Shown: positions 1 to 64,000 of the stretch, piece by piece
Layout of the letters: every line of letters begins with the position of its first letter
Numbering within the stretch: the first letter of the stretch is position 1
From: Salibaculum griseiflavum
Lineage (GTDB): Bacteria > Pseudomonadota > Alphaproteobacteria > Rhodobacterales > Rhodobacteraceae
Length of the DNA: 64,000 bases
Reading direction: 5' to 3'
NCBI RefSeq assembly: GCF_003129565.1
Contig: NZ_QETF01000009.1
Span: 62,001-126,000, forward strand
Notes under the pieces: model-generated
Told to the model about the DNA's origin: nothing
The model's database searches: none
The model's input: the letters and a program-made list of their open reading frames with translations, nothing else
Position numbers and translations under genes: made by a program

Positions 1-1978
1 CCGGCTCGACCATATTCGTACCCGTAGGTTCGAGAATGATCGCAGGGCCGGTCACCACCTGCCCCTGGGCCAACTGCCCCCGCTCGAAGATGGGCGCGCC
101 CTGCCGCGCGCCGCCTGTATGTACGGCTACGTTGGCGACAGGGCTGGCCGGGTTGTCCATCGCGGCGCCGATCCGCCCGGGCATCTCGCCGGCGCCGCCA
201 ATGGCCTCGACGCTGAGCATTTCAAACAGGATCGCCCGTTCCGGGCTGGTAAATCCGAACCGCGCGGCATGCGCCGCCTCGAACGCGGCCTGCATCTGAT
301 CGACCGGACCGAAATCGACGGGCAGCGGCTGGTGCGAGCCATCATAGCGCAAATGGGCCTGGGCACGGGTCTCGACCGGCCCGGTCACGCCTTGCGACCT
401 GAGCGCCCCGCTGGCCTGTTCGGTCAGCGCATTGATCCGCGCGGCAGCGCCATCATGATCGGCCAAGGGCGCATCATGTTGTTCCTCGGCCATCTCGCGC
501 AGTTCGGCCAGCCCCATGCCAAAGGCCGAAAGGACCCCGGCGAAAGGATGGATCAGCACCTGCCCCATGCCCAGCGCATCGGCCACAAGGCAGGCATGCT
601 GCCCGCCCGCCCCGCCGAAGCATTGCAGGGTATAGCCCGTCACATCATGGCCGCGCTGCACGCTGATCTTCTTGATCGCGTTAGCCATGTTGTCGACGGC
701 AATCCTAAGGAAGCCCTCGGCCATGTCCTCGGGGCTGCGCGGGGCCTCGCCGGTGGCCACGGCGACTTCCTCGGACAGGGTTTCGAATTTTTGGCGCACG
801 ACCTCCGCATCCAGCGGCTGGTCACCCTCTGGCCCGAAAACCTGCGGGAAATGGTCAGGCGTGAGCTTGCCCAGCATGACATTGCAGTCGGTCACGGTCA
901 GCGGCCCGCCCCGGCGATAACAGGCCGGGCCGGGATCTGCGCCGGCGCTTTCGGGGCCGACCTGGAAGCGCCCGTCGCGGAAGGAGCATATCGAACCGCC
1001 CCCGGCGGCAACCGTATGAATATCCATCATCGGGGCACGCATGCGCACGCCGGCAACCTCGGTCTCGAAGCTGCGTTCATAGGCGCCGGCATAGTGGCTC
1101 ACATCGGTGCTGGTGCCGCCCATGTCGAAACCGATCAGCCGGTCATGGCCCGCCGCCTCGCCTGTCTTGACCATGCCCACGATCCCACCGGCCGGGCCGG
1201 ACAGAATCGCATCCTTGCCCTGAAATCTCATCGCATCGGTCAGGCCGCCGCTTGATTGCATGAACAGCAATTGCCCGGTCACGCGGCCCACATCCAGCGC
1301 ATCGGCCACCTGGTTCACGTAACGGCGCAGGATGGGCGAGAGATAGGCGTCGACCACCGTGGTATCCCCACGCCCGACCAGCTTGGCCAAGCCCGACACC
1401 CCGTGCGATGTGCTGACCTGCCCAAAGCCCAATTCGCGGGCGATCTCGGCCGCGCGGCGTTCATGGACAGGGTCGAGATAGGCATGCAGGAAGGCGATCG
1501 CGACCGCGTCGAACCCGGCCTTGCGAGCGTCCTCCAGCGTGGCGCGCACGGCGGCCTCGTCCATCGGCGTCAGCACGGCGCCCTCGGCATCCAGCCTCTC
1601 GTCGACCTCGGCCACCTGATCATAGAGCAATTCCGGCCGTGTGACGTTCAGGTCGAACAGGCGCGGCCGGGTCTGGTAACCGATCCGTAGCAGGTCGCCG
1701 AAGCCCTTCGTAATCAAAAGGAAGGTGCGTTCGCCCTTGCGCTCCAGCAAGGCGTTTGTGGCCACGGTCGTGCCCATTTTGACAGAGCGGATGGCGCCGG
1801 GCTCGGGCGCATCGGTGCCCATCAGGTCGCGAATGCCCTGCACGGCGGCATCCCGGTAGCGTTCGGGATTTTCCGAAAGCAGCTTGTGCGTGACCAGTCC
1901 GCCGTCGGGGGTGCGAGCGACGATATCGGTGAATGTGCCACCTCGGTCGATCCAGAATTCCCAGGCCTTCGCCGCCAT
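1..1978 (-). CDS. 5-oxoprolinase / hydantoinase family protein, C-terminus cut by window edge
   Basis: Family members hydrolyse 5-oxoproline or hydantoins with ATP in the cytoplasm. The visible 659 residues are the N-terminal HyuA-type half. Near the start is the first ATP-binding motif ([12 protein letters not shown], about residues 9-20), and about residue 295 the second ([12 protein letters not shown]). The reading frame runs off the left edge without a stop, so the C-terminal HyuB half or the end of a HyuA subunit lies outside. The FWIDRGG-type N-terminus is usual for the long fused 5-oxoprolinases of about 1200 residues, which is my preferred reading. The ATG is preceded by a clear GAAGGAGG ribosome site. 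Substrate cannot be settled from sequence. Confidence 0.85.
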
Positions 1979-2092
1979 GTCCTTGCCTCCTTCGCGCGGC
2001 GCCACCTTTGACACAAATACCTCGCGGGGCAAGGCCCTGCAGCGGCACCCCGAAAAACCCCGCAAACCCCGCCACGCGGGCGAAGAATCGGT

Positions 2093-2121
2093 TTGACAGG
2101 CCCGTTGCCCGCGAGTATGCG
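2093..2121 (+). promoter_or_regulatory. Promoter of tRNA-Met
   Basis: A TTGACA -35 box and a TATGCG -10 box are separated by exactly 17 bases. The expected transcription start lies about 8 bases before the mature tRNA 5' end, a good fit for a stable RNA promoter. Confidence 0.65.
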
Positions 2122-2135
2122 AACGCCGGTGATGA

Positions 2136-2212
2136 GGCGTGGTAGCTCAGCTGGTTAGAGCACAGCACTCATAATGCTGGGGTCGGCGGTTCAAGTCCGC
2201 CCCACGCTACCA
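2136..2212 (+). tRNA. tRNA-Met (CAT), elongator type
   Basis: A full cloverleaf can be drawn: acceptor stem 2136-2142 with 2202-2208 (one terminal G-T pair), D stem GCTC/GAGC, anticodon stem CAGCA/TGCTG around loop CTCATAA with anticodon CAT at 2170-2172, T stem GGCGG/CCGCC with loop TTCAAGT, and an encoded CCA end. The paired first base and overall sequence fit elongator Met rather than initiator; a lysidine-modified tRNA-Ile2 also has CAT but usually starts differently. Confidence 0.93.
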
Positions 2213-2275
2213 TCACTTTCCCGTTCCAACCCGGTTTGCTTTGCGGCACTGTGCGGTCGAGGGGGATCGTGTGTC

Positions 2276-3685
2276 ATGACATCGCTGAAGGCGTTCGCCG
2301 AAATCGTCGGAACAGATTATGCCATGATCGGCGCGGACACGGCCAAATGGGCGCAGGACTGGACCGGCGCCTATTCCGGCGCACCGGGTGTCGTGCTGCG
2401 CCCGGCAGATACGGCTCAAGTCTCGGCGATCCTGCGCAAGGCCTCGGAACTGAGGCTGTCGGTGATACCCGTTTCCGGCAATACCGGCCTGGTCGGCGGC
2501 ACCCATGCTCCGGGCGGGGTGCTGCTTTCGCTGGATCGGATGAATACCATCCGCGAGGTGAACCCCCGCGCGCGCACCGCCGTGGTCGAGGCTGGCGTGA
2601 TCCTGTCTGCGCTGCATGAGGCCGCCGACGACCACGAGCTCATCTTTCCATTGACCTTCGGCGCGCACGGCTCGGCCATGATCGGCGGGGTGCTGTCCAC
2701 CAATGCCGGCGGGTCCAACGTGCTGCGCTACGGCAATACCCGAGACCTGTGCCTGGGCATCGAGGCGGTGTTGGCCGATGGTCGCGTGGTGGACCTCATG
2801 AGCGCGGTGCACAAGGACAATTCCGGCCTGGACCTGCGCGATCTTCTGATCGGGGCCGAGGGGCAGCTGGGCGTGATCACCGCCGCTGTCATGAAGCTCT
2901 ATCCCAAACCGCGCGCCTACGCCACGGCGATGCTGGCCGTTCCCGCGCTCGGCCCCGCGCTGGACCTGCTCAACCGGTTGCAGGACGCGACCGGTGGCGC
3001 GGTCGAGGCCTTCGAATACATGCCGCGCAACTACATCCAGACCCACCTGGACAGGATCGAAGGTGCCCGCCCGCCCTTCGACGAGATGCATGACGTGAAC
3101 ATCCTGGTCGAACTCGGGGCAACCGCGGACCGCGATGCCGACCCCGGACCGGACGGCAAGCCGCCCATCATGGCGCTGCTGGAACGGGAGCTGGAAGCGA
3201 TGCTTGAGGCAGGCACGCTTCTGGATGCGGTGATCGCCCAGAACGAGGCCCAGCGCCGCGAGATGTGGGCGCGCCGCGAGGCCGCCGCCGAGCTCACCTT
3301 CTGGCGCAAGCCCTATATCGATACGGACGTGGCCGTGCCGCTTGACCGGGTCGAGACATTCCTCGAGCAGGCCAATACCCGGATTGCCGCGAAAGACCCC
3401 GAAGCCGAGCCGTTCTACATCGCCCATCTGGGCGACGGGAACGTGCATTACGGGTGCTACGTGTCTGACCCTTCCCCGGCGCACAAGGATGCCATCATCG
3501 CGATTGTCGAGGACGTGGTCGCGGAACTGGGCGGGTCGTTTTCCGCCGAACACGGTGTGGGCCAATCCAAGCTGGCCACGATGCGGCGACGCAAGGACCC
3601 GGTTGCGCTGGACATGATGCGCCGCATCAAACACGCACTGGACTCTCAGGGCATCCTGAATCCGGGAAAGACGATTCCGGACTAG
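2276..3685 (+). CDS. FAD-binding oxidoreductase (GlcD / D-2-hydroxyacid dehydrogenase type)
   Basis: A 469-residue protein of the VAO-type flavin family that oxidises D-2-hydroxyacids such as D-lactate, glycolate or D-2-hydroxyglutarate. The FAD pyrophosphate loop is seen as VSGNTGLVGGTHAPGG (about residues 63-78). The C-terminal domain has the metal/substrate motif HLGDGNVHYG, then FSAEHGVGQSK and the family ending LNPGKT. ATG 2276 follows a GAGGGGGA ribosome site; the frame is open further upstream, but only into the tRNA gene. It stands alone as a single gene and converges with hemC. The exact substrate is not decidable. Confidence 0.85.
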   Translation: MTSLKAFAEIVGTDYAMIGADTAKWAQDWTGAYSGAPGVVLRPADTAQVSAILRKASELRLSVIPVSGNTGLVGGTHAPGGVLLSLDRMNTIREVNPRARTAVVEAGVILSALHEAADDHELIFPLTFGAHGSAMIGGVLSTNAGGSNVLRYGNTRDLCLGIEAVLADGRVVDLMSAVHKDNSGLDLRDLLIGAEGQLGVITAAVMKLYPKPRAYATAMLAVPALGPALDLLNRLQDATGGAVEAFEYMPRNYIQTHLDRIEGARPPFDEMHDVNILVELGATADRDADPGPDGKPPIMALLERELEAMLEAGTLLDAVIAQNEAQRREMWARREAAAELTFWRKPYIDTDVAVPLDRVETFLEQANTRIAAKDPEAEPFYIAHLGDGNVHYGCYVSDPSPAHKDAIIAIVEDVVAELGGSFSAEHGVGQSKLATMRRRKDPVALDMMRRIKHALDSQGILNPGKTIPD

Positions 3686-3712
3686 GTCACTTGCGACCCC
3701 GGCCTTGCCCGT

Positions 3713-4678
3713 TCAGCCCGCTTGCACCGCCTCGAAGAATCCCGGCTTGGCGCGACCCAAAAGCTCTTTGGCCAATGCCACACCCATGGCCGGACCGTCC
3801 GAGACCGGCCCGGACAGCTCTCCCGCATGCACCTCTGACCCGTCCGGGCGCAGGATCTCTCCGCGCAATCGCAGGCCCTCGGGCGAAAACTCCGCCAGCC
3901 CGCCGATGGGGGTTTCACAGGAACCGTCCAGCGCGGCGAGGAAGGCGCGTTCGCAGGCCAGGCGTTCGCCGGTTTCGCGGTCATGGATCGCGGCCAGCAT
4001 CTCGGCCACGCGGTCGTCATCCGCCCGCCGCTCGATCCCGATGGCCCCTTGGGCCACGGCCGGAAGCATATCCTCGGGGGCGATCGGGGCGCGCGCGACC
4101 TCGGCCATGCCCAGCCGCCGCAGCCCGGCCATCGCCAGGAAGGTCGCCCCGGCCACACCATCCTCCAGCTTCTTGAGCCGTGTCTGGACGTTGCCGCGGA
4201 ACTCCACCACTTCCAGGTCGGGACGGCGCGCGCGCAGTTGCGCCCGCCGGCGCAGGCTCGACGTGCCCACGACCGTGCCCGCTGGCAGGTCAGCCAAAGA
4301 GGCATGCGCCAAAGACACGAACGCATCGCGCACGTCCTCGCGCGGCAGATAGCAATCCAGCATCAGCCCCTCGGGCTGGTCCACCGGCATGTCCTTCATG
4401 GAATGCACGGCGATGTCGATCCCGCCAGACAGCATCGCCTCTTCGATTTCCTTGGTGAACAGCCCCTTGCCGCCGATCTCTTTCAAGGGCCGGTCCGCGT
4501 CGATCATCGATCGGTTGTCGCCGGTCGTCTTGATCACAACAATGTCGAAGGCCTCGGCGGGCAACTCGAACGCCGCCGCCAGCCGGTCGCGGGTTTCATG
4601 GGCCTGGGCCAGCGCCAGCGGCGAACCGCGCGTGCCGATCTTGAGCGGACGGTCGGGGGAAGGAAGATCATGCGTCAT
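3713..4678 (-). CDS. hemC: Hydroxymethylbilane synthase (porphobilinogen deaminase)
   Basis: Joins four porphobilinogens into hydroxymethylbilane in tetrapyrrole synthesis, in the cytosol. The 321-residue protein has the N-terminal [13 protein letters not shown] motif, the [16 protein letters not shown] stretch, VHSMKDMP, the arginine-rich [11 protein letters not shown] and the dipyrromethane-cofactor cysteine (Cys254 in [10 protein letters not shown]). Length is normal. It is divergent from hemE with 90 bases between the starts, so the two consecutive activities of the pathway (with hemD elsewhere) probably share a control region. Confidence 0.97.
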
Positions 4679-4768
4679 AATGCGCTTCTAGACGCAGGTC
4701 CGGGGCGTGACAACGGCTTGACTTCACCGGGCGCAACTGGAACCTCGGACACGTTGATAGGAGACCCC

Positions 4769-5800
4769 ATGACCGACAAGCTGATCCTGCGCGCCCTCGC
4801 CGGCGAAACGCTGCCCACCCCGCCGATCTGGATGATGCGCCAGGCCGGCCGCTACCTGCCCGAATACCGCGCGACCCGCGCCGAGGCCGGGGATTTCCTG
4901 TCGCTGTGCTACAATTCCGAGCTGGCCGCCGAGGTGACGCTGCAACCGATCCGGCGCTACGGGTTCGATGCGGCGATCCTGTTTGCCGACATCCTGCTGC
5001 TGCCGCAGGCGCTGGGGGCCGACCTGTGGTTCGTAACCGGCGAAGGGCCGCGCCTGTCCACCATCACCGACCAGGCCGGATTCGACGCCCTGAAGCCCGC
5101 CGACGCGGTGCATGAACACCTGTCGCCGGTCTATGAAACCGTGCGCATCCTGTCGCGCGAATTGCCCAAGGAGACCACCCTGATCGGGTTTGCAGGCGCG
5201 CCCTGGACAGTAGCGACCTACATGATCGCCGGTCGCGGCACGCCCGACCAGGGGCCGGCTCATGCGCTCAAGGCCGAGAACCGCCTGCTCTTCGAGGCGC
5301 TTCTGGACCGGCTGACCGAAGCGACCATCGGCTACCTCTCTTCCCAGATCGAAGCCGGGGCCGAGGTCGTCAAGATCTTCGACAGCTGGGCCGGCTCGCT
5401 TCAGGGGGACGATTTCCAGAAATACGCGATCGAGCCGGCCCGGCGGATCACTACCGAACTCAAGGCACGGCATCCCGAAACCCCCATCATCGCCTTCCCG
5501 CGCGGCGCGGGTGAACGCTATGTCGGACTGCATCAGGCCATCGGCGCGGATTGCATCGCCCTCGATGACGGCGTGACGCCCGAATGGGCCGCCGACCATG
5601 TGCAGGTCGATGGTTGCGTTCAGGGCAACCTGAAATCCTCGCACATGGTGACCGGCGGCGACGACCTGGTGCGCGAAACCCGCCGAGTGGTCGATGCATT
5701 GTCCAAGGGCCCGCACATCTTCAACCTGGGCCACGGGATCACACCGGACGCCGACCCCGAGAACGTCCAGCTGATGATCGACACGATCCGAGGCGGGTAA
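4769..5800 (+). CDS. hemE: Uroporphyrinogen decarboxylase
   Basis: Decarboxylates the four acetate side chains of uroporphyrinogen III to give coproporphyrinogen III. The 343-residue protein begins with the signature [14 protein letters not shown] (about residues 21-34) and has the second signature [14 protein letters not shown] (about 139-152). ATG 4769 follows GATAGGAGAC and gives the normal family length; the frame is open far upstream opposite hemC, which is antisense to a real gene. It is divergent from hemC and converges with hemF. Confidence 0.97.
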
Positions 5801-5899
5801 AGCTGCGAACGGGGCGACACCGATCCAGGTGCCCGTTGCGCCCTTGGTTATGGACCAGCCAACCCTGGCGCAATCCAACCCGCGGGGCCCGCCCCGCCG

Positions 5900-6796
5900 T
5901 CATATCCACTTGGCCATGGGCGGCAGGCTCATCAGGACGGCGTTGGCGTCATGGCCGGTTTCCAGGCCGAACTTGGTTCCCCGGTCATAGACAAGGTTGT
6001 ATTCGGCGTAGAGCCCACGATGCACGAGCTGGGCATCCTTGTCCGCCTCGGTCCACGCGATATCGCGCCGCTTTTCAGTCACCGGCAGGAAGGCCGGCAG
6101 GAAGGCGCGCCCGATATCCTGCGTCAGGGCGAAATCAGCCGCCCAGTCGCCGGTGCAATGGTCATCCATGAAAATCCCGCCCACGCCGCGCGCGCGGCCC
6201 CGGTGCGGAATGTAGAAATAGTCGTCCGCCCATTCCTTGAGGCGCGGATAATGCTCTTCCCCGTGGGGGTCGAGGAACGCCTTCTGCGTGGCATGAAAAT
6301 GCGCCGTGTCCTCGTCATATTCGATGCAGGGGTTCAAGTCCGATCCTCCGCCAAACCACCAGGCATGGGGGGTCCAGAACATACGGGTATTCATGTGAAC
6401 GGCGGGCGTGTGCGGGTTCTGCATATGCGCGACGAGGCTGATGCCGCTGGCCCAGAACCTTGGATCGTCCTTCATACCCGGCAGGCCTTTGCGCGCCATC
6501 ATCGCCGCCTGCGCCTTCTCGCCCAGCGTGCCGTGGACAGTCGAGACATTCACGCCGACCTTTTCGAACACCCGACCGCCACGCATGACCGACATCAGGC
6601 CACCGCCTGCATCCTCTCCTTCGGCGCCCTTGCGCCGGGTCTCGGTCACCTCGAAACGGCCAGCGGGGCTGTCGGCCAGCGGGCCGGAGACCTGCGCATC
6701 CTCAAGCGCTTCAAAAGCGGCGACGATCTCATCGCGCAGCGTTCGGAACCATGCAGAGGCCTGTGCCTTTTCGTCGATCATCTCGTCAGCGGCCAT
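5900..6796 (-). CDS. hemF: Oxygen-dependent coproporphyrinogen III oxidase
   Basis: Converts coproporphyrinogen III to protoporphyrinogen IX with O2, the step after HemE. The 298-residue protein carries the conserved NPHTPAVHMNTRMFW block, GGGSDLNPC, and the C-terminal EYNLVYDRGTKFGLETG with SLPP. It is the oxygen-dependent form; the anaerobic HemN is not in this window. The gene converges with hemE, separated by 99 bases. Confidence 0.97.
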   Translation of the reverse strand: MAADEMIDEKAQASAWFRTLRDEIVAAFEALEDAQVSGPLADSPAGRFEVTETRRKGAEGEDAGGGLMSVMRGGRVFEKVGVNVSTVHGTLGEKAQAAMMARKGLPGMKDDPRFWASGISLVAHMQNPHTPAVHMNTRMFWTPHAWWFGGGSDLNPCIEYDEDTAHFHATQKAFLDPHGEEHYPRLKEWADDYFYIPHRGRARGVGGIFMDDHCTGDWAADFALTQDIGRAFLPAFLPVTEKRRDIAWTEADKDAQLVHRGLYAEYNLVYDRGTKFGLETGHDANAVLMSLPPMAKWI

Positions 6797-6907
6797 CCCG
6801 AAAATCCCTTGTTATTGCCTATCATCGGCCCTTAGCATTCTTTCAATGACACGGCCAATGCCCGTCCAGTCCGACGACCCCGAGTCACATAACCAAGGCC
6901 CCTTCCG

Positions 6908-7294
6908 ATGAAACCCATTTTTCTTGTTCTTCCCCTTGTCGCGCTCGTCGCGTGTGCCACCCCGCGCGAGGCTTGCATCAGAGATGCCCAGCGGCAGGTA
7001 ACCCTGCTGAACCAGCAGATCGCGACGACACAGGGCAATATCGACCGGGGCTATGCGCTGGCCGAGGTTCAGGACATCCGCACGATCACCACGACCTGCA
7101 CCGGCACCAACGAGGATGGCAGCACCTTCACCTTCCCTTGTCAGGAAACCCGGACCATCACCCGCCAGGAGCCCGTCGCCATCAACGTGGCCGAAGAACG
7201 CGCGAAACTCGCCGACCTGATCGAGCGGCGGGACGCTGCGGCCGAGGCGACGAATGCCCGCATCCAGCAATGTATCGCGATGCACCCGGAATGA
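6908..7294 (+). CDS. Putative lipoprotein, unknown function
   Basis: Encodes 128 residues that I do not recognise as a named family. The N-terminus is a lipoprotein signal peptide: MKP, a hydrophobic stretch, and a lipobox ending ALVAC with the lipidated Cys at about residue 16. Two heptad-like helical segments (about 23-45 and 98-125) flank a Thr-rich centre with two further cysteines that could pair. It is probably attached to a membrane in the periplasm. It starts a short distance from hemF, divergent, and converges with an SDR gene 8 bases downstream. Confidence 0.75.
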   Translation: MKPIFLVLPLVALVACATPREACIRDAQRQVTLLNQQIATTQGNIDRGYALAEVQDIRTITTTCTGTNEDGSTFTFPCQETRTITRQEPVAINVAEERAKLADLIERRDAAAEATNARIQQCIAMHPE

Positions 7295-7302
7295 CCTGAG
7301 CG

Positions 7303-8106
7303 TCAGTGTGCCGGCGCATCGACCGGGTCGATCAGGGTGCGCCCGCCATCAACGGTGATGATCTCGCCGGTGACGAAACCCGAGGCGTCCGAGGCGAGGT
7401 ATTGCACCGCATCCGAAACTTCGCCCGGTCCGGCGATGCGACCCAGGGGCGTATGCTCGATGATCTCGCCGCGATAATCCTCGTGCTCTTTCAACGCACC
7501 TTTCAGGCTGGCGCTCATCACGGACCCGAAGGCCACGGCATTGACGCGGATGCGATGCGGGGCCAGGGCCACGGCCATCGACCGGGTCATCTGGTCCAGC
7601 GCGGCGGTCGAGATGGAATACCCCAGCAGTTCCGGGTTGGCCCTGCGCGAGGCAATCGAGCTGAGGTTGATTATGGACCCGGCCGGGCCTTCTTCCTGCC
7701 CTTTGGCCTGCTTGATCATCCGCTTCGAGATCGCCTGCGTCAGGCGCAAGGAGGTCATCAGGTTTTGCTGTATGAGCGCCTCGACATTGTCTTCCGCGGG
7801 GTCGAGCGGGTCCGATGTCATCATCTGGCGCGAGGCGTTCACCAGGATATCGACGCGGTCATAGGCGTCGATGGTCATCGAAAGGAGGTTCGCAATCGAT
7901 AGCTTCTGGCGCAGGTCACAGGCGAAGCTGCGATAGCGGGACCCGTCCACATCGGTCTTGCCCAGTTCCTTTTCCAGGCGGTCATCATCCATGTCGGCAA
8001 AGACGACATTGGCACCCTGGTCAACGAAGTGCCTGCCTATGGCCAGGCCGACCCCATTGGCCGCGCCGGTGACGATGGCGGTTTTGCCTTCGATGGAAAA
8101 GCTCAT
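7303..8106 (-). CDS. SDR family oxidoreductase with altered active site
   Basis: A 267-residue classical short-chain dehydrogenase fold. The cofactor motif TGAANGVG is at residues 13-20, NAS follows at about 90-92, and the C-terminus has the usual GEIITVDGG. The active-site serine is present (Ser150) and so is the tyrosine (Tyr163), but the position of the catalytic lysine in Tyr-x3-Lys is Thr167 (YSIST). Codon ACC is clear in the DNA. The protein may therefore have lost or changed dehydrogenase activity, or may bind a ligand. Substrate unknown. It is a single gene with no obvious operon partner. Confidence 0.85.
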   Translation of the reverse strand: MSFSIEGKTAIVTGAANGVGLAIGRHFVDQGANVVFADMDDDRLEKELGKTDVDGSRYRSFACDLRQKLSIANLLSMTIDAYDRVDILVNASRQMMTSDPLDPAEDNVEALIQQNLMTSLRLTQAISKRMIKQAKGQEEGPAGSIINLSSIASRRANPELLGYSISTAALDQMTRSMAVALAPHRIRVNAVAFGSVMSASLKGALKEHEDYRGEIIEHTPLGRIAGPGEVSDAVQYLASDASGFVTGEIITVDGGRTLIDPVDAPAH

Positions 8107-8157
8107 TTCGGCCTCCCGTTTTTTAGCCCGATTCCCGGTGCGCCACGCTAGGCCATT

Positions 8158-9117
8158 TCAGCGTCGCGGGCGAGTGGCGGCAATCAGCTTGAACGCCGCG
8201 TCACCGCCAAGCTCTTGCACCTGAACGAATAATTCCCGCAGATGCGCCTCGTAGGGCAGGTGACGATTGGCCACCAGGTAAAGCGTGCCACGAGGTTTGA
8301 GGATTCGGGCAGCGGTTGCAAGAAAGGCCTGCCCCAGTTCCGGCGCACCTTTGCGAGAGGTGTGGAACGGCGGATTCATGACGACCGCATCATAAGGGCT
8401 GTCGCTGCGAAACCGCGTGGCGTCCGCCCAATGGGCGGTGGCGCGCGGGTCGTCGATTTTTTCCCTCAGGCAGTCCAGCGCCAATCCCTCGGCCTCGACC
8501 ATGTCCAAATGGCTGACGTCCGGGTGCCGCAGGACCGCCGCCGACAGATAGCCCCATCCGGCCCCAAGGTCGGCCACGCGACCGGCAAGCGGCGGCAGCG
8601 CCTCGGCCAGCAGTCGCGAGCCTGGGTCGATCCGACCCTCGGAGAAAACGCCCGGCTGGGTGCGGAACCCCTCGACAACCTGGTCGGGCACGTCCCAATC
8701 CGGTGCGCCCTCGGGCGCGAACCAGAACAGCCGGCCATGTCCCTTGGTCAGGGTGCCCGCGATCGGCGCCCACCCCCGGCACGCCTTGTAGAGACTGTCC
8801 ACGCCGTCAGTCTTGGCCCCGTCCACGATCACCATCTCCGTGGCCTCGGCGAGCGCCCGCAGCACCAACCGCCGGGCCAGCGCCTTGGACCGGGGCACGA
8901 CAACCACAACGGTCGGCACAGGATCAGTTCTGGCCGCGGCATAGCCACGCGCCTTCCAGGTGTCGTGATCGGGCTTGAAGTCATGGGAAATCTCGACCCG
9001 GCCCTTGTCGATGGCGGACAGGTCATACTCCGCCGGCGGACGCAGGACACGCACGAGTCCGTCAGGCAAGGCCGGGGCGTCTGCCTCCAGAGCGAGGGTC
9101 AATCGGGAATGAGCCAT
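8158..9117 (-). CDS. Class I SAM methyltransferase, RsmC-like
   Basis: A 319-residue protein with the layout of 16S rRNA guanine-N2 methyltransferase RsmC: a divergent N-terminal domain and a C-terminal Rossmann methyltransferase domain. SAM motif I is VADLGAGWGYLSAAV (about 180-194) and the nucleic-acid N-methyltransferase motif NPPFH follows at about 251, then GTLYLVANRHLPYE. The NPPF motif supports methylation of an exocyclic base nitrogen, and rRNA is the likely target by family. It is upstream of clpS on the other side of a 25-base gap, same strand. Confidence 0.8.
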   Translation of the reverse strand: MAHSRLTLALEADAPALPDGLVRVLRPPAEYDLSAIDKGRVEISHDFKPDHDTWKARGYAAARTDPVPTVVVVVPRSKALARRLVLRALAEATEMVIVDGAKTDGVDSLYKACRGWAPIAGTLTKGHGRLFWFAPEGAPDWDVPDQVVEGFRTQPGVFSEGRIDPGSRLLAEALPPLAGRVADLGAGWGYLSAAVLRHPDVSHLDMVEAEGLALDCLREKIDDPRATAHWADATRFRSDSPYDAVVMNPPFHTSRKGAPELGQAFLATAARILKPRGTLYLVANRHLPYEAHLRELFVQVQELGGDAAFKLIAATRPRR

Positions 9118-9142
9118 TGTGCAGGGAACGGGCGGCGACTGC

Positions 9143-9484
9143 CTATTCCTTCTCCATGGTGCATTGCAGGGGGTGCTGGTGGCGCTGCGCCAGGTCCATC
9201 ACCAAGGCGACCTTGGTCTCGGCGATCTCGTGGCTGAAGACGCCTGCCACGGCCACACCTTTCTGATGAACGGTCAGCATGAGTTCCACGGCCTGCGCAT
9301 GGGTCATGCCGAAATATCGTTCCAGCACATGGACGACGAATTCCATCGGCGTGTAATCGTCGTTCAGGATCAATACCTTATAAAGCGGCGGCCGCTTGGT
9401 CTTGGGGCGCGTCTCGACCTTGACGCCGACGTCGCCGTCGTCATCCTGATCCTTGCCGGACATCATCAGTGTCTTGTGCAACAT
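9143..9484 (-). CDS. clpS: ATP-dependent Clp protease adaptor ClpS
   Basis: Delivers N-degron substrates to the ClpAP protease. The 113-residue protein has the family core [23 protein letters not shown] and the C-terminal block with [10 protein letters not shown]. The Asn-Asp-Asp motif that contacts the N-degron is present. ATG 9484 has a GGGAA site four bases upstream; inner ATGs at 9466 and 9463 are possible but lack a ribosome site. clpA is not in the window. It is divergent from the D,D-carboxypeptidase gene. Confidence 0.95.
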
Positions 9485-9787
9485 GGCGTTCCCGTTTTCC
9501 GAACCGAGTTCTGGTTCCAGTCGCTTAATATAACTTTGATCGCCCCGGTGAAAAGGGGGGCATCTCCCGGACCGCTCCAGTCGATCCAAGCCCGACGACA
9601 ACCGGCACGTGCCCGCATCTAGAGGCGAGGAGAGTCGCACCCCCAACATGTGCCGAAAAGTGCATGAAAGGCACAGTGAAAACCATTGAAAATAAGGTAT
9701 TTTCGAGACCCGAAACCCGTGCTAGGCTGTCATTACAAATGAGGGACAACAAAATCAGTCCCCGTGAGGCAGATAAAGGGCAGTGAC
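9485..9787. other. Divergent intergenic region clpS / D,D-carboxypeptidase (303 bases)
   Basis: No gene is supported here. The region is less GC-rich than its neighbours around 9660-9760 and holds a perfect inverted repeat at 9688-9704, listed separately. It must contain the promoters of both flanking genes, but I cannot assign -35 and -10 boxes with confidence. Confidence 0.5.
9688..9704. promoter_or_regulatory. Perfect inverted repeat, candidate operator
   Basis: GAAAATA and TATTTTC flank a three-base centre (AGG), a fully symmetric 17-base site in the clpS/carboxypeptidase divergent region. Symmetric AT-rich sites in such places usually bind a dimeric regulator; which one is unknown. Confidence 0.35.
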
Positions 9788-11182
9788 GTGAGACGTCGTA
9801 TGAACAACCCCGTATTCTCGCGGCTACTCATCCTATCCGTGATGCTGTTTGCCGCACTGGCGCCGATTGCCGGGCGTGCGGCCCCCTACGCGGCCATGGT
9901 GATGGACGCGCGCACCGGCGAGGTGCTGCATTCCCGCAATGCCGATACCCAGTTGCACCCGGCTTCGCTGACCAAGATGATGACCCTCTACATCGCCTTC
10001 CAGGCGGTCGAGCGTGGTGAAATCGGCCTGGACGATCTGGTTCGCATCACACCTCTGGCCGCCAATGAACCGCCCTCGAAACTGGGATTGCGCGCCGGCC
10101 AGCAGATCCGGTTCCGCTACCTGATCCGGGCGGCCGCGATCAAATCCGCCAATGACGCGGCCACGGCCATCGGCATCGCGCTGGAAGGCAACGAAGCCGC
10201 CTTTGCCCGACGCATGAACGCCACCGCCCGCGCCATGGGCATGACCCGCACGACTTTCCGCAACGCCCATGGGCTGACCGAGGCGGGGCACATGTCCACC
10301 GCCCGCGACATGACCATCCTGGGGCGCCATGTGATTTACGATTTCCCCCAATATTACAATTTGTTCTCGCGCATCGAAGCGGATGCGGGCGTGCGGCGCG
10401 TGGCCCATACCAACCGCCGGTTCCTGAGGGACTACCGCGGCGCCGACGGGATCAAGACTGGCTATACCCGTGCCGCGGGCTTCAATCTGACCGCATCCGC
10501 GGAACGCGGCCAGGAACGGATCATTGTGACGATGTTCGGCGGCTCCTCTACCTCGGCGCGCAATGCCCGCGTGGCCGAACTGATGGATATGGGCTTTGCC
10601 CGTGCGCCGAGCCGGGCACGGTTGGCCCGCCCCGCCCCGGCCCCGGCCTTTGCCGGTGGAACGAGCGGCGCGCGCAACGTTCGAGTCAGCGGGCTGGTCA
10701 GCCGATCGCTGCGGCCCCGCCTGCGGCCGACACCGGAAGCCGCCCCGGCAGAAGAGCTGATTCTGGTCGATGCCGACGTGATCGAGAACGCCCTGACCGA
10801 GGTGCTCCAGACCGCCACCGCGCAGGCCCCGGCCTCGGCCCCCGTGCCTCCCTCGCGCCCCGACGACGTGGTGCTGGCCGCAGCCAAGGCCCCTGCCACG
10901 GCCCCATCGGAACCCGAAGTCATCACCCGCATCTCGACCTCGGGAGGACGGCACTGGGGGATCAACGTAGGGCGCTACTCCTCGCGCTACCAGGCCGAGC
11001 GCGTCTTGCTGCGCGTCGCGCTCAACGAAATGAGCACACTTGACGGATCGCTTCGCCGGGTGCTCCAGAGCCCACGCGGCTTCGATGCCAATTTCATGGG
11101 GCTGACCCGTGACGGGGCGGAACTGGCCTGTGCCCGGCTGCAAGCCCGCGGCACATCCTGTTTCATGATCGGGCCATCCTGA
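9788..11182 (+). CDS. D-alanyl-D-alanine carboxypeptidase (S11) with C-terminal SPOR domain
   Basis: Trims the terminal D-Ala of peptidoglycan stem peptides in the periplasm. From GTG 9788 the protein has 464 residues: signal peptide (about 1-32, cut after GRAA), an S11 transpeptidase-fold domain with SLTK (Ser60-Lys63), SAN (120-122) and KTG (223-225), a Pro/Ala-rich linker (about 280-375), and a SPOR-like domain at the end that would bind denuded glycan at the septum. GTG is preferred because AAAGGG lies seven bases upstream; ATG 9800 is the alternative. A broken FAH-family gene follows after 8 bases. Confidence 0.9.
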   Translation: MRRRMNNPVFSRLLILSVMLFAALAPIAGRAAPYAAMVMDARTGEVLHSRNADTQLHPASLTKMMTLYIAFQAVERGEIGLDDLVRITPLAANEPPSKLGLRAGQQIRFRYLIRAAAIKSANDAATAIGIALEGNEAAFARRMNATARAMGMTRTTFRNAHGLTEAGHMSTARDMTILGRHVIYDFPQYYNLFSRIEADAGVRRVAHTNRRFLRDYRGADGIKTGYTRAAGFNLTASAERGQERIIVTMFGGSSTSARNARVAELMDMGFARAPSRARLARPAPAPAFAGGTSGARNVRVSGLVSRSLRPRLRPTPEAAPAEELILVDADVIENALTEVLQTATAQAPASAPVPPSRPDDVVLAAAKAPATAPSEPEVITRISTSGGRHWGINVGRYSSRYQAERVLLRVALNEMSTLDGSLRRVLQSPRGFDANFMGLTRDGAELACARLQARGTSCFMIGPS

Positions 11183-11190
11183 GGCCCGCC

Positions 11191-11874
11191 ATGCCCAGAT
11201 TCGCGGTCCAGCCGCCCACCCCGCGCAGCTTCGCCACGGATCAGACCGACACGGTTGTCAGCCTGCACCGAGTCTTCTGCGTCGGGCGAAACTACGCCGA
11301 TCATGCCCGCGAGATGGGCAATGATCCCGACCGTGATCCCCCCTTCTTCTTCATGTAACCGGCCAGCGCCGTGGTCGCATCGGGCGCAACAATCCCCTAC
11401 CCCCCCGCCACACAAGACCTGCACCACGAGGCCGAGCTGGCGGTTCTGATCGGCACTGGCGGCACCGATATCCCACCCGGTGACGCCGTGTCTCATGTCT
11501 GGGGCTACGCAACGGCCAACGACCTGACCCGTCGTGACCTGCAAGCGCAAGCCAAGGCGATGCGTCGGCCTTGGGACATGGCAAAGGGGTTCGACAATTC
11601 GGCCATACTGGGCACCGTTCACAAGGCCAATGGCGATCTGGACGACAGGGAACTGCGCTGCACGGTCGACGGCGACATCCGGCAGCGCTCCTCGCTCTCG
11701 GCGATGATCTGGCCGGTGCCCGACATCCTCGCCTACCTGTCGCGCCTTGTGACCCTGCAGCCCGGCGACCTTATCCTGACCGGCACACCCGCCGGAGTCG
11801 GGCCCATCGCGCGTGGTCAGACCTGCACCGTGGAAATCGACGGGCTGGACCCGGCAACCGTCACCGTCGCCTGA
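11191..11874 (+). pseudogene. Fumarylacetoacetate hydrolase family gene interrupted by one in-frame TAA
   Basis: Read through, the frame encodes 227 codons of an FAH-family hydrolase (maleyl/fumarylpyruvate or acylpyruvate hydrolase type): VGRNYADHA near the start, a metal-site region DLHHEAEL, the GYATANDLTRRDLQ block and LILTGTPAGVGP near the end. Codon 56 is TAA at 11356-11358, exactly where the family has the conserved lysine of FFxKPxxA. One change (AAA to TAA) explains it; the rest of the frame is intact. A GTG at 11371 could restart a 167-residue fragment, but that lacks the N-terminal strand and lysine. Either a recent nonsense mutation or a base-calling error. Confidence 0.85.
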
Positions 11875-11903
11875 CGCCGGAGCAGGTTTTCGCAATTCTG
11901 CGT

Positions 11904-13487
11904 CTAGCCCAGCGCGGCCGCCATCAATTCGCGGGTATAGTCTGTCTCTGGCGCGTCGAAGACCCGGTCAACCGGGCCTGCCTCGACCACGTCGCCCTGC
12001 TTCATCACGATGATCTTGTGAGACAGCGCCCGAACCACCTTGAGGTCATGTGAAATGAACAGGTAGGCCAGCTGGTATTTCTTCTGAAGGTCTCGCAGCA
12101 GATCCACGATCTGGACCTGGACGGTCATGTCCAGCGCGCTGGTCGGTTCGTCCAGCACCAGAAGCTTGGGTCGCAGGATCATCGCCCGGGCGATGGCGAC
12201 GCGCTGGCGCTGCCCCCCCGAGAATTCATGCGGGTAGCGGTCCATCGTGGCTGGGTCTAGCCCCACCTCGGCCATGATCTCGGCCACCAGAGCGCGCTGC
12301 TCGCTTTCCTTGGCAACACCATGGATGCTCAGCCCTTCGGCGATGATCTGTTCCACGGTCATGCGCGGACTCAGGCTGCCATAAGGGTCCTGGAACACGA
12401 TCTGCATGTCACCGCGCAGCGGGCGCATCCGGTTTTCGCGTAAATGCTGGATCTCGCGGCCCTGGAAGACGATCCGGCCCTCCGATCCAAGCAGCTTCAT
12501 CATGGCCAGCGCGAGCGTGGTCTTGCCCGATCCGCTTTCACCGACGATGCCCAGTGTCTCGCCGGCCCGCACCGTGAAGGTCGCGTCATTCACGGCCTTG
12601 ACGTGACCCACCGTGCGCTTGAGCAGCCCTTGGTGGATCGGGAACCAGATCTTCAGGTTCTCCGCCTCGGCCACCACCGGCGCGTCCTCGGGCACCGGGG
12701 TCGGGTCACCGGTGCTTTCGGCGGCCAGAAGCATCTGGGTATAAGGGTGCTGCGGTGCGCGGAAAATCTCCTCGGTCGGGCCCTGCTCGACGATCTCACC
12801 ATCTTTCATGACGCAGACCCGGTCGGCGATCCGGCGCACGATGCCAAGGTCATGGGTGATGAACAGCATGGACATGTTCATGTCCCGCTTGAGCCGGTCC
12901 AGCAGGTCGAGGATCTGCGCCTGGATCGTCACGTCCAGCGCCGTGGTCGGTTCGTCGGCCACAAGCAATTCCGGCCCGTTGGCCAGCGCCATGGCGATCA
13001 TCACCCGTTGTCGCTGACCGCCTGACAGCTGGTGCGGATACGCGTTCAGCCGGTTCGCGGCCTCGCGGATGCCGACCTTTTCCAGAAGCTCGACGATCTT
13101 GGCGCGCACCGCGTCGCCGCGCAGGCCCTGGTGCAGCTCGATGGATTCGCGCAGCTGCTTTTCGATCGTGTGCAGCGGGTTCAGCGAGGTCATCGGTTCC
13201 TGGAAGATGAAGCTGATATCGTTGCCCCGAACCTGGCGCAGCTTGGCCTCGTCCGCGGTGACCATCTCTTCGCCCTCGTAGCGGATCGAGCCGCTGACGG
13301 TCGCGCTGTCACCCAGCAGGCGCACGGTGGACAGGGCGGTGACGGATTTGCCCGAGCCGCTTTCCCCCACCAGCGCCACGGTCTCGCCGCGGTTGACGTG
13401 ATAGCTGACCCCACGCACCGCCTGGGTCGTCATCCCGTCCTGCCGGAAGCTGACTGACAGATCGCGCACGTCCAGCACCCGGGTCAT
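11904..13487 (-). CDS. yejF: Peptide ABC transporter ATPase with two fused nucleotide-binding domains (YejF type)
   Basis: Powers the Yej-type importer of short peptides at the inner membrane. The 527-residue protein has two complete ABC domains: Walker A GESGSGKS at 41-48 with LSGGQ at 154-158, and a second Walker A GESGSGKT at 316-323 with FSGGQ near 425. The DEPT Walker B is seen in both halves. Its first four bases overlap the end of the permease gene upstream (ATGA), so the two are translationally coupled. Last gene of the yejABEF operon. Confidence 0.93.
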
Positions 13488-14650
13488 GAGAACGTCTTTC
13501 TGGGGTCGAACGCATCGCGCACCCCTTCGAAAATGAACACCAGAAGCGACAGCATGATCGCGAAGGTGAAGAAGGCGGTGAAGCCAAGCCAGGGCGCTTG
13601 CAGGTTCTGCTTGGCCTGCAAGGTCAATTCCCCCAAAGACGGTGCCGAGGACGGCAGCCCGAAGCCCAGGAAGTCGAGGCTGGCCAGCGTGGCGATGGTG
13701 CCGGTGATGATGAAGGGCAGCATGGTCAGCGTGGCGACCATTGCATTGGGCAGCATATGGCGGAACATGATGGTGCGGTTGGAGACCCCCAGCGCCCGCG
13801 CCGCGCGGACATATTCGAAGTTCCGCGCCCGCAGGAATTCGGCCCGCACCACGCCCACCAGCGCCGGCCAGCCAAAAAGCACGGTCAGCAGGACCAGCAA
13901 CCAGAAACTTCGGCCGAGGATCGCGAAGAGGATGATGATGACGTAGATCGAGGGCGTCGAGGCCCAGATTTCCAGGATCCGCTGGAAAATCAGGTCGGTC
14001 CAGCCGCCGAAATAGCCCTGGATCGCCCCCGCGATGATCCCGATGATCGACGCGCAGGTGGTGACGATCAGCGTGAACAGGATCGACAGGCGGAACCCGT
14101 GGATCACCCGCGCCAGAACGTCACGCTTGGTGTCGTCCGTTCCCAGAAGGTTGTTGCCATCCGGCGGCGAAGGCGCCACGCCGGGCACGTCCACGATGGT
14201 ATCATAGGAATAGGGGATAGGCGGCCAAAGAACCCAGCCCTTCTGGAAACCCGGATCGTCGATCGTGCCGGCCTCGGCGGCGGCGATCATGTCCTCCGGC
14301 TCGTAAAAGCAATCTTCCAACCCGCCGGTGATGATCAGGCATTCGACTTCGATGTCGCGATAGGGCGCCTCGGTCGGGAAATCGCCGCCGAACTCCTGTT
14401 CGGAGTAGAATGTGAAGACGGGCATGCGCAGCTCGCCGCGATAGTTCACCATGATCGGTTTGTCATTTGCGATGAACTCGGCAAAGAGGCTCAGCCCGAA
14501 CAGCACCAGGAAGATCCACAGCGACCAGAAGGCCCGGCGATTACGGGTGAAATTGCGCCAGCGCCGCTTGTTGAGCGGCGACAGCTCGAAGCGCCCGCGC
14601 CGGGGCGGCTGGCTGTAGTCGGGGGTGATGTCGGGGGCGGTCTCGGCCAT
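13484..14650 (-). CDS. yejE: Peptide ABC transporter permease (YejE type)
   Basis: Inner-membrane permease of the Yej peptide importer, 388 residues. An N-terminal transmembrane helix (about 36-56) is followed by a long periplasmic insertion (about 57-175) with a GTDDTKRDVLARVIHG stretch, then the DppC-like five-helix core with the ATPase-contacting EAA loop (RARALGVSNRTIMFRHMLPNA). The start codon directly abuts the stop codon of yejB, and its end overlaps yejF by four bases, a tight operon. Confidence 0.93.
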   Translation of the reverse strand: MAETAPDITPDYSQPPRRGRFELSPLNKRRWRNFTRNRRAFWSLWIFLVLFGLSLFAEFIANDKPIMVNYRGELRMPVFTFYSEQEFGGDFPTEAPYRDIEVECLIITGGLEDCFYEPEDMIAAAEAGTIDDPGFQKGWVLWPPIPYSYDTIVDVPGVAPSPPDGNNLLGTDDTKRDVLARVIHGFRLSILFTLIVTTCASIIGIIAGAIQGYFGGWTDLIFQRILEIWASTPSIYVIIILFAILGRSFWLLVLLTVLFGWPALVGVVRAEFLRARNFEYVRAARALGVSNRTIMFRHMLPNAMVATLTMLPFIITGTIATLASLDFLGFGLPSSAPSLGELTLQAKQNLQAPWLGFTAFFTFAIMLSLLVFIFEGVRDAFDPRKTFS

Positions 14651-15871
14651 CTATCCGCGCCTCTCGAAATCGATACGCGGGTCGATCATGACGTATGTCA
14701 GGTCGGTGATGATCCCCACGACCAGCCCAAGCAGCGAAAAGGTGAACAGCGTGCCGAACATCACCGGATAGTCGCGCGCCAGCGTTGCCTCGAAGCCCAG
14801 CCGGCCCAGGCCGTCCAGCGAGAACAGGGTCTCGATAATCAGGCTGCCGCCGAAGAAGACGCCGATGAACAGGGCCGGAAAACCCGAGATCACGATCAGC
14901 ATCGCGTTGCGGAAAACATGGCCATAAAGCACACGGCGGTCGGACACACCCTTGGCCTTGGCGGTGATGACGTAGTGTTTCTTGATCTCGTCGAGAAAGG
15001 AATTCTTGGTCAGCAAGGTCAGCGTCGCGAAGGCCCCGATGGTCGAGGCCAGCACCGGCAGGGCGATATGGTGCAGGTAGTCCAGCACCTTGCCGACGGC
15101 GGACAGCTCTTCCCAGTTGCTGCTGGTCAGGCCGCGCAGGGGGAACAGCCTGTGACAGGTCGGATTCCAGTCGTGGAGCCACCACAGAACCGGGTTGCCG
15201 TCCAGCCACCCGGACAAGCCCGGTATTCGGAAACAGTTGTTCGACGCGAACAGCACGATCAGCAGGATCGCGAACAGGAATCCGGGGATGGCATAGCCCA
15301 CGATGATCGCGCCGCTGGTCCAGGTGTCGAAGGGGGTGCCATCGCGCACCGCTTTCTTGATGCCCAGCGGGATCGAGATCAGGTAGGCGATGAGCGTGGA
15401 CCACAGCCCCAAAGTGATCGAGACCGGCATCTTCTCGACGACCAGTTCCATCACGCCCACGGACCGGAAGTAGCTCTCCCCGAAATCGAAGCGGATATAA
15501 TCCCACATCATCAGGAAAAACCGTTCAAGCGCGGGCACCGGGACCGCCTCGCAGCCCTCGGCGCGCAGGCTGGGTTCTCCGCTGAACCCGTCCTCGCAGA
15601 CGATGCGGGCGAAATTGAATTCGACCTGCAATTCGTCAAGGAAATCCTGCGGCAGACCGCGCGCTCCGGCATAGCTGCCTTCTTCGGCATCGAGCGTCTC
15701 ACTGCCCCCGCCCGAGATCGTCTCGAAAACATCGCCCGAGCCTTCCATGCGGGCGATGATCTGTTCGATCGGACCACCCGGCACGAATTGCACCAGGGAG
15801 AAGTTGATGATCATGATCCCCAGCAGCGTGGGGATCACGAGCAGCAAACGTCTGAGAATATAGGCGCCCAT
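14651..15871 (-). CDS. yejB: Peptide ABC transporter permease (YejB type)
   Basis: Partner permease of the Yej system, 406 residues. The N-terminal helix contains the family start [16 protein letters not shown], followed by a periplasmic region with the [11 protein letters not shown] motif that is usual in DppB/OppB homologues, and the core helices with the EAA loop ([21 protein letters not shown]). Length is longer than OppB and typical of YejB. It lies 26 bases after yejA. Confidence 0.93.
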
Positions 15872-15897
15872 GCGGCCTGCCCTGCCCTTCCCTGTTC

Positions 15898-17814
15898 TTA
15901 GAGGGCGCCTGCTTCGCGCAGGTCTTCCGCCCGGTCCGCGTCATACCACCAGAAGCTCAGCTCGCCCAGCGCAAAGGGCGGCAGGGTCTCGGGGTGGCGA
16001 TACATGTCGTAATAGGCGACCGTGTGCACATCCTTGAACCATTGCGGCACCCAGAAGCCGTAAGCGCGCAGGGCGCGGTCGAGGGCATGGCTGGCGGTGG
16101 TCATGTCCTCGAGCGTCTGTGCCTCGATGACATGGTCGATCAGGCGGTCGATGGCCGGATCACGCAGCCGCATCAGGTTGCGCGAACTGTCATCCGCGGT
16201 CGAGCTGTGGAACCATTGCTTCAGTCCGATCCCCGGTTCGAACCCTTGGGTCATGGTGTGGTTGACCATGTCGAAATCGCCGGTGCGGCGGCGGTCGATA
16301 TACTGGGCCGTATCCACCCGTTCCAGCTTCGCATCGACACCCAGACGCGCCAGGTTCTCGATATAGGGGTTCACGATCCGGTCGAAGGCGGGCGAGAACT
16401 GCAGGATGGTCAGTGACAGGGTCTGGCCGTCCTTGCTGCGGATGCCTTGATCGCCGACGGTCCACCCCGCCTCGTCCAGAAGCGCCGAGGCCCGGCGCAG
16501 GTTGCCCCTGTCGGTCGATCGTTCGGGGCGCGACTCCGGTGGCAAAACGGCCTCGTCCGTCAGGATCGACGCATCCAGCAACCCTTCATCGACCAAAGGC
16601 TGCAACAGCGCCAATTCGCCTTCAGACGGTGTGCCCCGCGCTTGCAGGTCGGAATTTTGCCAGAAGGATTCGACCCGCGCATAGAGTCCGTAGAACAGGG
16701 TTTCGTTCGACCATTCGAAATTGAACATCAGCCGGATCGCCTCGCGGACGCGGGGATCTTGCCATTTCGGGTCGTCGAGGTTGAACACGAAGGCCTGCGC
16801 GGAGCCGATGGATCCATCGGGAAGTTCGGTCTTGGTCACCCAGCCATTGTCCACTGCCGGGAAATCGTAGGACGTCGCCCATTCCTTGGACGAGTTCTCG
16901 GTCCGGAACGTGTATTCGCCCACCTTGAAGGCCTCGAAGGCCGCGGCGCTGTCGGCGAAATACTCCACCCGGATCGTGTCGAAATTGTTCTGACCCACAT
17001 TCATCGGGTGATCCGCCCCCCAATGGTCCGGGTCGCGGGTGTAGATCAGGCGCTGGTTGGTCTCGTAGCTGTCCAGCACATAGGCGCCGGTGCCAAGGAA
17101 CGGTGTGTCGGTGCTCTCGTCGATGCGCGCGCCGGTTTCTTCGAACCAGGACTTGGAAAAGACGGTCGTGCCGCCCGCAAAGCTGATCACGTCGCGGCGC
17201 GGTGCGTCTTCGGTGAACGTGAACTTGATGCGGTGATCATCCAGAACTTCGACTTCCGAGACGAAGCCCGAGACCACGTTGCGATACTCGGCGATGCCTT
17301 GTTCCATGAAGAGGTTGAAGGTGAACGCCACGTCCTCGGCCGTCATCGGGCGTCCGTCCGAAAAGGTCACATCGTCACGCAGGTTGAAAATGACCCAGTC
17401 GCGGCTTTCGGGGTATTCCAGCGTCTCGCAAAGGTAGCAATAGACGCCGTAGGGATCGTCGGCGGTGCTGACCAGGATGCTCTCGTACATGATTGCCGTC
17501 AACGCCGCCGAAACGCCCTCGCGGGTGTAGTTGTTGAAACTGTCGAAGGTGCCCTGGGCCCACTGGCTGATCTCGCCACCCTTAGGGGCATCGGGGTTGA
17601 CGTAGTCGAGATGGGCCATGTCGGCGGGATACTTGAGTTCCCCGAAATTCGTGTAGCCATGGCTGACCGTCACAGTCTCCTCGGTTTCCGCCCATGCCGC
17701 GAAGGCAGCGCCCAATGCCAACAATGCACCGCCCGCCCAAGCCGTCCAGTAGGGCGCGGTTTGAACGGTTGTCGCCACCGGGGCGGTCGCGTTTCGGTCT
17801 TGGCTGCGGCGCAT
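15898..17814 (-). CDS. yejA: Peptide ABC transporter substrate-binding protein (YejA type)
   Basis: Periplasmic oligopeptide-binding protein of SBP family 5, 638 residues. A long N-region leads into a hydrophobic signal (about 27-44) ending AAWA. The mature part begins with the family strand ([12 protein letters not shown]), and [14 protein letters not shown] is the conserved early motif. ATG 17814 follows AGGAGG with good spacing. In E. coli the Yej system imports microcin C and short peptides; here general peptide uptake is likely. First gene of yejABEF. Confidence 0.93.
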
Positions 17815-17921
17815 GGTCGATCCTCCTGCGACATTTTTCCTGAAAATGAAGCTAACGGGCGAAACGTCCAGCCTTCAAGTTGAGAATGCGTGAGAGCGTC
17901 GTGAATTGCCCGGCGAAACGC

Positions 17922-17944
17922 AAAAGGCCGCCCAGTGGGCGGCC
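17922..17944 (-). terminator. Intrinsic terminator after the cytochrome c gene
   Basis: Perfect eight-base stem GGCCGCCC/GGGCGGCC with a three-base loop, followed on the minus strand by TTTT. It lies 24 bases beyond the stop of the cytochrome gene and should end its transcript. Confidence 0.8.
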
Positions 17945-17967
17945 CAATACGACGCATTGCCGGACGA

Positions 17968-18501
17968 TCAGTTGTCGAGGCTGTCCAGGTAGGCGATCAG
18001 GTCCGCCCTGTCTTCGATATTGCGCATACCATTGTAGGACATCGACGTGCCCGGTGCGTAGCCGCGCGGATTCTCGAGGAAGGCATTCAGGTTCTCCGGG
18101 GTCCAGACATCGGCCACGGCCGAAAGGCTGCCGGAGTAGTTGAACCCGTCGACCGAGCCGACGTCACGGCCCACGACACCATAAAGCGACGGGCCGGTCA
18201 TGTTCTGGCCCGGTTCAAGCGCATGGCAGGCCCGGCAGGCACGCCACTGGGATTCGCCTGCACCGGCGTCGGCGCTGGCAAAGACCTCGGTGAAGTCGGG
18301 GCCCTCTTCCTCGACCACCTCTTCAGCGGCACCGTCTTCGTCCGCGACCTCGATCACGTAGGCCTGTTTCGGGCCATCTCCGTAGCCGTGATCCCCACCC
18401 ACATGGTAGATCGTTTCAGCTGCCCAGCCGCCAAGCATGAAGACCAGAAGCGTGCCGCAAAAGGCGCCCAGGACTTTGGTCATTGTCATTGTGTCGAACA
18501 T
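17968..18501 (-). CDS. cycY: Membrane-anchored class I cytochrome c (cyt cy / c552 type)
   Basis: Carries electrons from the bc1 complex to terminal oxidases (or reaction centres) while tethered to the inner membrane. The 177-residue protein starts MFDTMT as in Rhodobacter cyt cy, has one uncleaved helix (about 11-27), an acidic linker (about 45-70) and a cytochrome domain with the heme site CRACH at 89-93 and Met154 as the likely axial ligand. ATG 18501 matches the known family start; ATG 18513 adds four residues. Divergent from pheA. Confidence 0.93.
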   Translation of the reverse strand: MFDTMTMTKVLGAFCGTLLVFMLGGWAAETIYHVGGDHGYGDGPKQAYVIEVADEDGAAEEVVEEEGPDFTEVFASADAGAGESQWRACRACHALEPGQNMTGPSLYGVVGRDVGSVDGFNYSGSLSAVADVWTPENLNAFLENPRGYAPGTSMSYNGMRNIEDRADLIAYLDSLDN

Positions 18502-18620
18502 GTCGCGTTCCATCTGGTTCCTGATTCAAACGCCATGTATCCGCTTCCACATGGTTTGTTCAAGGTGTAGCACCGCGACGAAATGCCCATTCGACGATCC
18601 TTTGGGGGGATTATCCGACA

Positions 18621-19463
18621 ATGACCCAGCGCATCGCCTTCCAGGGGGAGCCCGGCGCCTATGGCCATCAGGCCTGCAAAGAGGCCCGTCCGAACCATGA
18701 ACCCCTGCCCTGCGCAACCTTCGAGGATGCCATCGAGTCCGTGCGCAAGGGCGATGCGGAACTGGGCATGATCGCCGTCGAAAACTCGATTTATGGCCGG
18801 GTAGGCGATGTCCACCACCTGCTGCCCGAAAGCGGGTTGCATATCGTGGACGAGGTTTTCATCCGGGTTCATATCAACCTGCTGGGCCTGCCGGGCACGC
18901 GCCTGTCGCAAGTCCGAACCGCCCTCGGGCATGTGGTTATCCTGCCGCAATGCGCCGGCTTCCTGCGGGAAAACGGGATCGCGACGAAAGTCAGCTCGGA
19001 CAATGCCCGCGCGGCGCGCGATGTCGCCAGGGGCGATGATCCGTCGGTCGGAGCGCTGGCCTCGGAACTGGCGGCGGACATCTACGGGCTGGACGTGGTC
19101 GCCCGCCACATCGAGGATCACGAACGGAATACGACACGCTTTCTGATCATGGCCCGCGACCCCGACTTCAAGCGGCGCGGCAAGCACGGCATGATGACCA
19201 GCTTCATCTTCCGCGTCCGCAACATCCCGGCGGCGCTCTACAAGGCGATGGGTGGTTTCGCCACAAATGGCGTCAACATGACCAAGCTCGAAAGCTACAT
19301 GGTCGGCGGCGATTTCCATGCCACCCAGTTCTATGCCGAGATCGAAGGCCACCCCGATGATCGCAGTGTCCAGTTGGCCATGGAAGAGCTGGATTATTTC
19401 ACCGACCACATCAAGCTGATGGGCGTCTACCCGGCAGCCCCGCGCCGACACGAGCGGGCCTGA
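18621..19463 (+). CDS. pheA: Prephenate dehydratase
   Basis: Makes phenylpyruvate from prephenate in phenylalanine synthesis. The 280-residue monofunctional enzyme has the catalytic domain starting IAFQGEPGAYGHQA, the conserved NTTRF (about 172-176) and a C-terminal ACT domain (about 193-270) that binds phenylalanine for feedback. The ESRP part of the ACT motif reads ESYM here, so feedback strength may differ. No chorismate mutase domain is fused. Divergent from the cytochrome gene. Confidence 0.95.
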   Translation: MTQRIAFQGEPGAYGHQACKEARPNHEPLPCATFEDAIESVRKGDAELGMIAVENSIYGRVGDVHHLLPESGLHIVDEVFIRVHINLLGLPGTRLSQVRTALGHVVILPQCAGFLRENGIATKVSSDNARAARDVARGDDPSVGALASELAADIYGLDVVARHIEDHERNTTRFLIMARDPDFKRRGKHGMMTSFIFRVRNIPAALYKAMGGFATNGVNMTKLESYMVGGDFHATQFYAEIEGHPDDRSVQLAMEELDYFTDHIKLMGVYPAAPRRHERA

Positions 19464-19472
19464 AACGCGGCC

Positions 19473-19940
19473 TCAGGCGGTGGCCCGATAGCGCGCTTCG
19501 ACATCCTCGGCATAGGTCGTCACCATCGTCTTGAACCGCCGGGTCATCCGGTGCTTTCCGAACCTGAGGGACTGCGCGACCAGCTTGGCCGCGATCGATA
19601 CAGGCTTGACGGACACCACGATGTTCAACCGCGTCCGGCTGGGCGACAAGGGCACCAGGTCCACGACGCAGTCTCCCTTGATATTGGGGGACTCGAAGGC
19701 GATGGACATGCCCTGCGCCGGATCCAACTTGTCCAGCATAGCCTCGATCCGGCGGTCCTTGCCTCGAAATCTGAACCGGACCTCCCAGCGCGCGCCGCGT
19801 TCGGGCGGCACAGGTCCGGGAAGCACCGCCACATCACCACCGCGCCGCATGATGGCACGCTCGAAGGCCGGGAAGTCCGAAATCTCCCGAAAGACATGGT
19901 CGAGTGGGGCCTCGATATCCTCTCGCGCGCGAAATTCCAT
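19473..19940 (-). CDS. SRPBCC family protein
   Basis: A 155-residue helix-grip fold protein of the START/SRPBCC superfamily, which binds hydrophobic ligands in a central cavity. The pattern of an N-terminal REDIEAPLDHVFREISDF helix region, alternating strands and a long C-terminal helix is typical. I see no catalytic signature, so a specific ligand cannot be named. ATG 19940 is the first sensible start; the frame is open upstream into nudC. It lies downstream of nudC, 64 bases away, on the same strand, and converges with pheA at 9 bases. Confidence 0.7.
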   Translation of the reverse strand: MEFRAREDIEAPLDHVFREISDFPAFERAIMRRGGDVAVLPGPVPPERGARWEVRFRFRGKDRRIEAMLDKLDPAQGMSIAFESPNIKGDCVVDLVPLSPSRTRLNIVVSVKPVSIAAKLVAQSLRFGKHRMTRRFKTMVTTYAEDVEARYRATA

Positions 19941-20004
19941 GGGGTCTCTGCCTGTTACATTTGCCTCGAAACGGGTCTCTTGCCCGCCGCGCCCACTATG
20001 CGCG

Positions 20005-20967
20005 TCAATCCAGCCGGTCCGCAAGCCAGTTGGACAGCAGAAACTGCGCAATCGCCCCCCTGCGTGCAGGCAGCAGACCCGGACGATCCCCGGCAAAGGC
20101 GGCAGCCAATTCTTCGCGCGTGACCCACTGCGCCTCTTGCAGCTCCGCAGGGTCCAGCGTGATTGCATCGCTGTGCGCCTCGGCGCGGCACCCAATCATC
20201 AGCGAACTGGGAAACGCCCAAGGTTGGCTGGCAAGGTAGTCCACGCGGCCGACACGCACACCGGTTTCCTCCAGCACCTCGCGGCGCACGGCGGCTTCGA
20301 CAGTCTCACCCGGCTCCATGAACCCGGCCAGGCAGGAAAACATGCCCTCGGGCCAGCCGACGCCTCGACCCAGCAAGGTGCGGTTGCCTCGGGTCACCAG
20401 CATGATCACCACCGGATCGGTGCGCGGAAAATGCGGGGCGCCGCAGTCGGGGCATAGCCGCTGCCAACCGGCCTGCACCATGCAGCTTTCCCGGCCGCAG
20501 CAGGCGCAGAACCTGTGGGACAGATGCCAGGCGAATAGACTGCGGCCAGTCGCCGCCAGCTCGGCATCTCGTGGGGACAGGCGTGTCATGCACGCCTTGA
20601 GGTCTGTGAACCCGTCACATTCCGGGGCCAGGGGATGACGCTGCACCGAATTGTCGAAAAAGCTGCCATCCGGCAAAGCCTCGCCATCTCCGACTGGGTC
20701 CCAGTCGGACAGGTCGATCCCGAAAACCGCCTCTTCACCTTCGCACCCCAGCGGGATTTCCGGCCTGGAACAGGCCGTGACGAGGGCATGATCGGGCCGA
20801 AGCCGAACCACGTTATCTCGGGAAATCAGAACTTTACCCTGCCAGAATGCGATGAAACGCGCCCCGGGCGACGCACGCAGCCGCCGCATGGCATCGTGGT
20901 CGCCACGCAAATGCGCCGCCCGATCCAGACCGGACCCCCCGAATGTCACCGTTTCCGCGCGCTTCAT
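20005..20967 (-). CDS. nudC: NAD+ diphosphatase / NAD-capped RNA hydrolase (NudC family)
   Basis: Hydrolyses NAD(H) and can remove NAD caps from RNA. The 320-residue protein has an N-terminal domain, a zinc ribbon with Cys154, Cys157, Cys172 and Cys175, a Nudix box from Gly215 to Val237 (GFMEPGET...REVLEETGV) and the NudC-defining motif SQPWAFPSS at 248-256. In most homologues that motif has Pro where this protein has Ala251. ATG 20967 is chosen by family length. Confidence 0.92.
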   Translation of the reverse strand: MKRAETVTFGGSGLDRAAHLRGDHDAMRRLRASPGARFIAFWQGKVLISRDNVVRLRPDHALVTACSRPEIPLGCEGEEAVFGIDLSDWDPVGDGEALPDGSFFDNSVQRHPLAPECDGFTDLKACMTRLSPRDAELAATGRSLFAWHLSHRFCACCGRESCMVQAGWQRLCPDCGAPHFPRTDPVVIMLVTRGNRTLLGRGVGWPEGMFSCLAGFMEPGETVEAAVRREVLEETGVRVGRVDYLASQPWAFPSSLMIGCRAEAHSDAITLDPAELQEAQWVTREELAAAFAGDRPGLLPARRGAIAQFLLSNWLADRLD

Positions 20968-21029
20968 GGAGTGTCGTTGCCATGCGGACCGGTGGCATTC
21001 AATCCGGATATTTGACTTGCTCTCGCAAA

Positions 21030-21054
21030 ACAACACCTTAAAGTTGTGTGTTGT
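21030..21054 (+). other. Inverted repeat in the leader of the cyclic-nucleotide phosphodiesterase gene
   Basis: ACAACAC (21030-21036) can pair with GTGTTGT (21048-21054). It covers the GTG at 21046, which argues that translation starts further downstream. It may be an RNA hairpin or a protein-binding site. Confidence 0.35.
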
Positions 21055-21075
21055 GAAGGGCAGGGGTGTAAAAGG

Positions 21076-22971
21076 TTGAATTTTCGTGTCACGTCAAAGA
21101 CGGGTTCCGATCAGGCCCGGCTTCGAATCATGGCGACGAGCGACGTGCACGGCAACCTACTGCCCCATGACTATTTCCATGACCACGAAACGGAGAAAAG
21201 CGGGCTGGCGGGTCTGGCCACGCTGATTGAGCAAGCCCGGCTGCCGGGCGTGCCGTGTCTACTGGTCGACAATGGAGATTTTCTGCAGGGCACCCCGCTG
21301 GCCGAGGTTGTCCACGACAGGTTGCGCGCGAACCCCGCCACCGACAACGCCATTATCTCGGCAATGAACGCCATGGGATATGACGCAGCCAGCCTCGGCA
21401 ATCATGAGTTTGATTGGGGGCTGGACTATGTGCTGGACGCCGCGAAGCAGGCGCGCTTTCCGCTGTTGGCCGCCAACGCCTTTCGCAAGGACGGCGCGGG
21501 GCGCGCGCGCGTCCTCACCGAAGGTTCGAAGATCGTGACTCGCCGCTTTGATATGGGGGATGGAAACGGCATCGACCTGCGCATCGGCCTGCTTGGCCTG
21601 ACCCCGTTTCAGACCGCACAATGGGATGCACGCCAGGTCGGCGAGGCGGTCACCACCACCGACATGGTCGTCGCCGCCCGTCGGGTCGTGCCCCAGCTGC
21701 GCGAGGCCGGGGCGGATATCGTGATCGCATTGGCGCATACCGGTGTCGAAACAGCCGCGGATGCGACCGGCGACGAAAATGTCGGCGCAGCGCTGGCGCG
21801 GCTGGACGGGCTCGATGCCCTGGTCCTGGGCCATACGCATGTGCCCTTTCCCGATCCGGCGCACCCGACCGCACCGGGGATTTGCCCCCGTTTCGGCACG
21901 ATCCACGGAAAACCAGCGGTCAACCCCGGTGCGGAGGGGACATATCTGGGCCTGATCGACCTGGCGCTGGCCCCACGCGGCAATCGCTGGGAAATCGTCG
22001 GCCATGATACCCGGCTCGTTCCCGTGGCCGAGACCCTGTCGCGCGAGGGCCTCGAGCCGAGCCGTGAGATCGCCGAATTGCTCGACCAGACACACCGCAA
22101 GACGCTGGCCCATATCCGGCGCCCCATCGGACGAAGCGAGGTTCCCATCAACACCTTCTTCAGCCGGGTGGTCCCGGACGCGGCCATGCAACTGGTCAAC
22201 GCGGCTCAGGCGCGGACCTTGGCCGAGGCGCTGGCCGGCACCGATCATGCGGACCGTCCGATCCTGTCAGCGGCCTCGCCGTTCAAGTCGGGCGGGCGGG
22301 GCGGGTCCGGAGATTTCGTCAATATTCCGCCCGGCCCCCTGGCCCTGCGCCATGCTGCGGACCTCTACCCCTATCCGAACAGGATCTGCGCCATCGAGAT
22401 CACCGGCAGGCAATTGCGCAATTGGCTCGAGCGCTCGGCGTCGGTGTTTGCGCGGATCGAACCAGGCCGTCGCAAGCAGTCACTGCTCGACACGCGTTTC
22501 CCGAGTTACTTCTACGATGTATTCGCGGGGATAGACTACCAGTTCGATCTTTCGCAGCCCGCGCGGTTCAGCCCATTCGGCAACTGCATCGCACCGAAGG
22601 CCTGCCGCCTGCGCAATCTGCGGCATGCCGGCCGACCGGTGGCGGACGATCAGCGTTTCGTGCTGGCCACCAATTCCTACCGTCTCGGCGGGGGAGGTTA
22701 TTTCGACGAGCCAGCCCGCGCGCCCCTTCTGTTCGAAAGCACCGCGACCGCAAGCCAGATCATCGCAGCATATTTCTCGGAGAACTCTCCATTGACGCTG
22801 CACGTCACCCCGAACTGGGGGTTCGCGGCAATCCCGGGGGCCAGCGCCACATTCACCACCGCCGCGCCTGCGGCGTCCAGCCTGCCCCGCCCCGGCCTGC
22901 GCGCCTTGAAGCATGATGACCAGGGGTTCCTTCTCTGCGAGATAGAACTGGACGGCACGGCCCCAGGCTGA
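21076..22971 (+). CDS. Bifunctional 2',3'-cyclic-nucleotide 2'-phosphodiesterase / 3'-nucleotidase family protein
   Basis: A 631-residue calcineurin-type metallophosphatase with a C-terminal 5'-nucleotidase domain. Metal-binding motifs are in order: TSDVHGN, DNGDFLQGTPL, GNHEFDWG and LGHTHVPFPDP. The C-terminal nucleotide-binding part includes PIGRSEVPINTFFSRV and ATNSYRLGGGGYF. Unlike CpdB of enterics there is no visible signal peptide, so the enzyme may stay in the cytoplasm or use another route. The start is uncertain: TTG 21076 has GGGG nine bases upstream; GTG 21046 adds ten residues. Confidence 0.85.
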   Translation: MNFRVTSKTGSDQARLRIMATSDVHGNLLPHDYFHDHETEKSGLAGLATLIEQARLPGVPCLLVDNGDFLQGTPLAEVVHDRLRANPATDNAIISAMNAMGYDAASLGNHEFDWGLDYVLDAAKQARFPLLAANAFRKDGAGRARVLTEGSKIVTRRFDMGDGNGIDLRIGLLGLTPFQTAQWDARQVGEAVTTTDMVVAARRVVPQLREAGADIVIALAHTGVETAADATGDENVGAALARLDGLDALVLGHTHVPFPDPAHPTAPGICPRFGTIHGKPAVNPGAEGTYLGLIDLALAPRGNRWEIVGHDTRLVPVAETLSREGLEPSREIAELLDQTHRKTLAHIRRPIGRSEVPINTFFSRVVPDAAMQLVNAAQARTLAEALAGTDHADRPILSAASPFKSGGRGGSGDFVNIPPGPLALRHAADLYPYPNRICAIEITGRQLRNWLERSASVFARIEPGRRKQSLLDTRFPSYFYDVFAGIDYQFDLSQPARFSPFGNCIAPKACRLRNLRHAGRPVADDQRFVLATNSYRLGGGGYFDEPARAPLLFESTATASQIIAAYFSENSPLTLHVTPNWGFAAIPGASATFTTAAPAASSLPRPGLRALKHDDQGFLLCEIELDGTAPG

Positions 22972-23004
22972 TCAAACGGGACGAGAACCAGACCCGGAGA
23001 TGCA

Positions 23005-23343
23005 ATGTTCCGTTTGCTGCTTGTCATCATCGTGCTCGGAGGGCTTGCGGCTTTCCTGACCCGCCCGACCGAAGCCGAGATCCGAGGCAAGGCGCGGGCC
23101 ATTGTGAAGGACAGCATCGAACAGGGCGCGTTCGACGATGTGTCGGACCCTGCTCTTGCCCTACTGGTTGCGGGCTGCAGGGCCGATGTGGCCGCCTGCG
23201 CCGATGTCCTCGTTCGGGCCATCGACATAACCTATGACGATCGACGCCTCTACGCCCGTGTCGATGTGCGCGGTTTCGGGCGCAGCGCCACCTGCTACGC
23301 CGCCTTCACGAAACTCTTCTGCCCGGACGGGCTGGTACGCTAG
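23005..23343 (+). CDS. Small exported or membrane-anchored protein, unknown function
   Basis: I do not recognise this 112-residue protein. It begins with a single hydrophobic helix (about 3-18) directly after MFR, so it is either secreted or anchored with the rest in the periplasm. The body holds four cysteines (CRADVAAC near the middle, two near the end) that could form disulfides, as expected for a periplasmic fold. A GGAG site precedes ATG 23005. It lies 33 bases after the phosphodiesterase gene, so it is probably cotranscribed. Confidence 0.7.
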   Translation: MFRLLLVIIVLGGLAAFLTRPTEAEIRGKARAIVKDSIEQGAFDDVSDPALALLVAGCRADVAACADVLVRAIDITYDDRRLYARVDVRGFGRSATCYAAFTKLFCPDGLVR

Positions 23344-23386
23344 CCGCCCCTTGAAAGAGACGCCGCGCAAGCGTATATGCCGGCGC

Positions 23387-23480
23387 GAGAGGTTGGCGCG
23401 GGCAAGCGCCTCGCCAACCCGGTCAGGTCCGGAAGGAAGCAGCCGTAACGAGCCCCGCTTGGGTCGTTGTCCAGCCTCTC
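23387..23480 (+). ncRNA. ffs: Signal recognition particle RNA, small bacterial type
   Basis: The universally conserved SRP apical region is present (GGTCAGGTCCGGAAGGAAGC then AGCCGTAA). The outer ends GAGAGGTTGG and CCAGCCTCTC pair to close the single long hairpin. With Ffh it targets nascent membrane proteins. The exact transcript ends may be a few bases longer. Its place near rsgA and dnaX is usual for bacteria, where ffs often sits close to dnaX. Confidence 0.95.
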
Positions 23481-23577
23481 ACCTATCGCGCCGTCGCGCT
23501 TATGGGTTGCGCTTAGATTGTCCAGACGCGACCCGGATGAAACAGGCCCGACCGGCCCCGATGCAAGGAGGATGATC

Positions 23578-23616
23578 ATGATTGTGCGCTTCACCCTCCG
23601 CGCGGGGCATCTCTGA
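23578..23616 (+). CDS. Possible 12-codon leader peptide upstream of rsgA
   Basis: A consensus AAGGAGG ribosome site (23565-23571) stands six bases before ATG 23578, which opens a 12-codon frame (MIVRFTLRAGHL) ending at TGA 23614-23616. An eight-base stem-loop follows at 23644-23661, just before the likely rsgA start. A very strong site with so short a frame suggests a regulatory leader, but chance cannot be excluded. Confidence 0.3.
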   Translation: MIVRFTLRAGHL

Positions 23617-23643
23617 ACATTTCAGGCCCCGGCTGCCGTAACC

Positions 23644-23661
23644 GCCACCCGCACGGGTGGC
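23644..23661 (+). other. Stem-loop in the rsgA leader
   Basis: GCCACCCG and CGGGTGGC are perfect complements separated by two bases; in RNA this would close as a seven-pair stem with a four-base loop. No T run follows, so it is not a standard terminator. Confidence 0.4.
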
Positions 23662-23692
23662 ATGGTTCACATGCATGCAAGGGGCCGAAGCC

Positions 23693-24727
23693 TTGACCAC
23701 GTATTCTCTTAAATCGCTGGGATGGACCCAGCATTTCGTCCGTCAACTTGACGCGGACACCATCGCCACCGCGAAACCCGTGCGCCTGAGCGCCATTCAC
23801 CGGACCCGGCTCGACGGGCTGTCCGAGGACGGCCCGGTCTCTCTGAATCCCTCCGTTCTGACCAGTGAATACGCGGTCGGCGACTGGGTGCTGGCCGATG
23901 GGCACATGGCCTCGGCCCCGCTGGAGCGCGCCACCGAGATCACCCGCCGCGCTGCGGGCCACGAGGCGCGCCCGCAACTGATCGCGGCCAACGTGGACAC
24001 GCTGGCGATCGTCAGCAGCTGCAACGAGGATTTCAACATCGCGCGGCTGGAACGTTACCTGGCCCTGGCGGGCATGTCCGGCTGCCTTCCGCTGCTTGTG
24101 CTGACCAAGGCGGACCAGGTGGAAGACGCCGATGATTTTGCCCAGCGCGCGCAGGCGCTGTCGCCGGCTCTTCCGGTCTTGGTCGTCAACGCCAAGGACC
24201 CCGATGAGGCCACAAAGCTCGCGCCCTGGTGTTCGGACGGGCAGACACTGGCGCTGGTGGGATCGTCCGGGGTTGGCAAGACCACACTGCAGAACCACCT
24301 GACCGGCACCGATGAGGCAACCCGTGACATCCGCGATGACGACGCCAAGGGCCGCCATACCACCACGGGCCGCGCCCTGCGCCCGACCCTGCATGGCGGC
24401 TGGCTGATCGACACGCCGGGCATGCGCGAATTGCGCCTGCTGGAGGCAGAGGAAGGGATCGAAGAGGTGTTTTCGGACATCCTGGAGATCGCAGCGGGCT
24501 GCAAGTTCCGGGATTGTGCCCACGAGAGCGAACCGGGCTGCGCCGTACGCGCGGCCATCGCGGACGGCACGCTCGATCCCGCCCGCCTGTCCCGCTGGCG
24601 CAAGCTGGAGGCCGAGAACCGCCACAACAGCGAAACGGTCGCGCAATCTCGTGCCCGCGGCAAGCAGCTCAACAAGCTTTACCGCGAGGGAAAGGCACGG
24701 GCGCGGCTCAAGCGCGGGGAAGACTAG
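23693..24727 (+). CDS. rsgA: Ribosome small-subunit-dependent GTPase A
   Basis: A late 30S assembly GTPase. From TTG 23693 it has 344 residues: an N-terminal OB-fold, a circularly permuted GTPase domain with G4 TKAD at 138-141, then G1 GSSGVGKT at 190-197 and G3 DTPG at 240-243, and a zinc knuckle with Cys270, Cys275, His277 and Cys283. The TTG start has AAGGGG eight bases upstream; ATG 23675 and GTG 23657 are alternatives. Its last 20 bases overlap the end of the convergent phosphatase gene. Confidence 0.93.
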   Translation: MTTYSLKSLGWTQHFVRQLDADTIATAKPVRLSAIHRTRLDGLSEDGPVSLNPSVLTSEYAVGDWVLADGHMASAPLERATEITRRAAGHEARPQLIAANVDTLAIVSSCNEDFNIARLERYLALAGMSGCLPLLVLTKADQVEDADDFAQRAQALSPALPVLVVNAKDPDEATKLAPWCSDGQTLALVGSSGVGKTTLQNHLTGTDEATRDIRDDDAKGRHTTTGRALRPTLHGGWLIDTPGMRELRLLEAEEGIEEVFSDILEIAAGCKFRDCAHESEPGCAVRAAIADGTLDPARLSRWRKLEAENRHNSETVAQSRARGKQLNKLYREGKARARLKRGED

Positions 24728-25196
24728 CCCAGGCCAGTTGCGCGTCGGTCTCCACGGCACAGGGGCGCACCGCCCGCAGCCGCGTCAAGGCCGATCCGGG
24801 CGGCTCGCCCGCCTCGACCATCAGGCGCAGGCAGGCCATGCCCGACCGACCGCAACCGCCAAAGCAATGGACCAGCACCCGGCGACCTTCGGCCAGCATC
24901 GCGCGTGCGGTTGCCGATGTTTCAGGCCAGGCGGCTTCGACCTCGGGCCCCGGCGCGCCGAAATCCTCGACCGGCAGATGTCGCCATGCGATTCCATACG
25001 CGGCCAGATCCCCGCCCAGGCCACCGGATCCCTTGCGGTCCAACTCGGCCTGGGTGGTCATGGTGATGACCATGGCAGGCCCCCAGGCCAGCAACCTGTC
25101 GCGGTCGGTGCCATAATGCCGCGTCCGGCCAGGGATGGGCGACAGCGCCAGCGTCCCCGCCAGAAGCGGCAGTTCATAAATGACGAATTCGGACAT
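24708..25196 (-). CDS. Protein-tyrosine/dual-specificity phosphatase-like protein
   Basis: A 162-residue protein with the Cys-based phosphatase signature HCxxGxxR: HCFGGCGRSG with nucleophile Cys111 and Arg117. Asp78 (VEDFGAP) is in the right place for the general acid. Size and sequence suit the small dual-specificity/cyclin-dependent kinase inhibitor-type phosphatases found in bacteria. The substrate may be a phosphoprotein or a phosphorylated small molecule. It is tail-to-tail with rsgA and overlaps it by 20 bases. Confidence 0.82.
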   Translation of the reverse strand: MSEFVIYELPLLAGTLALSPIPGRTRHYGTDRDRLLAWGPAMVITMTTQAELDRKGSGGLGGDLAAYGIAWRHLPVEDFGAPGPEVEAAWPETSATARAMLAEGRRVLVHCFGGCGRSGMACLRLMVEAGEPPGSALTRLRAVRPCAVETDAQLAWASLPRA

Positions 25197-25320
25197 GGCC
25201 CCACCGTTTCAGACCCCCAGATTGGTCAAATGCATCCCCGATGGCAATCTACCTCGTCGCGGTGGACCTCGTCCCCGGCCCCGCTTAACCTGTGCCGACC
25301 ACCCGAATCCCAAGGCCGCC

Positions 25321-27081
25321 ATGACCGACCAACCCGCCTACCAGGTGCTTGCCCGCAAATACCGCCCCGAGACCTTCGCCGATCTCGTTGGGCAGGACGC
25401 CATGGTGCGCACGCTCAAGAATGCCTTTGCCGCCGACCGGATCGCGCAGGCCTTCATCATGACCGGCATTCGCGGCACCGGGAAGACCACCACCGCCCGG
25501 ATCATCGCAAAGGGGATGAATTGCACCGGCGTGGACGGCACAGGCGGCCCCACCACCGACCCTTGCGGGCAATGCGAACATTGCGTGGCGATCATGGAAG
25601 GCCGCCATGTCGACGTCATGGAAATGGACGCGGCCAGCCGCACCGGCGTGGGGGACATCCGCGAGATCATCGAAAGCGTCCACTACCGGGCCGCCTCCGC
25701 GCGCTACAAGATCTACATCATCGACGAGGTTCACATGCTCTCGACCAGCGCGTTCAACGCGTTGCTCAAGACGCTGGAGGAACCCCCCGCCCATGTGAAG
25801 TTCATCTTCGCGACCACGGAAATCCGCAAGGTGCCCGTCACCGTCCTGTCGCGGTGCCAGCGCTTTGACCTGCGCCGCATCGAACCCGAGGACCAGATCG
25901 CCCTGCTGCGCCGCATCGCAGATGCGGAAGGCGCGGAAATCACCGACGATGCACTGGCCCTTATCACCCGCGCCGCCGAGGGATCGGCACGGGATGCAAC
26001 CTCGCTTCTGGATCAGGCGATTTCCCATGGCGCAGGCGAAACCACCGCAGACCAGGTGCGCGCCATGCTGGGCCTTGCCGACCGGGGCCGGGTGCTGGAC
26101 CTGTTCGACATGGTCCTGAAAGGCGAGGCCGCCGCCGCTCTGACGGAATTGTCGGCGCAATATGCGGACGGGGCGGACCCGATGGCGATCCTGCGCGACC
26201 TGGCCGAGATTGCGCACTGGGTCAGCATCATCAAGGTCACGCCCGAGGCCGCCGAGGACCCCACCGTCGGCCCTGATGAACGCGCCCGCGGCCTGGCCAT
26301 GGCCGAGGCGCTGCCGATGCGGGTGCTGACCCGGCTCTGGCAGATGCTGCTCAAGGCGCTGGAAGAGGTGGCCCATGCCCCCAACGGCATGATGGCGGCG
26401 GAGATGGCGGTGATCCGGCTGACCCATGTGGCGGACCTGCCGACGCCCGAGGATCTTGTGCGCAAGTTGCAGGACACCCCGCCGCCACCCGGCCCGGGCG
26501 GTGGCAGTGGCGATGCACCGCGGGCTGCGCCCCCGGCAGCAACCGAGGCGCGCGGCGGGGCAACGGCCCCCACCCATCCCGGCCCCTCCGGCCCGTCCGC
26601 CCACCAGGGCAGCGCCGTTCGGGCCGTTGCGACCGAGGCCGCGCTGGCCCACTATCCCAGCTTCGAGCATGTGGTCGAGCTGATCCGCAGCCACCGCGAC
26701 GTGAAACTTCTGGTCGACGTGGAAAGCTGCGTGCGCCTTGTGGCATACCAACCGGGCCGGATCGAGTTCCAGCCCACCGATGACGCCCCGCGTGACCTGG
26801 CCGCGAAACTGGGCAGCCGCTTGCAGGCCTGGACCGGCAATCGTTGGGCCATTACCGTCGTCGGCTCGGGCGGTGGCAAGACCATTGCCGAAGACCGCGA
26901 CGCCGAAGAAGCCGCCTTGCGCGAACAGGCCGCCGAACACCCGCTGGTCAAGGCAGTGCTGACGCAGTTTCCAAAGGCCCGGATCACGGACATCCGCACC
27001 CCGAAGGCGCTGGAGGTCGAGGCCGAACTGGAGGCCCTGCCGGAGGTCGAGGACGAATGGGACCCGTTCGAGGAAGACTGA
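25321..27081 (+). CDS. dnaX: DNA polymerase III subunits gamma and tau
   Basis: Clamp-loader ATPase and replisome organiser. The 586-residue protein has Walker A GIRGTGKT at 49-56, the zinc module Cys68, Cys82, Cys85, Cys88, Walker B IIDEVHM near 135-141 and the SRC arginine finger. A Pro/Ala-rich linker (about 385-445) leads to the tau C-terminal region. ATG 25321 opens directly with the family start; the frame extends upstream over an intergenic stretch. First gene of dnaX-ybaB-recR. I looked for but cannot claim a frameshift site for gamma. Confidence 0.97.
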   Translation: MTDQPAYQVLARKYRPETFADLVGQDAMVRTLKNAFAADRIAQAFIMTGIRGTGKTTTARIIAKGMNCTGVDGTGGPTTDPCGQCEHCVAIMEGRHVDVMEMDAASRTGVGDIREIIESVHYRAASARYKIYIIDEVHMLSTSAFNALLKTLEEPPAHVKFIFATTEIRKVPVTVLSRCQRFDLRRIEPEDQIALLRRIADAEGAEITDDALALITRAAEGSARDATSLLDQAISHGAGETTADQVRAMLGLADRGRVLDLFDMVLKGEAAAALTELSAQYADGADPMAILRDLAEIAHWVSIIKVTPEAAEDPTVGPDERARGLAMAEALPMRVLTRLWQMLLKALEEVAHAPNGMMAAEMAVIRLTHVADLPTPEDLVRKLQDTPPPPGPGGGSGDAPRAAPPAATEARGGATAPTHPGPSGPSAHQGSAVRAVATEAALAHYPSFEHVVELIRSHRDVKLLVDVESCVRLVAYQPGRIEFQPTDDAPRDLAAKLGSRLQAWTGNRWAITVVGSGGGKTIAEDRDAEEAALREQAAEHPLVKAVLTQFPKARITDIRTPKALEVEAELEALPEVEDEWDPFEED

Positions 27082-27153
27082 TCCGGGCTTGAGGCCGCGC
27101 CGCTGCGGCCATATCTGACAACACGAGACACGCATTCGACAGGAGATACGGGA

Positions 27154-27498
27154 ATGTTCAAGGGACTGGGCCAGATGGGCGACATGGCCAAGATGATGAA
27201 ATCGGCCCAGGAGCTGCAGCAGAAAATGGAGCAGCTTCAGGAGGACATGCACAACATGATGGTGACGGGCGAGAGCGGCGCCGGCCTCGTCAAGGCCACC
27301 GCGACCGCCAAGGGCGAACTCAAGGGCCTGGACATCGACCCCTCGATCTTCAATGGCGATGACAAGGAAGTGGTCGAGGACCTGATCCTTGCCGCGATCA
27401 AGGACGCCCAGTCGCGCGCCAGCGATCGCGCCGCCGAAGAGATGCAGAAGATCCAGGAAGAGCTGGGCCTGCCCGCCGGGATGAAGCTGCCGTTCTAG
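27154..27498 (+). CDS. YbaB/EbfC family nucleoid-associated protein
   Basis: A 114-residue DNA-binding protein that shapes the nucleoid. It begins MFKGLGQMGDMAKMMKSAQEL, a long helix typical of the family, continues with the sheet region (ATAKGELKGLDIDPSIF) and ends in a helix with the conserved P-x-G-x-P-like tail (GLPAGMKLPF). It has an AGGAG site upstream and stands 72 bases after dnaX and 84 before recR, the standard gene order. Confidence 0.95.
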   Translation: MFKGLGQMGDMAKMMKSAQELQQKMEQLQEDMHNMMVTGESGAGLVKATATAKGELKGLDIDPSIFNGDDKEVVEDLILAAIKDAQSRASDRAAEEMQKIQEELGLPAGMKLPF

Positions 27499-27582
27499 GC
27501 CAGTGCACACAGCGACCTGGCCCGGCGGGATCAAGTGGAAGCGCCAAAGGCTTTTCGGCAGCGTTCCCCGCAGGAGATTGTC

Positions 27583-28176
27583 TTGACCAAAGCCACAAGC
27601 GATATCGAGGACCTGATCGACCTGATGGCCCGCCTGCCCGGCCTTGGGCCGCGCTCGGCCCGGCGCGCCGTTCTGCACCTGATCAAGAAGCGCGGTCCGT
27701 TGCTCACCCCGCTGGCCGAGGCCATGGCTCGGGTCGGAACGACGGCGCGTGAATGCCTCAATTGCGGCAATGTCGGCACCGCGGATATCTGCGATATCTG
27801 CAACAGCGAGAAACGCGCCAACGGCCAGATCTGCGTGGTCGAGGATGTGGCCGACCTCTGGGCGATGGAACGCGCGGCCGTGTTCAAGGGGCGCTATCAC
27901 GTGCTGGGCGGCACGCTGTCCGCGCTGGACGATATCGGGCCCGAGGACCTGCGTATTCCAAAGCTGAAATCACGCGTCGCCTCCGAAGGTGTAACCGAGG
28001 TCATCCTGGCCCTCGGCGCCACCGTCGACGGCCAGACCACGGCCCATTACATCGCCGATGAACTTGCCGGCGTCTCGGTCACGTCCCTGGCTCAGGGCGT
28101 CCCCGTGGGCGGAGAGCTGGACTACCTCGACGACGGCACCATCACCGCCGCCCTGAACGCCCGGAAACAATTCTGA
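27583..28176 (+). CDS. recR: Recombination mediator protein RecR
   Basis: Works with RecO and RecF to load RecA at gaps. From TTG 27583 it has 197 residues, the usual length: helix-hairpin-helix ([15 protein letters not shown], 16-30), C4 zinc finger (Cys58, Cys61, Cys70, Cys73) and a Toprim domain beginning ICVVED at 83. TTG is preferred because AGGAG lies seven bases upstream; the frame is open to a GTG at 27535 without a ribosome site. Last gene of the dnaX operon. Confidence 0.95.
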
Positions 28177-28564
28177 ACGGCCTCGGATATTCCGTAGGTC
28201 GTGTGGTGGGGCGAACCGGGGCATCGAGATGGAAAACTTGGAAGCGGAACCTTTCGGCCCGGAGCGGACACTCGGGCCGGCCCCGCGATGCGGCCGGCGG
28301 ATTTTACACTCCCGACATTCGCCGCAACTGCGCCACCCTTGATGGCATCGAATTCACACATTGCAGGACATTTCGGACTCTCAATGAAATTGGGGCAAGA
28401 AGGCGGCTCTGGCCATAAGCTAGCTTTGCGGCTCATTCGGGGTTTCTTGGGGACCGCAGCCTGCTTCTCCATCAGTCGCTGAGACCATGAAATCCAGACC
28501 GGCCCGACCTCATAGTCGAAGTCGCCTGGCAGCCATCCGCGGTTTGAACAGTGCCAATCCCGGG
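28177..28564. other. Intergenic region without a supported gene (388 bases)
   Basis: Between recR and the convergent phosphodiesterase gene. Short open frames exist on both strands, but none has a ribosome site together with protein-like composition. It reads like decayed or random sequence, with a mixed GC content. I see no hairpin with a T run that would terminate either neighbour. Confidence 0.5.
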
Positions 28565-29560
28565 TTACGCCGTAATATTCACGTGAACCGCATCATGGTC
28601 TGACAGGGGGTGCCCGGATGTACCAAGCGACGATAAAATGCCCGGGGCTGACGGCGTTGCGCCCCTGACGCAAATCCAGTCCAGTTTCATTTGTCGAGCA
28701 GGGTGGTTCGTGATCAGGCTTGGACGGGTGGTGAAGCCATCTACGTTTGCTGACCAGTCATAGCCCCGTGCCTCTGCCCGCGCGAAAAGCGGTTCTTCTT
28801 GCCAATCGTAGTGAGGGGGCATGTGGTTGCCGGTATTCAGATCGCCACCAATGACGATCGGAAGATTTGGCGCGAAAGTGTCCACCGCGTCCATCAGCCG
28901 GTCGAACTGCCCGGCCCGATGCACGCCGTCCGCGTTGCTTTCCAGATGTGTCGAAACGAAGCAGAGTGGCCCTGTGGCGCCGGGAAGGATTGCGGCAATT
29001 GCATTGCGGCCCCCAACGCGCGGCTGGCCGGGATCGGCGCCCGTCTCGGCGGAGAACCAGTGACCATGGTCGTCAAGCCGGATCAGGACTGCATCTTGTA
29101 TCGGCACCGCCGAAAGCACCGCATTGCCGTGCCAACCGCGCGCGTTGAAGTCGTCCTCGCAAAATGTGCGTTCCGTCTCGCCGCCCAAATCCATCTCGTA
29201 GAATTCGACGCCGAAAACATATGACATGCCGAGCGCGGCTGCCATCTCCTCGGTGGTGTGGCGCTGCGCGGTCCGGGCCATTCCATGATCCATTTCCGAC
29301 AGCAGAACGACATGGGGCGCGACGGGGTGCAGATGCGCGGCGCTTGCGCCGGGGAAAAGGCAGCGTTCGAGGTTCCATGCAACTACGGTCGTCTCGGCGG
29401 GCAGAACATCCAGTGTCGTCTGACCGCCCGCCTGAAGGGCGTTCATTGCCGGTAAGGACCGAAGCAGGGTCCGGTGCGCTGCGCTTGTGCGCGGGGCCCT
29501 AAGAATTGCGTCCCGCTGAGAGGCGTTGACGAGTGGCAGTTCCCGCAGCAGCCCGGTCAT
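28565..29560 (-). CDS. Endonuclease/exonuclease/phosphatase (EEP) family hydrolase
   Basis: A 331-residue Mg-dependent phosphodiesterase-fold enzyme. The EEP landmarks are in order: VVAWNLER (about 60-67), LSEMDHG, the STHLES histidine motif, GGDLNTGNH and the C-terminal SDHDAVHV. Its first four bases overlap the ATPase gene ugpC (ATGA), so it belongs to the transporter operon. By context it may cleave an imported glycerophosphodiester or a related phosphoester, but the family also includes nucleases; the reaction is inference. Confidence 0.82.
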
Positions 29561-30594
29561 AGCCTTTGACCTGATTTACGGTCGAAAAGACACGCCGCGC
29601 CTGGCTTGATTGAAAGCTTGATCGGACCGACCCCTGCGCCGTTCTCGTTATTGACCTGCACAGTGACAGACGTATCGCCCAAGGTGCCGTGCAACAGGCG
29701 ATGCGCGCCCAGCTCTTCGATGATCTCAACGTTCATCATCAACGTGCCCTCAGGGTCGGGGAGAAAATCCTCTGGTCTGACGCCCGCCCGGACATCGCCG
29801 GTATGTGTGGTTTCTCCGATCGTGGCCCCGAACAGACGGACCTGCCCGCCATCCAGCTCGGCCGGCATGAGGTTCATCGGCGGCGCACCCATGAAGGACG
29901 CGACGAATTCCGTAGCAGGGCTGTGATAGACTTCGGATGGCGTGCCGATTTGCTCGATGCGGCCTTCATTCATGACGATGATCCTGTCGGCCATGGTCAT
30001 CGCCTCGACCTGGTCATGGGTCACATAGATCGAGGTCACGCCAAGGCGCCGTTGCAGTGCCTTGATCTCGATCCGCATCTGGTTGCGCAACTTGGCATCC
30101 AGGTTCGAAAGCGGTTCGTCGAACAGGAACAGGGCCGGGTCGCGAACGATTGCACGGCCCATGGCCACCCGTTGGCGCTGGCCTCCGGACAATTGGCTGG
30201 GCTTGCGATCCAGGTAATCGCGCAGGTTCAGAAGGCTGGCGGCCTCGTCGACCTTGGCCGCGATCTCTTGTTTGGAGGTACCGCGGTTCTTGAGCCCGTA
30301 ACCTATATTCCTGCGCACGGTCATGTGCGGATAGAGCGCGTAGTTCTGGAACACCATTGCGATGTCCCGGTCTGCCGGGTCCACATCGTTGACGACGCGC
30401 CCGGCAATGGACAGCTCGCCCGAGGTGATCTCTTCCAGCCCCGCGACCATACGCAGCAACGTGGATTTGCCGCACCCCGAGGGGCCCACGAGGACGGCGA
30501 ACTCGCCCGGCTCGATGCCGAAGCTTGTCGGTTTGAGTGCCTCAAACCCGTTGGGGTATGTTTTGCCGATTGTGTCGAAGGTAACCTGTGCCAT
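29557..30594 (-). CDS. ugpC: Sugar-phosphate ABC transporter ATPase (UgpC/MalK type)
   Basis: ATPase of the glycerol-3-phosphate-type importer, 345 residues. Walker [18 protein letters not shown] signature and Walker B LFLFDEP with the switch histidine in [10 protein letters not shown] are all present, followed by the OB-like regulatory domain of MalK-type ATPases (GVRPEDFLP). ATG 30594 is chosen by the family start; the frame is open upstream into the permease gene. Followed by the EEP gene with a four-base overlap. Confidence 0.9.
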
Positions 30595-30638
30595 TTCCTT
30601 GCCTTCTTGTGTCCTGCCGCTTCGCGGCCCGAGGACGG

Positions 30639-31490
30639 TTACTTGTCGGATTCCGTGAGGCCCTTGACGAACCAGCTTTGGAAAAACACCACCACGAGGA
30701 CCGGGGGAATGACCGCGATCAGTGCCAGAACATTTGAACGACCGAATTCCGGAACGACGGCCCCTTCGAGGACCTGCACGATCTGCTTGATTCCGCGCAC
30801 AAGCGTGTACATGTCCTCGTCCGTGGTGATCATCGTGGGCCAGAGGTATTGGTTCCAGCCATAGACGAACATGATGATGAACATCGCCGCGATCATCGTG
30901 CGGCTGAGCGGCACCAGAATGTCGATGAAGAATTTGACCGGGCCTGCACCGTCGATCCGCGCGGCCTCGACCAGTTCTTCCGGTACGGAGCGGAAGAATT
31001 GCCGGAAGAAGAATGTCGCCGTGGCCGAAGCAATAAGCGGGATGATCAAGCCCTGATATGTGTTCAGCATACCCAGCCATTGGACGACCTCATACGAGGG
31101 CAGGATGCGCACTTCGAGCGGCAAGAGAAGCGTTGTGAAAATGAGCCAGAAGGCAAAAGTCGCGAACCGCAGGCGGAAATAGACAATCGCGTAGGCGGCC
31201 ATCATGCCGATCACGATCTTGCCGACGGCAAACCCGATCCCGAGGATGAAGCTGTTCTTCAGCATCGACAGGCCCGTGTTCTCGCCGGAAAAACCTGACG
31301 CCTCGAACATGGCCTTGTTGAAGTTGTCGTCAAACTGATCGCCGACGGTCAGGGATGGGCCGGTACGGATGATCTCGGTGTCCGGGATCGTCGTCATCTG
31401 CAAAAGCATGAGCAATGGCAGCATCATGAAAAGACTGCCAAGGATCAGGACACCGTGGTCGATCACGGCCGAGAGTTTGACCTTGCGCAT
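30639..31490 (-). CDS. ugpE: Sugar-phosphate ABC transporter permease (UgpE type)
   Basis: One of two inner-membrane permeases of the importer, 283 residues with six predicted helices. The ATPase-contacting loop reads [20 protein letters not shown], the standard EAA motif. ATG 31490 follows GAGGGGGG; an upstream in-frame TTG is part of that ribosome site. It starts 11 bases after ugpA ends. Confidence 0.9.
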
Positions 31491-31501
31491 GTTGTCCCCC
31501 C

Positions 31502-32383
31502 TCAAGTGTAATGAATGCGCCGCTCGATCAGGCGGAACTGGAAGATGGTGAGAGCCAGGACGAGCACCATCAGGATCACCGATTGCGCCGAAGACCCGCC
31601 GAGGTCGTTGCCTCGAAACCCGTCGACATAGACCTTGTAGACCAAGGTCATCGGGTTGTTACCCGGCTCGCCCTTCACGACGGTGTCGACGATGCCGAAC
31701 GTGTCGAACAGGGAGTAGGTGATGTTGATGATCAACAGAAAGAACCCTGTCGGTGCGAGCAACGGGAAGGTCACATCCCAGAAACGGCTGGTGGCGCTGC
31801 GGTTGTCGATCATGGCTGCCTCGCGCACCGAACGGGGGATCGACTGAAGCCCGGACAGGAAGAAGATGAAATTGACAGGCACCTGCTTCCAGACCGAGGC
31901 GAGGATCATCGCAAAGGCGGTGTCGTTGAAATTGACGCCGACCATGTAGGTATGGCCGAACAAGCCAAAGAATTCGGTCAACGGCCCCCAGCTCTGGTTG
32001 AACATGATCACAGCGATGAAGCCCGCCACCGGCGGCGCGACGGCATAGACCCACATCAAGAGCGTGCGGTAGGTCTTGGCCCCGCGCAGAACCTTGTCAG
32101 CCTTCACGGCCAGCACGAGTGCGATCGCCAGCGAAAAAAAGGTTACGAGAATCGAGAAGGTTACCGTGAACCAAGCGATCTTGCGGTACTCGCGGCTTGA
32201 GAACAGGTCGGCGTAGTTCTGCAAGCCGACGAAGGTCGAACCGAACCCGAACGGGTCTTGCAGGTAGAAGGACGACTGCAGCGCCACGATGGTCGGCCAG
32301 TAGAAAAACACGGCGATGATCACGAGCTGCGGCAAGAGCAGCAGAACAGGCAGCGATAGGGTATCGAATCCGGCGCGCTTCAT
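31502..32383 (-). CDS. ugpA: Sugar-phosphate ABC transporter permease (UgpA type)
   Basis: Partner permease, 293 residues, six helices. The early YWPTIVALQSSFY and FVGLQNYADLF segments are typical of MalF/UgpA-type permeases, and the EAA loop reads REAAMIDNRSATSRFWDVTFP. ATG 32383 follows AAGGGAC; the frame extends upstream only into non-coding sequence. It is 70 bases after ugpB. Confidence 0.9.
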   Translation of the reverse strand: MKRAGFDTLSLPVLLLLPQLVIIAVFFYWPTIVALQSSFYLQDPFGFGSTFVGLQNYADLFSSREYRKIAWFTVTFSILVTFFSLAIALVLAVKADKVLRGAKTYRTLLMWVYAVAPPVAGFIAVIMFNQSWGPLTEFFGLFGHTYMVGVNFNDTAFAMILASVWKQVPVNFIFFLSGLQSIPRSVREAAMIDNRSATSRFWDVTFPLLAPTGFFLLIINITYSLFDTFGIVDTVVKGEPGNNPMTLVYKVYVDGFRGNDLGGSSAQSVILMVLVLALTIFQFRLIERRIHYT

Positions 32384-32453
32384 GAGTGTCCCTTGGCATG
32401 GTCGTGAGCGGCCGCAAGGCTGCGGCCGCCCGGAATGTTTGAGAGGTTGGGCG

Positions 32454-33755
32454 TCAGCCCTGGGTCTGGGCGAAACGGGCCAGCAACTGGTTGGCTTCTT
32501 CTTCGATGGTAGCGAAGGCGTCATCGACCGAAGTTTCGCCGGTCAGGATGCGGCCGTATTCGCGGTTCATCACGTCACGGATTTGCACGTAGAAGCCCAT
32601 GCGGTAGCCGCGAGTGTTGTCACCCGCGTCCAGAGACAGCTGCTGGATGCCGACTTCAGCGGCGGGCTGCTCTTCGTAGTAGCCTTCTGCCTTGGCGGCT
32701 GCATAGGCGGCTTCGGTGATCGGAACGTAGCCCGTTTCCTTGTGCCAGAAGACCTGGGTCTCGGTAGAGGCCAGATAATCGAAGAACTTTGCCGTTGCGG
32801 CGTTTTCTTCGTCGGACTTGCCAGACATGGCGAAAAGAGCTGCGCCGCCGATGAAGGTCTGCTTGGGCTCCGTTGTCACGGCTTCCCAATAGGGCAGGTA
32901 GGTGGCGGAAAAATCGAAGCCCAGGTCTTTCTGAGCCAGGCCGCCGAAAGAGCCGGACGAGCCCAGCCAGATAGCCACCTTACCTTCTTCAAAGGGGGTC
33001 TGGTTGTCACCCCAGCCGGTGCCATACCATTCAAAATAGCCGCGCTCCTGCCATTCGGTCACGGCCGTGAAATGCGCCTTGATCGCGTCGTTGTTCACAA
33101 GGATCTGCGTATCCAAACCATCATAGCCGTTGTTGTTGGTCGCAAACGGCAGATTGTGACGAGACATAAAGTTCTCGGTGAAGATCCACGGCAGGTGGGA
33201 CTGCGCAAGCGGGATGTAGCCCGCCTCTGCCAGGGCCGGCGCGGTCGTTTCCTGGAATTCTTCCCAGGTCGCCGGTGGCGTCACACCCGCGGCCTCGAGC
33301 GCATCCACATTATAGTACATGATGGGCGAAGAAGAGTTGAACGGCATACCGATCATCTTGCCATCACTGTCGGCATAGAAGTAGCGCACGCCGGAAATAT
33401 AGTCTTCGATATCGAAGGCAACGCCGTTGTCAGCCAGCAGATCCTGCACCGGGATCGTTGCGCCTTCGGCACCGATCACGGTGGCGGCGCCGGCGTCGAA
33501 TACCTGAATGATGTTCGGCTGTTCACCAGCGCGGAAAGCCGCGATGCCTGCGGTCAGGGTCTCTTCATACGTGCCTTTGAAGACGGGTGTCAGAACAACA
33601 TCGTCCTGAGAAGCGTTGAAGTCCTCTGCGATCTGGTTGACGGTCTCGCCAAGGGCGCCGCCCATGGCGTGCCAGAGTTCAATTTCGGTCTGCGCATAGG
33701 CCGGCGCGCTCATTGCCAGTGCAGCGGCAACGCCAGCAAGTTTGATACGGGGCAT
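32454..33755 (-). CDS. ugpB: sn-Glycerol-3-phosphate-type substrate-binding protein (UgpB type)
   Basis: Periplasmic SBP family 1 protein of 433 residues with signal peptide MPRIKLAGVAAALAMSAPAYA (cut after AYA). The mature protein starts EIELWHAMGG, as in UgpB, and continues with QVFDAGAATVIGA and FNSSSPIMYYN, the UgpB hallmarks around the ligand site. ATG 33755 has a GGAAGGAA site. First gene of ugpBAEC-EEP. Sequence alone leaves open whether it binds glycerol-3-phosphate or glycerophosphodiesters. Confidence 0.92.
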   Translation of the reverse strand: MPRIKLAGVAAALAMSAPAYAQTEIELWHAMGGALGETVNQIAEDFNASQDDVVLTPVFKGTYEETLTAGIAAFRAGEQPNIIQVFDAGAATVIGAEGATIPVQDLLADNGVAFDIEDYISGVRYFYADSDGKMIGMPFNSSSPIMYYNVDALEAAGVTPPATWEEFQETTAPALAEAGYIPLAQSHLPWIFTENFMSRHNLPFATNNNGYDGLDTQILVNNDAIKAHFTAVTEWQERGYFEWYGTGWGDNQTPFEEGKVAIWLGSSGSFGGLAQKDLGFDFSATYLPYWEAVTTEPKQTFIGGAALFAMSGKSDEENAATAKFFDYLASTETQVFWHKETGYVPITEAAYAAAKAEGYYEEQPAAEVGIQQLSLDAGDNTRGYRMGFYVQIRDVMNREYGRILTGETSVDDAFATIEEEANQLLARFAQTQG

Positions 33756-34114
33756 TCCTGTTCCTTCCGTTGATCCGGGATATGCCGATCTCGTGAATCG
33801 GCGGGAGCATTGGGTCGACGGGCACCTGGACAAACCCGGCAGCAAGACGAGGAGTGCTTGGCACCACGAAGCGGCACCGCCGACACATGCCGCGTCTGCA
33901 TCAAGGACCAGTGCAACACATGCCCAACAGAAATCTGAAACTTTGATGAACGATCATCGTTGCGGGCCATGCTGGCAGTTCGGATTCAAGGCCGCTGTCG
34001 CATAGTCGTTAGGTTGGGTTTGTACGCTTTGGCTGTTCCAGAGAAGTCCTTTTGCCACCGCAGCGAACGTCTGCTTTTGCGCCCACCTTCCCCTTGCCCC
34101 AATCATTCCCCAAA
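33756..34114. other. Upstream region of the ugp operon (about 360 bases, no gene)
   Basis: Between ugpB and the terminator of trcR. It must carry the ugp promoter. The only symmetric element I can see is GATGA-N4-TCATC at 33945-33958. No open frame here has a convincing start and protein composition. Confidence 0.5.
33945..33958. promoter_or_regulatory. Short inverted repeat upstream of ugpB
   Basis: GATGA and TCATC flank four bases. It lies about 190 bases before the ugpB start, far for a classical operator, so it is only a weak candidate. Confidence 0.2.
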
Positions 34115-34115
34115 G

Positions 34116-34145
34116 AAAAACCCCCGGTCCTCGCGGGCCGGGGGC
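34116..34145 (-). terminator. Intrinsic terminator after trcR
   Basis: CCCCCGG and CCGGGGG form a seven-pair GC stem around a ten-base loop, with a run of five T on the minus strand right after it. It lies 24 bases past the stop of the trcR gene. Confidence 0.88.
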
Positions 34146-34168
34146 TTGGTTGTCGAATGGGGAAGGGA

Positions 34169-34918
34169 TCAATCTTCGTCGTCTTCGCCGTTGTCTTCGG
34201 GCAGGTTGAAGAAGCTGTCCGCGTCGGGCACGTCGTCGCCCTTGTCGTCCGCGCTGTCATCCTCGGACAGCGTGAATGTCTCCAGTCCCTCGATGGCCGT
34301 GGGCATCCGAGGCTCGGGGTCGGATGACAGGCTCTGTTCGGTCGAGACCAGCTTGCGACGCTCGTCGTCCGACATGACCTCGCCGTCCTTGGCGCGCTTG
34401 GCGTTGGCCTTCTGAACGGCGGCATCCAGCTCGGTCTGCTTGCACAGGCCCAGCGCGACCGGGTCGATCGGCTCCATGTTCGAGATGTTCCAGTGTGTGC
34501 GCTCGCGGATCGACTGGATCGTCGGCTTGGTGGTGCCCACCAGCTTGGAGATCTGGCCATCGCTCAGCTCGGGGTGGAACTTGACCAACCAGAGGATCGA
34601 ATTCGGGCGGTCCTGCCGCTTGGACAGCGGCGTGTAGCGCGGGCCGCGGCGCTTTTCCTCGCCCACGGCGGCGGCGTTGTACTTGAGCTTGAGCTTGTGC
34701 AGCGGGTTCTTCTCGGCCGCGTCGATCTCGTCCTGGGTCAGCTGGTTGTTGGCGATCGGATCGAAGCCCTTGACGCCCGCAGCCACGTCGCCATCGGCGA
34801 TGCCCTGCACTTCCAGCTCGTGCAAGCCGACGAAATCCGCGATCTGCTTGAAGCTGATCGTCGTGTTGTCCACCAGCCAGACGGCGGTGGCCTTGGCCAT
34901 GATCGGTTTGTCACCCAT
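34169..34918 (-). CDS. trcR: DUF1013 protein, cell cycle regulator TrcR family
   Basis: A 249-residue alphaproteobacterial protein. TrcR of Caulobacter is a transcription regulator linked to cell-cycle gene expression; this member has the DUF1013 core (KATAVWLVDNTTISFKQIA... then QDRPNSILWLVKFHPELSDGQI) with a likely helix-turn-helix around SDGQISKLVGTTKPTIQSIR, and a very acidic tail (last 35 residues). ATG 34918 follows AAGGAG at eight bases. It has its own terminator, so it is monocistronic. Confidence 0.88.
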   Translation of the reverse strand: MGDKPIMAKATAVWLVDNTTISFKQIADFVGLHELEVQGIADGDVAAGVKGFDPIANNQLTQDEIDAAEKNPLHKLKLKYNAAAVGEEKRRGPRYTPLSKRQDRPNSILWLVKFHPELSDGQISKLVGTTKPTIQSIRERTHWNISNMEPIDPVALGLCKQTELDAAVQKANAKRAKDGEVMSDDERRKLVSTEQSLSSDPEPRMPTAIEGLETFTLSEDDSADDKGDDVPDADSFFNLPEDNGEDDED

Positions 34919-35048
34919 GTTCTCGGCTCCTTAGCGAATACATCTTTCCCCTGCCCTGGATGGGGCGACCCGGGTTGCGGATCAGGTTCTCGTTGTCGGG
35001 GAACTCTCGGGCTATATAGTCGCGCCGACGCTACATGGAAAGCCCGAA

Positions 35049-35678
35049 ATGCGACGCCTGTTCACTGTTTTGCTGCTTCTTGCCACCCCTCTGCGCGCCG
35101 AGAACGTGGCCGGCGATTTCGACTATTTCCTCCTGGCGCTCAGCTGGTCGCCCAACTGGTGTGCAATAGAGGGCGATGCGCGCGAGTCGCCGCAATGCGA
35201 TCCATCGGCTGGGTTCGGCTGGGTGCTGCATGGGCTCTGGCCGCAATACGACCGGGGCTGGCCGGATTATTGCCGCACCGACCACCGCAACCCGACCCGG
35301 TCCGACACGGCGGCGCAGGCCGGACTGTTCGGGTCCGCCGGGTCGGCCTGGCATCAATGGAACAAGCATGGCCGTTGTTCGGGGTTGCCTGCCGACGCCT
35401 ATTACGACCTGTCGGCCGAGGCCTATGGCCGCATCACCCGCCCCGAGGTGTTTCGCAAGCTGGACAACCCGGTGCGGCTGCCCGCTGCCGTGGTCGAAGA
35501 GGCGTTCCTGCGGGACAACCCGGCGCTGTCCGCCGATCAGATCACGATAACCTGCCGGTCGGGTCGCATCCAAGAGGCTCGCATCTGCCTGACGCGCGAC
35601 CTGGAATTCCGCGATTGCGGCGCGGACGTGGTGCGCGATTGCACGCTGGAGGACGCGTTGTTCGACCCGATCCGCTAG
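35049..35678 (+). CDS. Ribonuclease T2 family protein
   Basis: A secreted or periplasmic RNase of 209 residues. The signal peptide is about residues 1-17. The first catalytic block is WVLHGLWPQ with His61; the second reads WHQWNKHGRCSG with His102, Lys106 and His107. The family norm in the second block is His-Glu-Trp; here Gln103 replaces the glutamate, which may lower or alter activity. Eight cysteines suit disulfides in the periplasm. Divergent from trcR. Confidence 0.85.
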   Translation: MRRLFTVLLLLATPLRAENVAGDFDYFLLALSWSPNWCAIEGDARESPQCDPSAGFGWVLHGLWPQYDRGWPDYCRTDHRNPTRSDTAAQAGLFGSAGSAWHQWNKHGRCSGLPADAYYDLSAEAYGRITRPEVFRKLDNPVRLPAAVVEEAFLRDNPALSADQITITCRSGRIQEARICLTRDLEFRDCGADVVRDCTLEDALFDPIR

Positions 35679-35688
35679 ACCCCAAGGG

Positions 35689-36123
35689 TCACGAACGCGG
35701 CGTCGAAAGCTTTCCGCTGGCATCCACGTTATAGCCCGTCTCGGGCGGTTCGTTGCTGGCAATCCAAGCCGCGGCGGCGTCCTTCTCGGCCAGCGGGAAG
35801 GCCTTGACCGGCGCCTTGACCAGCGGACCGAAGAGGCTGACCGCACCGCGAATCCAGCCGACATCCGTGACCACGGCGATCCGGGCGAAATCATGCAGGT
35901 GTTGCAGGCCCAGACGCGCGTCGTCCCAAGCAGCGCCGGCGGTGAAGCCCTCGAAGTCGTCGCCCAGCAGATAGAACAGCTTGGCCTTGCCTTCTTTCGC
36001 GACCATCGCCTCCAGCGCGGGCTCAAGCGTCTTGTCGTAGCTGTCACCGTCGATCCGCCCGTGGGCGGCAACGGCCAGCACGTCGTCCGGGTAACCGGAC
36101 AGAATTTCGAATGATCCGGACAT
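35689..36123 (-). CDS. STAS/SpoIIAA-like protein
   Basis: A 144-residue protein of the SpoIIAA-like (STAS/SEC14-fold) family found in many proteobacteria, of unknown role, possibly lipid or protein binding. It has the alternating strand-helix pattern with AVAAHGRIDGDSYDKTL near the start and IAVVTDVGWIRGAVSLFG in the middle, as in the family. ATG 36123 follows AAGGAGG; the in-frame ATG 36150 lacks such a site. It converges with the RNase gene 10 bases away. Confidence 0.78.
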   Translation of the reverse strand: MSGSFEILSGYPDDVLAVAAHGRIDGDSYDKTLEPALEAMVAKEGKAKLFYLLGDDFEGFTAGAAWDDARLGLQHLHDFARIAVVTDVGWIRGAVSLFGPLVKAPVKAFPLAEKDAAAAWIASNEPPETGYNVDASGKLSTPRS

Positions 36124-36203
36124 GTGATCCTCCTTCGCTGCATTGTTCAAGCCTAAGGGATCACGTGGGGGGCGCCTTGATCTGTCGCAAGGCCCAAGCC
36201 GGA

Positions 36204-37172
36204 TCAGATCCTGAGAACGATCTTGCCAATATGGGCGCTGCTTTCCATGCGGGCATGGGCGGCGGCGGCCTGGTCCAGCGGGAATTCCTGGTCCATGACC
36301 GGCGCGATACGGCCGGCCTCCAGCAGGGGCCAGACCTTCTCACGCAGGGCACGGGCGATCTCGGCCTTGGCATGGTCGGATTGCGGGCGCAACGTGCTGC
36401 CGGTGATGGTCAGGCGCCGCATCATGAGCTGGGCAAAGTTCAATTCGACCTTTGGCCCCTGCAGAAAGGCGATCTGAACCAGCCGCCCGTCGTCGGCCAA
36501 GGCCTTGACGTTGCGCGGCAGGTAATCGCCGCCGACCATGTCAAGGATCAGGTTCGCGCCGCCCTCGGCCTTCAGGACCTCCACGAAATCCTCGCTGCGG
36601 TAGTTGATGGCTCGTTCCGCGCCCAGATCGACACAGGCCGCGCATTTTTCGTCCGTTCCGGCCGTGGCAAAGACACGCGCGCCCATCACATGCGCCAACT
36701 GAATTGCCGTGGTGCCGATGCCCGAGGACCCGCCATGAACCAGAAACCGCTCACCTGCCTGAAGTCCGCCGCGCTGAAAGACGTTGGACCAGACGGTGAA
36801 GAAGGTTTCGGGCAGGCAGGCCGCCTGCTTCAAGGTCATCCCAGCCGGCACGGGCAGGCAGTGTGCGGCGGGCGTCACCACCTCTTCGGCATAGCCGCCA
36901 CCGGGCAGAAGGCCGCAGACCTTGTCACCGACCTGCCATTCCGCGACCCCCTCGCCCAGAGCGCTGACCTCGCCCGCGGCCTCCAGACCCGGCAGGTCGG
37001 AGGCGCCGGGCGGCGGGTTGTAGAGGCCTGCGCGTTGCAGCGCGTCGGGCCGGTTCACCCCGGCATAGGCAACCTTGATCCGCACCTCGCCCGGGCCGGG
37101 TCGGGGCAGGTCACGGGTGGCGGGGGTCAGAACCTCGGGTCCGCCGGGTTCATGGATTTCTATAACGCGCAT
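36204..37172 (-). CDS. NAD(P)H-quinone oxidoreductase (zinc-independent MDR, PIG3/QorB-like)
   Basis: A 322-residue medium-chain reductase that reduces quinones with NADPH. Sequence features are GVNRPDALQRAGLYNPPPGASD near residue 35, the nucleotide-binding GGSSGIGTTAIQLA near 148-161 and the C-terminal block AAAAHARMESSAHIGKIVL. No zinc-ligand set of true alcohol dehydrogenases is apparent. It sits upstream of the STAS-like gene and downstream of coq9, on the same strand. Confidence 0.87.
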   Translation of the reverse strand: MRVIEIHEPGGPEVLTPATRDLPRPGPGEVRIKVAYAGVNRPDALQRAGLYNPPPGASDLPGLEAAGEVSALGEGVAEWQVGDKVCGLLPGGGYAEEVVTPAAHCLPVPAGMTLKQAACLPETFFTVWSNVFQRGGLQAGERFLVHGGSSGIGTTAIQLAHVMGARVFATAGTDEKCAACVDLGAERAINYRSEDFVEVLKAEGGANLILDMVGGDYLPRNVKALADDGRLVQIAFLQGPKVELNFAQLMMRRLTITGSTLRPQSDHAKAEIARALREKVWPLLEAGRIAPVMDQEFPLDQAAAAHARMESSAHIGKIVLRI

Positions 37173-37226
37173 GGGGCCTCCTGTCGGTTGGCCCCAGACT
37201 TACCGCAGCCTCGGCGGTGTGCAAGG

Positions 37227-37922
37227 TCAGGGCCGGGTCCAGCGACCCGGCACATCCTCCGGGCGGGACCGGCCGGGCGCCTTGATCTGACCGGCGAGCT
37301 TGCCCAGGGGCACGGTGAACGGCTTCAGCAGCGGGTTGTCATTGACCGCCGACTTGAACTTTTCAAAGCGCATCACGTCTTCGATCCGGCGGTCGATGAA
37401 GGCGTCGGTCGCGGAGTGATCCGGCGTTGTATCGCCCAGCCAATAGAGCACGACCGCCCCGTAGACCGCCGACAGGGTCGCTCGTTTCGTGTACCAGTTG
37501 GCATCGTCCGACGTATCGCCCAGCGCGGTCCAAATCGCATCCGCCGTGCCCCAGATCAGGGCTGATCCCTCGGGCGCCATATGCGGCAGCGCGAACAGGG
37601 TGGTCCCGCGACGGACCGCTTCCTTGTCCCCGGACGCTTGCAGGCGCAGGCGGATCGCATGGCCCACCTTGTCCCGAAATCGCATGTCGGACAGGTCTGC
37701 CGTGTCCAGCATCTCGATCATGCGCTGATCGCCTTCGCGGTGGAACAGGATGGCCAGGTCGATGGCACCACGAGGACAATGCAGGCGGGCCTCATCGGGC
37801 GCGATCCCCGACTCTTCGCAGGCGGCGCGAAAGGCCTCCTCCGACCAGCCGTCGAAGGCCACATGGGGCCCGATCGCGTCCAGCAGTTTCCGTTGAGTGG
37901 CGTCCGGCGCGGGATGGTGCAT
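37227..37922 (-). CDS. COQ9 family protein
   Basis: A 231-residue member of the COQ9 family, a TetR-like fold lipid-binding protein that helps Coq7-type hydroxylation in ubiquinone synthesis. Features are the N-terminal LLDAIGPHVAFDGWSEEAF, the FHREGDQRM segment, and the conserved W-Y-T-K-R-x-x-L-x-x-V-Y block (NWYTKRATLSAVY). No DNA-binding is expected. Divergent from rpsU. Confidence 0.9.
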   Translation of the reverse strand: MHHPAPDATQRKLLDAIGPHVAFDGWSEEAFRAACEESGIAPDEARLHCPRGAIDLAILFHREGDQRMIEMLDTADLSDMRFRDKVGHAIRLRLQASGDKEAVRRGTTLFALPHMAPEGSALIWGTADAIWTALGDTSDDANWYTKRATLSAVYGAVVLYWLGDTTPDHSATDAFIDRRIEDVMRFEKFKSAVNDNPLLKPFTVPLGKLAGQIKAPGRSRPEDVPGRWTRP

Positions 37923-37950
37923 TGGGACCTCCTGTTGGTTTCGTCCACCC

Positions 37951-37979
37951 TAGACAAGATAGGGGGCCTTTGCTATACG
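37951..37979 (+). promoter_or_regulatory. Promoter of rpsU
   Basis: TAGACA and TATACG are separated by 17 bases, close to the sigma-70 consensus, and end 54 bases before the rpsU start codon. Confidence 0.6.
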
Positions 37980-38033
37980 GCCACCTCCTGCAAATCCTTG
38001 CAACACGAACTCTAGAAAGGTGGTGACAACCAC

Positions 38034-38240
38034 ATGCAGGTAAGCGTACGCGATAACAACGTCGATCAGGCTCTCCGTGCCCTGAAGAAAAAGCTTCAGC
38101 GCGAAGGCGTCTTCCGTGAAATGAAGCTGCGTCAGCACTTCGAGAAGCCGTCCGAGAAGAAAGCACGCGAGAAGGCCGAGGCGATTCGCCGTCAGCGCAA
38201 GCTCGCTCGCAAGAAGGCCCAGCGCGAAGGTCTGCTTTAA
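38034..38240 (+). CDS. rpsU: 30S ribosomal protein S21
   Basis: A 68-residue, Lys/Arg-rich small-subunit protein that helps position mRNA near the anti-SD region. It starts [20 protein letters not shown] and has the expected C-terminal [20 protein letters not shown] basic tail. AAGGTGG precedes the ATG. It is followed by a clear terminator and is monocistronic. Confidence 0.97.
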
Positions 38241-38270
38241 GCAGCCGCCGGCCTTACGACGAGAAGAATT

Positions 38271-38303
38271 GACGACCCCCGTGGCCCGGCCCCGGGGGTT
38301 TGT
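38271..38303 (+). terminator. Intrinsic terminator after rpsU
   Basis: CCCCCG (38276-38281) pairs with CGGGGG (38293-38298); outer bases GAC and GTC extend it and TTTG follows. It lies about 30 bases after the stop. Confidence 0.75.
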
Positions 38304-38315
38304 CGTTTCTGGGCC

Positions 38316-38915
38316 TCAGCTTCCGATCGTCGTCAGCACATAAGCCGGGATCAGGGCACCCAACGCCATGAAGCCCGCCCCGAGGAATACGAAAAGGCCG
38401 TCTCGCGCGATAAAGGCGACCGAACAACTCAGCACCGCCATGCCGAGGATCGACGACGAGAACGGCACCAGCTCCAGCAGCGGCATGGACCCGCCCGAGA
38501 CCACGCACATGGCCTGTGGCAGGCGGTTGCCCGGCGGATAGACCAGCACCCGGAAACGATCCCGTGCTATCCGATCAAGCCGGTCGGCCAGCCCGTGCAT
38601 GCGGCGCAGCGCCGATTGCAGCCGCGCCCGGTGCACCCGGCGCTTGAGCAGCACCCGCGGCAGCCAGACGAAGCGACGGGCAAAGACCATCTGCAACGCG
38701 ATCAGTGCAATCGAGAGGCCGCAGATCGTCGAAAACAATGGAATGCCCGACAGGGGCGACACAACAAGGATCGCAGGCACCATGAGCGCCGGAACGAAAG
38801 ACGTCGGACCGAACGCTTCGATCATCATGCCGAGCGTAATCGTGTCCTCGTTGCCAAGGTTTTCCAGGCGCTCGATCGTGTCGCGCACCGGATGGATATG
38901 GTCCGCCTCCGACAT
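38316..38915 (-). CDS. ExoD-family exopolysaccharide biosynthesis protein
   Basis: A 199-residue inner-membrane protein of the ExoD family, first linked to exopolysaccharide and alkali tolerance in rhizobia. A cytoplasmic start (TIERLENLG...ITLGMMIEAFG) precedes helices at about 38-57, 60-80, 146-166 and 172-195, with a basic loop between (LLKRRVHRARLQSALRRM). ATG 38915 overlaps nothing and directly follows the stop of the Lrp gene, so the two are cotranscribed. Confidence 0.83.
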   Translation of the reverse strand: MSEADHIHPVRDTIERLENLGNEDTITLGMMIEAFGPTSFVPALMVPAILVVSPLSGIPLFSTICGLSIALIALQMVFARRFVWLPRVLLKRRVHRARLQSALRRMHGLADRLDRIARDRFRVLVYPPGNRLPQAMCVVSGGSMPLLELVPFSSSILGMAVLSCSVAFIARDGLFVFLGAGFMALGALIPAYVLTTIGS

Positions 38916-38916
38916 C

Positions 38917-39375
38917 TCAGATCGGCAGGGCAGTGGTCTGGCGAACCGTGCGCAGAGCAAACGAGGATTGCATGCCCTGGACCCCGGGCAGGCTGGCCAA
39001 GGCCCGGCGATGCAGGCGGGCGAAATCCTCGGCATCCTCTGCCACGACCTTGAGAAGGTAATCCGCCGCCCCCGCCATGAGGTGGCACTCCAGAACCTCG
39101 GGCACCCGGGCCACCGCCTTTTCGAAGGCATCGAGAACCTCATCAGCCTGTGCCGATAGGGTGATTTCCACGTAGACGATTGTACGGCGATTGACCTTGC
39201 GCGGGTCTACAAGCGCCACATATCCGCTAATATAGCCATCCTTTTCCAGGCGCTGAACGCGGCGGTGACAGGCCGAAGGCGACAGATTGACCGCCTCGGA
39301 CAATTCAGCATTGGACAACCTCCCGCGCCGTTGTAGCGCGTTGAGCAGGCGTCGATCAGTATCATCCAATTGCAT
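38917..39375 (-). CDS. Lrp/AsnC family transcriptional regulator
   Basis: A 152-residue feast/famine regulator: N-terminal winged HTH (LSNAELSEAVNLSPSACHRRVQRLEKDGYI, about 20-49) and a C-terminal RAM domain (about 62-140) for effector binding and oligomers. ATG 39375 gives the standard length. It is divergent from alanine dehydrogenase, the usual arrangement for AldR/Lrp-type activators of ald, so alanine or leucine is a likely effector. Start-to-start repeats in between are listed separately. Confidence 0.92.
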   Translation of the reverse strand: MQLDDTDRRLLNALQRRGRLSNAELSEAVNLSPSACHRRVQRLEKDGYISGYVALVDPRKVNRRTIVYVEITLSAQADEVLDAFEKAVARVPEVLECHLMAGAADYLLKVVAEDAEDFARLHRRALASLPGVQGMQSSFALRTVRQTTALPI

Positions 39376-39403
39376 GAGGTATGTTTTCCCGTCGATTCCA
39401 TAA

Positions 39404-39468
39404 ATTGCGCAAAATTCTCGATACCTTTTTGCCAAAGATCAGAGAATATTCCAAGCAATTGCACAAAA
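39404..39468. promoter_or_regulatory. Candidate Lrp-binding region upstream of ald
   Basis: Two near-identical 11-base elements, ATTGCGCAAAA (39404) and ATTGCACAAAA (39458), lie 54 bases apart, about five helical turns. Palindromes GAATATTC (39444) and GCAATTGC (39455) lie between or overlap them. AT-rich phased sites of this sort suit wrapping by an Lrp octamer. Confidence 0.45.
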
Positions 39469-39507
39469 AGAGCGCGATCCTGCGATGACAGAACAGGAGG
39501 AAGCAAC

Positions 39508-40626
39508 ATGCTCATCGGATGCCCAACCGAGATCAAACCACAGGAGTTTCGCGTCGGGCTCACCCCCAACGCGGCGCGTGAGGCTGTTTCACATGGCCAT
39601 GAAGTGACCGTGCAGGCCGGTGCCGGCCTTGGCGCAGGCTTCACCGACGAGGACTACCACGCGGCCGGGGCCCGCACCGTCGACACGGCCGAAGAGATTT
39701 TCGCCAGCGCCGACATGATCGTGAAGGTCAAGGAACCCCAGGCGGGCGAACGCAAGATGCTGCGCGAAGGCCAGCTGCTGTTCACCTACCTGCATCTTGC
39801 CCCGGACCCGGACCAGACCCATGACCTGCTGGAAAGCGGCTGCACCGCCATCGCCTATGAAACGGTGACCGACCGCAATGGCGGCCTGCCCCTTCTGGCA
39901 CCGATGTCCGAGGTGGCCGGCAAGCTGGCGCCGCAGGTCGGCAGCTGGACCCTGCAAAAGGCCAATGGCGGGCGCGGGGTGCTGATGGGCGGTGTGCCCG
40001 GCGTCGGGCCAGCGAAAGTCGTGGTTATCGGTGGTGGCGTCGTTGGCACCCAGGCCGCCCGCGTCGCGGCAGGCATGGGGGCGGATGTAACGGTCCTGGA
40101 TATGTCCCTGCCCCGCCTGCGCTATCTCGACGATACGTTGCGTGGTGAATTCAAGACCGCTTATGCCTCCAAGGGCAACACCGCCGATCTGGTGGCCGAG
40201 GCCGACATGGTGATCGGCGCCGTTCTGATCCCCGGCGCCGCGGCGCCCAAGCTGATCAGCCGCGAGCAACTGTCGACCATGAAGCCCGGCGCGGTGCTGG
40301 TTGACGTCGCCATCGACCAGGGCGGCTGTTTCGAAACGTCCAAGGCGACCACCCATGCCGACCCGATCTACGAGGTCGACGGGATCATGCATTATTGCGT
40401 GGCCAACATGCCCGGCGCCGTGGCGCGCACTTCGACCATCGCTTTGGGCAATGCGACCATGCCGTTCATGCTGGCACTGGCCGACAAGGGCTGGCGGCAA
40501 GCCTGCGCAGACGATGAACACCTTCTGAACGGGCTGAACGTCCATGCGGGGCAACTGACCTATTATGCTGTGGGCAAGGCCTTGGGCATCGACGTCATTT
40601 CCCCACAGAAGGTTGTGCGCGGGTGA
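39508..40626 (+). CDS. ald: Alanine dehydrogenase
   Basis: Oxidatively deaminates L-alanine to pyruvate with NAD+, or the reverse. The 372-residue protein has catalytic Lys74/Lys75 in VKVKEP and His96 in YLHLA, with the NAD site GGGVVG at 175-180. ATG 39508 follows AGGAGG. Probably controlled by the divergent Lrp-family gene. A very stable stem-loop follows the stop, before yghU. Confidence 0.97.
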   Translation: MLIGCPTEIKPQEFRVGLTPNAAREAVSHGHEVTVQAGAGLGAGFTDEDYHAAGARTVDTAEEIFASADMIVKVKEPQAGERKMLREGQLLFTYLHLAPDPDQTHDLLESGCTAIAYETVTDRNGGLPLLAPMSEVAGKLAPQVGSWTLQKANGGRGVLMGGVPGVGPAKVVVIGGGVVGTQAARVAAGMGADVTVLDMSLPRLRYLDDTLRGEFKTAYASKGNTADLVAEADMVIGAVLIPGAAAPKLISREQLSTMKPGAVLVDVAIDQGGCFETSKATTHADPIYEVDGIMHYCVANMPGAVARTSTIALGNATMPFMLALADKGWRQACADDEHLLNGLNVHAGQLTYYAVGKALGIDVISPQKVVRG

Positions 40627-40634
40627 GGCTTGCA

Positions 40635-40672
40635 TCGGGGTCGTGGGCGATTAGGGTCGCCCACGACCCCGA
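40635..40672 (+). other. Sixteen-pair perfect stem-loop between ald and yghU
   Basis: Positions 40635-40650 are fully complementary to 40657-40672 around a six-base loop TTAGGG. There is no T run, and the yghU ribosome site (CAGGAG) begins only a few bases on. It may end most ald transcripts, protect their 3' end or control yghU translation. Confidence 0.7.
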
Positions 40673-40688
40673 ATGACAGGAGCTTCAG

Positions 40689-41552
40689 ATGTCCGACGTC
40701 TATACACCGCCCAAGGTCTGGAAATGGGACCGAGAGAATGGCGGACAGTTTTCCAAGACCAACCGCCCGATTGCCGGTCCGACCCACGACAAGGAGCTGC
40801 CAGTCGGCGAGCATCCTTTCCAGCTCTATTCCCTGGCCACGCCAAACGGCGTCAAGGTCACAGTCATGTTCGAAGAGCTTCTGGCCGCAGGGCATACGGA
40901 GGCAGAATACGATGCCTGGCTGATCAATATCGGCGAGGGCGACCAGTTCGGATCGGGCTTTGTCGACATCAATCCGAATTCCAAGATCCCGGCGCTTGAG
41001 GATCGAACTGGCGCGGACCCATTGCGCGTCTTCGAAAGCGGCTCGATCCTCATCCACCTGGCCGAAAAGTTCGGCGCCTTCCTGCCCGCCAGCGGATCGG
41101 CGCGGACCGAGGTGCTGAACTGGCTGATGTGGCAGATGGGCAGCGCGCCCTATCTCGGCGGCGGCTTTGGGCATTTCTACGCCTATGCGCCGGAAAAATG
41201 GGAATACCCGATCGACCGTTTCGCCATGGAGGCGAAGCGCCAGTTGGACGTTCTGGACAGGGAACTGGCCACGAAACCTTATATCGCGGGGGACGACTAC
41301 TCCATCGCGGACATCGCCATCTGGCCCTGGTATGGCCAGTTGGCCCTTGGGCGGCTCTACGATGCGGCCGAATTCCTTGACGTGACCAGCTACGAAAACG
41401 TCATGCGCTGGGCCAAGGCGATCGACGCCCGCCCGGCGGTGCAGCGCGGCCGAATGGTCAACCGCGCCTTCGGAGAGCCCGAAACACAGCTGCATGAACG
41501 GCACGACGCCAGCGATTTCGAGACGAAAACGCAGGACAAGATCGGCGGCTGA
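40689..41552 (+). CDS. yghU: Glutathione-dependent disulfide-bond oxidoreductase (YghU family GST)
   Basis: A 287-residue glutathione-transferase homologue of the Nu class, which reduces disulfides with two bound glutathiones. The long N-terminal extension (YTPPKVWKWDRENGGQFSKTNRP) is the family hallmark; the thioredoxin-fold part includes FVDINPNSKIPALED and the ESGSILIHLAEKF glutathione motif, followed by the helical domain with DYSIADIAIWPWY. CAGGAG precedes the ATG. It follows ald on the same strand across the stem-loop. Confidence 0.95.
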   Translation: MSDVYTPPKVWKWDRENGGQFSKTNRPIAGPTHDKELPVGEHPFQLYSLATPNGVKVTVMFEELLAAGHTEAEYDAWLINIGEGDQFGSGFVDINPNSKIPALEDRTGADPLRVFESGSILIHLAEKFGAFLPASGSARTEVLNWLMWQMGSAPYLGGGFGHFYAYAPEKWEYPIDRFAMEAKRQLDVLDRELATKPYIAGDDYSIADIAIWPWYGQLALGRLYDAAEFLDVTSYENVMRWAKAIDARPAVQRGRMVNRAFGEPETQLHERHDASDFETKTQDKIGG

Positions 41553-41589
41553 TGCGTGCGGGCGCGGACAACCGCGCCCGCTGCACGCA

Positions 41590-42036
41590 TCATCCGGGCA
41601 ATTGCCCGGTCAGGACATAGCGCAGGATCTGCACCACCTGGGAGGGCTCGCGCGCAACGGCAAGGGCGGCGGCGTCCACCTCTTTGAGGGCGTGGTCGTG
41701 TTCGGCCTGTTGCAGGATGATCAGCGACTTGCCCAGGGCTGCGGCATAGCCCGCATCGAAGGCCGCGTTCCATTGCTTGTATTTCTCGCCGAACCGCACG
41801 ACCACCACATCGGCATCGGCAATTCCCTTGCGGGTGCGGATCGCGTTGACCATGGCCCCCTTGTGATCGTGCCAATACTTGCTGTCCTCGGCACCCAGGA
41901 TCGCAACGCCGCAATCATCCGATGCGCCGTGATCCGTGACCGGGCTGTCAAAGACGATTTCCAGCCCCTTGGCCCCGTCGATGATCTGCTCGCGCCAGTC
42001 GGTATGGATTTCGCCGGATAGGTAGACTTTCAGCAT
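41590..42036 (-). CDS. YtoQ family protein
   Basis: A 148-residue protein similar to nucleoside 2-deoxyribosyltransferase folds. It begins KVYLSGEIHTDWREQI and has the core blocks DADVVVVRFGEKYKQWNAAFDAGYAAALGK-type, seen here as a strand followed by the helix with Asp/Ala-Gly-Tyr. The biological reaction of YtoQ proteins is not established. Single gene, converging with yghU. Confidence 0.82.
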   Translation of the reverse strand: MLKVYLSGEIHTDWREQIIDGAKGLEIVFDSPVTDHGASDDCGVAILGAEDSKYWHDHKGAMVNAIRTRKGIADADVVVVRFGEKYKQWNAAFDAGYAAALGKSLIILQQAEHDHALKEVDAAALAVAREPSQVVQILRYVLTGQLPG

Positions 42037-42076
42037 ATCGTTCTCCCTTCGTGATTTGCCGGGAGTGTTACCAGCC

Positions 42077-42709
42077 TCAGACCTTGCGTGCCACGATATA
42101 GCGGCTCATCACGGGGCCGGTGCTCGTCTCGATCACCTCGAAGCCCGCCGCCTCGATGGATTTTTCCAGCCCGTCGAACCGAAAGGATCGCACGAAGGGC
42201 GCCAGCCTAACCAACCGCATCAGCGGGATCATGGCGCGAAACGCGAAGCGCCGCAGACCGATCGAGGGCTCGGCAAGACACACGGTCTTCGAGATGAAAT
42301 AGCCACCTTGCGGCAAGGCACCGTGGATGGCGTCGAAGACATCTTCCACATCGCGCAAAAGATGCAAGAGGTTCAATGCCAGAACCACATCGACCGGTCC
42401 CGCCTCGGCGATGCCATCTTCGGCAGTTGCTGCGGAAAACGTGATGTTATCCACGTTGTCACTCGCTGCCTTGTCCCGGGCGATGCGGATCATCTCCGGC
42501 GAAATGTCGGTGCCGTGGTAATGCGCGACGGCCCCGGCCAGGAGCAGCCCGGTGGAGCCGGTGCCGCAACCCAGTTCCAGGACGCGGTCGGTCGATTTCA
42601 GATAGGACCGCGTGCGGTCCAGCGTGTATTCATAGGCCGGCATGTCCTTGATCGGCGAAGCCGCGTATTTCTCGGCGGCGCGGTCCCAGAAACGGGTCGG
42701 GTTTGTCAT
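42077..42709 (-). CDS. Class I SAM-dependent methyltransferase
   Basis: A 210-residue small-molecule type methyltransferase. It starts with the short helix TRFWDRAAEKYAASPI, motif I is VLELGCGTGSTGLLLA (about 39-54), and the acidic post-I and motif II regions (GPVDVVLALNLLHLL) are as in UbiE-like enzymes. The substrate is unknown. It is divergent from a LysR regulator 85 bases away, which may control it. Confidence 0.85.
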   Translation of the reverse strand: MTNPTRFWDRAAEKYAASPIKDMPAYEYTLDRTRSYLKSTDRVLELGCGTGSTGLLLAGAVAHYHGTDISPEMIRIARDKAASDNVDNITFSAATAEDGIAEAGPVDVVLALNLLHLLRDVEDVFDAIHGALPQGGYFISKTVCLAEPSIGLRRFAFRAMIPLMRLVRLAPFVRSFRFDGLEKSIEAAGFEVIETSTGPVMSRYIVARKV

Positions 42710-42759
42710 GTCTGTTCTCCTTTGAGGAGCACAATACAGACGAATAGGTCATCGGGAAA

Positions 42760-42787
42760 TTGACGAAATCCAAAGGGTTTCTATACA
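42760..42787 (+). promoter_or_regulatory. Promoter of the LysR gene
   Basis: TTGACG and TATACA with a 16-base spacer. The expected start of transcription, about seven bases past the -10 box, falls on or next to the ATG at 42795, so the mRNA may be leaderless. Confidence 0.5.
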
Positions 42788-42794
42788 AGAATGC

Positions 42795-43691
42795 ATGGAT
42801 AGACTGCAACGCCTCGACTGGAACCACCTGCGCGCATTTCTTGCAACGGCCGAGCAAGGATCGCTTTCCGCCGCAGCCAAGCACCTTGGCCTGACCCAGC
42901 CGACATTGTCGCGCCAGGTGTCGGCACTGGAAGACGAGCTATCGCTCTTGTTGTTCGAACGTGTCGGGCGCGGCCTTTCGCTGACCAGTGCCGGGCATGA
43001 TCTGCTGACCCATGCACGGGCGATGGGCGCGGCGGCAGAGCGGCTGACCTTCAGCGCGATCGGGCAGCAATCCGAAATCTCAGGCCGCGTCAGTATCTCG
43101 GCGAGCGATATCCTGTCCCACAACATCCTGCCGGACGTCGTTGCGGACCTGCGCCGCCTCGCGCCGCAACTGGCCATCGAGGTGGTGGCAACCAACCAGC
43201 TATCCGACCTTCTGCGGCGCGAGGCCGACATCGCCATCCGTCACGTCCGCCCAGAGCAATCCAACCTGGTGGCGCGACGGGTCAGAGAGGGGCACGGCCT
43301 GTTCTATGCCGCAACCGATTACCTCGACCGCCGCGGGCGTCCGACCACGCCCGAGGCCATGGCGGCGCTGGACTGGGTGGCCTTCGGCGACCCCGAAATG
43401 ATGTGCGGCCACATCCGAGCCATGGGTGTGCCGGTTACGCCGGACAGCTTCGTCGTCCAATCGGAGAACGGTATCGTCGCCTGGGAAATGGCCTGTCGGG
43501 GCATGGGTGTCTGTCCCATGGACCATATGATCGCCGCGCGTGATCCCCGGGTCGAGCCGGTGCTCGCCGATCAATTGGAAGTCGATTTCCCGGTCTGGCT
43601 GGTCACCCACCGGGAAATTCACAACAGCCCGCGTATCCGGCTCGTCTTCGACCACCTGGCCAAGGTGCTGTCGGCCCCCGTCGCGGTTTAG
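42795..43691 (+). CDS. LysR family transcriptional regulator
   Basis: A 298-residue LTTR: HTH domain at the start (FLATAEQGSLSAAAKHLGLTQPTLSRQVSALE, about 14-45) and a periplasmic-binding-like effector domain from about residue 90. No ribosome site is seen before ATG 42795, and the promoter lies directly against it. It is divergent from the methyltransferase gene, its most likely target. Its last four bases overlap the end of pheT on the other strand. Confidence 0.92.
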   Translation: MDRLQRLDWNHLRAFLATAEQGSLSAAAKHLGLTQPTLSRQVSALEDELSLLLFERVGRGLSLTSAGHDLLTHARAMGAAAERLTFSAIGQQSEISGRVSISASDILSHNILPDVVADLRRLAPQLAIEVVATNQLSDLLRREADIAIRHVRPEQSNLVARRVREGHGLFYAATDYLDRRGRPTTPEAMAALDWVAFGDPEMMCGHIRAMGVPVTPDSFVVQSENGIVAWEMACRGMGVCPMDHMIAARDPRVEPVLADQLEVDFPVWLVTHREIHNSPRIRLVFDHLAKVLSAPVAV

Positions 43692-46087
43692 CCGCGCAGC
43701 TGGCCGCCCGTGGCCTTTTCGACCTTCTCGACGATCCGCCCACCGACAGCCTCGATATCCTTCTCGGTCAAAGTCTTTTCGCTGGGCTGCATCCGCACGG
43801 TAATGGCCAGGGATTTCTTGCCCTCGCCGAGCGATCCGCCAATGAATTCGTCGAAGACCCGCACGCTTTCGATCAGGGCCTTGTCGGCCCCCGCGGCGGC
43901 GTTCACCAGTGTCAAAGCCTCGACATCGGCATCCACCACGAAGGCAAAGTCCCGTTCGACCGCCTGAAGGTCCGGCACATGAAGGGCGCCCCGGTTCGGG
44001 TCCGCCTTGCGCGGCAGGGGAATTTCCTCGGGCCAGAGGGTGAAGCCCACAGCGGGGCCTTTCACATCCAATGCGCGCAAGACCTTGGGGTGAATCTCGC
44101 CGAAAACGCCCAGCACCTTTTTCGGGCCAAGGCAGATCTTGCCGTGACGGCCCGGATGCCACCATTCCTCGGCACCGCGCAGGATCTGCACCTTGGCAGG
44201 CGCGCCCATGGCGGCCAGCACCGCCTCGGCATCGGCCTTGGCGTCGTAAATATCCACCGGGCGCGAGGCGCCATGCACGTCCTTCGGCGTCGTGCGCCCC
44301 ACCAGCAAACCGGTCACGACCGTCTTCTGTTCCCCCGGCTCACCCCCGAAAAAGGCATCTCCCACTTCGAAAAGAGCCATGTCGGGCATGCCCCGCGCCT
44401 GGTTGCGGGCGGCGGCCTGCAACAGGCCCGGCAGAAGCGCCGGACGCATATGGGACATCTCGCTGGAAATGGGATTTTCCAGCATGGTCGCATCATCACC
44501 ACCGCCAAAAAGTGTCGCTGCCTTCTTGTCGATGAAGCTGTAGGTCACGCACTCGTTATACCCCAGCGCCGCCGTGGTCCGCCGCGCCATCTGAACACGC
44601 TTCTGCATCGGCGTCAGCACCGGCGCGGGCACACCGGGACGGGGGCGCGGCATGGGCGTACCCTGCAACTTCGTCAGCGAGGCGATACGTGCCACCTCTT
44701 CGACCAAGTCGGCCTCGCCCTGCACGTCGGGGCGCCAGCTCGGCACATGTGCCATGTCGCCCTCCATGACGAAGCCCAGCGCCTCAAGCGTGGCGCGTTG
44801 GGTTTCTGCCGGGATGTCCATGCCAACAAGCGACGAACACCGGTCGGTATCCAGCTTGTAGGCCCGCGACACATCCGGCACCGCGCCGGCCTGAACCACC
44901 TCGGACGCCTCGCCCCCGGCATGATCCACGATCATCCGCACCGCGTGTTCCATGCCATCGGCGGTGAAGGCCGGGTCGATGCCGCGCTCGAACCGGTAGC
45001 GGGCGTCGGAATTGATCTTCATCGCGCGGCCCGTATAGGCGGTGCGGATCGGGTCGAAATAGGCGGCCTCGACGAAAACATTCACGGTCTCGTCGCTGCA
45101 CCCGGTGCGCAGCCCGCCCATGACACCGGCAATGCTTTCGGGGCCTTCGGCATCGGCGATCACGGTCGCGCCCTCGGGGAAGGTGTAGTCCTTCTCGTCC
45201 AGCCCGGTCAGGGTTTCGTCGCCCTTGGCCCGGTAAAGGCGCAGGGCGTTCCCGGTGATCTTGTCGGCATCGAACACGTGTAGCGGGCGGTTCAGGTCGT
45301 AGGTGAACCAGTTGGTCACATCGACGAGGAAGGAAATCGGCCGCAGCCCGATGGCCTTGAGCCGTTGTTGCAGCCAGGCGGGGCTTGGGCCGTTCTTCAC
45401 GCCCTTGATCAGGCGCCCGTAGAAGACCGGGGCCTGTTCCAGCGTGTCCCTGTCGATGGTCACGGAGACCGGGCACGGGAAGGACGCCGGAACCGGATCG
45501 ACCGAAAGCGGCTTCAACGTGCCAAGCCCGCGCGCGGCGAGGTCACGGGCGATGCCATGCACGCCCAGCGCATCGGGGCGGTTCGGGGTGATCGCGATCT
45601 CGATCACCGGGTCGACCTTTTCCGGCGCGTTCTCGGCCAGCCAATCGGTGAATTTCTGACCCACCTCGCCGGAGGGCAACTCGATGATCCCGTCATGTTC
45701 CTCGGACAGCTCCAATTCGCGCTCCGAGGCCATCATGCCGTGGCTTTCGACGCCCCGGATCTTGCCCACCGACAGGGTCACGTCGATCCCGGGCACATAA
45801 TCCCCCGGCTTGGCCAGAACCACGGTGATGCCTTCGCGCGCATTGGGGGCGCCACAGACGATCTGCTTTTCGCCCTCATCCGTTTCGACCATGCAGACCC
45901 GCAGCCGGTCGGCATCGGGATGCTGCTCGGCCGACTTAACCTTGGCAAGCGTGAAACGTTCCAGCTTTTCAGCGGGGTTCTCGACCCCCTCGACCTCCAG
46001 CCCGAGATCGGTCAGCGCCTCGCAGATCTCGTTGACGGAGGCGGTGGTTTCGAGATGCTCTTTCAGCCAGGACAGCGTGAATTTCAT
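43688..46087 (-). CDS. pheT: Phenylalanine-tRNA ligase beta subunit
   Basis: Beta subunit of the (alpha-beta)2 synthetase, 799 residues. From the N-terminus: MKFTLSWLKEHLET, the tRNA-binding/EMAP-like domain (about 40-150), B3/B4 editing region, B5 DNA-binding-like domain and the C-terminal anticodon-binding FDX-ACB domain with DFAFVVDADV and RMQPSEKTLTEKDI. ATG 46087 is chosen by the family start. It is separated from pheS by an amidotransferase gene. Confidence 0.96.
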   Translation of the reverse strand: MKFTLSWLKEHLETTASVNEICEALTDLGLEVEGVENPAEKLERFTLAKVKSAEQHPDADRLRVCMVETDEGEKQIVCGAPNAREGITVVLAKPGDYVPGIDVTLSVGKIRGVESHGMMASERELELSEEHDGIIELPSGEVGQKFTDWLAENAPEKVDPVIEIAITPNRPDALGVHGIARDLAARGLGTLKPLSVDPVPASFPCPVSVTIDRDTLEQAPVFYGRLIKGVKNGPSPAWLQQRLKAIGLRPISFLVDVTNWFTYDLNRPLHVFDADKITGNALRLYRAKGDETLTGLDEKDYTFPEGATVIADAEGPESIAGVMGGLRTGCSDETVNVFVEAAYFDPIRTAYTGRAMKINSDARYRFERGIDPAFTADGMEHAVRMIVDHAGGEASEVVQAGAVPDVSRAYKLDTDRCSSLVGMDIPAETQRATLEALGFVMEGDMAHVPSWRPDVQGEADLVEEVARIASLTKLQGTPMPRPRPGVPAPVLTPMQKRVQMARRTTAALGYNECVTYSFIDKKAATLFGGGDDATMLENPISSEMSHMRPALLPGLLQAAARNQARGMPDMALFEVGDAFFGGEPGEQKTVVTGLLVGRTTPKDVHGASRPVDIYDAKADAEAVLAAMGAPAKVQILRGAEEWWHPGRHGKICLGPKKVLGVFGEIHPKVLRALDVKGPAVGFTLWPEEIPLPRKADPNRGALHVPDLQAVERDFAFVVDADVEALTLVNAAAGADKALIESVRVFDEFIGGSLGEGKKSLAITVRMQPSEKTLTEKDIEAVGGRIVEKVEKATGGQLRG

Positions 46088-46177
46088 GGGGTTCCCCGGG
46101 GGCATTTGCAATTTGTCCCGCGCGGTTTAGCGCATCCCCCCGCCGGGGAAAAGCGCCCTATGGCCCAAAGCGCCGCC

Positions 46178-47002
46178 CTAGTGAGTGAGGCGGCTGCGCA
46201 CCGGGGCGGCCAGATGCAGACCGACCGCGGCCCGCTCGGTCACAAGCTGCAGCCAGGCCAGCAATTCCGCCGCCCGCGCCTGGGGCTGCATCGCCTCGGG
46301 CGTGGTGCCCAACCGCGCCGCCGCGAGGCAGTCACCGGCCGCACAGGTCAGGTCCGCAACCAGACCCGCATGATCGGCAAAGATCGACCCGCTCGCGGTC
46401 AGGTAGTCGGCCAGTCCAGCCAGCGACAATTCCGGGTGATATTGCGTGGCCCAGATGCAGGTGCCGTCCCCCTCGAAGGCAAAGGCCTGGATCGGCGTAT
46501 GCGCGTTGCCCGCCATCAGGATCGCGCCGGGGGGCAGCTCCGCCACCTCATCCCGGTGCACGCAGGGCGCACCGAACAGCGCCGGGCGCTGCGCCATCAT
46601 CGGATGCGCCCGCCCCTCGACCGTCAATGCCATGTCGCGGGCGATGCCCACTTCCAGCCCGTTGGGGTTTTCGCGCACCGTGCCGCCCAGCGCCAGCGCC
46701 GCCAGGTGCATGCCGTTGCAACTGCCCCAGATCGGCTTGCCACTGGCCATCGCCCCCTCCATCGCCGCCCAAAGCGGCGTCGCCTCCGGGTCGGACACCG
46801 CCCATGCCTCGCCCGAGCCGGTAAAGACAATCCCGTCCGCGGCCAGATCCTCGGCCGTCAAAGGCGCGGCATAGGGGTTGGCAATTGTCGTCGTCACATG
46901 GGGCGCAAGGGACGCGAAGGTCTCAACAAAGGCCTGCGCCCCCGACAGGCCGCGGGCGACGGTTTCAGGCGTATTGCCTTCGACGATAAGGATATGGGGC
47001 AT
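46178..47002 (-). CDS. Class I glutamine amidotransferase (GMP-synthase-like)
   Basis: A 274-residue stand-alone glutaminase domain with the full triad: nucleophile Cys95 in WGSCNGMH, His189 and Glu191 in ATQYHPEL. Such proteins may transfer ammonia to a partner or hydrolyse gamma-glutamyl compounds (as PuuD-type enzymes do). ATG 47002 follows GGAG at six bases. It lies between pheS and pheT on the same strand, 112 and 90 bases from them; no link to translation is known to me. Confidence 0.85.
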   Translation of the reverse strand: MPHILIVEGNTPETVARGLSGAQAFVETFASLAPHVTTTIANPYAAPLTAEDLAADGIVFTGSGEAWAVSDPEATPLWAAMEGAMASGKPIWGSCNGMHLAALALGGTVRENPNGLEVGIARDMALTVEGRAHPMMAQRPALFGAPCVHRDEVAELPPGAILMAGNAHTPIQAFAFEGDGTCIWATQYHPELSLAGLADYLTASGSIFADHAGLVADLTCAAGDCLAAARLGTTPEAMQPQARAAELLAWLQLVTERAAVGLHLAAPVRSRLTH

Positions 47003-47114
47003 GGCGCACTCCATCGCTGGGGATGGAGAAAGACTGCGCCCGGTTCAGAAGATTCGCGGCGTCATGGGCGACATCGGCGGGTGGAAAGCGGCACGCGGGA
47101 CATCAGGGCTGGCG

Positions 47115-48176
47115 TCACCCCCCATGCACGGTCGGCACCTGCAACGCGCTGAACCCGTAATGCCGCAGCCAGCGCAGGTCGCTTTCGAAGAACGCCCGCA
47201 AATCCGGAATCCCGTATTTCAGCATGGCCAGACGGTCGATCCCGATGCCGAAAGCAAAGCCCTGCCATTCGTCCGGGTCGATCCCGCCCGCCTGCAGCAC
47301 CTTGGGGTGGACCATGCCCGACCCCAGCACTTCCAGCCAGTCGTCGCCTTCGCCGACCTTCACCGTGCCCCCTTCAAAGGAACACTGGATATCCACCTCG
47401 GCCGAAGGTTCCGTGAACGGGAAATGCGAGGCGCGGAAGCGGGTTTCCACGTGGGTGCCGAAAAAGGCGCTGAAGAATTCCTCCAGCACCCATTTCAGGT
47501 TCGCCATGGAAATGTCCTTGTCGATGGCCAGCCCCTCGACCTGGTGGAACATCGGCGTATGGGTCTGGTCGTAATCGGCCCGATAGACACGGCCGGGGCA
47601 GATGATGCGAATGGGCGCACCCTGCGCCTCCATCGACCGGATCTGAACCGGGCTGGTATGGGTGCGCAGCACATGGGGCGGGCGATTGTCGCCCTCGGCC
47701 CGGTGCGTGTAGAACGTGTCCATCTCGGCCCGGGCCGGATGGTGGCCGGGAATGTTCAGCGCGTCGAAATTGTACCAGTCGCTTTCGATCTGCGGTCCCT
47801 CGGCCACGGCGAAACCCATATCGGCGAAGATCGCCGTCACCTCTTCCCAGACCTGGGACACGGGGTGAATGCTGCCCACCCGGCGGTCGCGCGCGGGCAG
47901 GGTCACGTCCAGCCACTCGGCCTTCAGCCGCTCGTCCAGCGCCGCATCTTCCAGCGCCACCTTCTTGGCCGCCAGCGCGGCGTTGATCTCGTCCTTGAGC
48001 GCATTCAGCGCCGGGCCCATCACCTGCCGCTCTTCCGGGGTCATCTTGCCCAGCTCGCGCATCTTCAGGCTCACTTCGCCCTTCTTGCCGACGGCCGAAA
48101 CGCGGATCTCCTCCAGCGTCGCCTCGTCGGCGGCCTTTGCAATCAGGTCAAGATATTTGGACTTCAGCTCATCCAT
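47115..48176 (-). CDS. pheS: Phenylalanine-tRNA ligase alpha subunit
   Basis: Catalytic subunit, 353 residues: an N-terminal coiled-coil arm (about 1-90) and the class II core with motif 2 ([19 protein letters not shown]) and motif 3 ([14 protein letters not shown]). Normal length. It is downstream of rpmI-rplT but behind a terminator and a GC-rich repeat, so it probably has its own promoter. Confidence 0.97.
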
Positions 48177-48270
48177 GACGGGCCCCTTGAATTGGTCACG
48201 GCTCGTTACCCCGGCCCCGCCCCGGTTTCAAGCGACCCCCGCTTCTTTGGGTTCCAAATACCGCGGGGGA

Positions 48271-48304
48271 CGGCGCGCCCCGCGCGCCGGGGGGCAGAGC
48301 CCCC
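48271..48304. repeat. Two tandem GC-rich palindromes upstream of pheS
   Basis: CGGCGCG/CGCGCCG (48271-48289) is followed at once by GGGGGC-AGA-GCCCCC (48290-48304). Paired palindromes of this look are common in intergenic DNA of related bacteria and resemble REP elements, but no second copy is seen in this window. Confidence 0.4.
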
Positions 48305-48355
48305 ACCAAACAGACCTGCGTGCGCAGCACACTATCTGGCAACGGCTCCACAACG

Positions 48356-48382
48356 AAAAAGGCCGCCCAGAAAGGACGGCCC
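48356..48382 (-). terminator. Intrinsic terminator after rplT
   Basis: An imperfect stem of GGCCGCCC with GGACGGCC around a short loop, followed on the minus strand by five T. It lies 27 bases past the rplT stop. Confidence 0.8.
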
Positions 48383-48408
48383 AATTCGATTTGCAATGCA
48401 GCGTGGCT

Positions 48409-48765
48409 TTACAGCGCGGCCTTTGCCTTTTCCACGATCGCGCCGAACGCGTCGGGCTCGTGCACGGCCAGGTCGGCCAGAACCTTGCGGTCCACTTCGA
48501 TCCCGGCCTTCGTCAGGCCGTTGATGAAGCGCGAATAGGTCAGGTTCTCATCCGCGGCGCGGACGGCGGCGTTGATACGCTGGATCCACAGGGCGCGGAA
48601 GTTGCGCTTGCGGTTGTGACGGTCACGGGTCGCATACTGGTTGGCCTTGTCGACGGCCTGGGTTGCGACCTTGAAGGTGCTCTTGCGACGGCCATAGTAA
48701 CCTTTGGCCTTGTCGGTGATCTTCTTGTGACGACGATGGGTGACGGTTCCGCCTTTGACTCGCAT
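48409..48765 (-). CDS. rplT: 50S ribosomal protein L20
   Basis: A 118-residue 23S rRNA-binding protein needed early in 50S assembly. It starts [27 protein letters not shown] and has the [21 protein letters not shown] core, both strongly conserved. Twelve bases after rpmI and followed by a terminator. L20 often regulates this operon by binding its leader; I cannot see such a structure clearly. Confidence 0.97.
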
Positions 48766-48777
48766 ATCCGATCCTCC

Positions 48778-48978
48778 TTAGCGCGCGTAGGGCATCATGG
48801 GCTTGATGATCTGCTCATCAGCCTTGCTGAGGGTCGTGGTGCCACGAGCATCACGGATGAATTTGTTGGTGCGCTTGATCATGCCATGGCGCTTGCCGGC
48901 CTGACCCGCCTTGATGCGGCCCTTGGCCGTCACCTTGAACCGCTTCTTGCAGCTCGACTTGGTCTTCATCTTGGGCAT
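48778..48978 (-). CDS. rpmI: 50S ribosomal protein L35
   Basis: A 66-residue basic protein: [23 protein letters not shown] start and the [18 protein letters not shown] block are the family signatures. First gene of rpmI-rplT, 75 bases downstream of a good promoter and behind an AAGGAGA ribosome site. infC is not adjacent on the upstream side in this window. Confidence 0.97.
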
Positions 48979-49052
48979 TTCCGTCTCCTTGAACGTAACG
49001 GTGACACGCGACTCGGCATGCCACTTCGGGCCGGACGCGCGGTAGAGCGGGC

Positions 49053-49081
49053 CGTATAGGCCCCGTTCGCCCCTTTGGCAA
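49053..49081 (-). promoter_or_regulatory. Promoter of rpmI-rplT
   Basis: On the minus strand, TTGCCA and TATACG with a 17-base spacer, a good sigma-70 match. It lies just past the stop of the upstream small membrane-protein gene. Confidence 0.6.
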
Positions 49082-49086
49082 GGGTC

Positions 49087-49311
49087 TCAGTTGATATAGC
49101 GGCCCACCACCTCGACAAAGACCGAGGGGATATCCTCGATCTTGTAGCCGATGGGGTTCTGATTGACGGCCAAGGCGATCAGCCCGCCCCCGACCAGCAC
49201 CGCGATCGACGCCGCTCGCGGCACGCGCCCATCTGCCAGCGCCCCCATGATCGACGGGATCGAGAATCCCGCCACCACGAGGCCGACGACGAGCATCAGG
49301 TCAGGATCCAT
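49087..49311 (-). CDS. Small membrane protein, unknown function
   Basis: A 74-residue protein with two hydrophobic helices (about 6-23 and 34-50) and a short soluble tail with KIEDIPSVFVEVVGRYI. I do not recognise the family beyond many similar small alphaproteobacterial membrane proteins. ATG 49311 is preferred; a TTG 15 bases upstream is possible. It lies downstream of pyk on the same strand, 34 bases away, probably cotranscribed. Confidence 0.65.
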   Translation of the reverse strand: MDPDLMLVVGLVVAGFSIPSIMGALADGRVPRAASIAVLVGGGLIALAVNQNPIGYKIEDIPSVFVEVVGRYIN

Positions 49312-49345
49312 GGGCCAATCTCGCAACTGGGGCTGTTGCGAGAGG

Positions 49346-50797
49346 CTACTCCGTTTCCGCAGCGTAAATCAAACGTTCCTCGCAGGGCGCGACCCGAAGG
49401 ATGTTGGTGGAGCCCGGCGTGTTGAATGGAACCCCGGCCGTGACCACCACCATGTCCTCCTTGCTGGCGATACCGGTCTTGAGCGCGGCGCGCACCGCTT
49501 CGACCACGGCGATCTTGAAGCGGTTCACCTCGGTCGTGGTGCGCACGCAATTGGTGCCCCAGGACAGGCAGAGCCGCCGGGCGGTCTCGATCCGGGTGGA
49601 CAGCACGATGATCGGCACGCGGGGCCGTTCCCGCGCGGTCAGAAGGCCTGTCGTGCCGCTTTCGGAATAGCAGCAGATCGCCTTGATATCCGTGGTTTCG
49701 GCGATCTCGCGCGCCGCCGCGACGATCCCGTCGGCGACGCTTGTGCGATCGGCGGTGCGGCTGGATTCGATGATGGCCGTATAGTTTTCGTCGCTTTCGA
49801 CTTCGAAGGCCACGTTGTCCATGGTCGTGACCGCCTCGACCGGGTAGTCGCCTGCCGCGGATTCCGCGCTCAGCATGATCGCATCGGCGCCCTCGTAGAT
49901 GGCCGTTGCCACGTCCGAGACCTCGGCGCGGGTGGGCATGGGGCTTTCGATCATGCTTTCCAGCATCTGGGTGGCGACGATCACCGGCTTGGCGGCGGTG
50001 CGGCATTTGCGGACCAGGCGTTTCTGGATCGGCGGCACGTTCTGGACGGGCAGTTCCACCCCGAGATCGCCGCGCGCCACCATGATCCCGTCAGACGCCT
50101 CGATGATGTCATCGAAATTCTTCACCGCGGCGGGTTTCTCGATCTTCGACAGGATCGCAGCACGCCCTTTGGACATTGCCCGCGCCTCTTCCACGTCCGA
50201 TGGGCGCTGCACGAAAGACAACGCCAACCAGTCCACGCCCAGGTCACAGACGAATTCGAGGTCCTTGCGGTCCTTGTCCGACAGCGCCGCCAGAGGCAGC
50301 ACCACGTCGGGTACGTTCACGCCCTTGCGGTTCGAGATGGTGCCGCCGACGACGACTTCGCAATCGGCGAAGTCGCGGCCACAGTCCTTGACCCGCAGCT
50401 TGATCTTGCCGTCATTGATCAGCAGGTGCGCGCCCGGTTCCAGCGCGTCGAAGATTTCCTTGTGCGGCAGTTGCACACGGGTGGCGTCGCCCGGCGTCTC
50501 ATCCAGGTCCAGCCGGAAGGCCTGGCCTTCCTCCAGTTCTTCGCCCTCGTCATTGGCGAAGGTGCCAACCCGCAGCTTCGGACCCTGCAGGTCGGCCAGG
50601 ATGGCGATGGGGTTGCCCACGTCCTCTTCGACCTTGCGAATGATCGCGTGTCGCTCGCGAATCTCGTCATGGCTGCCGTGGCTCATGTTCAGGCGAAACA
50701 CGTCGGCCCCGGCCTCGTGAAGGGCACGGATCATCTTGTAGTCGCTCGACGCCGGCCCGAGGGTGGCGACGATCTTGACGTTGCGGTGGCGTCTCAT
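49346..50797 (-). CDS. pyk: Pyruvate kinase
   Basis: Last step of glycolysis, phosphoenolpyruvate to pyruvate with ATP gain. The 483-residue protein opens RRHRNVKIVATLGPASS, has the active-site signature AILSKIEKPAAVKNFDDII with MVARGDLGVELP, and a C-terminal allosteric domain. Length is normal. The ribosome site is weak (AAAGA). Confidence 0.97.
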   Translation of the reverse strand: MRRHRNVKIVATLGPASSDYKMIRALHEAGADVFRLNMSHGSHDEIRERHAIIRKVEEDVGNPIAILADLQGPKLRVGTFANDEGEELEEGQAFRLDLDETPGDATRVQLPHKEIFDALEPGAHLLINDGKIKLRVKDCGRDFADCEVVVGGTISNRKGVNVPDVVLPLAALSDKDRKDLEFVCDLGVDWLALSFVQRPSDVEEARAMSKGRAAILSKIEKPAAVKNFDDIIEASDGIMVARGDLGVELPVQNVPPIQKRLVRKCRTAAKPVIVATQMLESMIESPMPTRAEVSDVATAIYEGADAIMLSAESAAGDYPVEAVTTMDNVAFEVESDENYTAIIESSRTADRTSVADGIVAAAREIAETTDIKAICCYSESGTTGLLTARERPRVPIIVLSTRIETARRLCLSWGTNCVRTTTEVNRFKIAVVEAVRAALKTGIASKEDMVVVTAGVPFNTPGSTNILRVAPCEERLIYAAETE

Positions 50798-50936
50798 AAT
50801 CGAATCTTTCGTCGGCTGCGGGGCGCTCGGCCCCTTGTTATCGCTAACGGCTCGCCGCCCTTATTGCGCATTTCACTTCCGGCCTCAACTGTCCTAAGTC
50901 AGGTGTCATGAAGATGACAGCCTGTGTGTCCGCCCG

Positions 50937-51695
50937 ATGACCTATCAACCCTATCACCTGCACGGTGCGGATCGCCGCTCGCGCTGGGTGATCTCATGTG
51001 ACCACGCCACCAATACCGTGCCCCCCAGCGTGGGCGGCGGCGACCTGGGTCTGAACCCGCCCGACATGGAACGCCATATCGCCTATGACGTCGGCGCCGC
51101 GGGGGTGACGCGGGCACTGGCCGATCTTCTGGATGCCCCGGCGGTCCTGTCCAATTTCTCGCGCCTGGTGATCGACCCGAACCGGGGCACCGACGACCCC
51201 ACCCTGTTGATGAAACTGTATGACGGCACGGTCATCCCCACCAACCGCACCGCCGATGACGCCGAAAAGCAGCGCCGTATCGACGCCTTTTATGAACCCT
51301 ATCATAATGCGCTGGAAGAGGTCGCAGGCCGCTACGACGATACCGTTCTGGTGGCTATTCATTCCTTCACACCCAAGCTGAACGGTCGGCATCCGCGCCC
51401 CTGGCATGTCGGCATCCTGCACGAGCAGGACCGCCGACTTTCCGATCCCTTGCTGGCCTTGCTGCGCGCCGAGCCCGACCTGTGCATCGGGGACAACGAA
51501 CCCTATGCCGGACACCTGCCTGGGGATTCGGTGGACCGCCATGCCCTGCAGCCCGGCCGACCCAACGCATTGATCGAGCTGCGCAACGATCTTATCGTGA
51601 CCCCCGAACAACAGGCGCACTGGGCCGAAAGGCTGGCCCCGATCCTGACGCAGGCCTTGCACCTGATGGACCAGCAAGAAACGAGGACCGCATGA
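50937..51695 (+). CDS. N-formylglutamate amidohydrolase family protein
   Basis: A 252-residue zinc hydrolase of the HutG/N-formylglutamate deformylase family, which releases formate or acts on related N-acyl amino acids. It has ISCDHATNTVPPS near the start, LIDPNRGTDDPTL (about 79-91), IHSFTPKLNG and the late ELRNDLI block. The last four bases overlap the DUF1244 gene (ATGA). No histidine-use genes are nearby, so a role in histidine breakdown is not supported. Confidence 0.88.
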   Translation: MTYQPYHLHGADRRSRWVISCDHATNTVPPSVGGGDLGLNPPDMERHIAYDVGAAGVTRALADLLDAPAVLSNFSRLVIDPNRGTDDPTLLMKLYDGTVIPTNRTADDAEKQRRIDAFYEPYHNALEEVAGRYDDTVLVAIHSFTPKLNGRHPRPWHVGILHEQDRRLSDPLLALLRAEPDLCIGDNEPYAGHLPGDSVDRHALQPGRPNALIELRNDLIVTPEQQAHWAERLAPILTQALHLMDQQETRTA

Positions 51696-52009
51696 CCCAG
51701 ATCGACGACCAGACCCGCCTTGAACTGGAAGCCGCCGCGTTTCGCCGGCTGCAAAAGCACCTGATGGAAGATCGCCCCGACGTGCAGAATATCGACCTGA
51801 TGAACCTGGCCGGGTTCTGCCGCAACTGCCTGTCCCGCTGGTATCAAGAGGCCGCCAACGCGCGCGGCATCGAGATGACCAAGGAAGAGGGACGCGAGGT
51901 GTTCTACGGCATGCCCTATAACGACTGGAAGGCCCAGAGCCAGACCGAGGCCAGCCCCGAAAAACAGGCGGCCTTCGAGAAGGCGTTCAAGGAGAATGTG
52001 GGGGAGTAG
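51692..52009 (+). CDS. DUF1244 domain protein
   Basis: A 105-residue alphaproteobacterial protein of unknown function. The conserved part is FRRLQKHLMEDRPDVQNIDLMNL followed by GFCRNCLSRWYQ, whose Cys-x2-Cys pair might bind metal, then the helix KEEGREVFYGMPYNDWK. It is translationally coupled to the preceding amidohydrolase gene by a four-base overlap, suggesting a shared process. Confidence 0.85.
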   Translation: MTQIDDQTRLELEAAAFRRLQKHLMEDRPDVQNIDLMNLAGFCRNCLSRWYQEAANARGIEMTKEEGREVFYGMPYNDWKAQSQTEASPEKQAAFEKAFKENVGE

Positions 52010-52129
52010 GGCAGATTCCAAGGATGATCGGACGCGCGCCCGTCCGGCATAGGGTATCAAAAGCACCACGGCATGGCGGGCCGTCCTCGCGCCACGTCGC
52101 TCAAGTTCAGACAATGCGCAGGTTAAGCC

Positions 52130-52867
52130 GTGCTCCGACCGTCACTGAAATACTCTCTGGTCTCGGCCTTCACGAAACAGCCCGATCTGCCCGCGTTCGA
52201 GGGCGAGGCGCTGGTCTTCGGCTCGGCGCCGGACCCGATACTGCCACGCGAAACAGAGCCCGAGACAAAGCTCGTTTCTGTCAATGCCTCGCAGGCCTCG
52301 CTTGACCGGTTTTTCGACGACCCGCCAGATTTCACCTTCATGCGGTCGAATTTCGTCCGAAACCGGCAGGTCGATACTGAAATGGTTTCAGCCCTCGCCA
52401 ACAGGCGGACCAAGCGGCTCTTGTTGGTCTGCACCGAGGGTTTGAACAAGACCCAGGAAGAACTCAGTGCGCAACTGGCCCCCAACCTCAAAATTCTTGG
52501 CGAGGCCGGCTATCTTTTCGACGCTTGCACACTGCTGAGCAATGCGCAGCGGCACCTTGTGATCAACCAAGCGGTTGAAGGACGTCGCCGGGCTCTGAAA
52601 TCGCGCAAAGTCACTTCAATGGGCGTTTTTGCTGCAGCGGCCTGCCTGCATATGGGTGCCAGACGAGTGACAATCGCCGGGATCTCGCTGAATCAATCGG
52701 GGCATTCCTACTCCGGTTCCGCCTTGCCTCGCGCCCATGTCACCCGGGATCAACAGGTGCTCAGGCTCTTGGCCAAACGATACGGAAATCGCATAGTATC
52801 CACCGATGCGTCACTATGCGAATTGACCGGGGTTCAGCCATATGACGGACCGGTGCGGACGGACTGA
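52130..52867 (+). CDS. Unrecognised protein, resembles CMP-sugar (GT42/DUF115-like) glycosyltransferases
   Basis: I do not recognise this 245-residue protein with certainty. The N-terminal strand-loop ALVFGSAPDP (about 27-36) and VSVNASQASL resemble the nucleotide-sugar loop of GT42 and DUF115/MptE-like proteins. The C-terminal part TSMGVFAAAACLHMGARRVT then IAGISLNQSGHSYS resembles the GT42 segment that follows the catalytic histidine region. It faces kdsB, which makes CMP-Kdo, consistent with a transferase for a CMP-activated sugar, but that is inference. GTG start; base composition is less GC-rich than around it. Confidence 0.5.
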   Translation: MLRPSLKYSLVSAFTKQPDLPAFEGEALVFGSAPDPILPRETEPETKLVSVNASQASLDRFFDDPPDFTFMRSNFVRNRQVDTEMVSALANRRTKRLLLVCTEGLNKTQEELSAQLAPNLKILGEAGYLFDACTLLSNAQRHLVINQAVEGRRRALKSRKVTSMGVFAAAACLHMGARRVTIAGISLNQSGHSYSGSALPRAHVTRDQQVLRLLAKRYGNRIVSTDASLCELTGVQPYDGPVRTD

Positions 52868-52893
52868 GGACGCAGATACTTTGACGACCGGCC

Positions 52894-53637
52894 TCAGGGC
52901 AGCCCGTTCTCCTTCAGGAAAGCCTCGACCTTGCCCACGTCATCGAAGGTATCGACAGCCAGGCTACGGCCGGACAGTTCCACCATCTGAATGTCATACC
53001 CCAACTCGGCAAAGCGCAGGATCTCGATATCCTCGATCTCTTCAAGAGGCGTCTTTCGGCCCTGCTCACCAAAGGCTCTCAGCTTTTCTACAGGAAAGCT
53101 GTAGATACATATCTGCTTCCACCCGCCCATGAATGTGTCGGCCTTATTACCGGGGATCGGAGCGCGCGACATGTACTTCATTTTCTTGTCCTGATCGAAG
53201 ACGACCTTCGGAACCGCCCGCGATCTCCATTCCGCCTCGTCCGCAATGCGCGCGTAGCCGTTAAGGATAGTATCGGGATCTGCACAGGCGCGGCTGACCA
53301 TGGTCCGAATATCGTCGGGGTCGATGATCGGTTCATCGCCTTGCACATTGATTACGATATCGACATCGGCATGTTGCAGTGCGAATTCGTATAGACGGTC
53401 CGTTCCCGTCAGGCACGCCTCACCCGTCATCGCGACCTGTGCACCGGCGCGTTCGGCGACCTCCTTGATGCGCTCGTCTTCGGTGGCAACCCAAACCCTC
53501 TCAGGATTGACGGCCTCCACCGTTCTCTCCCAGGTTCGGACGATCATCTCCTTGTCGCGAATCTTGAGCAACGGCTTGCCCGGAAGCCGGGTGGACTTGT
53601 ACCGCGCCGGGATCACAACCGCATAATTCGGCGACAT
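52894..53637 (-). CDS. kdsB: 3-deoxy-manno-octulosonate cytidylyltransferase
   Basis: Activates Kdo to CMP-Kdo for lipopolysaccharide core. The 247-residue enzyme starts with the nucleotide loop VIPARYKSTRLPGKPL, has VWVATEDERI, VINVQGDEPIIDP and the late QICIYSFPVEKLRAF block. Normal length and all key motifs. It faces the glycosyltransferase-like gene, 26 bases away. Confidence 0.95.
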   Translation of the reverse strand: MSPNYAVVIPARYKSTRLPGKPLLKIRDKEMIVRTWERTVEAVNPERVWVATEDERIKEVAERAGAQVAMTGEACLTGTDRLYEFALQHADVDIVINVQGDEPIIDPDDIRTMVSRACADPDTILNGYARIADEAEWRSRAVPKVVFDQDKKMKYMSRAPIPGNKADTFMGGWKQICIYSFPVEKLRAFGEQGRKTPLEEIEDIEILRFAELGYDIQMVELSGRSLAVDTFDDVGKVEAFLKENGLP

Positions 53638-53759
53638 TCTCTAAGCTCCGATCCTTTGCCACGACCGGCATGCCGTGGTGCTCCGTAAGCAGGTTCCAAG
53701 CAATCTTGCTGGAATGCAACCGCATGGGCGAAAAGAAATCAGTGGCGTATCCTGTCCGC

Positions 53760-54623
53760 TCAAATCGCCGCCTTGCGGCTTTCCTCCAGGTAGATTTCGC
53801 GCAGGCGTTTGGACACAGGGCCCGGCGTGCCGTCGCCCAGCACCGCCTCGTCCACCTGCACGACCGGCATCACGAAGGTCGAGGCCGAGGTGACGAAGGC
53901 CTCGTCCGCATCCTTTGCCTCATCAATCGTGAAATGGCGTTCCTCGACCTTCATCTGCGCCTCGCGGGCGAAGCGCAGCACGGCGGCGCGGGTGATCCCG
54001 TGCAGGATATCGTTGGACAGCTGGCGCGTAATGATCGTGTCGCCCTTGACGATATAGGCGTTGTTGCTGGTGCCCTCGGTCACGTGGCCATCCTCGATCA
54101 TCCAGGCATCGTCGGCCCCGGCCTTCTTGGCCATCATCTTGCCCATGGACGGGTAGAGCAGCTGCACCGTCTTGATGTCGCGCCGGCCCCAGCGGATATC
54201 CTCGATCGAGATGACCTTGATGCCCTTCTTCGACGCGGGGCTGTCTGCCAGGCCGGGCTTGGACTGGGTGAACAGAACCACGGTGGGCTTGACCTCCTCC
54301 GGATCGGGAAAGACGAAATCCCGGTCTTCGGCGGCACCGCGCGTGACCTGAAGATAGACCATCCCATCGGTAATCCCGTTTACCCGCACCAGTTCTCGGT
54401 GAATTTCCAGCAGGTCGTCGAAACAGTCGGGTTTCTGGATATCCAGTTCTGACAGCGACCGCTCAAGCCGCGCCAGGTGCCCGTCGAAGTCGATCAGCTT
54501 GCCGTCCAGCACGCTGGTGACCTCGTAGACGCCATCGGCCATCAGGAAGGCCCGGTCGAAAATCGAGACCTTGGCGTCGCCCTCGGGCAGATACTGGCCA
54601 TTCACATAGACGGTGCGGGACAT
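53760..54623 (-). CDS. dat: D-amino-acid transaminase
   Basis: A class IV PLP enzyme of 287 residues that interconverts D-alanine, D-glutamate and 2-oxoacids. Features are the family start YVNGQYLPEGDAKVSIFDRAFLMADGVYE, IEDGHVTEGTSNNAYIV and GITRAAVLRFA. Sequence is closer to D-amino-acid transaminases than to branched-chain ones, though class IV specificities overlap. It lies 17 bases after ilvD on the same strand. Confidence 0.87.
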   Translation of the reverse strand: MSRTVYVNGQYLPEGDAKVSIFDRAFLMADGVYEVTSVLDGKLIDFDGHLARLERSLSELDIQKPDCFDDLLEIHRELVRVNGITDGMVYLQVTRGAAEDRDFVFPDPEEVKPTVVLFTQSKPGLADSPASKKGIKVISIEDIRWGRRDIKTVQLLYPSMGKMMAKKAGADDAWMIEDGHVTEGTSNNAYIVKGDTIITRQLSNDILHGITRAAVLRFAREAQMKVEERHFTIDEAKDADEAFVTSASTFVMPVVQVDEAVLGDGTPGPVSKRLREIYLEESRKAAI

Positions 54624-54640
54624 GGGCGGTTCCTTTGTTC

Positions 54641-56476
54641 TTATTCGGGCAATTGGCGCACGGCGCCCTTGGCAGCACTGGTGGTCAGCATGGCATAGGC
54701 CTTGAGCGCGGTGGACACCTTGCGCTTGCGCGGCTCGGCCGGTTTCCAGCCCTTTTCCTCCTGCGCGGCGCGGCGGGCGGCCAGGGTCGCTTCGTCCACG
54801 GCCAGGTTGATGGTCCGGTTGGGGATGTCGATCTCGATCAGATCGCCCTGTTCGACCAGCCCGATCGTGCCGCCCTCGGCCGCCTCGGGCGAGACATGGC
54901 CGATGGACAGACCCGAGGTGCCACCGGAAAAGCGCCCGTCGGTGACCAGAGCGCAGGCCGCGCCAAGACCCTTCGATTTGAGGTAGGAGGTCGGGTAGAG
55001 CATTTCCTGCATCCCCGGCCCGCCTCGTGGCCCCTCGTAGCGGATGATGACCACGTCGCCTTCCTTGACCTTGCCGGTCAGGATGTCGTTGACGGCCTCG
55101 TCCTGCCCTTCGACCACGTAAGCCGGACCGCTGAATTTCAGGATACTGTCATCGACACCGGCGGTCTTCACGATGCAGCCTTCTTCGGCCAGGTTGCCGA
55201 ACAGAACCGCCAATCCGCCATCCTGGCTGAAGGCATGCTCCTTGCTGCGGATCACGCCGTTTTCGCGGTCGGTATCGAGGCTGGGATAGCGGCGTTCCTG
55301 GCTGAAGGCCTGGGTGGTACGCACCCCGCCGGGCGCGGCGGAATAGAAACTGCGCGCCACCTCGGACTCGGTCGTGGCGATGTCCCAGCGGGCAATCGCC
55401 TCGCCCATGGTGGGGCTGTGAACCGTTGGCAGGTCCGCATGCAACAGCCCCGCGCGGTCCAGCTCACCAAGGATGGCCATGATGCCACCCGCGCGGTGCA
55501 CGTCTTCCATATGCACGTCGGACTTGGCCGGGGCCACCTTGCACAGGCAGGGCACCTTGCGGCTGAGCCGGTCGATATCTTCCATGGTAAAGCCGATCTC
55601 GCCCTCGTGGCTTGCCGCCAGAAGGTGCAGGACCGTGTTGGTGGAGCCGCCCATGGCGATATCCAGCGACATGGCGTTCTCGAAGGCCTGGAAATTGGCA
55701 ATGGAGCGCGGCAGGACAGAATAGTCGTCCTGTTCATAGTGTCGCTTGGCCAGGTCCACGATCAGGTGGCCGGCCTCGATGAACAACCGCTTGCGGTCGG
55801 CATGGGTGGCCAGGGTCGAGCCATTACCCGGCAGGGACAGGCCCAGCGCCTCGGTCAGACAGTTCATGGAATTGGCGGTGAACATGCCCGAACACGATCC
55901 ACAGGTCGGACAGGCCGCTTCCTCGATGGCATGCACCTGTTCGTCGCTATAGCTGTCATCGGCCGCCGCGACCATCGCATCGACAAGGTCGAGCGCCTTT
56001 TCCCCGTCACCCCATTCGACCTTGCCGGCCTCCATCGGGCCACCCGAAACGAAAACCGTGGGAATGTTCAGCCGCATGGCGGCCATCAGCATGCCTGGCG
56101 TGATCTTGTCGCAATTCGAGATGCAGACCATCGCGTCGGCGCAATGGGCGTTGACCATGTATTCCGCCGCGTCCGCGATCACCTCGCGGCTGGGAAGGGA
56201 ATAGAGCATCCCGTCATGGCCCATGGCGATTCCGTCATCCACGGCGATGGTGTTGAATTCCTTTGCCACGCCGCCGGCCTTTTCGACCTCGCGCGCGACC
56301 ATCTGGCCCAGATCCTTCAGGTGAACATGTCCCGGCACGAACTGGGTGAAGGAATTGACGATGGCGATGATCGGCTTGCCGAAATCGCCCTCTTTCATCC
56401 CCGTCGCGCGCCAAAGGCCACGGGCACCGGCCATGTTGCGGCCATGGGTCGTCGTGCGGGAACGGTATCTGGGCAT
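54641..56476 (-). CDS. ilvD: Dihydroxy-acid dehydratase
   Basis: Third step of valine/isoleucine synthesis, an Fe-S dehydratase. The 611-residue protein starts [22 protein letters not shown] and has the cluster cysteines in [12 protein letters not shown] and [24 protein letters not shown] precedes ATG 56476; the frame extends upstream over non-coding DNA. It is followed by dat. Confidence 0.97.
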
Positions 56477-56597
56477 GCGGGATCCTCCTGAAACGCCAGC
56501 GGTTCTTAGCGCAGCCCCGGGGCGAGGAAAATAGCGATTGGGCCGAATTCTGCGCGGCACAATCGCGCCCCGATCGCGGCTCCGCCCGTTCGCACCT

Positions 56598-56620
56598 TGC
56601 ATCGTCCACTGGACGATGCA
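56598..56620. repeat. Perfect palindrome between dgcA and ilvD
   Basis: TGCATCGTCC and GGACGATGCA surround a three-base loop, ten perfect pairs, immediately followed by a second GC hairpin (ACCGGC...GCCGGT region). It lies downstream of dgcA. No T run follows. It may be a REP-type element or a processing/termination hairpin. Confidence 0.5.
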
Positions 56621-56641
56621 CCGGCTACGCCGGACCGGTGC

Positions 56642-57607
56642 TCACCCCCAAAGATCCGGGGGCGCGGGATGCACCCCCGCTTTACCATAATCCAGCGGCG
56701 GGTCGCGATCCTCGGCCAAAAGGAGCGGTCCGTCCAGGTCCACGATCTCGGCCCCCTGCGCGACCAGAACGGCAGGCGCCATGGCCAGCGAAGAGCCGAC
56801 CATGCAGCCCACCATGACGGCATAGCCAGCCTCTCGTGCGGCATCGCGCAGGGCAAGGGCCTCGGTCAGGCCGCCGGTCTTGTCCAGCTTGATGTTCACC
56901 ATGTCATACTTGCCCGCCAGCCCCGGCAGGCTGGCCCTGTCATGACAGCTTTCATCGGCGCAGACCGGCAAGGGACGCTCGATCTCGGCCAGCATGTCAT
57001 CGGCCCCGGCGGGCAAGGGCTGCTCCACCATCTGCACCCCCAGCCGCAAAAGATGGGGGGCCAGATCTGCATAGACCTCGGCGGTCCATCCCTCGTTGGC
57101 ATCCACGATGATCCGTGCCTCCGGCGCCCCGCGTCGCACCGCCTCCAGCCGAGCCATGTCATCCGGCGTGCCCAGCTTGATCTTGAGCAAGGGCCGGTCC
57201 GCGTGCCGCCTTGCTGCCGCCTGCATGTTCTCCGGCGTATCCAGCGACAAGGTAAAGGCGGTGACGCAGGGTTTCGGCTTCGGCAAAGCGGCCAATTGCC
57301 AGACCGGCGCGCCGGTGCGCTTGGATTGCCAGTCCCACAGCGCGCAATCCACCGCATTGCGCGCCGCGCCGGCGGGCAGGGCATCCTGCAGGTCGTGGCG
57401 GTTGATATCCTCGGGCAGGCCCGCGATCTGGGCTTCGACACTGTCCAGGGTTTCGTCATAACGGGCATAGGGCACGCATTCGCCCTGCCCCTGCACGCCC
57501 TCACGCGTGACCCGCACGGTCAGCACCTGCGCCTCGGTCCGACTGCCCCGGGCGATGGTAAAAACCTCCGCCAGCCGGAATCGGTCGCGCGTGACACTCA
57601 GGGGCAT
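56642..57607 (-). CDS. dgcA: Enolase-superfamily racemase DgcA (N-acetyl-D-glutamate racemase type)
   Basis: Dipeptide-epimerase-like enzyme of 321 residues. In the DgcN-DgcA pathway it racemises N-acetyl-D-glutamate to the L form. It has the KxK base in LLKIKLG (about 158-164), metal ligand Asp in IIVDANEGW, and the second lysine in MVNIKLDKTGG. ATG 57607 is about 60 bases after dgcN, same strand. A dipeptide epimerase role is the alternative, but the dgcN neighbour makes D-glutamate use more likely. Confidence 0.85.
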   Translation of the reverse strand: MPLSVTRDRFRLAEVFTIARGSRTEAQVLTVRVTREGVQGQGECVPYARYDETLDSVEAQIAGLPEDINRHDLQDALPAGAARNAVDCALWDWQSKRTGAPVWQLAALPKPKPCVTAFTLSLDTPENMQAAARRHADRPLLKIKLGTPDDMARLEAVRRGAPEARIIVDANEGWTAEVYADLAPHLLRLGVQMVEQPLPAGADDMLAEIERPLPVCADESCHDRASLPGLAGKYDMVNIKLDKTGGLTEALALRDAAREAGYAVMVGCMVGSSLAMAPAVLVAQGAEIVDLDGPLLLAEDRDPPLDYGKAGVHPAPPDLWG

Positions 57608-57667
57608 GACATGTCCTTCATCTTGGCAAATAAACTCACCGGCCCGACACCGGCCACGGGGCCGACC

Positions 57668-58669
57668 CTAAAGGTCTTGCAGCGCATCCACCAGCCGCCC
57701 GGCCCCCTGCCGGAACGGATCTGCAGCCGGCAGCCCCATGCGGTCCTCGACCTCGGCCAGGTAATCCAGCGCTTCCTGTTCGGACATGGCCGCTGTGTTG
57801 ACAGAGATGCCCGCGACCGTGCAGGCCGGGTTCGCGACCTGGGCCAGCGGCAGGGCGGTATCGCGGAGCTGTTCCAGCGAGGGCAGCGCATAACCCGGAA
57901 GGCCGCGCATATGTTTGCGCGTCGGCTCATGGGCAAGGATCAGGGCGTCGGGCTGGCCACCATGGATCAGGGCCATGGTCACCCCGGAATAGGAGACATG
58001 GAACAGGCTGCCCTGCCCCTCGATATGATCCCAGTGATCGGCGTCGTTGTCCGGCGTCAGGTATTCCACCGACCCGGCCATGAAATCGGCCACGACCGCA
58101 TCCAGCGGCACGCCGCGCCCGGTGATCAGGATACCGGTCTGGCCGGTGGCCCGGAAACTGGATTTCAGGCCGCGCTTGCGCATCTCGGCGTCCATGGCCA
58201 GACCGGTATACATCTTGCCCACGGAACAATCCGTGCCGACGGCCAGACACCGCTTGCCCGTCCGCTTTTCCCCAGTGGCGATCGGGTAGCTGACGGACGG
58301 CACCCGCACATCGTGCAATTCCTGCCCCGCGCGACCGGCGGCGGCCACCAGTTCGGGATCGTCACGCAGCAGGTTGTGCAGCCCGCTGGCGATGTCGAAG
58401 CCCATATCGAGCGCCTCGATCAGCACCTTCTTCCAGGTCTCGCTGATCACGCCCCCACGATTGGCCACCCCGATCACCAGGGTTTGCGCACCTGCGGTGC
58501 GGGCCTCCTCAAGCGTCATGTCGGAGAGGCCAAGGTCGGCCTTGCAGCCAGGCAGGCGCAACTGGCCCACCGCATTTTCCGGGCGCCAGTCCTTGATGCC
58601 GATCGCGACCTTCGCGGCCAGCTGATCCGGCGCGTCGCCCAGGAAAAGAAGATATGGGGTGGGAATCAT
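57668..58669 (-). CDS. dgcN: DUF1611 protein, D-glutamate N-acetyltransferase DgcN type
   Basis: A 333-residue protein of the DUF1611 family; DgcN acetylates D-glutamate as the first step of its catabolism. It has a Rossmann-like N-terminal domain (PYLLFLGDAPDQLAAKVAIGI), a P-loop-like GTDCSVGKMYT (about 165-175) and GQGSLFHVSYSGVT near 221-234. AGGAGG precedes the ATG. Operon with dgcA; divergent from mcl1. Confidence 0.87.
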   Translation of the reverse strand: MIPTPYLLFLGDAPDQLAAKVAIGIKDWRPENAVGQLRLPGCKADLGLSDMTLEEARTAGAQTLVIGVANRGGVISETWKKVLIEALDMGFDIASGLHNLLRDDPELVAAAGRAGQELHDVRVPSVSYPIATGEKRTGKRCLAVGTDCSVGKMYTGLAMDAEMRKRGLKSSFRATGQTGILITGRGVPLDAVVADFMAGSVEYLTPDNDADHWDHIEGQGSLFHVSYSGVTMALIHGGQPDALILAHEPTRKHMRGLPGYALPSLEQLRDTALPLAQVANPACTVAGISVNTAAMSEQEALDYLAEVEDRMGLPAADPFRQGAGRLVDALQDL

Positions 58670-58779
58670 GTGAAAGCCTCCTGAAGGTGCAGCCTATACA
58701 AGCATGAACGAACCCCAACCCGATTCGAAAACACAGCGGAATGGTCGTTATTGCGCAAAAAATCTCCGGGTGATCCCCT

Positions 58780-58802
58780 ATATGCAGGAAAATCTTGCAT
58801 AT
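58780..58802. promoter_or_regulatory. Inverted repeat ATATGCA-N9-TGCATAT, mcl1/dgcN region
   Basis: A seven-base perfect inverted repeat in the divergent promoter region, 125 bases before mcl1. Candidate operator; one of two such elements here. Confidence 0.4.
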
Positions 58803-58839
58803 CAGTTCAAAAACCGGGCCAATCCCCGCAATGCTGCGA

Positions 58840-58859
58840 CTGCAAATTCGCCCTTGCAG
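58840..58859. promoter_or_regulatory. Inverted repeat CTGCAA-N8-TTGCAG upstream of mcl1
   Basis: A six-base perfect inverted repeat, overlapped by a second symmetric pair ATGCTGC (58831) / GCAGCAT (58856). Related half-sites occur at 63858-63875. TGCAAA-type half-sites are known for short-chain acyl-CoA regulators of this bacterial group, so a link is possible. Confidence 0.45.
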
Positions 58860-58926
58860 CATGGCGCGCAAGAATATACCCACTCGACCAACCAGAACGA
58901 AATATCCTTACCGAGGGGAGCCACTC

Positions 58927-59883
58927 ATGTCCTTCCGCCTGCAACCCGCCCCGGTCGCCCGCCCGAACCGCTGCCAGCTCTTCGGCCCCGGCTCCAACAC
59001 CAAGCTGTTCGAGAAGATGGCCGCCAGTGCCGCCGATGTCATCAATCTCGACCTCGAGGATTCGGTCAGCCCCGGGGACAAGGATATGGCCCGCGCCAAC
59101 GTGATCCAGGCGATCAGTGACGTGGATTGGGGCAGCAAGACCCTCTCGGTGCGCATCAACGGGCTGGACACCCCCTGGTGGTATCGCGACGTGGTCGACC
59201 TGTTGGAACAGGCGGGGGACCGGTTGGATCAGATCATGATCCCCAAGGTCGGCAATGCCTCTGACATCTACGCGGTCGATGCGCTGGTCACGGCGATCGA
59301 AACCGCCAAGGGCCGCCAGAAGCCCATCGGCTTCGAGGTCATCATCGAAAGCGCCGCCGGCATCGCCCATGTCGAGGAAATCGCGGCCGCCAGTCCGCGC
59401 ATGCAGGCGATGTCCCTTGGCGCCGCGGATTTCGCGGCCTCCATGGGCATGGCCACGACCGGCATCGGCGGCACGCAGGAAAACTACTACATGCTACATG
59501 GCGGCCAGAAGCACTGGTCCGATCCCTGGCATTGGGCCCAGGCCGCCATCGTCGCCGCCTGCCGCACCCATGGCGTTCTGCCGGTGGATGGGCCGTTCGG
59601 CGATTTCTCGGATGATGAGGGCTATATCGCTCAGGCCCGTCGCTCGGCCACGCTGGGCATGGTGGGCAAGTGGGCCATCCACCCCAAGCAGATCGCGCTT
59701 GCCAACCAGGTCTTCACCCCGTCCGACGAGGCCGTCGCCGAGGCGCGCGAGATCCTCGCCGCCATGGAAGAGGCCAAGGCCCGCGGCGAAGGCGCGACCG
59801 TCTACAAGGGCCGGCTTGTCGATATCGCAAGCATCAAGCAGGCCGAGGTCATCGTGCGCCAGTCCGAGATGATCGCGGGCTGA
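58927..59883 (+). CDS. mcl1: L-malyl-CoA / beta-methylmalyl-CoA lyase
   Basis: Cleaves beta-methylmalyl-CoA to glyoxylate and propionyl-CoA, and condenses or cleaves malyl-CoA, in the ethylmalonyl-CoA pathway. The 318-residue length equals Rhodobacter Mcl1. Features are RNRCQLFGPGSN-type start, NLDLEDSVSP with the metal-site Glu/Asp, QIMIPKVG, EVIIESAAGI and GKWAIHPKQI. GAGGGGAG precedes ATG 58927. It allows acetate assimilation without a glyoxylate shunt. Confidence 0.93.
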   Translation: MSFRLQPAPVARPNRCQLFGPGSNTKLFEKMAASAADVINLDLEDSVSPGDKDMARANVIQAISDVDWGSKTLSVRINGLDTPWWYRDVVDLLEQAGDRLDQIMIPKVGNASDIYAVDALVTAIETAKGRQKPIGFEVIIESAAGIAHVEEIAAASPRMQAMSLGAADFAASMGMATTGIGGTQENYYMLHGGQKHWSDPWHWAQAAIVAACRTHGVLPVDGPFGDFSDDEGYIAQARRSATLGMVGKWAIHPKQIALANQVFTPSDEAVAEAREILAAMEEAKARGEGATVYKGRLVDIASIKQAEVIVRQSEMIAG

Positions 59884-59933
59884 TGCCAGGGCACAGGCCC
59901 GCCGCGAAAAATACAGCGAAACGTCTTGTTGTT

Positions 59934-59947
59934 TTGATTTGAATCAA
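59934..59947. promoter_or_regulatory. Perfect FNR/FnrL-type box
   Basis: TTGAT-TTGA-ATCAA matches the FNR consensus TTGAT-N4-ATCAA at every fixed position. It is centred about 70 bases before the start codon of the next small exported protein, a usual distance for activation under low oxygen. Confidence 0.75.
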
Positions 59948-60010
59948 GGAGTGGGCGGTGTTCCCGCCTCAATCCTTCGCGGGTAACAAACCTGAATGAA
60001 GGATACAGGA

Positions 60011-60436
60011 ATGAAACGCTTCGTGCTTTCCGCCGCCGCGCTCGCCATCGCCCTGCCAGTCACCGGCCTTGCCCAGCAGAACGGCCCGGACAGGACCGCT
60101 CTGTCGCAGCCAGTCATCGCACTGACCGGCGTTCTGAACAAGAATGCCGATGCCGTAGGACTCGACGAGGACCAGCGCGCAATCCTTGCCGACTGGATCG
60201 CCACCATGCCCGCGCAGCGCAAGGCGCTGGAGGATGAGACATTGGCCCTGCGGGCCGACCTTCGAGCCGCGATCATCTCGAATGCGCCGAAAGAAGAACG
60301 GGAAGCGATCGCTGCCCGGATCGGCGAAAACGAAACCGCGCTGGTGATGATGCGGTCGAATTGCGCCGATCATTGGCGCAACGTGCTGACTCCCGACCAA
60401 TTCGCCATGTTGCTTGAATTGGCCGGCGCAGCCTGA
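60011..60436 (+). CDS. Small periplasmic helical protein, Spy/CpxP-like
   Basis: Encodes 141 residues with a clear signal peptide (about 1-20, cut after GLA). The mature part is nearly all helix, with LDEDQRAILADWIATMPAQRKAL and a late LTPDQF, patterns seen in Spy/CpxP-type or heavy-metal-sensor-like periplasmic proteins; that match is only by resemblance. One cysteine (NCADHW). A perfect FNR box lies upstream, so it is probably induced when oxygen is low. A frame start at TTG/ATG 15 bases upstream is less likely. Confidence 0.72.
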   Translation: MKRFVLSAAALAIALPVTGLAQQNGPDRTALSQPVIALTGVLNKNADAVGLDEDQRAILADWIATMPAQRKALEDETLALRADLRAAIISNAPKEEREAIAARIGENETALVMMRSNCADHWRNVLTPDQFAMLLELAGAA

Positions 60437-60483
60437 TCTGCGTGCGGGCCCGTCCGCGTGTCGGGCGGGCCTCGATTCGCGGT

Positions 60484-60918
60484 TCAGTATTCCCGGAGGG
60501 CGACCGCACCGTAGAAACACAGCCGCGAGCAATCCGAAGCATCGCGGCGGATGTCATCCGGCGTCAGCACATGGGCCACGGCCATGCCCTCGAACCGGGC
60601 ATCGTCACATTCCCCGTCATTGGGAAAGCCGCCGCTGTCATCGCCGAAATCGATCGCGGCGCATTGCGTCGCGGCCAAGGCCTCCTGCATGTTCCAAAGG
60701 CTGACCCGGCCTGCCTCATAGGCGGAACGGCAGTCGGTCGCGTCTTGTCCGACATATTGCCAAGTCACGCTCAGCGCCATGCCCGGCCCAAAAAAGCGCC
60801 GGTCATCGCATTCGCCATCGCGCGCCCATTCGCTGCTGTCGTCGCCGAAATTGATGTCCTGCGCCATCGCCGGCGCGGCCACCAATGCCAGAAGAATCGC
60901 TGCAATCTTGCCCTTCAT
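60484..60918 (-). CDS. Exported protein with two DGECDD repeats, unknown function
   Basis: A 144-residue protein with signal peptide (about 1-19, cut after AMA). The rest is an internal duplication: each half has DFGDDS, then DGECDDxRF, then an A/S-x-DC about 30 residues on ([18 protein letters not shown] and [18 protein letters not shown]). Acidic Asp-Gly-Glu-Cys-Asp-Asp motifs could bind calcium, with the cysteines paired. The family function is unknown to me. ATG 60918 is preferred over 60933 as it opens the signal peptide. It converges with the Spy-like gene. Confidence 0.78.
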
Positions 60919-61069
60919 GTTCACAAATCCCATGCTTCAGATGTCGATCACCACCAATGACCCGACCCTGCCCGGCAAAGCCCCGTTTGGCAACAAGGCC
61001 AGGCAAAGCCCCGTTGCATCCCTCCGCCATGCCCCCCTATATGGGCAGCAGTTTGGCGAAAGGTGTTCC

Positions 61070-62032
61070 ATGACCAACTATCTCGACTTCGAGAAACCGC
61101 TGGCCGAAATCGAGGGCAAGGCGGCAGAATTGCGCGCCATGGCCCGGGCGAACGAGGAAATGGATGTCGAAACCGAGGCCCAGGCGCTCGACAAGAAGGC
61201 CGCCGACCTGCTGGAAAGCCTCTATGCAGATCTGACCCCTTGGCGCAAATGCCAGGTGGCGCGGCATCCTGAACGGCCCCATTGCCAGGACTATATCGAG
61301 GCGCTGTTCACCGAGTATACGCCGCTGGCAGGCGACCGGAACTTCGCCGACGATCACGCCGTCATGGGCGGCCTGGCCCGCCTGGACGACAAGCCGGTCA
61401 TGGTGATCGGCCACGAAAAGGGCAACGACACCAAATCGCGGATCGAACGCAATTTCGGCATGGCCCGCCCCGAGGGCTATCGCAAGGCGATCCGCCTGAT
61501 GGACCTGGCTGACCGGTTCGGCATCCCCGTCATCACCCTTGTGGACACGCCCGGCGCCTATCCCGGCAAGGGCGCCGAGGAACGCGGCCAGTCAGAGGCC
61601 ATCGCCCGCTCGACCGAGAAATGCCTCGACCTGCGCGTGCCGCTGGTCAGCGTGGTGATCGGAGAGGGTGGGTCCGGGGGCGCCGTTGCCTTTGCCACAG
61701 GCAACCGCATCGCGATGCTGGAACATTCGGTCTATTCCGTGATCTCGCCTGAAGGCTGCGCCAGCATCCTGTGGAAGGACGCCGAGAAGATGCGCGAAGC
61801 CGCCGAGGCCCTGCGCCTGACCGCGCAGAACCTGCATGAGCTGGGGATCTGCGACCGGATCATCCGCGAACCTCTTGGCGGGGCTCACCGTGCCAAGGCC
61901 AAGACCATCGAGAGCGTCGGCAAGGCGATCAAGGTCATGCTGGCCGAACTGGACGGCAAGACCGGCGACGAGCTACGCGACGCACGGCGCAAGAAATACC
62001 TCGGGCTGGGGCAGAAAGGCCTCGCCGCTTGA
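61070..62032 (+). CDS. accA: Acetyl-CoA carboxylase carboxyltransferase subunit alpha
   Basis: Carboxyltransfer half of acetyl-CoA carboxylase with AccD, first step of fatty-acid synthesis. The 320-residue protein starts [19 protein letters not shown], has [18 protein letters not shown], the [18 protein letters not shown] block and [35 protein letters not shown] precedes ATG 61070. Its stop overlaps the TTG start of the next gene. Confidence 0.97.
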
Positions 62033-62529
62033 GGGCGGCACTGCTCGCGCTTGCCCTGCTCGGCCCGGCCGGCCCTGTCTCGGCCGAGGGCCTGATGGAC
62101 CGAAATGTCAGCTTCGGCGCCTTGGCCTACGAGGACCGCGCGGCACCGATCTTCGTCGGCCAGCGCCACCCGGCCAAGGTTTCGGATGGGGTGGAATACG
62201 GGCTTGGGCCCGAAGGGCCTCAGAACGGCTGGGACATCATCCCCGCCATCATCGACATCCGGGCCGACCGGATCGTCATCACCTATCCCGATATTCCACC
62301 GGACAGCTTCCCGGTGCTGGAATTCAACGGCTACGTCCTGGACTTCCTGACAGAATGCGTCCTGTTCAACAGCGCCGCGCAGAACGTCGAGCTGTCCACC
62401 GAGGCTCTGTCCGAAGACGCGGTCTTCTCCGAGATCAGCCAGCTGTTCATCGACATGAGCGGCGTGACCTTCGGCCCCGACACCTTCATCGTGATCGATG
62501 TCGACGTGGCGCCCTGCCCCCTCGGCTAG
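62029..62529 (+). CDS. Exported protein of unknown function, coupled to accA
   Basis: A 166-residue protein starting at TTG, which overlaps the accA stop as TTGA. The signal peptide is clear ([19 protein letters not shown], cut after VSA). The mature protein has strand-rich, acidic sequence and two cysteines (TECVLF and the final APCPLG). I do not recognise a family. The overlap points to translational coupling with accA. It converges with the TetR gene and overlaps its end by four bases. Confidence 0.72.
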
Positions 62530-63101
62530 GGCCGCGTCAACGCGTCGATCATCGCATCGGCCAGCTCATCGGCCCCATGTTTGAGCGGGTCATCCACCGC
62601 CTCGGCAAGCCCCTGCATCATCATCAGACCCAGCACCGCCGCGTGCAGGGCCAGCGCCTTGGGCCTTGCCGCGTCGGGATCTGCCGGATCAAGATGCCGC
62701 GCCAGCGCGCCATACAGACCGTCTGTGACAGTATGCACATGGTCGAGCATGCCCGTGCCGGGCCGGCCCCGGCTGGTCTGCGGCAAAAGATACATCAGGC
62801 GAAACCGGTCCAGGTCCTGGCTATGAAACGCGACCAGGCCCTGCACGAACCGGGCGATCGCCGCGGGCCGGTCCTCGGCACCGTCCAGCGCCACCGTCAC
62901 CGCCTCGGCCTCGGCTTGCAGGGCCGGAAGGAACAGTGCCGCCAACAGGTCCTGCCGGGTCGGAAACCAGTAGAGCACGGCCTGTTTAGACCGCCCCAAC
63001 CGGCGGGCGATCGCATCGAAGGAGAGTGCGGACAGCCCCTCGGCCACCAGAAGGCGGTGCGCGATGGACAGGATCTGGTCACGGGTTTCGGTGGCTGGCA
63101 T
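62526..63101 (-). CDS. TetR/AcrR family transcriptional repressor
   Basis: A 191-residue regulator. The N-terminal HTH is typical (ILSIAHRLLVAEGLSALSFDAIARRLGRSKQAVLYWFPTRQDLL, about 10-53), and the remainder is a helical ligand-binding domain. The two matching 11-base operators in the divergent promoter region make self-repression and repression of the MAPEG gene likely. Effector unknown. ATG 63101 is the natural start. Confidence 0.92.
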   Translation of the reverse strand: MPATETRDQILSIAHRLLVAEGLSALSFDAIARRLGRSKQAVLYWFPTRQDLLAALFLPALQAEAEAVTVALDGAEDRPAAIARFVQGLVAFHSQDLDRFRLMYLLPQTSRGRPGTGMLDHVHTVTDGLYGALARHLDPADPDAARPKALALHAAVLGLMMMQGLAEAVDDPLKHGADELADAMIDALTRP

Positions 63102-63110
63102 CCGGATCTC

Positions 63111-63140
63111 TTGACTTGCTTACCAACGGTAAGCTACAAA
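63111..63140 (+). promoter_or_regulatory. Promoter of the MAPEG gene
   Basis: TTGACT (63111) and TACAAA (63135) with an 18-base spacer. Operator 1 covers most of the spacer, so a bound TetR dimer would block RNA polymerase. A mirror-image promoter for tetR (TTGACT at 63160-63155, TAGCTT at 63136-63131 on the minus strand) overlaps it. Confidence 0.65.
63119..63133. promoter_or_regulatory. TetR operator 1
   Basis: Perfect palindrome CTTACC-AAC-GGTAAG; core TACCAACGGTA is repeated with one change in operator 2. Confidence 0.7.
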
Positions 63141-63143
63141 ACC

Positions 63144-63154
63144 TACCATCGGTA
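63144..63154. promoter_or_regulatory. TetR operator 2
   Basis: TACCATCGGTA, same core as operator 1 with one base changed; centres are 23 bases apart. It lies next to the -35 box of tetR. Confidence 0.65.
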
Positions 63155-63183
63155 AGTCAAGGCCCTTGGAACAGGATTTTCCC

Positions 63184-63648
63184 ATGCCCGAAATCAGCTT
63201 CGAAAACCCGGTCCTTGCCGCCTACGCGATCGCGGCGGCGATCATGGCGATCAAGATCATGGGGCAGGGCTGGATGACGGTGGCGCGAATGATGCGTGTC
63301 AGCGCCGGATGGGCCAGCCCCGAAGACCTGCGCCCGGGACCGCTCAACAGGTCTCCCGATCCGTCGCAACTGGCCCCGAACGATTACGTGGACCGGTCTC
63401 GGCGACTTCATCGCAACGATCTCGAGAACATTCCCGCCTTCTGGGTCGCCGGGGCGCTGTTCGTCCTGACCGATCCACCGCTGATCCTGGCGCAAGGGCT
63501 GTTCTTCGGCTTCGTGGCGGCGCGGCTGGCGCATTTCCTGGCCTATGCCACGCAGCGCAGCCACGAGCTGCGCGCGACCTTTTACACAATCGGATCTCTG
63601 ATCGTCATTTACATGTCATTCCATGTCCTCTGGGCATTGCTGACCTGA
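63184..63648 (+). CDS. MAPEG family membrane protein
   Basis: A 154-residue inner-membrane protein with four helices (about 8-28, 76-92, 98-116, 130-150), of the MAPEG superfamily that includes microsomal glutathione transferases. The RSRRLHRNDLENIPAFW-type loop (here DRSRRLHRNDLENIPAF) with conserved Arg, Asn-Asp-Leu-Glu-Asn-x-Pro is the family hallmark. AGGA lies seven bases before ATG 63184. It is probably repressed by the divergent TetR protein and induced by a toxic or lipophilic compound. Confidence 0.9.
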   Translation: MPEISFENPVLAAYAIAAAIMAIKIMGQGWMTVARMMRVSAGWASPEDLRPGPLNRSPDPSQLAPNDYVDRSRRLHRNDLENIPAFWVAGALFVLTDPPLILAQGLFFGFVAARLAHFLAYATQRSHELRATFYTIGSLIVIYMSFHVLWALLT

Positions 63649-63857
63649 CAGGCCGGCCCGGCAGAGGGGCACCAAGGCACTGGCAACCAGAGGGCGATTC
63701 GCCCCTGCTTTCGTCGAATCTCGCCAAGCTTGACAATTTGACGCACCGGGCCTGAGGGCGTGTTAGCGCTCTCTTGTATGCACTCGTATACCGGCGCATA
63801 GCCGCAGCCTTGACTCCGCACTGGCCAGGGCCTCGCAAAACAAGGCGAAATCGGGGC

Positions 63858-63875
63858 CTGCAAATAAATTTGCAG
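63858..63875. promoter_or_regulatory. Perfect palindrome CTGCAAAT-AA-ATTTGCAG
   Basis: Eight-base perfect inverted repeat with a two-base centre, adjoining a TTGACA box. Its half-sites CTGCAA/TTGCAG match those upstream of mcl1 (58840-58859), with a spacing of six instead of eight. Confidence 0.55.
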
Positions 63876-63911
63876 ACTTGACAGGCCAGAATAGAAATTT
63901 TTTGACAATAA

Positions 63912-63929
63912 ATACCAACAAAACGGTAT
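63912..63929. promoter_or_regulatory. Inverted repeat ATACC-N8-GGTAT
   Basis: Five-base inverted repeat just after the second TTGACA box in the right-edge region. Weak operator candidate; half-sites resemble those of the TetR operators but the spacing differs. Confidence 0.3.
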
Positions 63930-64000
63930 CACAAGCCCACCCCTTTACAGATTTGTGTATCAAACGACCTCGAAAGCTCCGCGTTTCGTCAAAATGGAAC

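Follow-up and report, generated by a model that had tools for sequence, protein, structure and literature searches.

What is the product of a gene that matches no named protein family and faces a CMP-Kdo synthetase gene in a bacterial genome? The question is raised by an open reading frame in the window, the whole stretch of 64,000 nucleotides of Salibaculum griseiflavum DNA that was analysed. A first-pass annotation of the locus had suggested that the product could be an unusual transferase of Kdo, which is an acidic sugar, or of a sialic-acid-like sugar, or else a relic of a surface-polysaccharide island. We consider it probable that the gene, hereafter the target gene, encodes a CMP-Kdo-dependent surface glycosyltransferase of an unnamed family with the sialyltransferase fold, and that it was acquired with its own CMP-Kdo synthetase. 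The locus comprises the following features.

52130..52867, + strand: target gene, predicted to encode a CMP-sugar (probably CMP-Kdo) glycosyltransferase of 245 aa with a GTG start; from the ORF call, an AlphaFold2 model, fold comparison and relatives
52894..53637, - strand: kdsB2 (our label for the window copy), an extra kdsB for a CMP-Kdo synthetase of the NF009905 type, convergent with the target gene; from Pfam and NCBIfam
52010..53753, no strand: low-GC stretch (GC 0.581) of 1744 bp with only the target gene and kdsB2 inside, flanked by the DUF1244 and D-amino-acid transaminase genes; absent from three congeners

The reading frame contains the motifs quoted by the first-pass annotation (VFGSAPDP, TSMGVF at residues 162-167 and IAGISL at residues 182-187), and it is coding as judged by homology rather than by codon usage. 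Searched against plasmids with tblastn, the target matched 66 records, 64 of them with at least 80% coverage, the best at E 5e-12 with 30% identity over 96% of the query. Codon usage was discarded as coding proof, since the in-frame score of 0.423 does not stand out from the 0.436 and 0.421 of two antisense frames. The neighbour is, as had been supposed, a CMP-Kdo synthetase gene facing the target, across a gap of 26 bases: its product scores 130.1 bits against CTP_transf_3 (PF02348; cut-off 22.6) and 268 bits against NF009905 (cut-off 255).

The low GC content previously noticed for the target (0.585, GC3 0.67) spans both genes, kdsB2 having a GC of 0.574 (GC3 0.71) against 0.616-0.674 (GC3 0.77-0.85) in eight neighbouring genes. 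Three congeners (L024-L026) align with the window up to positions 52002-52009 and resume at 53754-53760; the intervening DNA measures 1744 bp in the window and 287, 726 and 1504 bp in L025, L026 and L024, respectively. Within the genus this site, bounded by the DUF1244 and D-amino-acid transaminase genes, varies. Because differing DNA lies between aligned flanks, the target gene and kdsB2 occupy a variable site and appear to have arrived together, apparently as an acquired two-gene insertion. The L024 insert holds an Imm11-type ORF (24.4 bits, cut-off 22.1), and L025 and L026 hold other DNA. Among four congeneric genomes, with the window's own (G000) counted, the target is present in one and the same one has kdsB2; the flanking DUF1244 gene is kept in all four. 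Every one of the four has a KdsB match, with two copies in G000 alone; the single KdsB of each of the other three shares 35-37% identity with the window copy. On contig C45, G000 carries its other KdsB, which differs in type from kdsB2 (NF003950, 348.6 bits, cut-off 234) and is adjoined by ORFs that resemble galU and cysQ by eye. Both reading frames of the insertion are open and the structural model is confident, which speaks against the relic suggested earlier; what stands of the island is one of two genes.

Two kdsB genes found elsewhere deserve mention. The closest to kdsB2, at 50% identity, lies on a Leisingera plasmid (L084:8377-11379) between aldolase-domain and HAD hydrolase genes, an arrangement suggestive of a complete, stand-alone pathway to a CMP-activated 3-deoxy-ulosonic acid. 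Another kdsB-like gene, 38% identical to kdsB2, is carried by a Streptomyces plasmid (L086:7974-8717), unexpectedly for a Gram-positive organism.

Pfam, NCBIfam and PHROGs contain nothing that matches the target at E <= 1, and the PDB, searched with the single sequence, yielded four chains, all at E 1.6 or worse; the open-access literature that was searched assigns no function to the family. Its predicted fold is more informative. The AlphaFold2 model, built from 33 aligned sequences (alignment A3), has a mean pLDDT of 89.0 and a pTM of 0.89. Foldseek ranks 1-9 against the PDB are occupied by sialyltransferases throughout (E 1.9e-4 to 7.7e-4), a Pasteurella enzyme supplying one chain and Cst-I/CstII the other eight; SteA follows at rank 10 (E 8.2e-4). 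VIA-align likewise places Cst-I (Z 12.7, 198 aligned residues, rmsd 4.2) and CstII (Z 12.4) at the top, with 191-198 residues shared in the GT-A variant sialyltransferase fold. Archaeal HPPK (8sd5, Z 11.9) and SteA (Z 11.0) come next, then GT29-type enzymes (Z 9.6-8.7) and thiamin pyrophosphokinases (9.1-6.8), the remainder lying at 4.1 and below. Rows at most 1 Z apart were counted as tied, which ties HPPK with Cst-I; with SteA also near, the fold by itself neither fixes the function nor proves transferase activity. The first-pass annotation had expected a glycosyltransferase fold and offered to give the idea up for an unrelated one; the expectation was borne out by both programs, with the tie to HPPK, of the MptE type that it had also named, left standing. 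Among all PDB sequences the target-family profile found only sialyltransferases at E <= 10: the Pasteurella enzyme and seven forms of CstII, eight matches in total, each weak singly (best E 0.086).

The conserved residues fall into a few short blocks, counted over 89 family members, 88 of them complete.

52214..52237, + strand: Motif I, VFGSAPDP, residues 29-36; G31, S32 and P34 in 89/89 members
52283..52285, + strand: N52, invariant in 89/89 members
52607..52690, + strand: Motif III, residues 160-187 (KVTSMGVF...IAGISL), the stretch matching CstII in the HMMER alignment; G165 and G184 in 88/88 complete members
52700..52711, + strand: GHSY, residues 191-194; H192 and Y194 in 88/88 complete members, Y194 gaplessly on CstII Tyr162
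52730..52750, + strand: R201-x-H203-x3-D207; D207 in 88/88 complete members

Two residues of the window protein are off-consensus, V161 (K in 79/89) and M164 (N in 82/89). In the ungapped 42-residue HMMER alignment of the family profile with CstII, the conserved Y194 falls on Tyr162, on the CMP side of CstII; in role and numbering we take this to be the CMP-phosphate tyrosine and Tyr156 to be the second one. The place of Tyr156 is occupied in the target by Asn188, at a position that varies within the family. The general base of GT42 Cst-I/CstII is presumably His188, for which conservation, rather than residue-level superposition, offers two candidate counterparts, H192 and H203. Residue 203 is His in 69 members and Gln in 19, and the latter form one clade with support 1.0. 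A second paralogue in Sinorhizobium (L006:14914-15651), adjoining KpsF, has Gln in this place and may differ in mechanism.

How does the protein compare with enzymes already described? Its identity to Cst-I and CstII is only 10-13%, motif III and the His region appear by eye to be separated by fewer residues, and in contrast to GT42 systems no sialate synthetase was found in the window genome. The Cst-I family PF06002 has no match at E <= 1 in the target and none in its genome, and the 10 families listed for the 33 A3 members do not include it. With this match absent and one of the two tyrosines missing, we do not file the target in GT42, although it probably works like a GT42 or GT29 enzyme. 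GT42 enzymes invert. For GT29, fold comparison gives the same class at a lower Z, level with thiamin pyrophosphokinase (9.1), and the target has no Pfam match of the GT29 kind. GT29 nonetheless includes an earlier example of this fold with a Kdo donor: according to passages of PMC11288761, plant RCKT1 (MGP2) is a CMP-beta-Kdo transferase, differing from the target in being a plant enzyme with a pectin acceptor, and GT29 proteins invert, so that CMP-beta-Kdo yields an alpha link.

Other Kdo transferases resemble the target less. The motif order SGPS, VNGA, GxDL of WaaZ, the GT73 KdoIII transferase, looks alike in the target by eye, and GT73 is placed with the variant folds in a passage of PMC8476585, a paper on fold prediction. 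The WaaZ profile TIGR04437, however, matches neither the target nor two relatives. An hhalign comparison was colinear over 199 columns with E 0.066, but shuffling the columns 100 times gave as high a score in 8 and 5 cases, and a reversed profile scored higher in one of two set-ups (19.3 vs 18.7). Searched against the PDB, the WaaZ-like profile found CstII at E 0.09, which ranked after a host-range protein (E 0.06) and the uncharacterised 5mu5 (E 0.003); this weak contact was given no weight. Lacking a TIGR04437 match and significant profile similarity, the target is not filed in GT73. Nor does it match PF04413 or PF05159 (GT30 WaaA, KpsC/KpsS), whose matches in its genome sit on contigs C2, C5 and C44. 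KdoT of A. baumannii was set aside, being described in passages of PMC12856342 as a GT-B enzyme. The surroundings of one remote relative of the target include, at a distance of about 6 kb, an ORF (L089:14292-15368) that by eye resembles the ELM1-like group, to which the Kdo transferase KdoT belongs.

Relatives are 20-31% identical to the target and thinly spread. Single-protein searches found none in 294 other genomes of the taxonomic family (0/294) and no close relatives in genome contigs or viral contigs. A profile search of a sample of the class found the family in 4 of 385 genomes, the window's own included, and its distribution is therefore sporadic. Six closer relatives used as queries located 57 loci in genome contigs, including Rhizobium, Sinorhizobium/Ensifer, Phyllobacterium, Paracoccus and Pigmentiphaga. 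In the tree the window protein sits on a long branch (2.94), joined to a phage protein at a support of only 0.753. This distant relative, from Alcaligenes phage CASP1 (L007:7797-8540; 24.5% identity, E 3e-4, profile E 5e-25), is possibly a surface-modifying enzyme. For a phage origin of the target it is the sole distant phage relative, viral contigs having given none.

The neighbourhoods of 68 loci were compared (the window, 10 others and the 57 from the scan). Genes of Kdo metabolism recur in them: BLAST detects KpsF-type arabinose-5-phosphate isomerase genes in 10 loci, eight of Sinorhizobium/Ensifer (L006, L027, L029-L031, L033-L035) and two of Rhizobium (L079, L081). WaaZ-like genes occur in 18 (11 Sinorhizobium/Ensifer, 2 other rhizobia, 5 Pigmentiphaga); the eight WaaZ-like proteins compared with TIGR04437 (KdoIII transferase WaaZ) all match it at E 5e-6 to 9e-19, each below the 200-bit cut-off. 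With 8/10 and 11/18 of these loci from Sinorhizobium/Ensifer, the counts are not independent events. BLAST with fixed queries found 47 GT8-like ORFs and 32 of a type we call X290 in the 67 loci besides the window. A KdsB match (BLAST at 1e-4) was found in the window alone, some of the loci being incomplete, and the window lacks the partners common among relatives: X290, GT8-like, WaaZ-like and KpsF genes. Paracoccus, Neorhizobium and other such loci have a group of two or three genes (target relative, X290, GT-like) amid unrelated genes. In Pigmentiphaga (L028, L032, L038, L040, L042), the family stands with GT8-like and WaaZ-like genes. Pigmentiphaga belongs to the Betaproteobacteria; its relatives are 63-68% identical to a Neorhizobium protein, a closeness that suggests transfer between classes.

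The neighbour X290, annotated as 3-deoxy-manno-octulosonate cytidylyltransferase, adjoins many target relatives, for example:

L006:19950-20780, - strand: X290-type annotated protein
L003:13782-14651: X290-type annotated protein
L005:16508-17377: X290-type annotated protein

Two X290 proteins compared with Pfam had no match, CTP_transf_3 included, and one compared with NCBIfam had none either. The model of the L030 member (pLDDT 83.3, pTM 0.74) has Cst-I and ST6GALNAC2 as its nearest folds, both at Z 10.6 and tied with HPPK (10.1), and its best Foldseek match is a mammalian sialyltransferase (E 2.2e-3). Given the missing family matches and a predicted fold of the sialyltransferase type, X290 is probably not KdsB, and the label is probably a propagated misannotation, perhaps originating in the S. 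meliloti gene named kdsB2. A direct link between X290 and the target family was rejected: hhalign gave E 0.32 over 29 columns, with 45 of 100 shuffles as high, and the two have in common the fold class alone.

In Sinorhizobium meliloti 1021 the neighbourhood lies on pSymB. Its genes run X290 (+), target relative (+), WaaZ-like (+), GT8-like (-), PMT-like (+), second target relative (-), KpsF (+), acyltransferase (+), short ORF (+), pyruvyltransferase (-) and ABC transporter (+), with names transferred according to position and length from strain RCAM1115, whose annotated genes follow this order too; besides the pyruvyltransferase, acyltransferase and ABC transporter, the cluster contains sulfotransferase and other glycosyltransferase genes. 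SMb20813 is called the msbA homologue in a passage of PMC10945364. Counting ten genes back from this ABC transporter, and leaving out a 111-aa ORF before it that has no annotation in RCAM1115, identifies X290 as SMb20803, the target relative as SMb20804 and the WaaZ-like gene as SMb20805; these tags are counted, not looked up. SMb20804 and the rhizobial 'membrane-anchored protein' family belong to the target's family, at the identities given above and with the invariant residues in common; SMb20804 clusters with X290, GT8-like, WaaZ-like and KpsF genes, whereas the window copy stands with kdsB2 alone.

A passage in PMC5539429 describes the S. meliloti capsule as a homopolymer of beta-(2-7)-linked Kdo. 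It names rkpA, kdsB2, smb20804 and smb20805, after its ref 37 (Muller 2009), as genes affecting the KPS of strain 1021, and reports that mutating them raises the competitive index under the peptide NCR247. By the product name X290 carries in the records, we take the kdsB2 of that passage to be X290. As far as the passage goes, then, a target relative seems tied to the all-Kdo capsule of a legume symbiont. The beta linkage fits an inverting fold poorly, since forming it from CMP-beta-Kdo calls for retention. The relative may catalyse a different step, the fold may be capable of retention, or the polymer may be made by other enzymes.

What, then, is the donor? The window genome is 99.99% complete and has two CTP_transf_3 genes at E <= 0.001, both KdsB by NCBIfam, and it is because of this gene content that we choose Kdo. 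A sialic, legionaminic or pseudaminic acid donor would accord with sialyltransferases being the closest solved folds, but with both CTP_transf_3 genes of so complete a genome being KdsB, and PseF scores (32.0 and 34.2 bits) that fall below the 205.7-bit cut-off, we think such a donor very improbable. The Kdo half of the earlier proposal thus gains from the relatives' neighbourhoods and, within the limits of the passage cited, from S. meliloti, and the sialic-acid half loses by the gene content. This organism has a need for Kdo in any event: the waaA search that had been recommended returned two PF04413 matches in its genome, and Capsule_synth genes (KpsC/KpsS-type, PF05159) are also found. These genes need CMP-Kdo, and kdsB2 might be a passenger supplying it for LPS or capsule beside a surface glycosyltransferase of this fold that uses another donor, a reading to which the lone kdsB match among the 68 loci and the frequency of GT8-like genes lend some weight. 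All four congeners, however, have Capsule_synth genes and three of them a single KdsB, so kdsB2 is not required for these, and the KpsF and WaaZ-like genes near relatives point separately to Kdo; we regard a passenger kdsB2 as unlikely.

Less likely still, in our view, is that the target has this fold but is no transferase, being instead a pyrophosphokinase like HPPK/MptE or a regulator like SteA. The nearness of HPPK and SteA to Cst-I in Z, and the thiamin pyrophosphokinases below them, would be expected of such a protein; MptE-like proteins are also among the best viral fold matches of the target, and one relative has a sub-threshold MptE-like match (E 0.087, 13.0 bits against a gathering cut-off of 34.6). 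This family (PF01973), to which we take archaeal HPPK to belong, has no match in the target, no significant match in relatives and no place among the matches at E <= 1 listed for the 33 members of A3. Against a protein of this kind stand also the eight PDB matches of the family profile, all sialyltransferases, and the glycosyltransferase and other surface-glycan genes that adjoin relatives.

We therefore return to the CMP-Kdo-dependent transferase. The target gene and kdsB2 would constitute a surface-glycan cassette gained by horizontal transfer, in which KdsB2 would activate Kdo with CTP to CMP-Kdo and the target would transfer Kdo from it to a surface acceptor. The mechanism would be inverting, as expected for the fold, with His192 or His203 as the putative base. 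As a wider hypothesis, advanced tentatively and with some doubt, the family may represent a new group of CMP-Kdo transferases in bacteria that have the sialyltransferase (GT42/GT29) fold and are distinct from GT30, GT73, GT107 and KdoT and presumably from GT99, and it may build the Sinorhizobium Kdo capsule together with the sialyltransferase-fold protein named 'KdsB' and the WaaZ-like enzyme. Were the product really beta-linked, one of the three (target family, X290 or the WaaZ-like enzyme) would have to retain configuration on a fold that is known for inversion.

If correct, our interpretation would name an enzyme family left blank by Pfam, NCBIfam and PHROGs and link it to Kdo chemistry, with the synthetase and the transferase forming a two-gene module that is easy to test. 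It also suggests that the 'KdsB' annotation in rhizobia and Paracoccus is wrong, and it makes the family a source of glycosyltransferase candidates for the Kdo capsule of Sinorhizobium.
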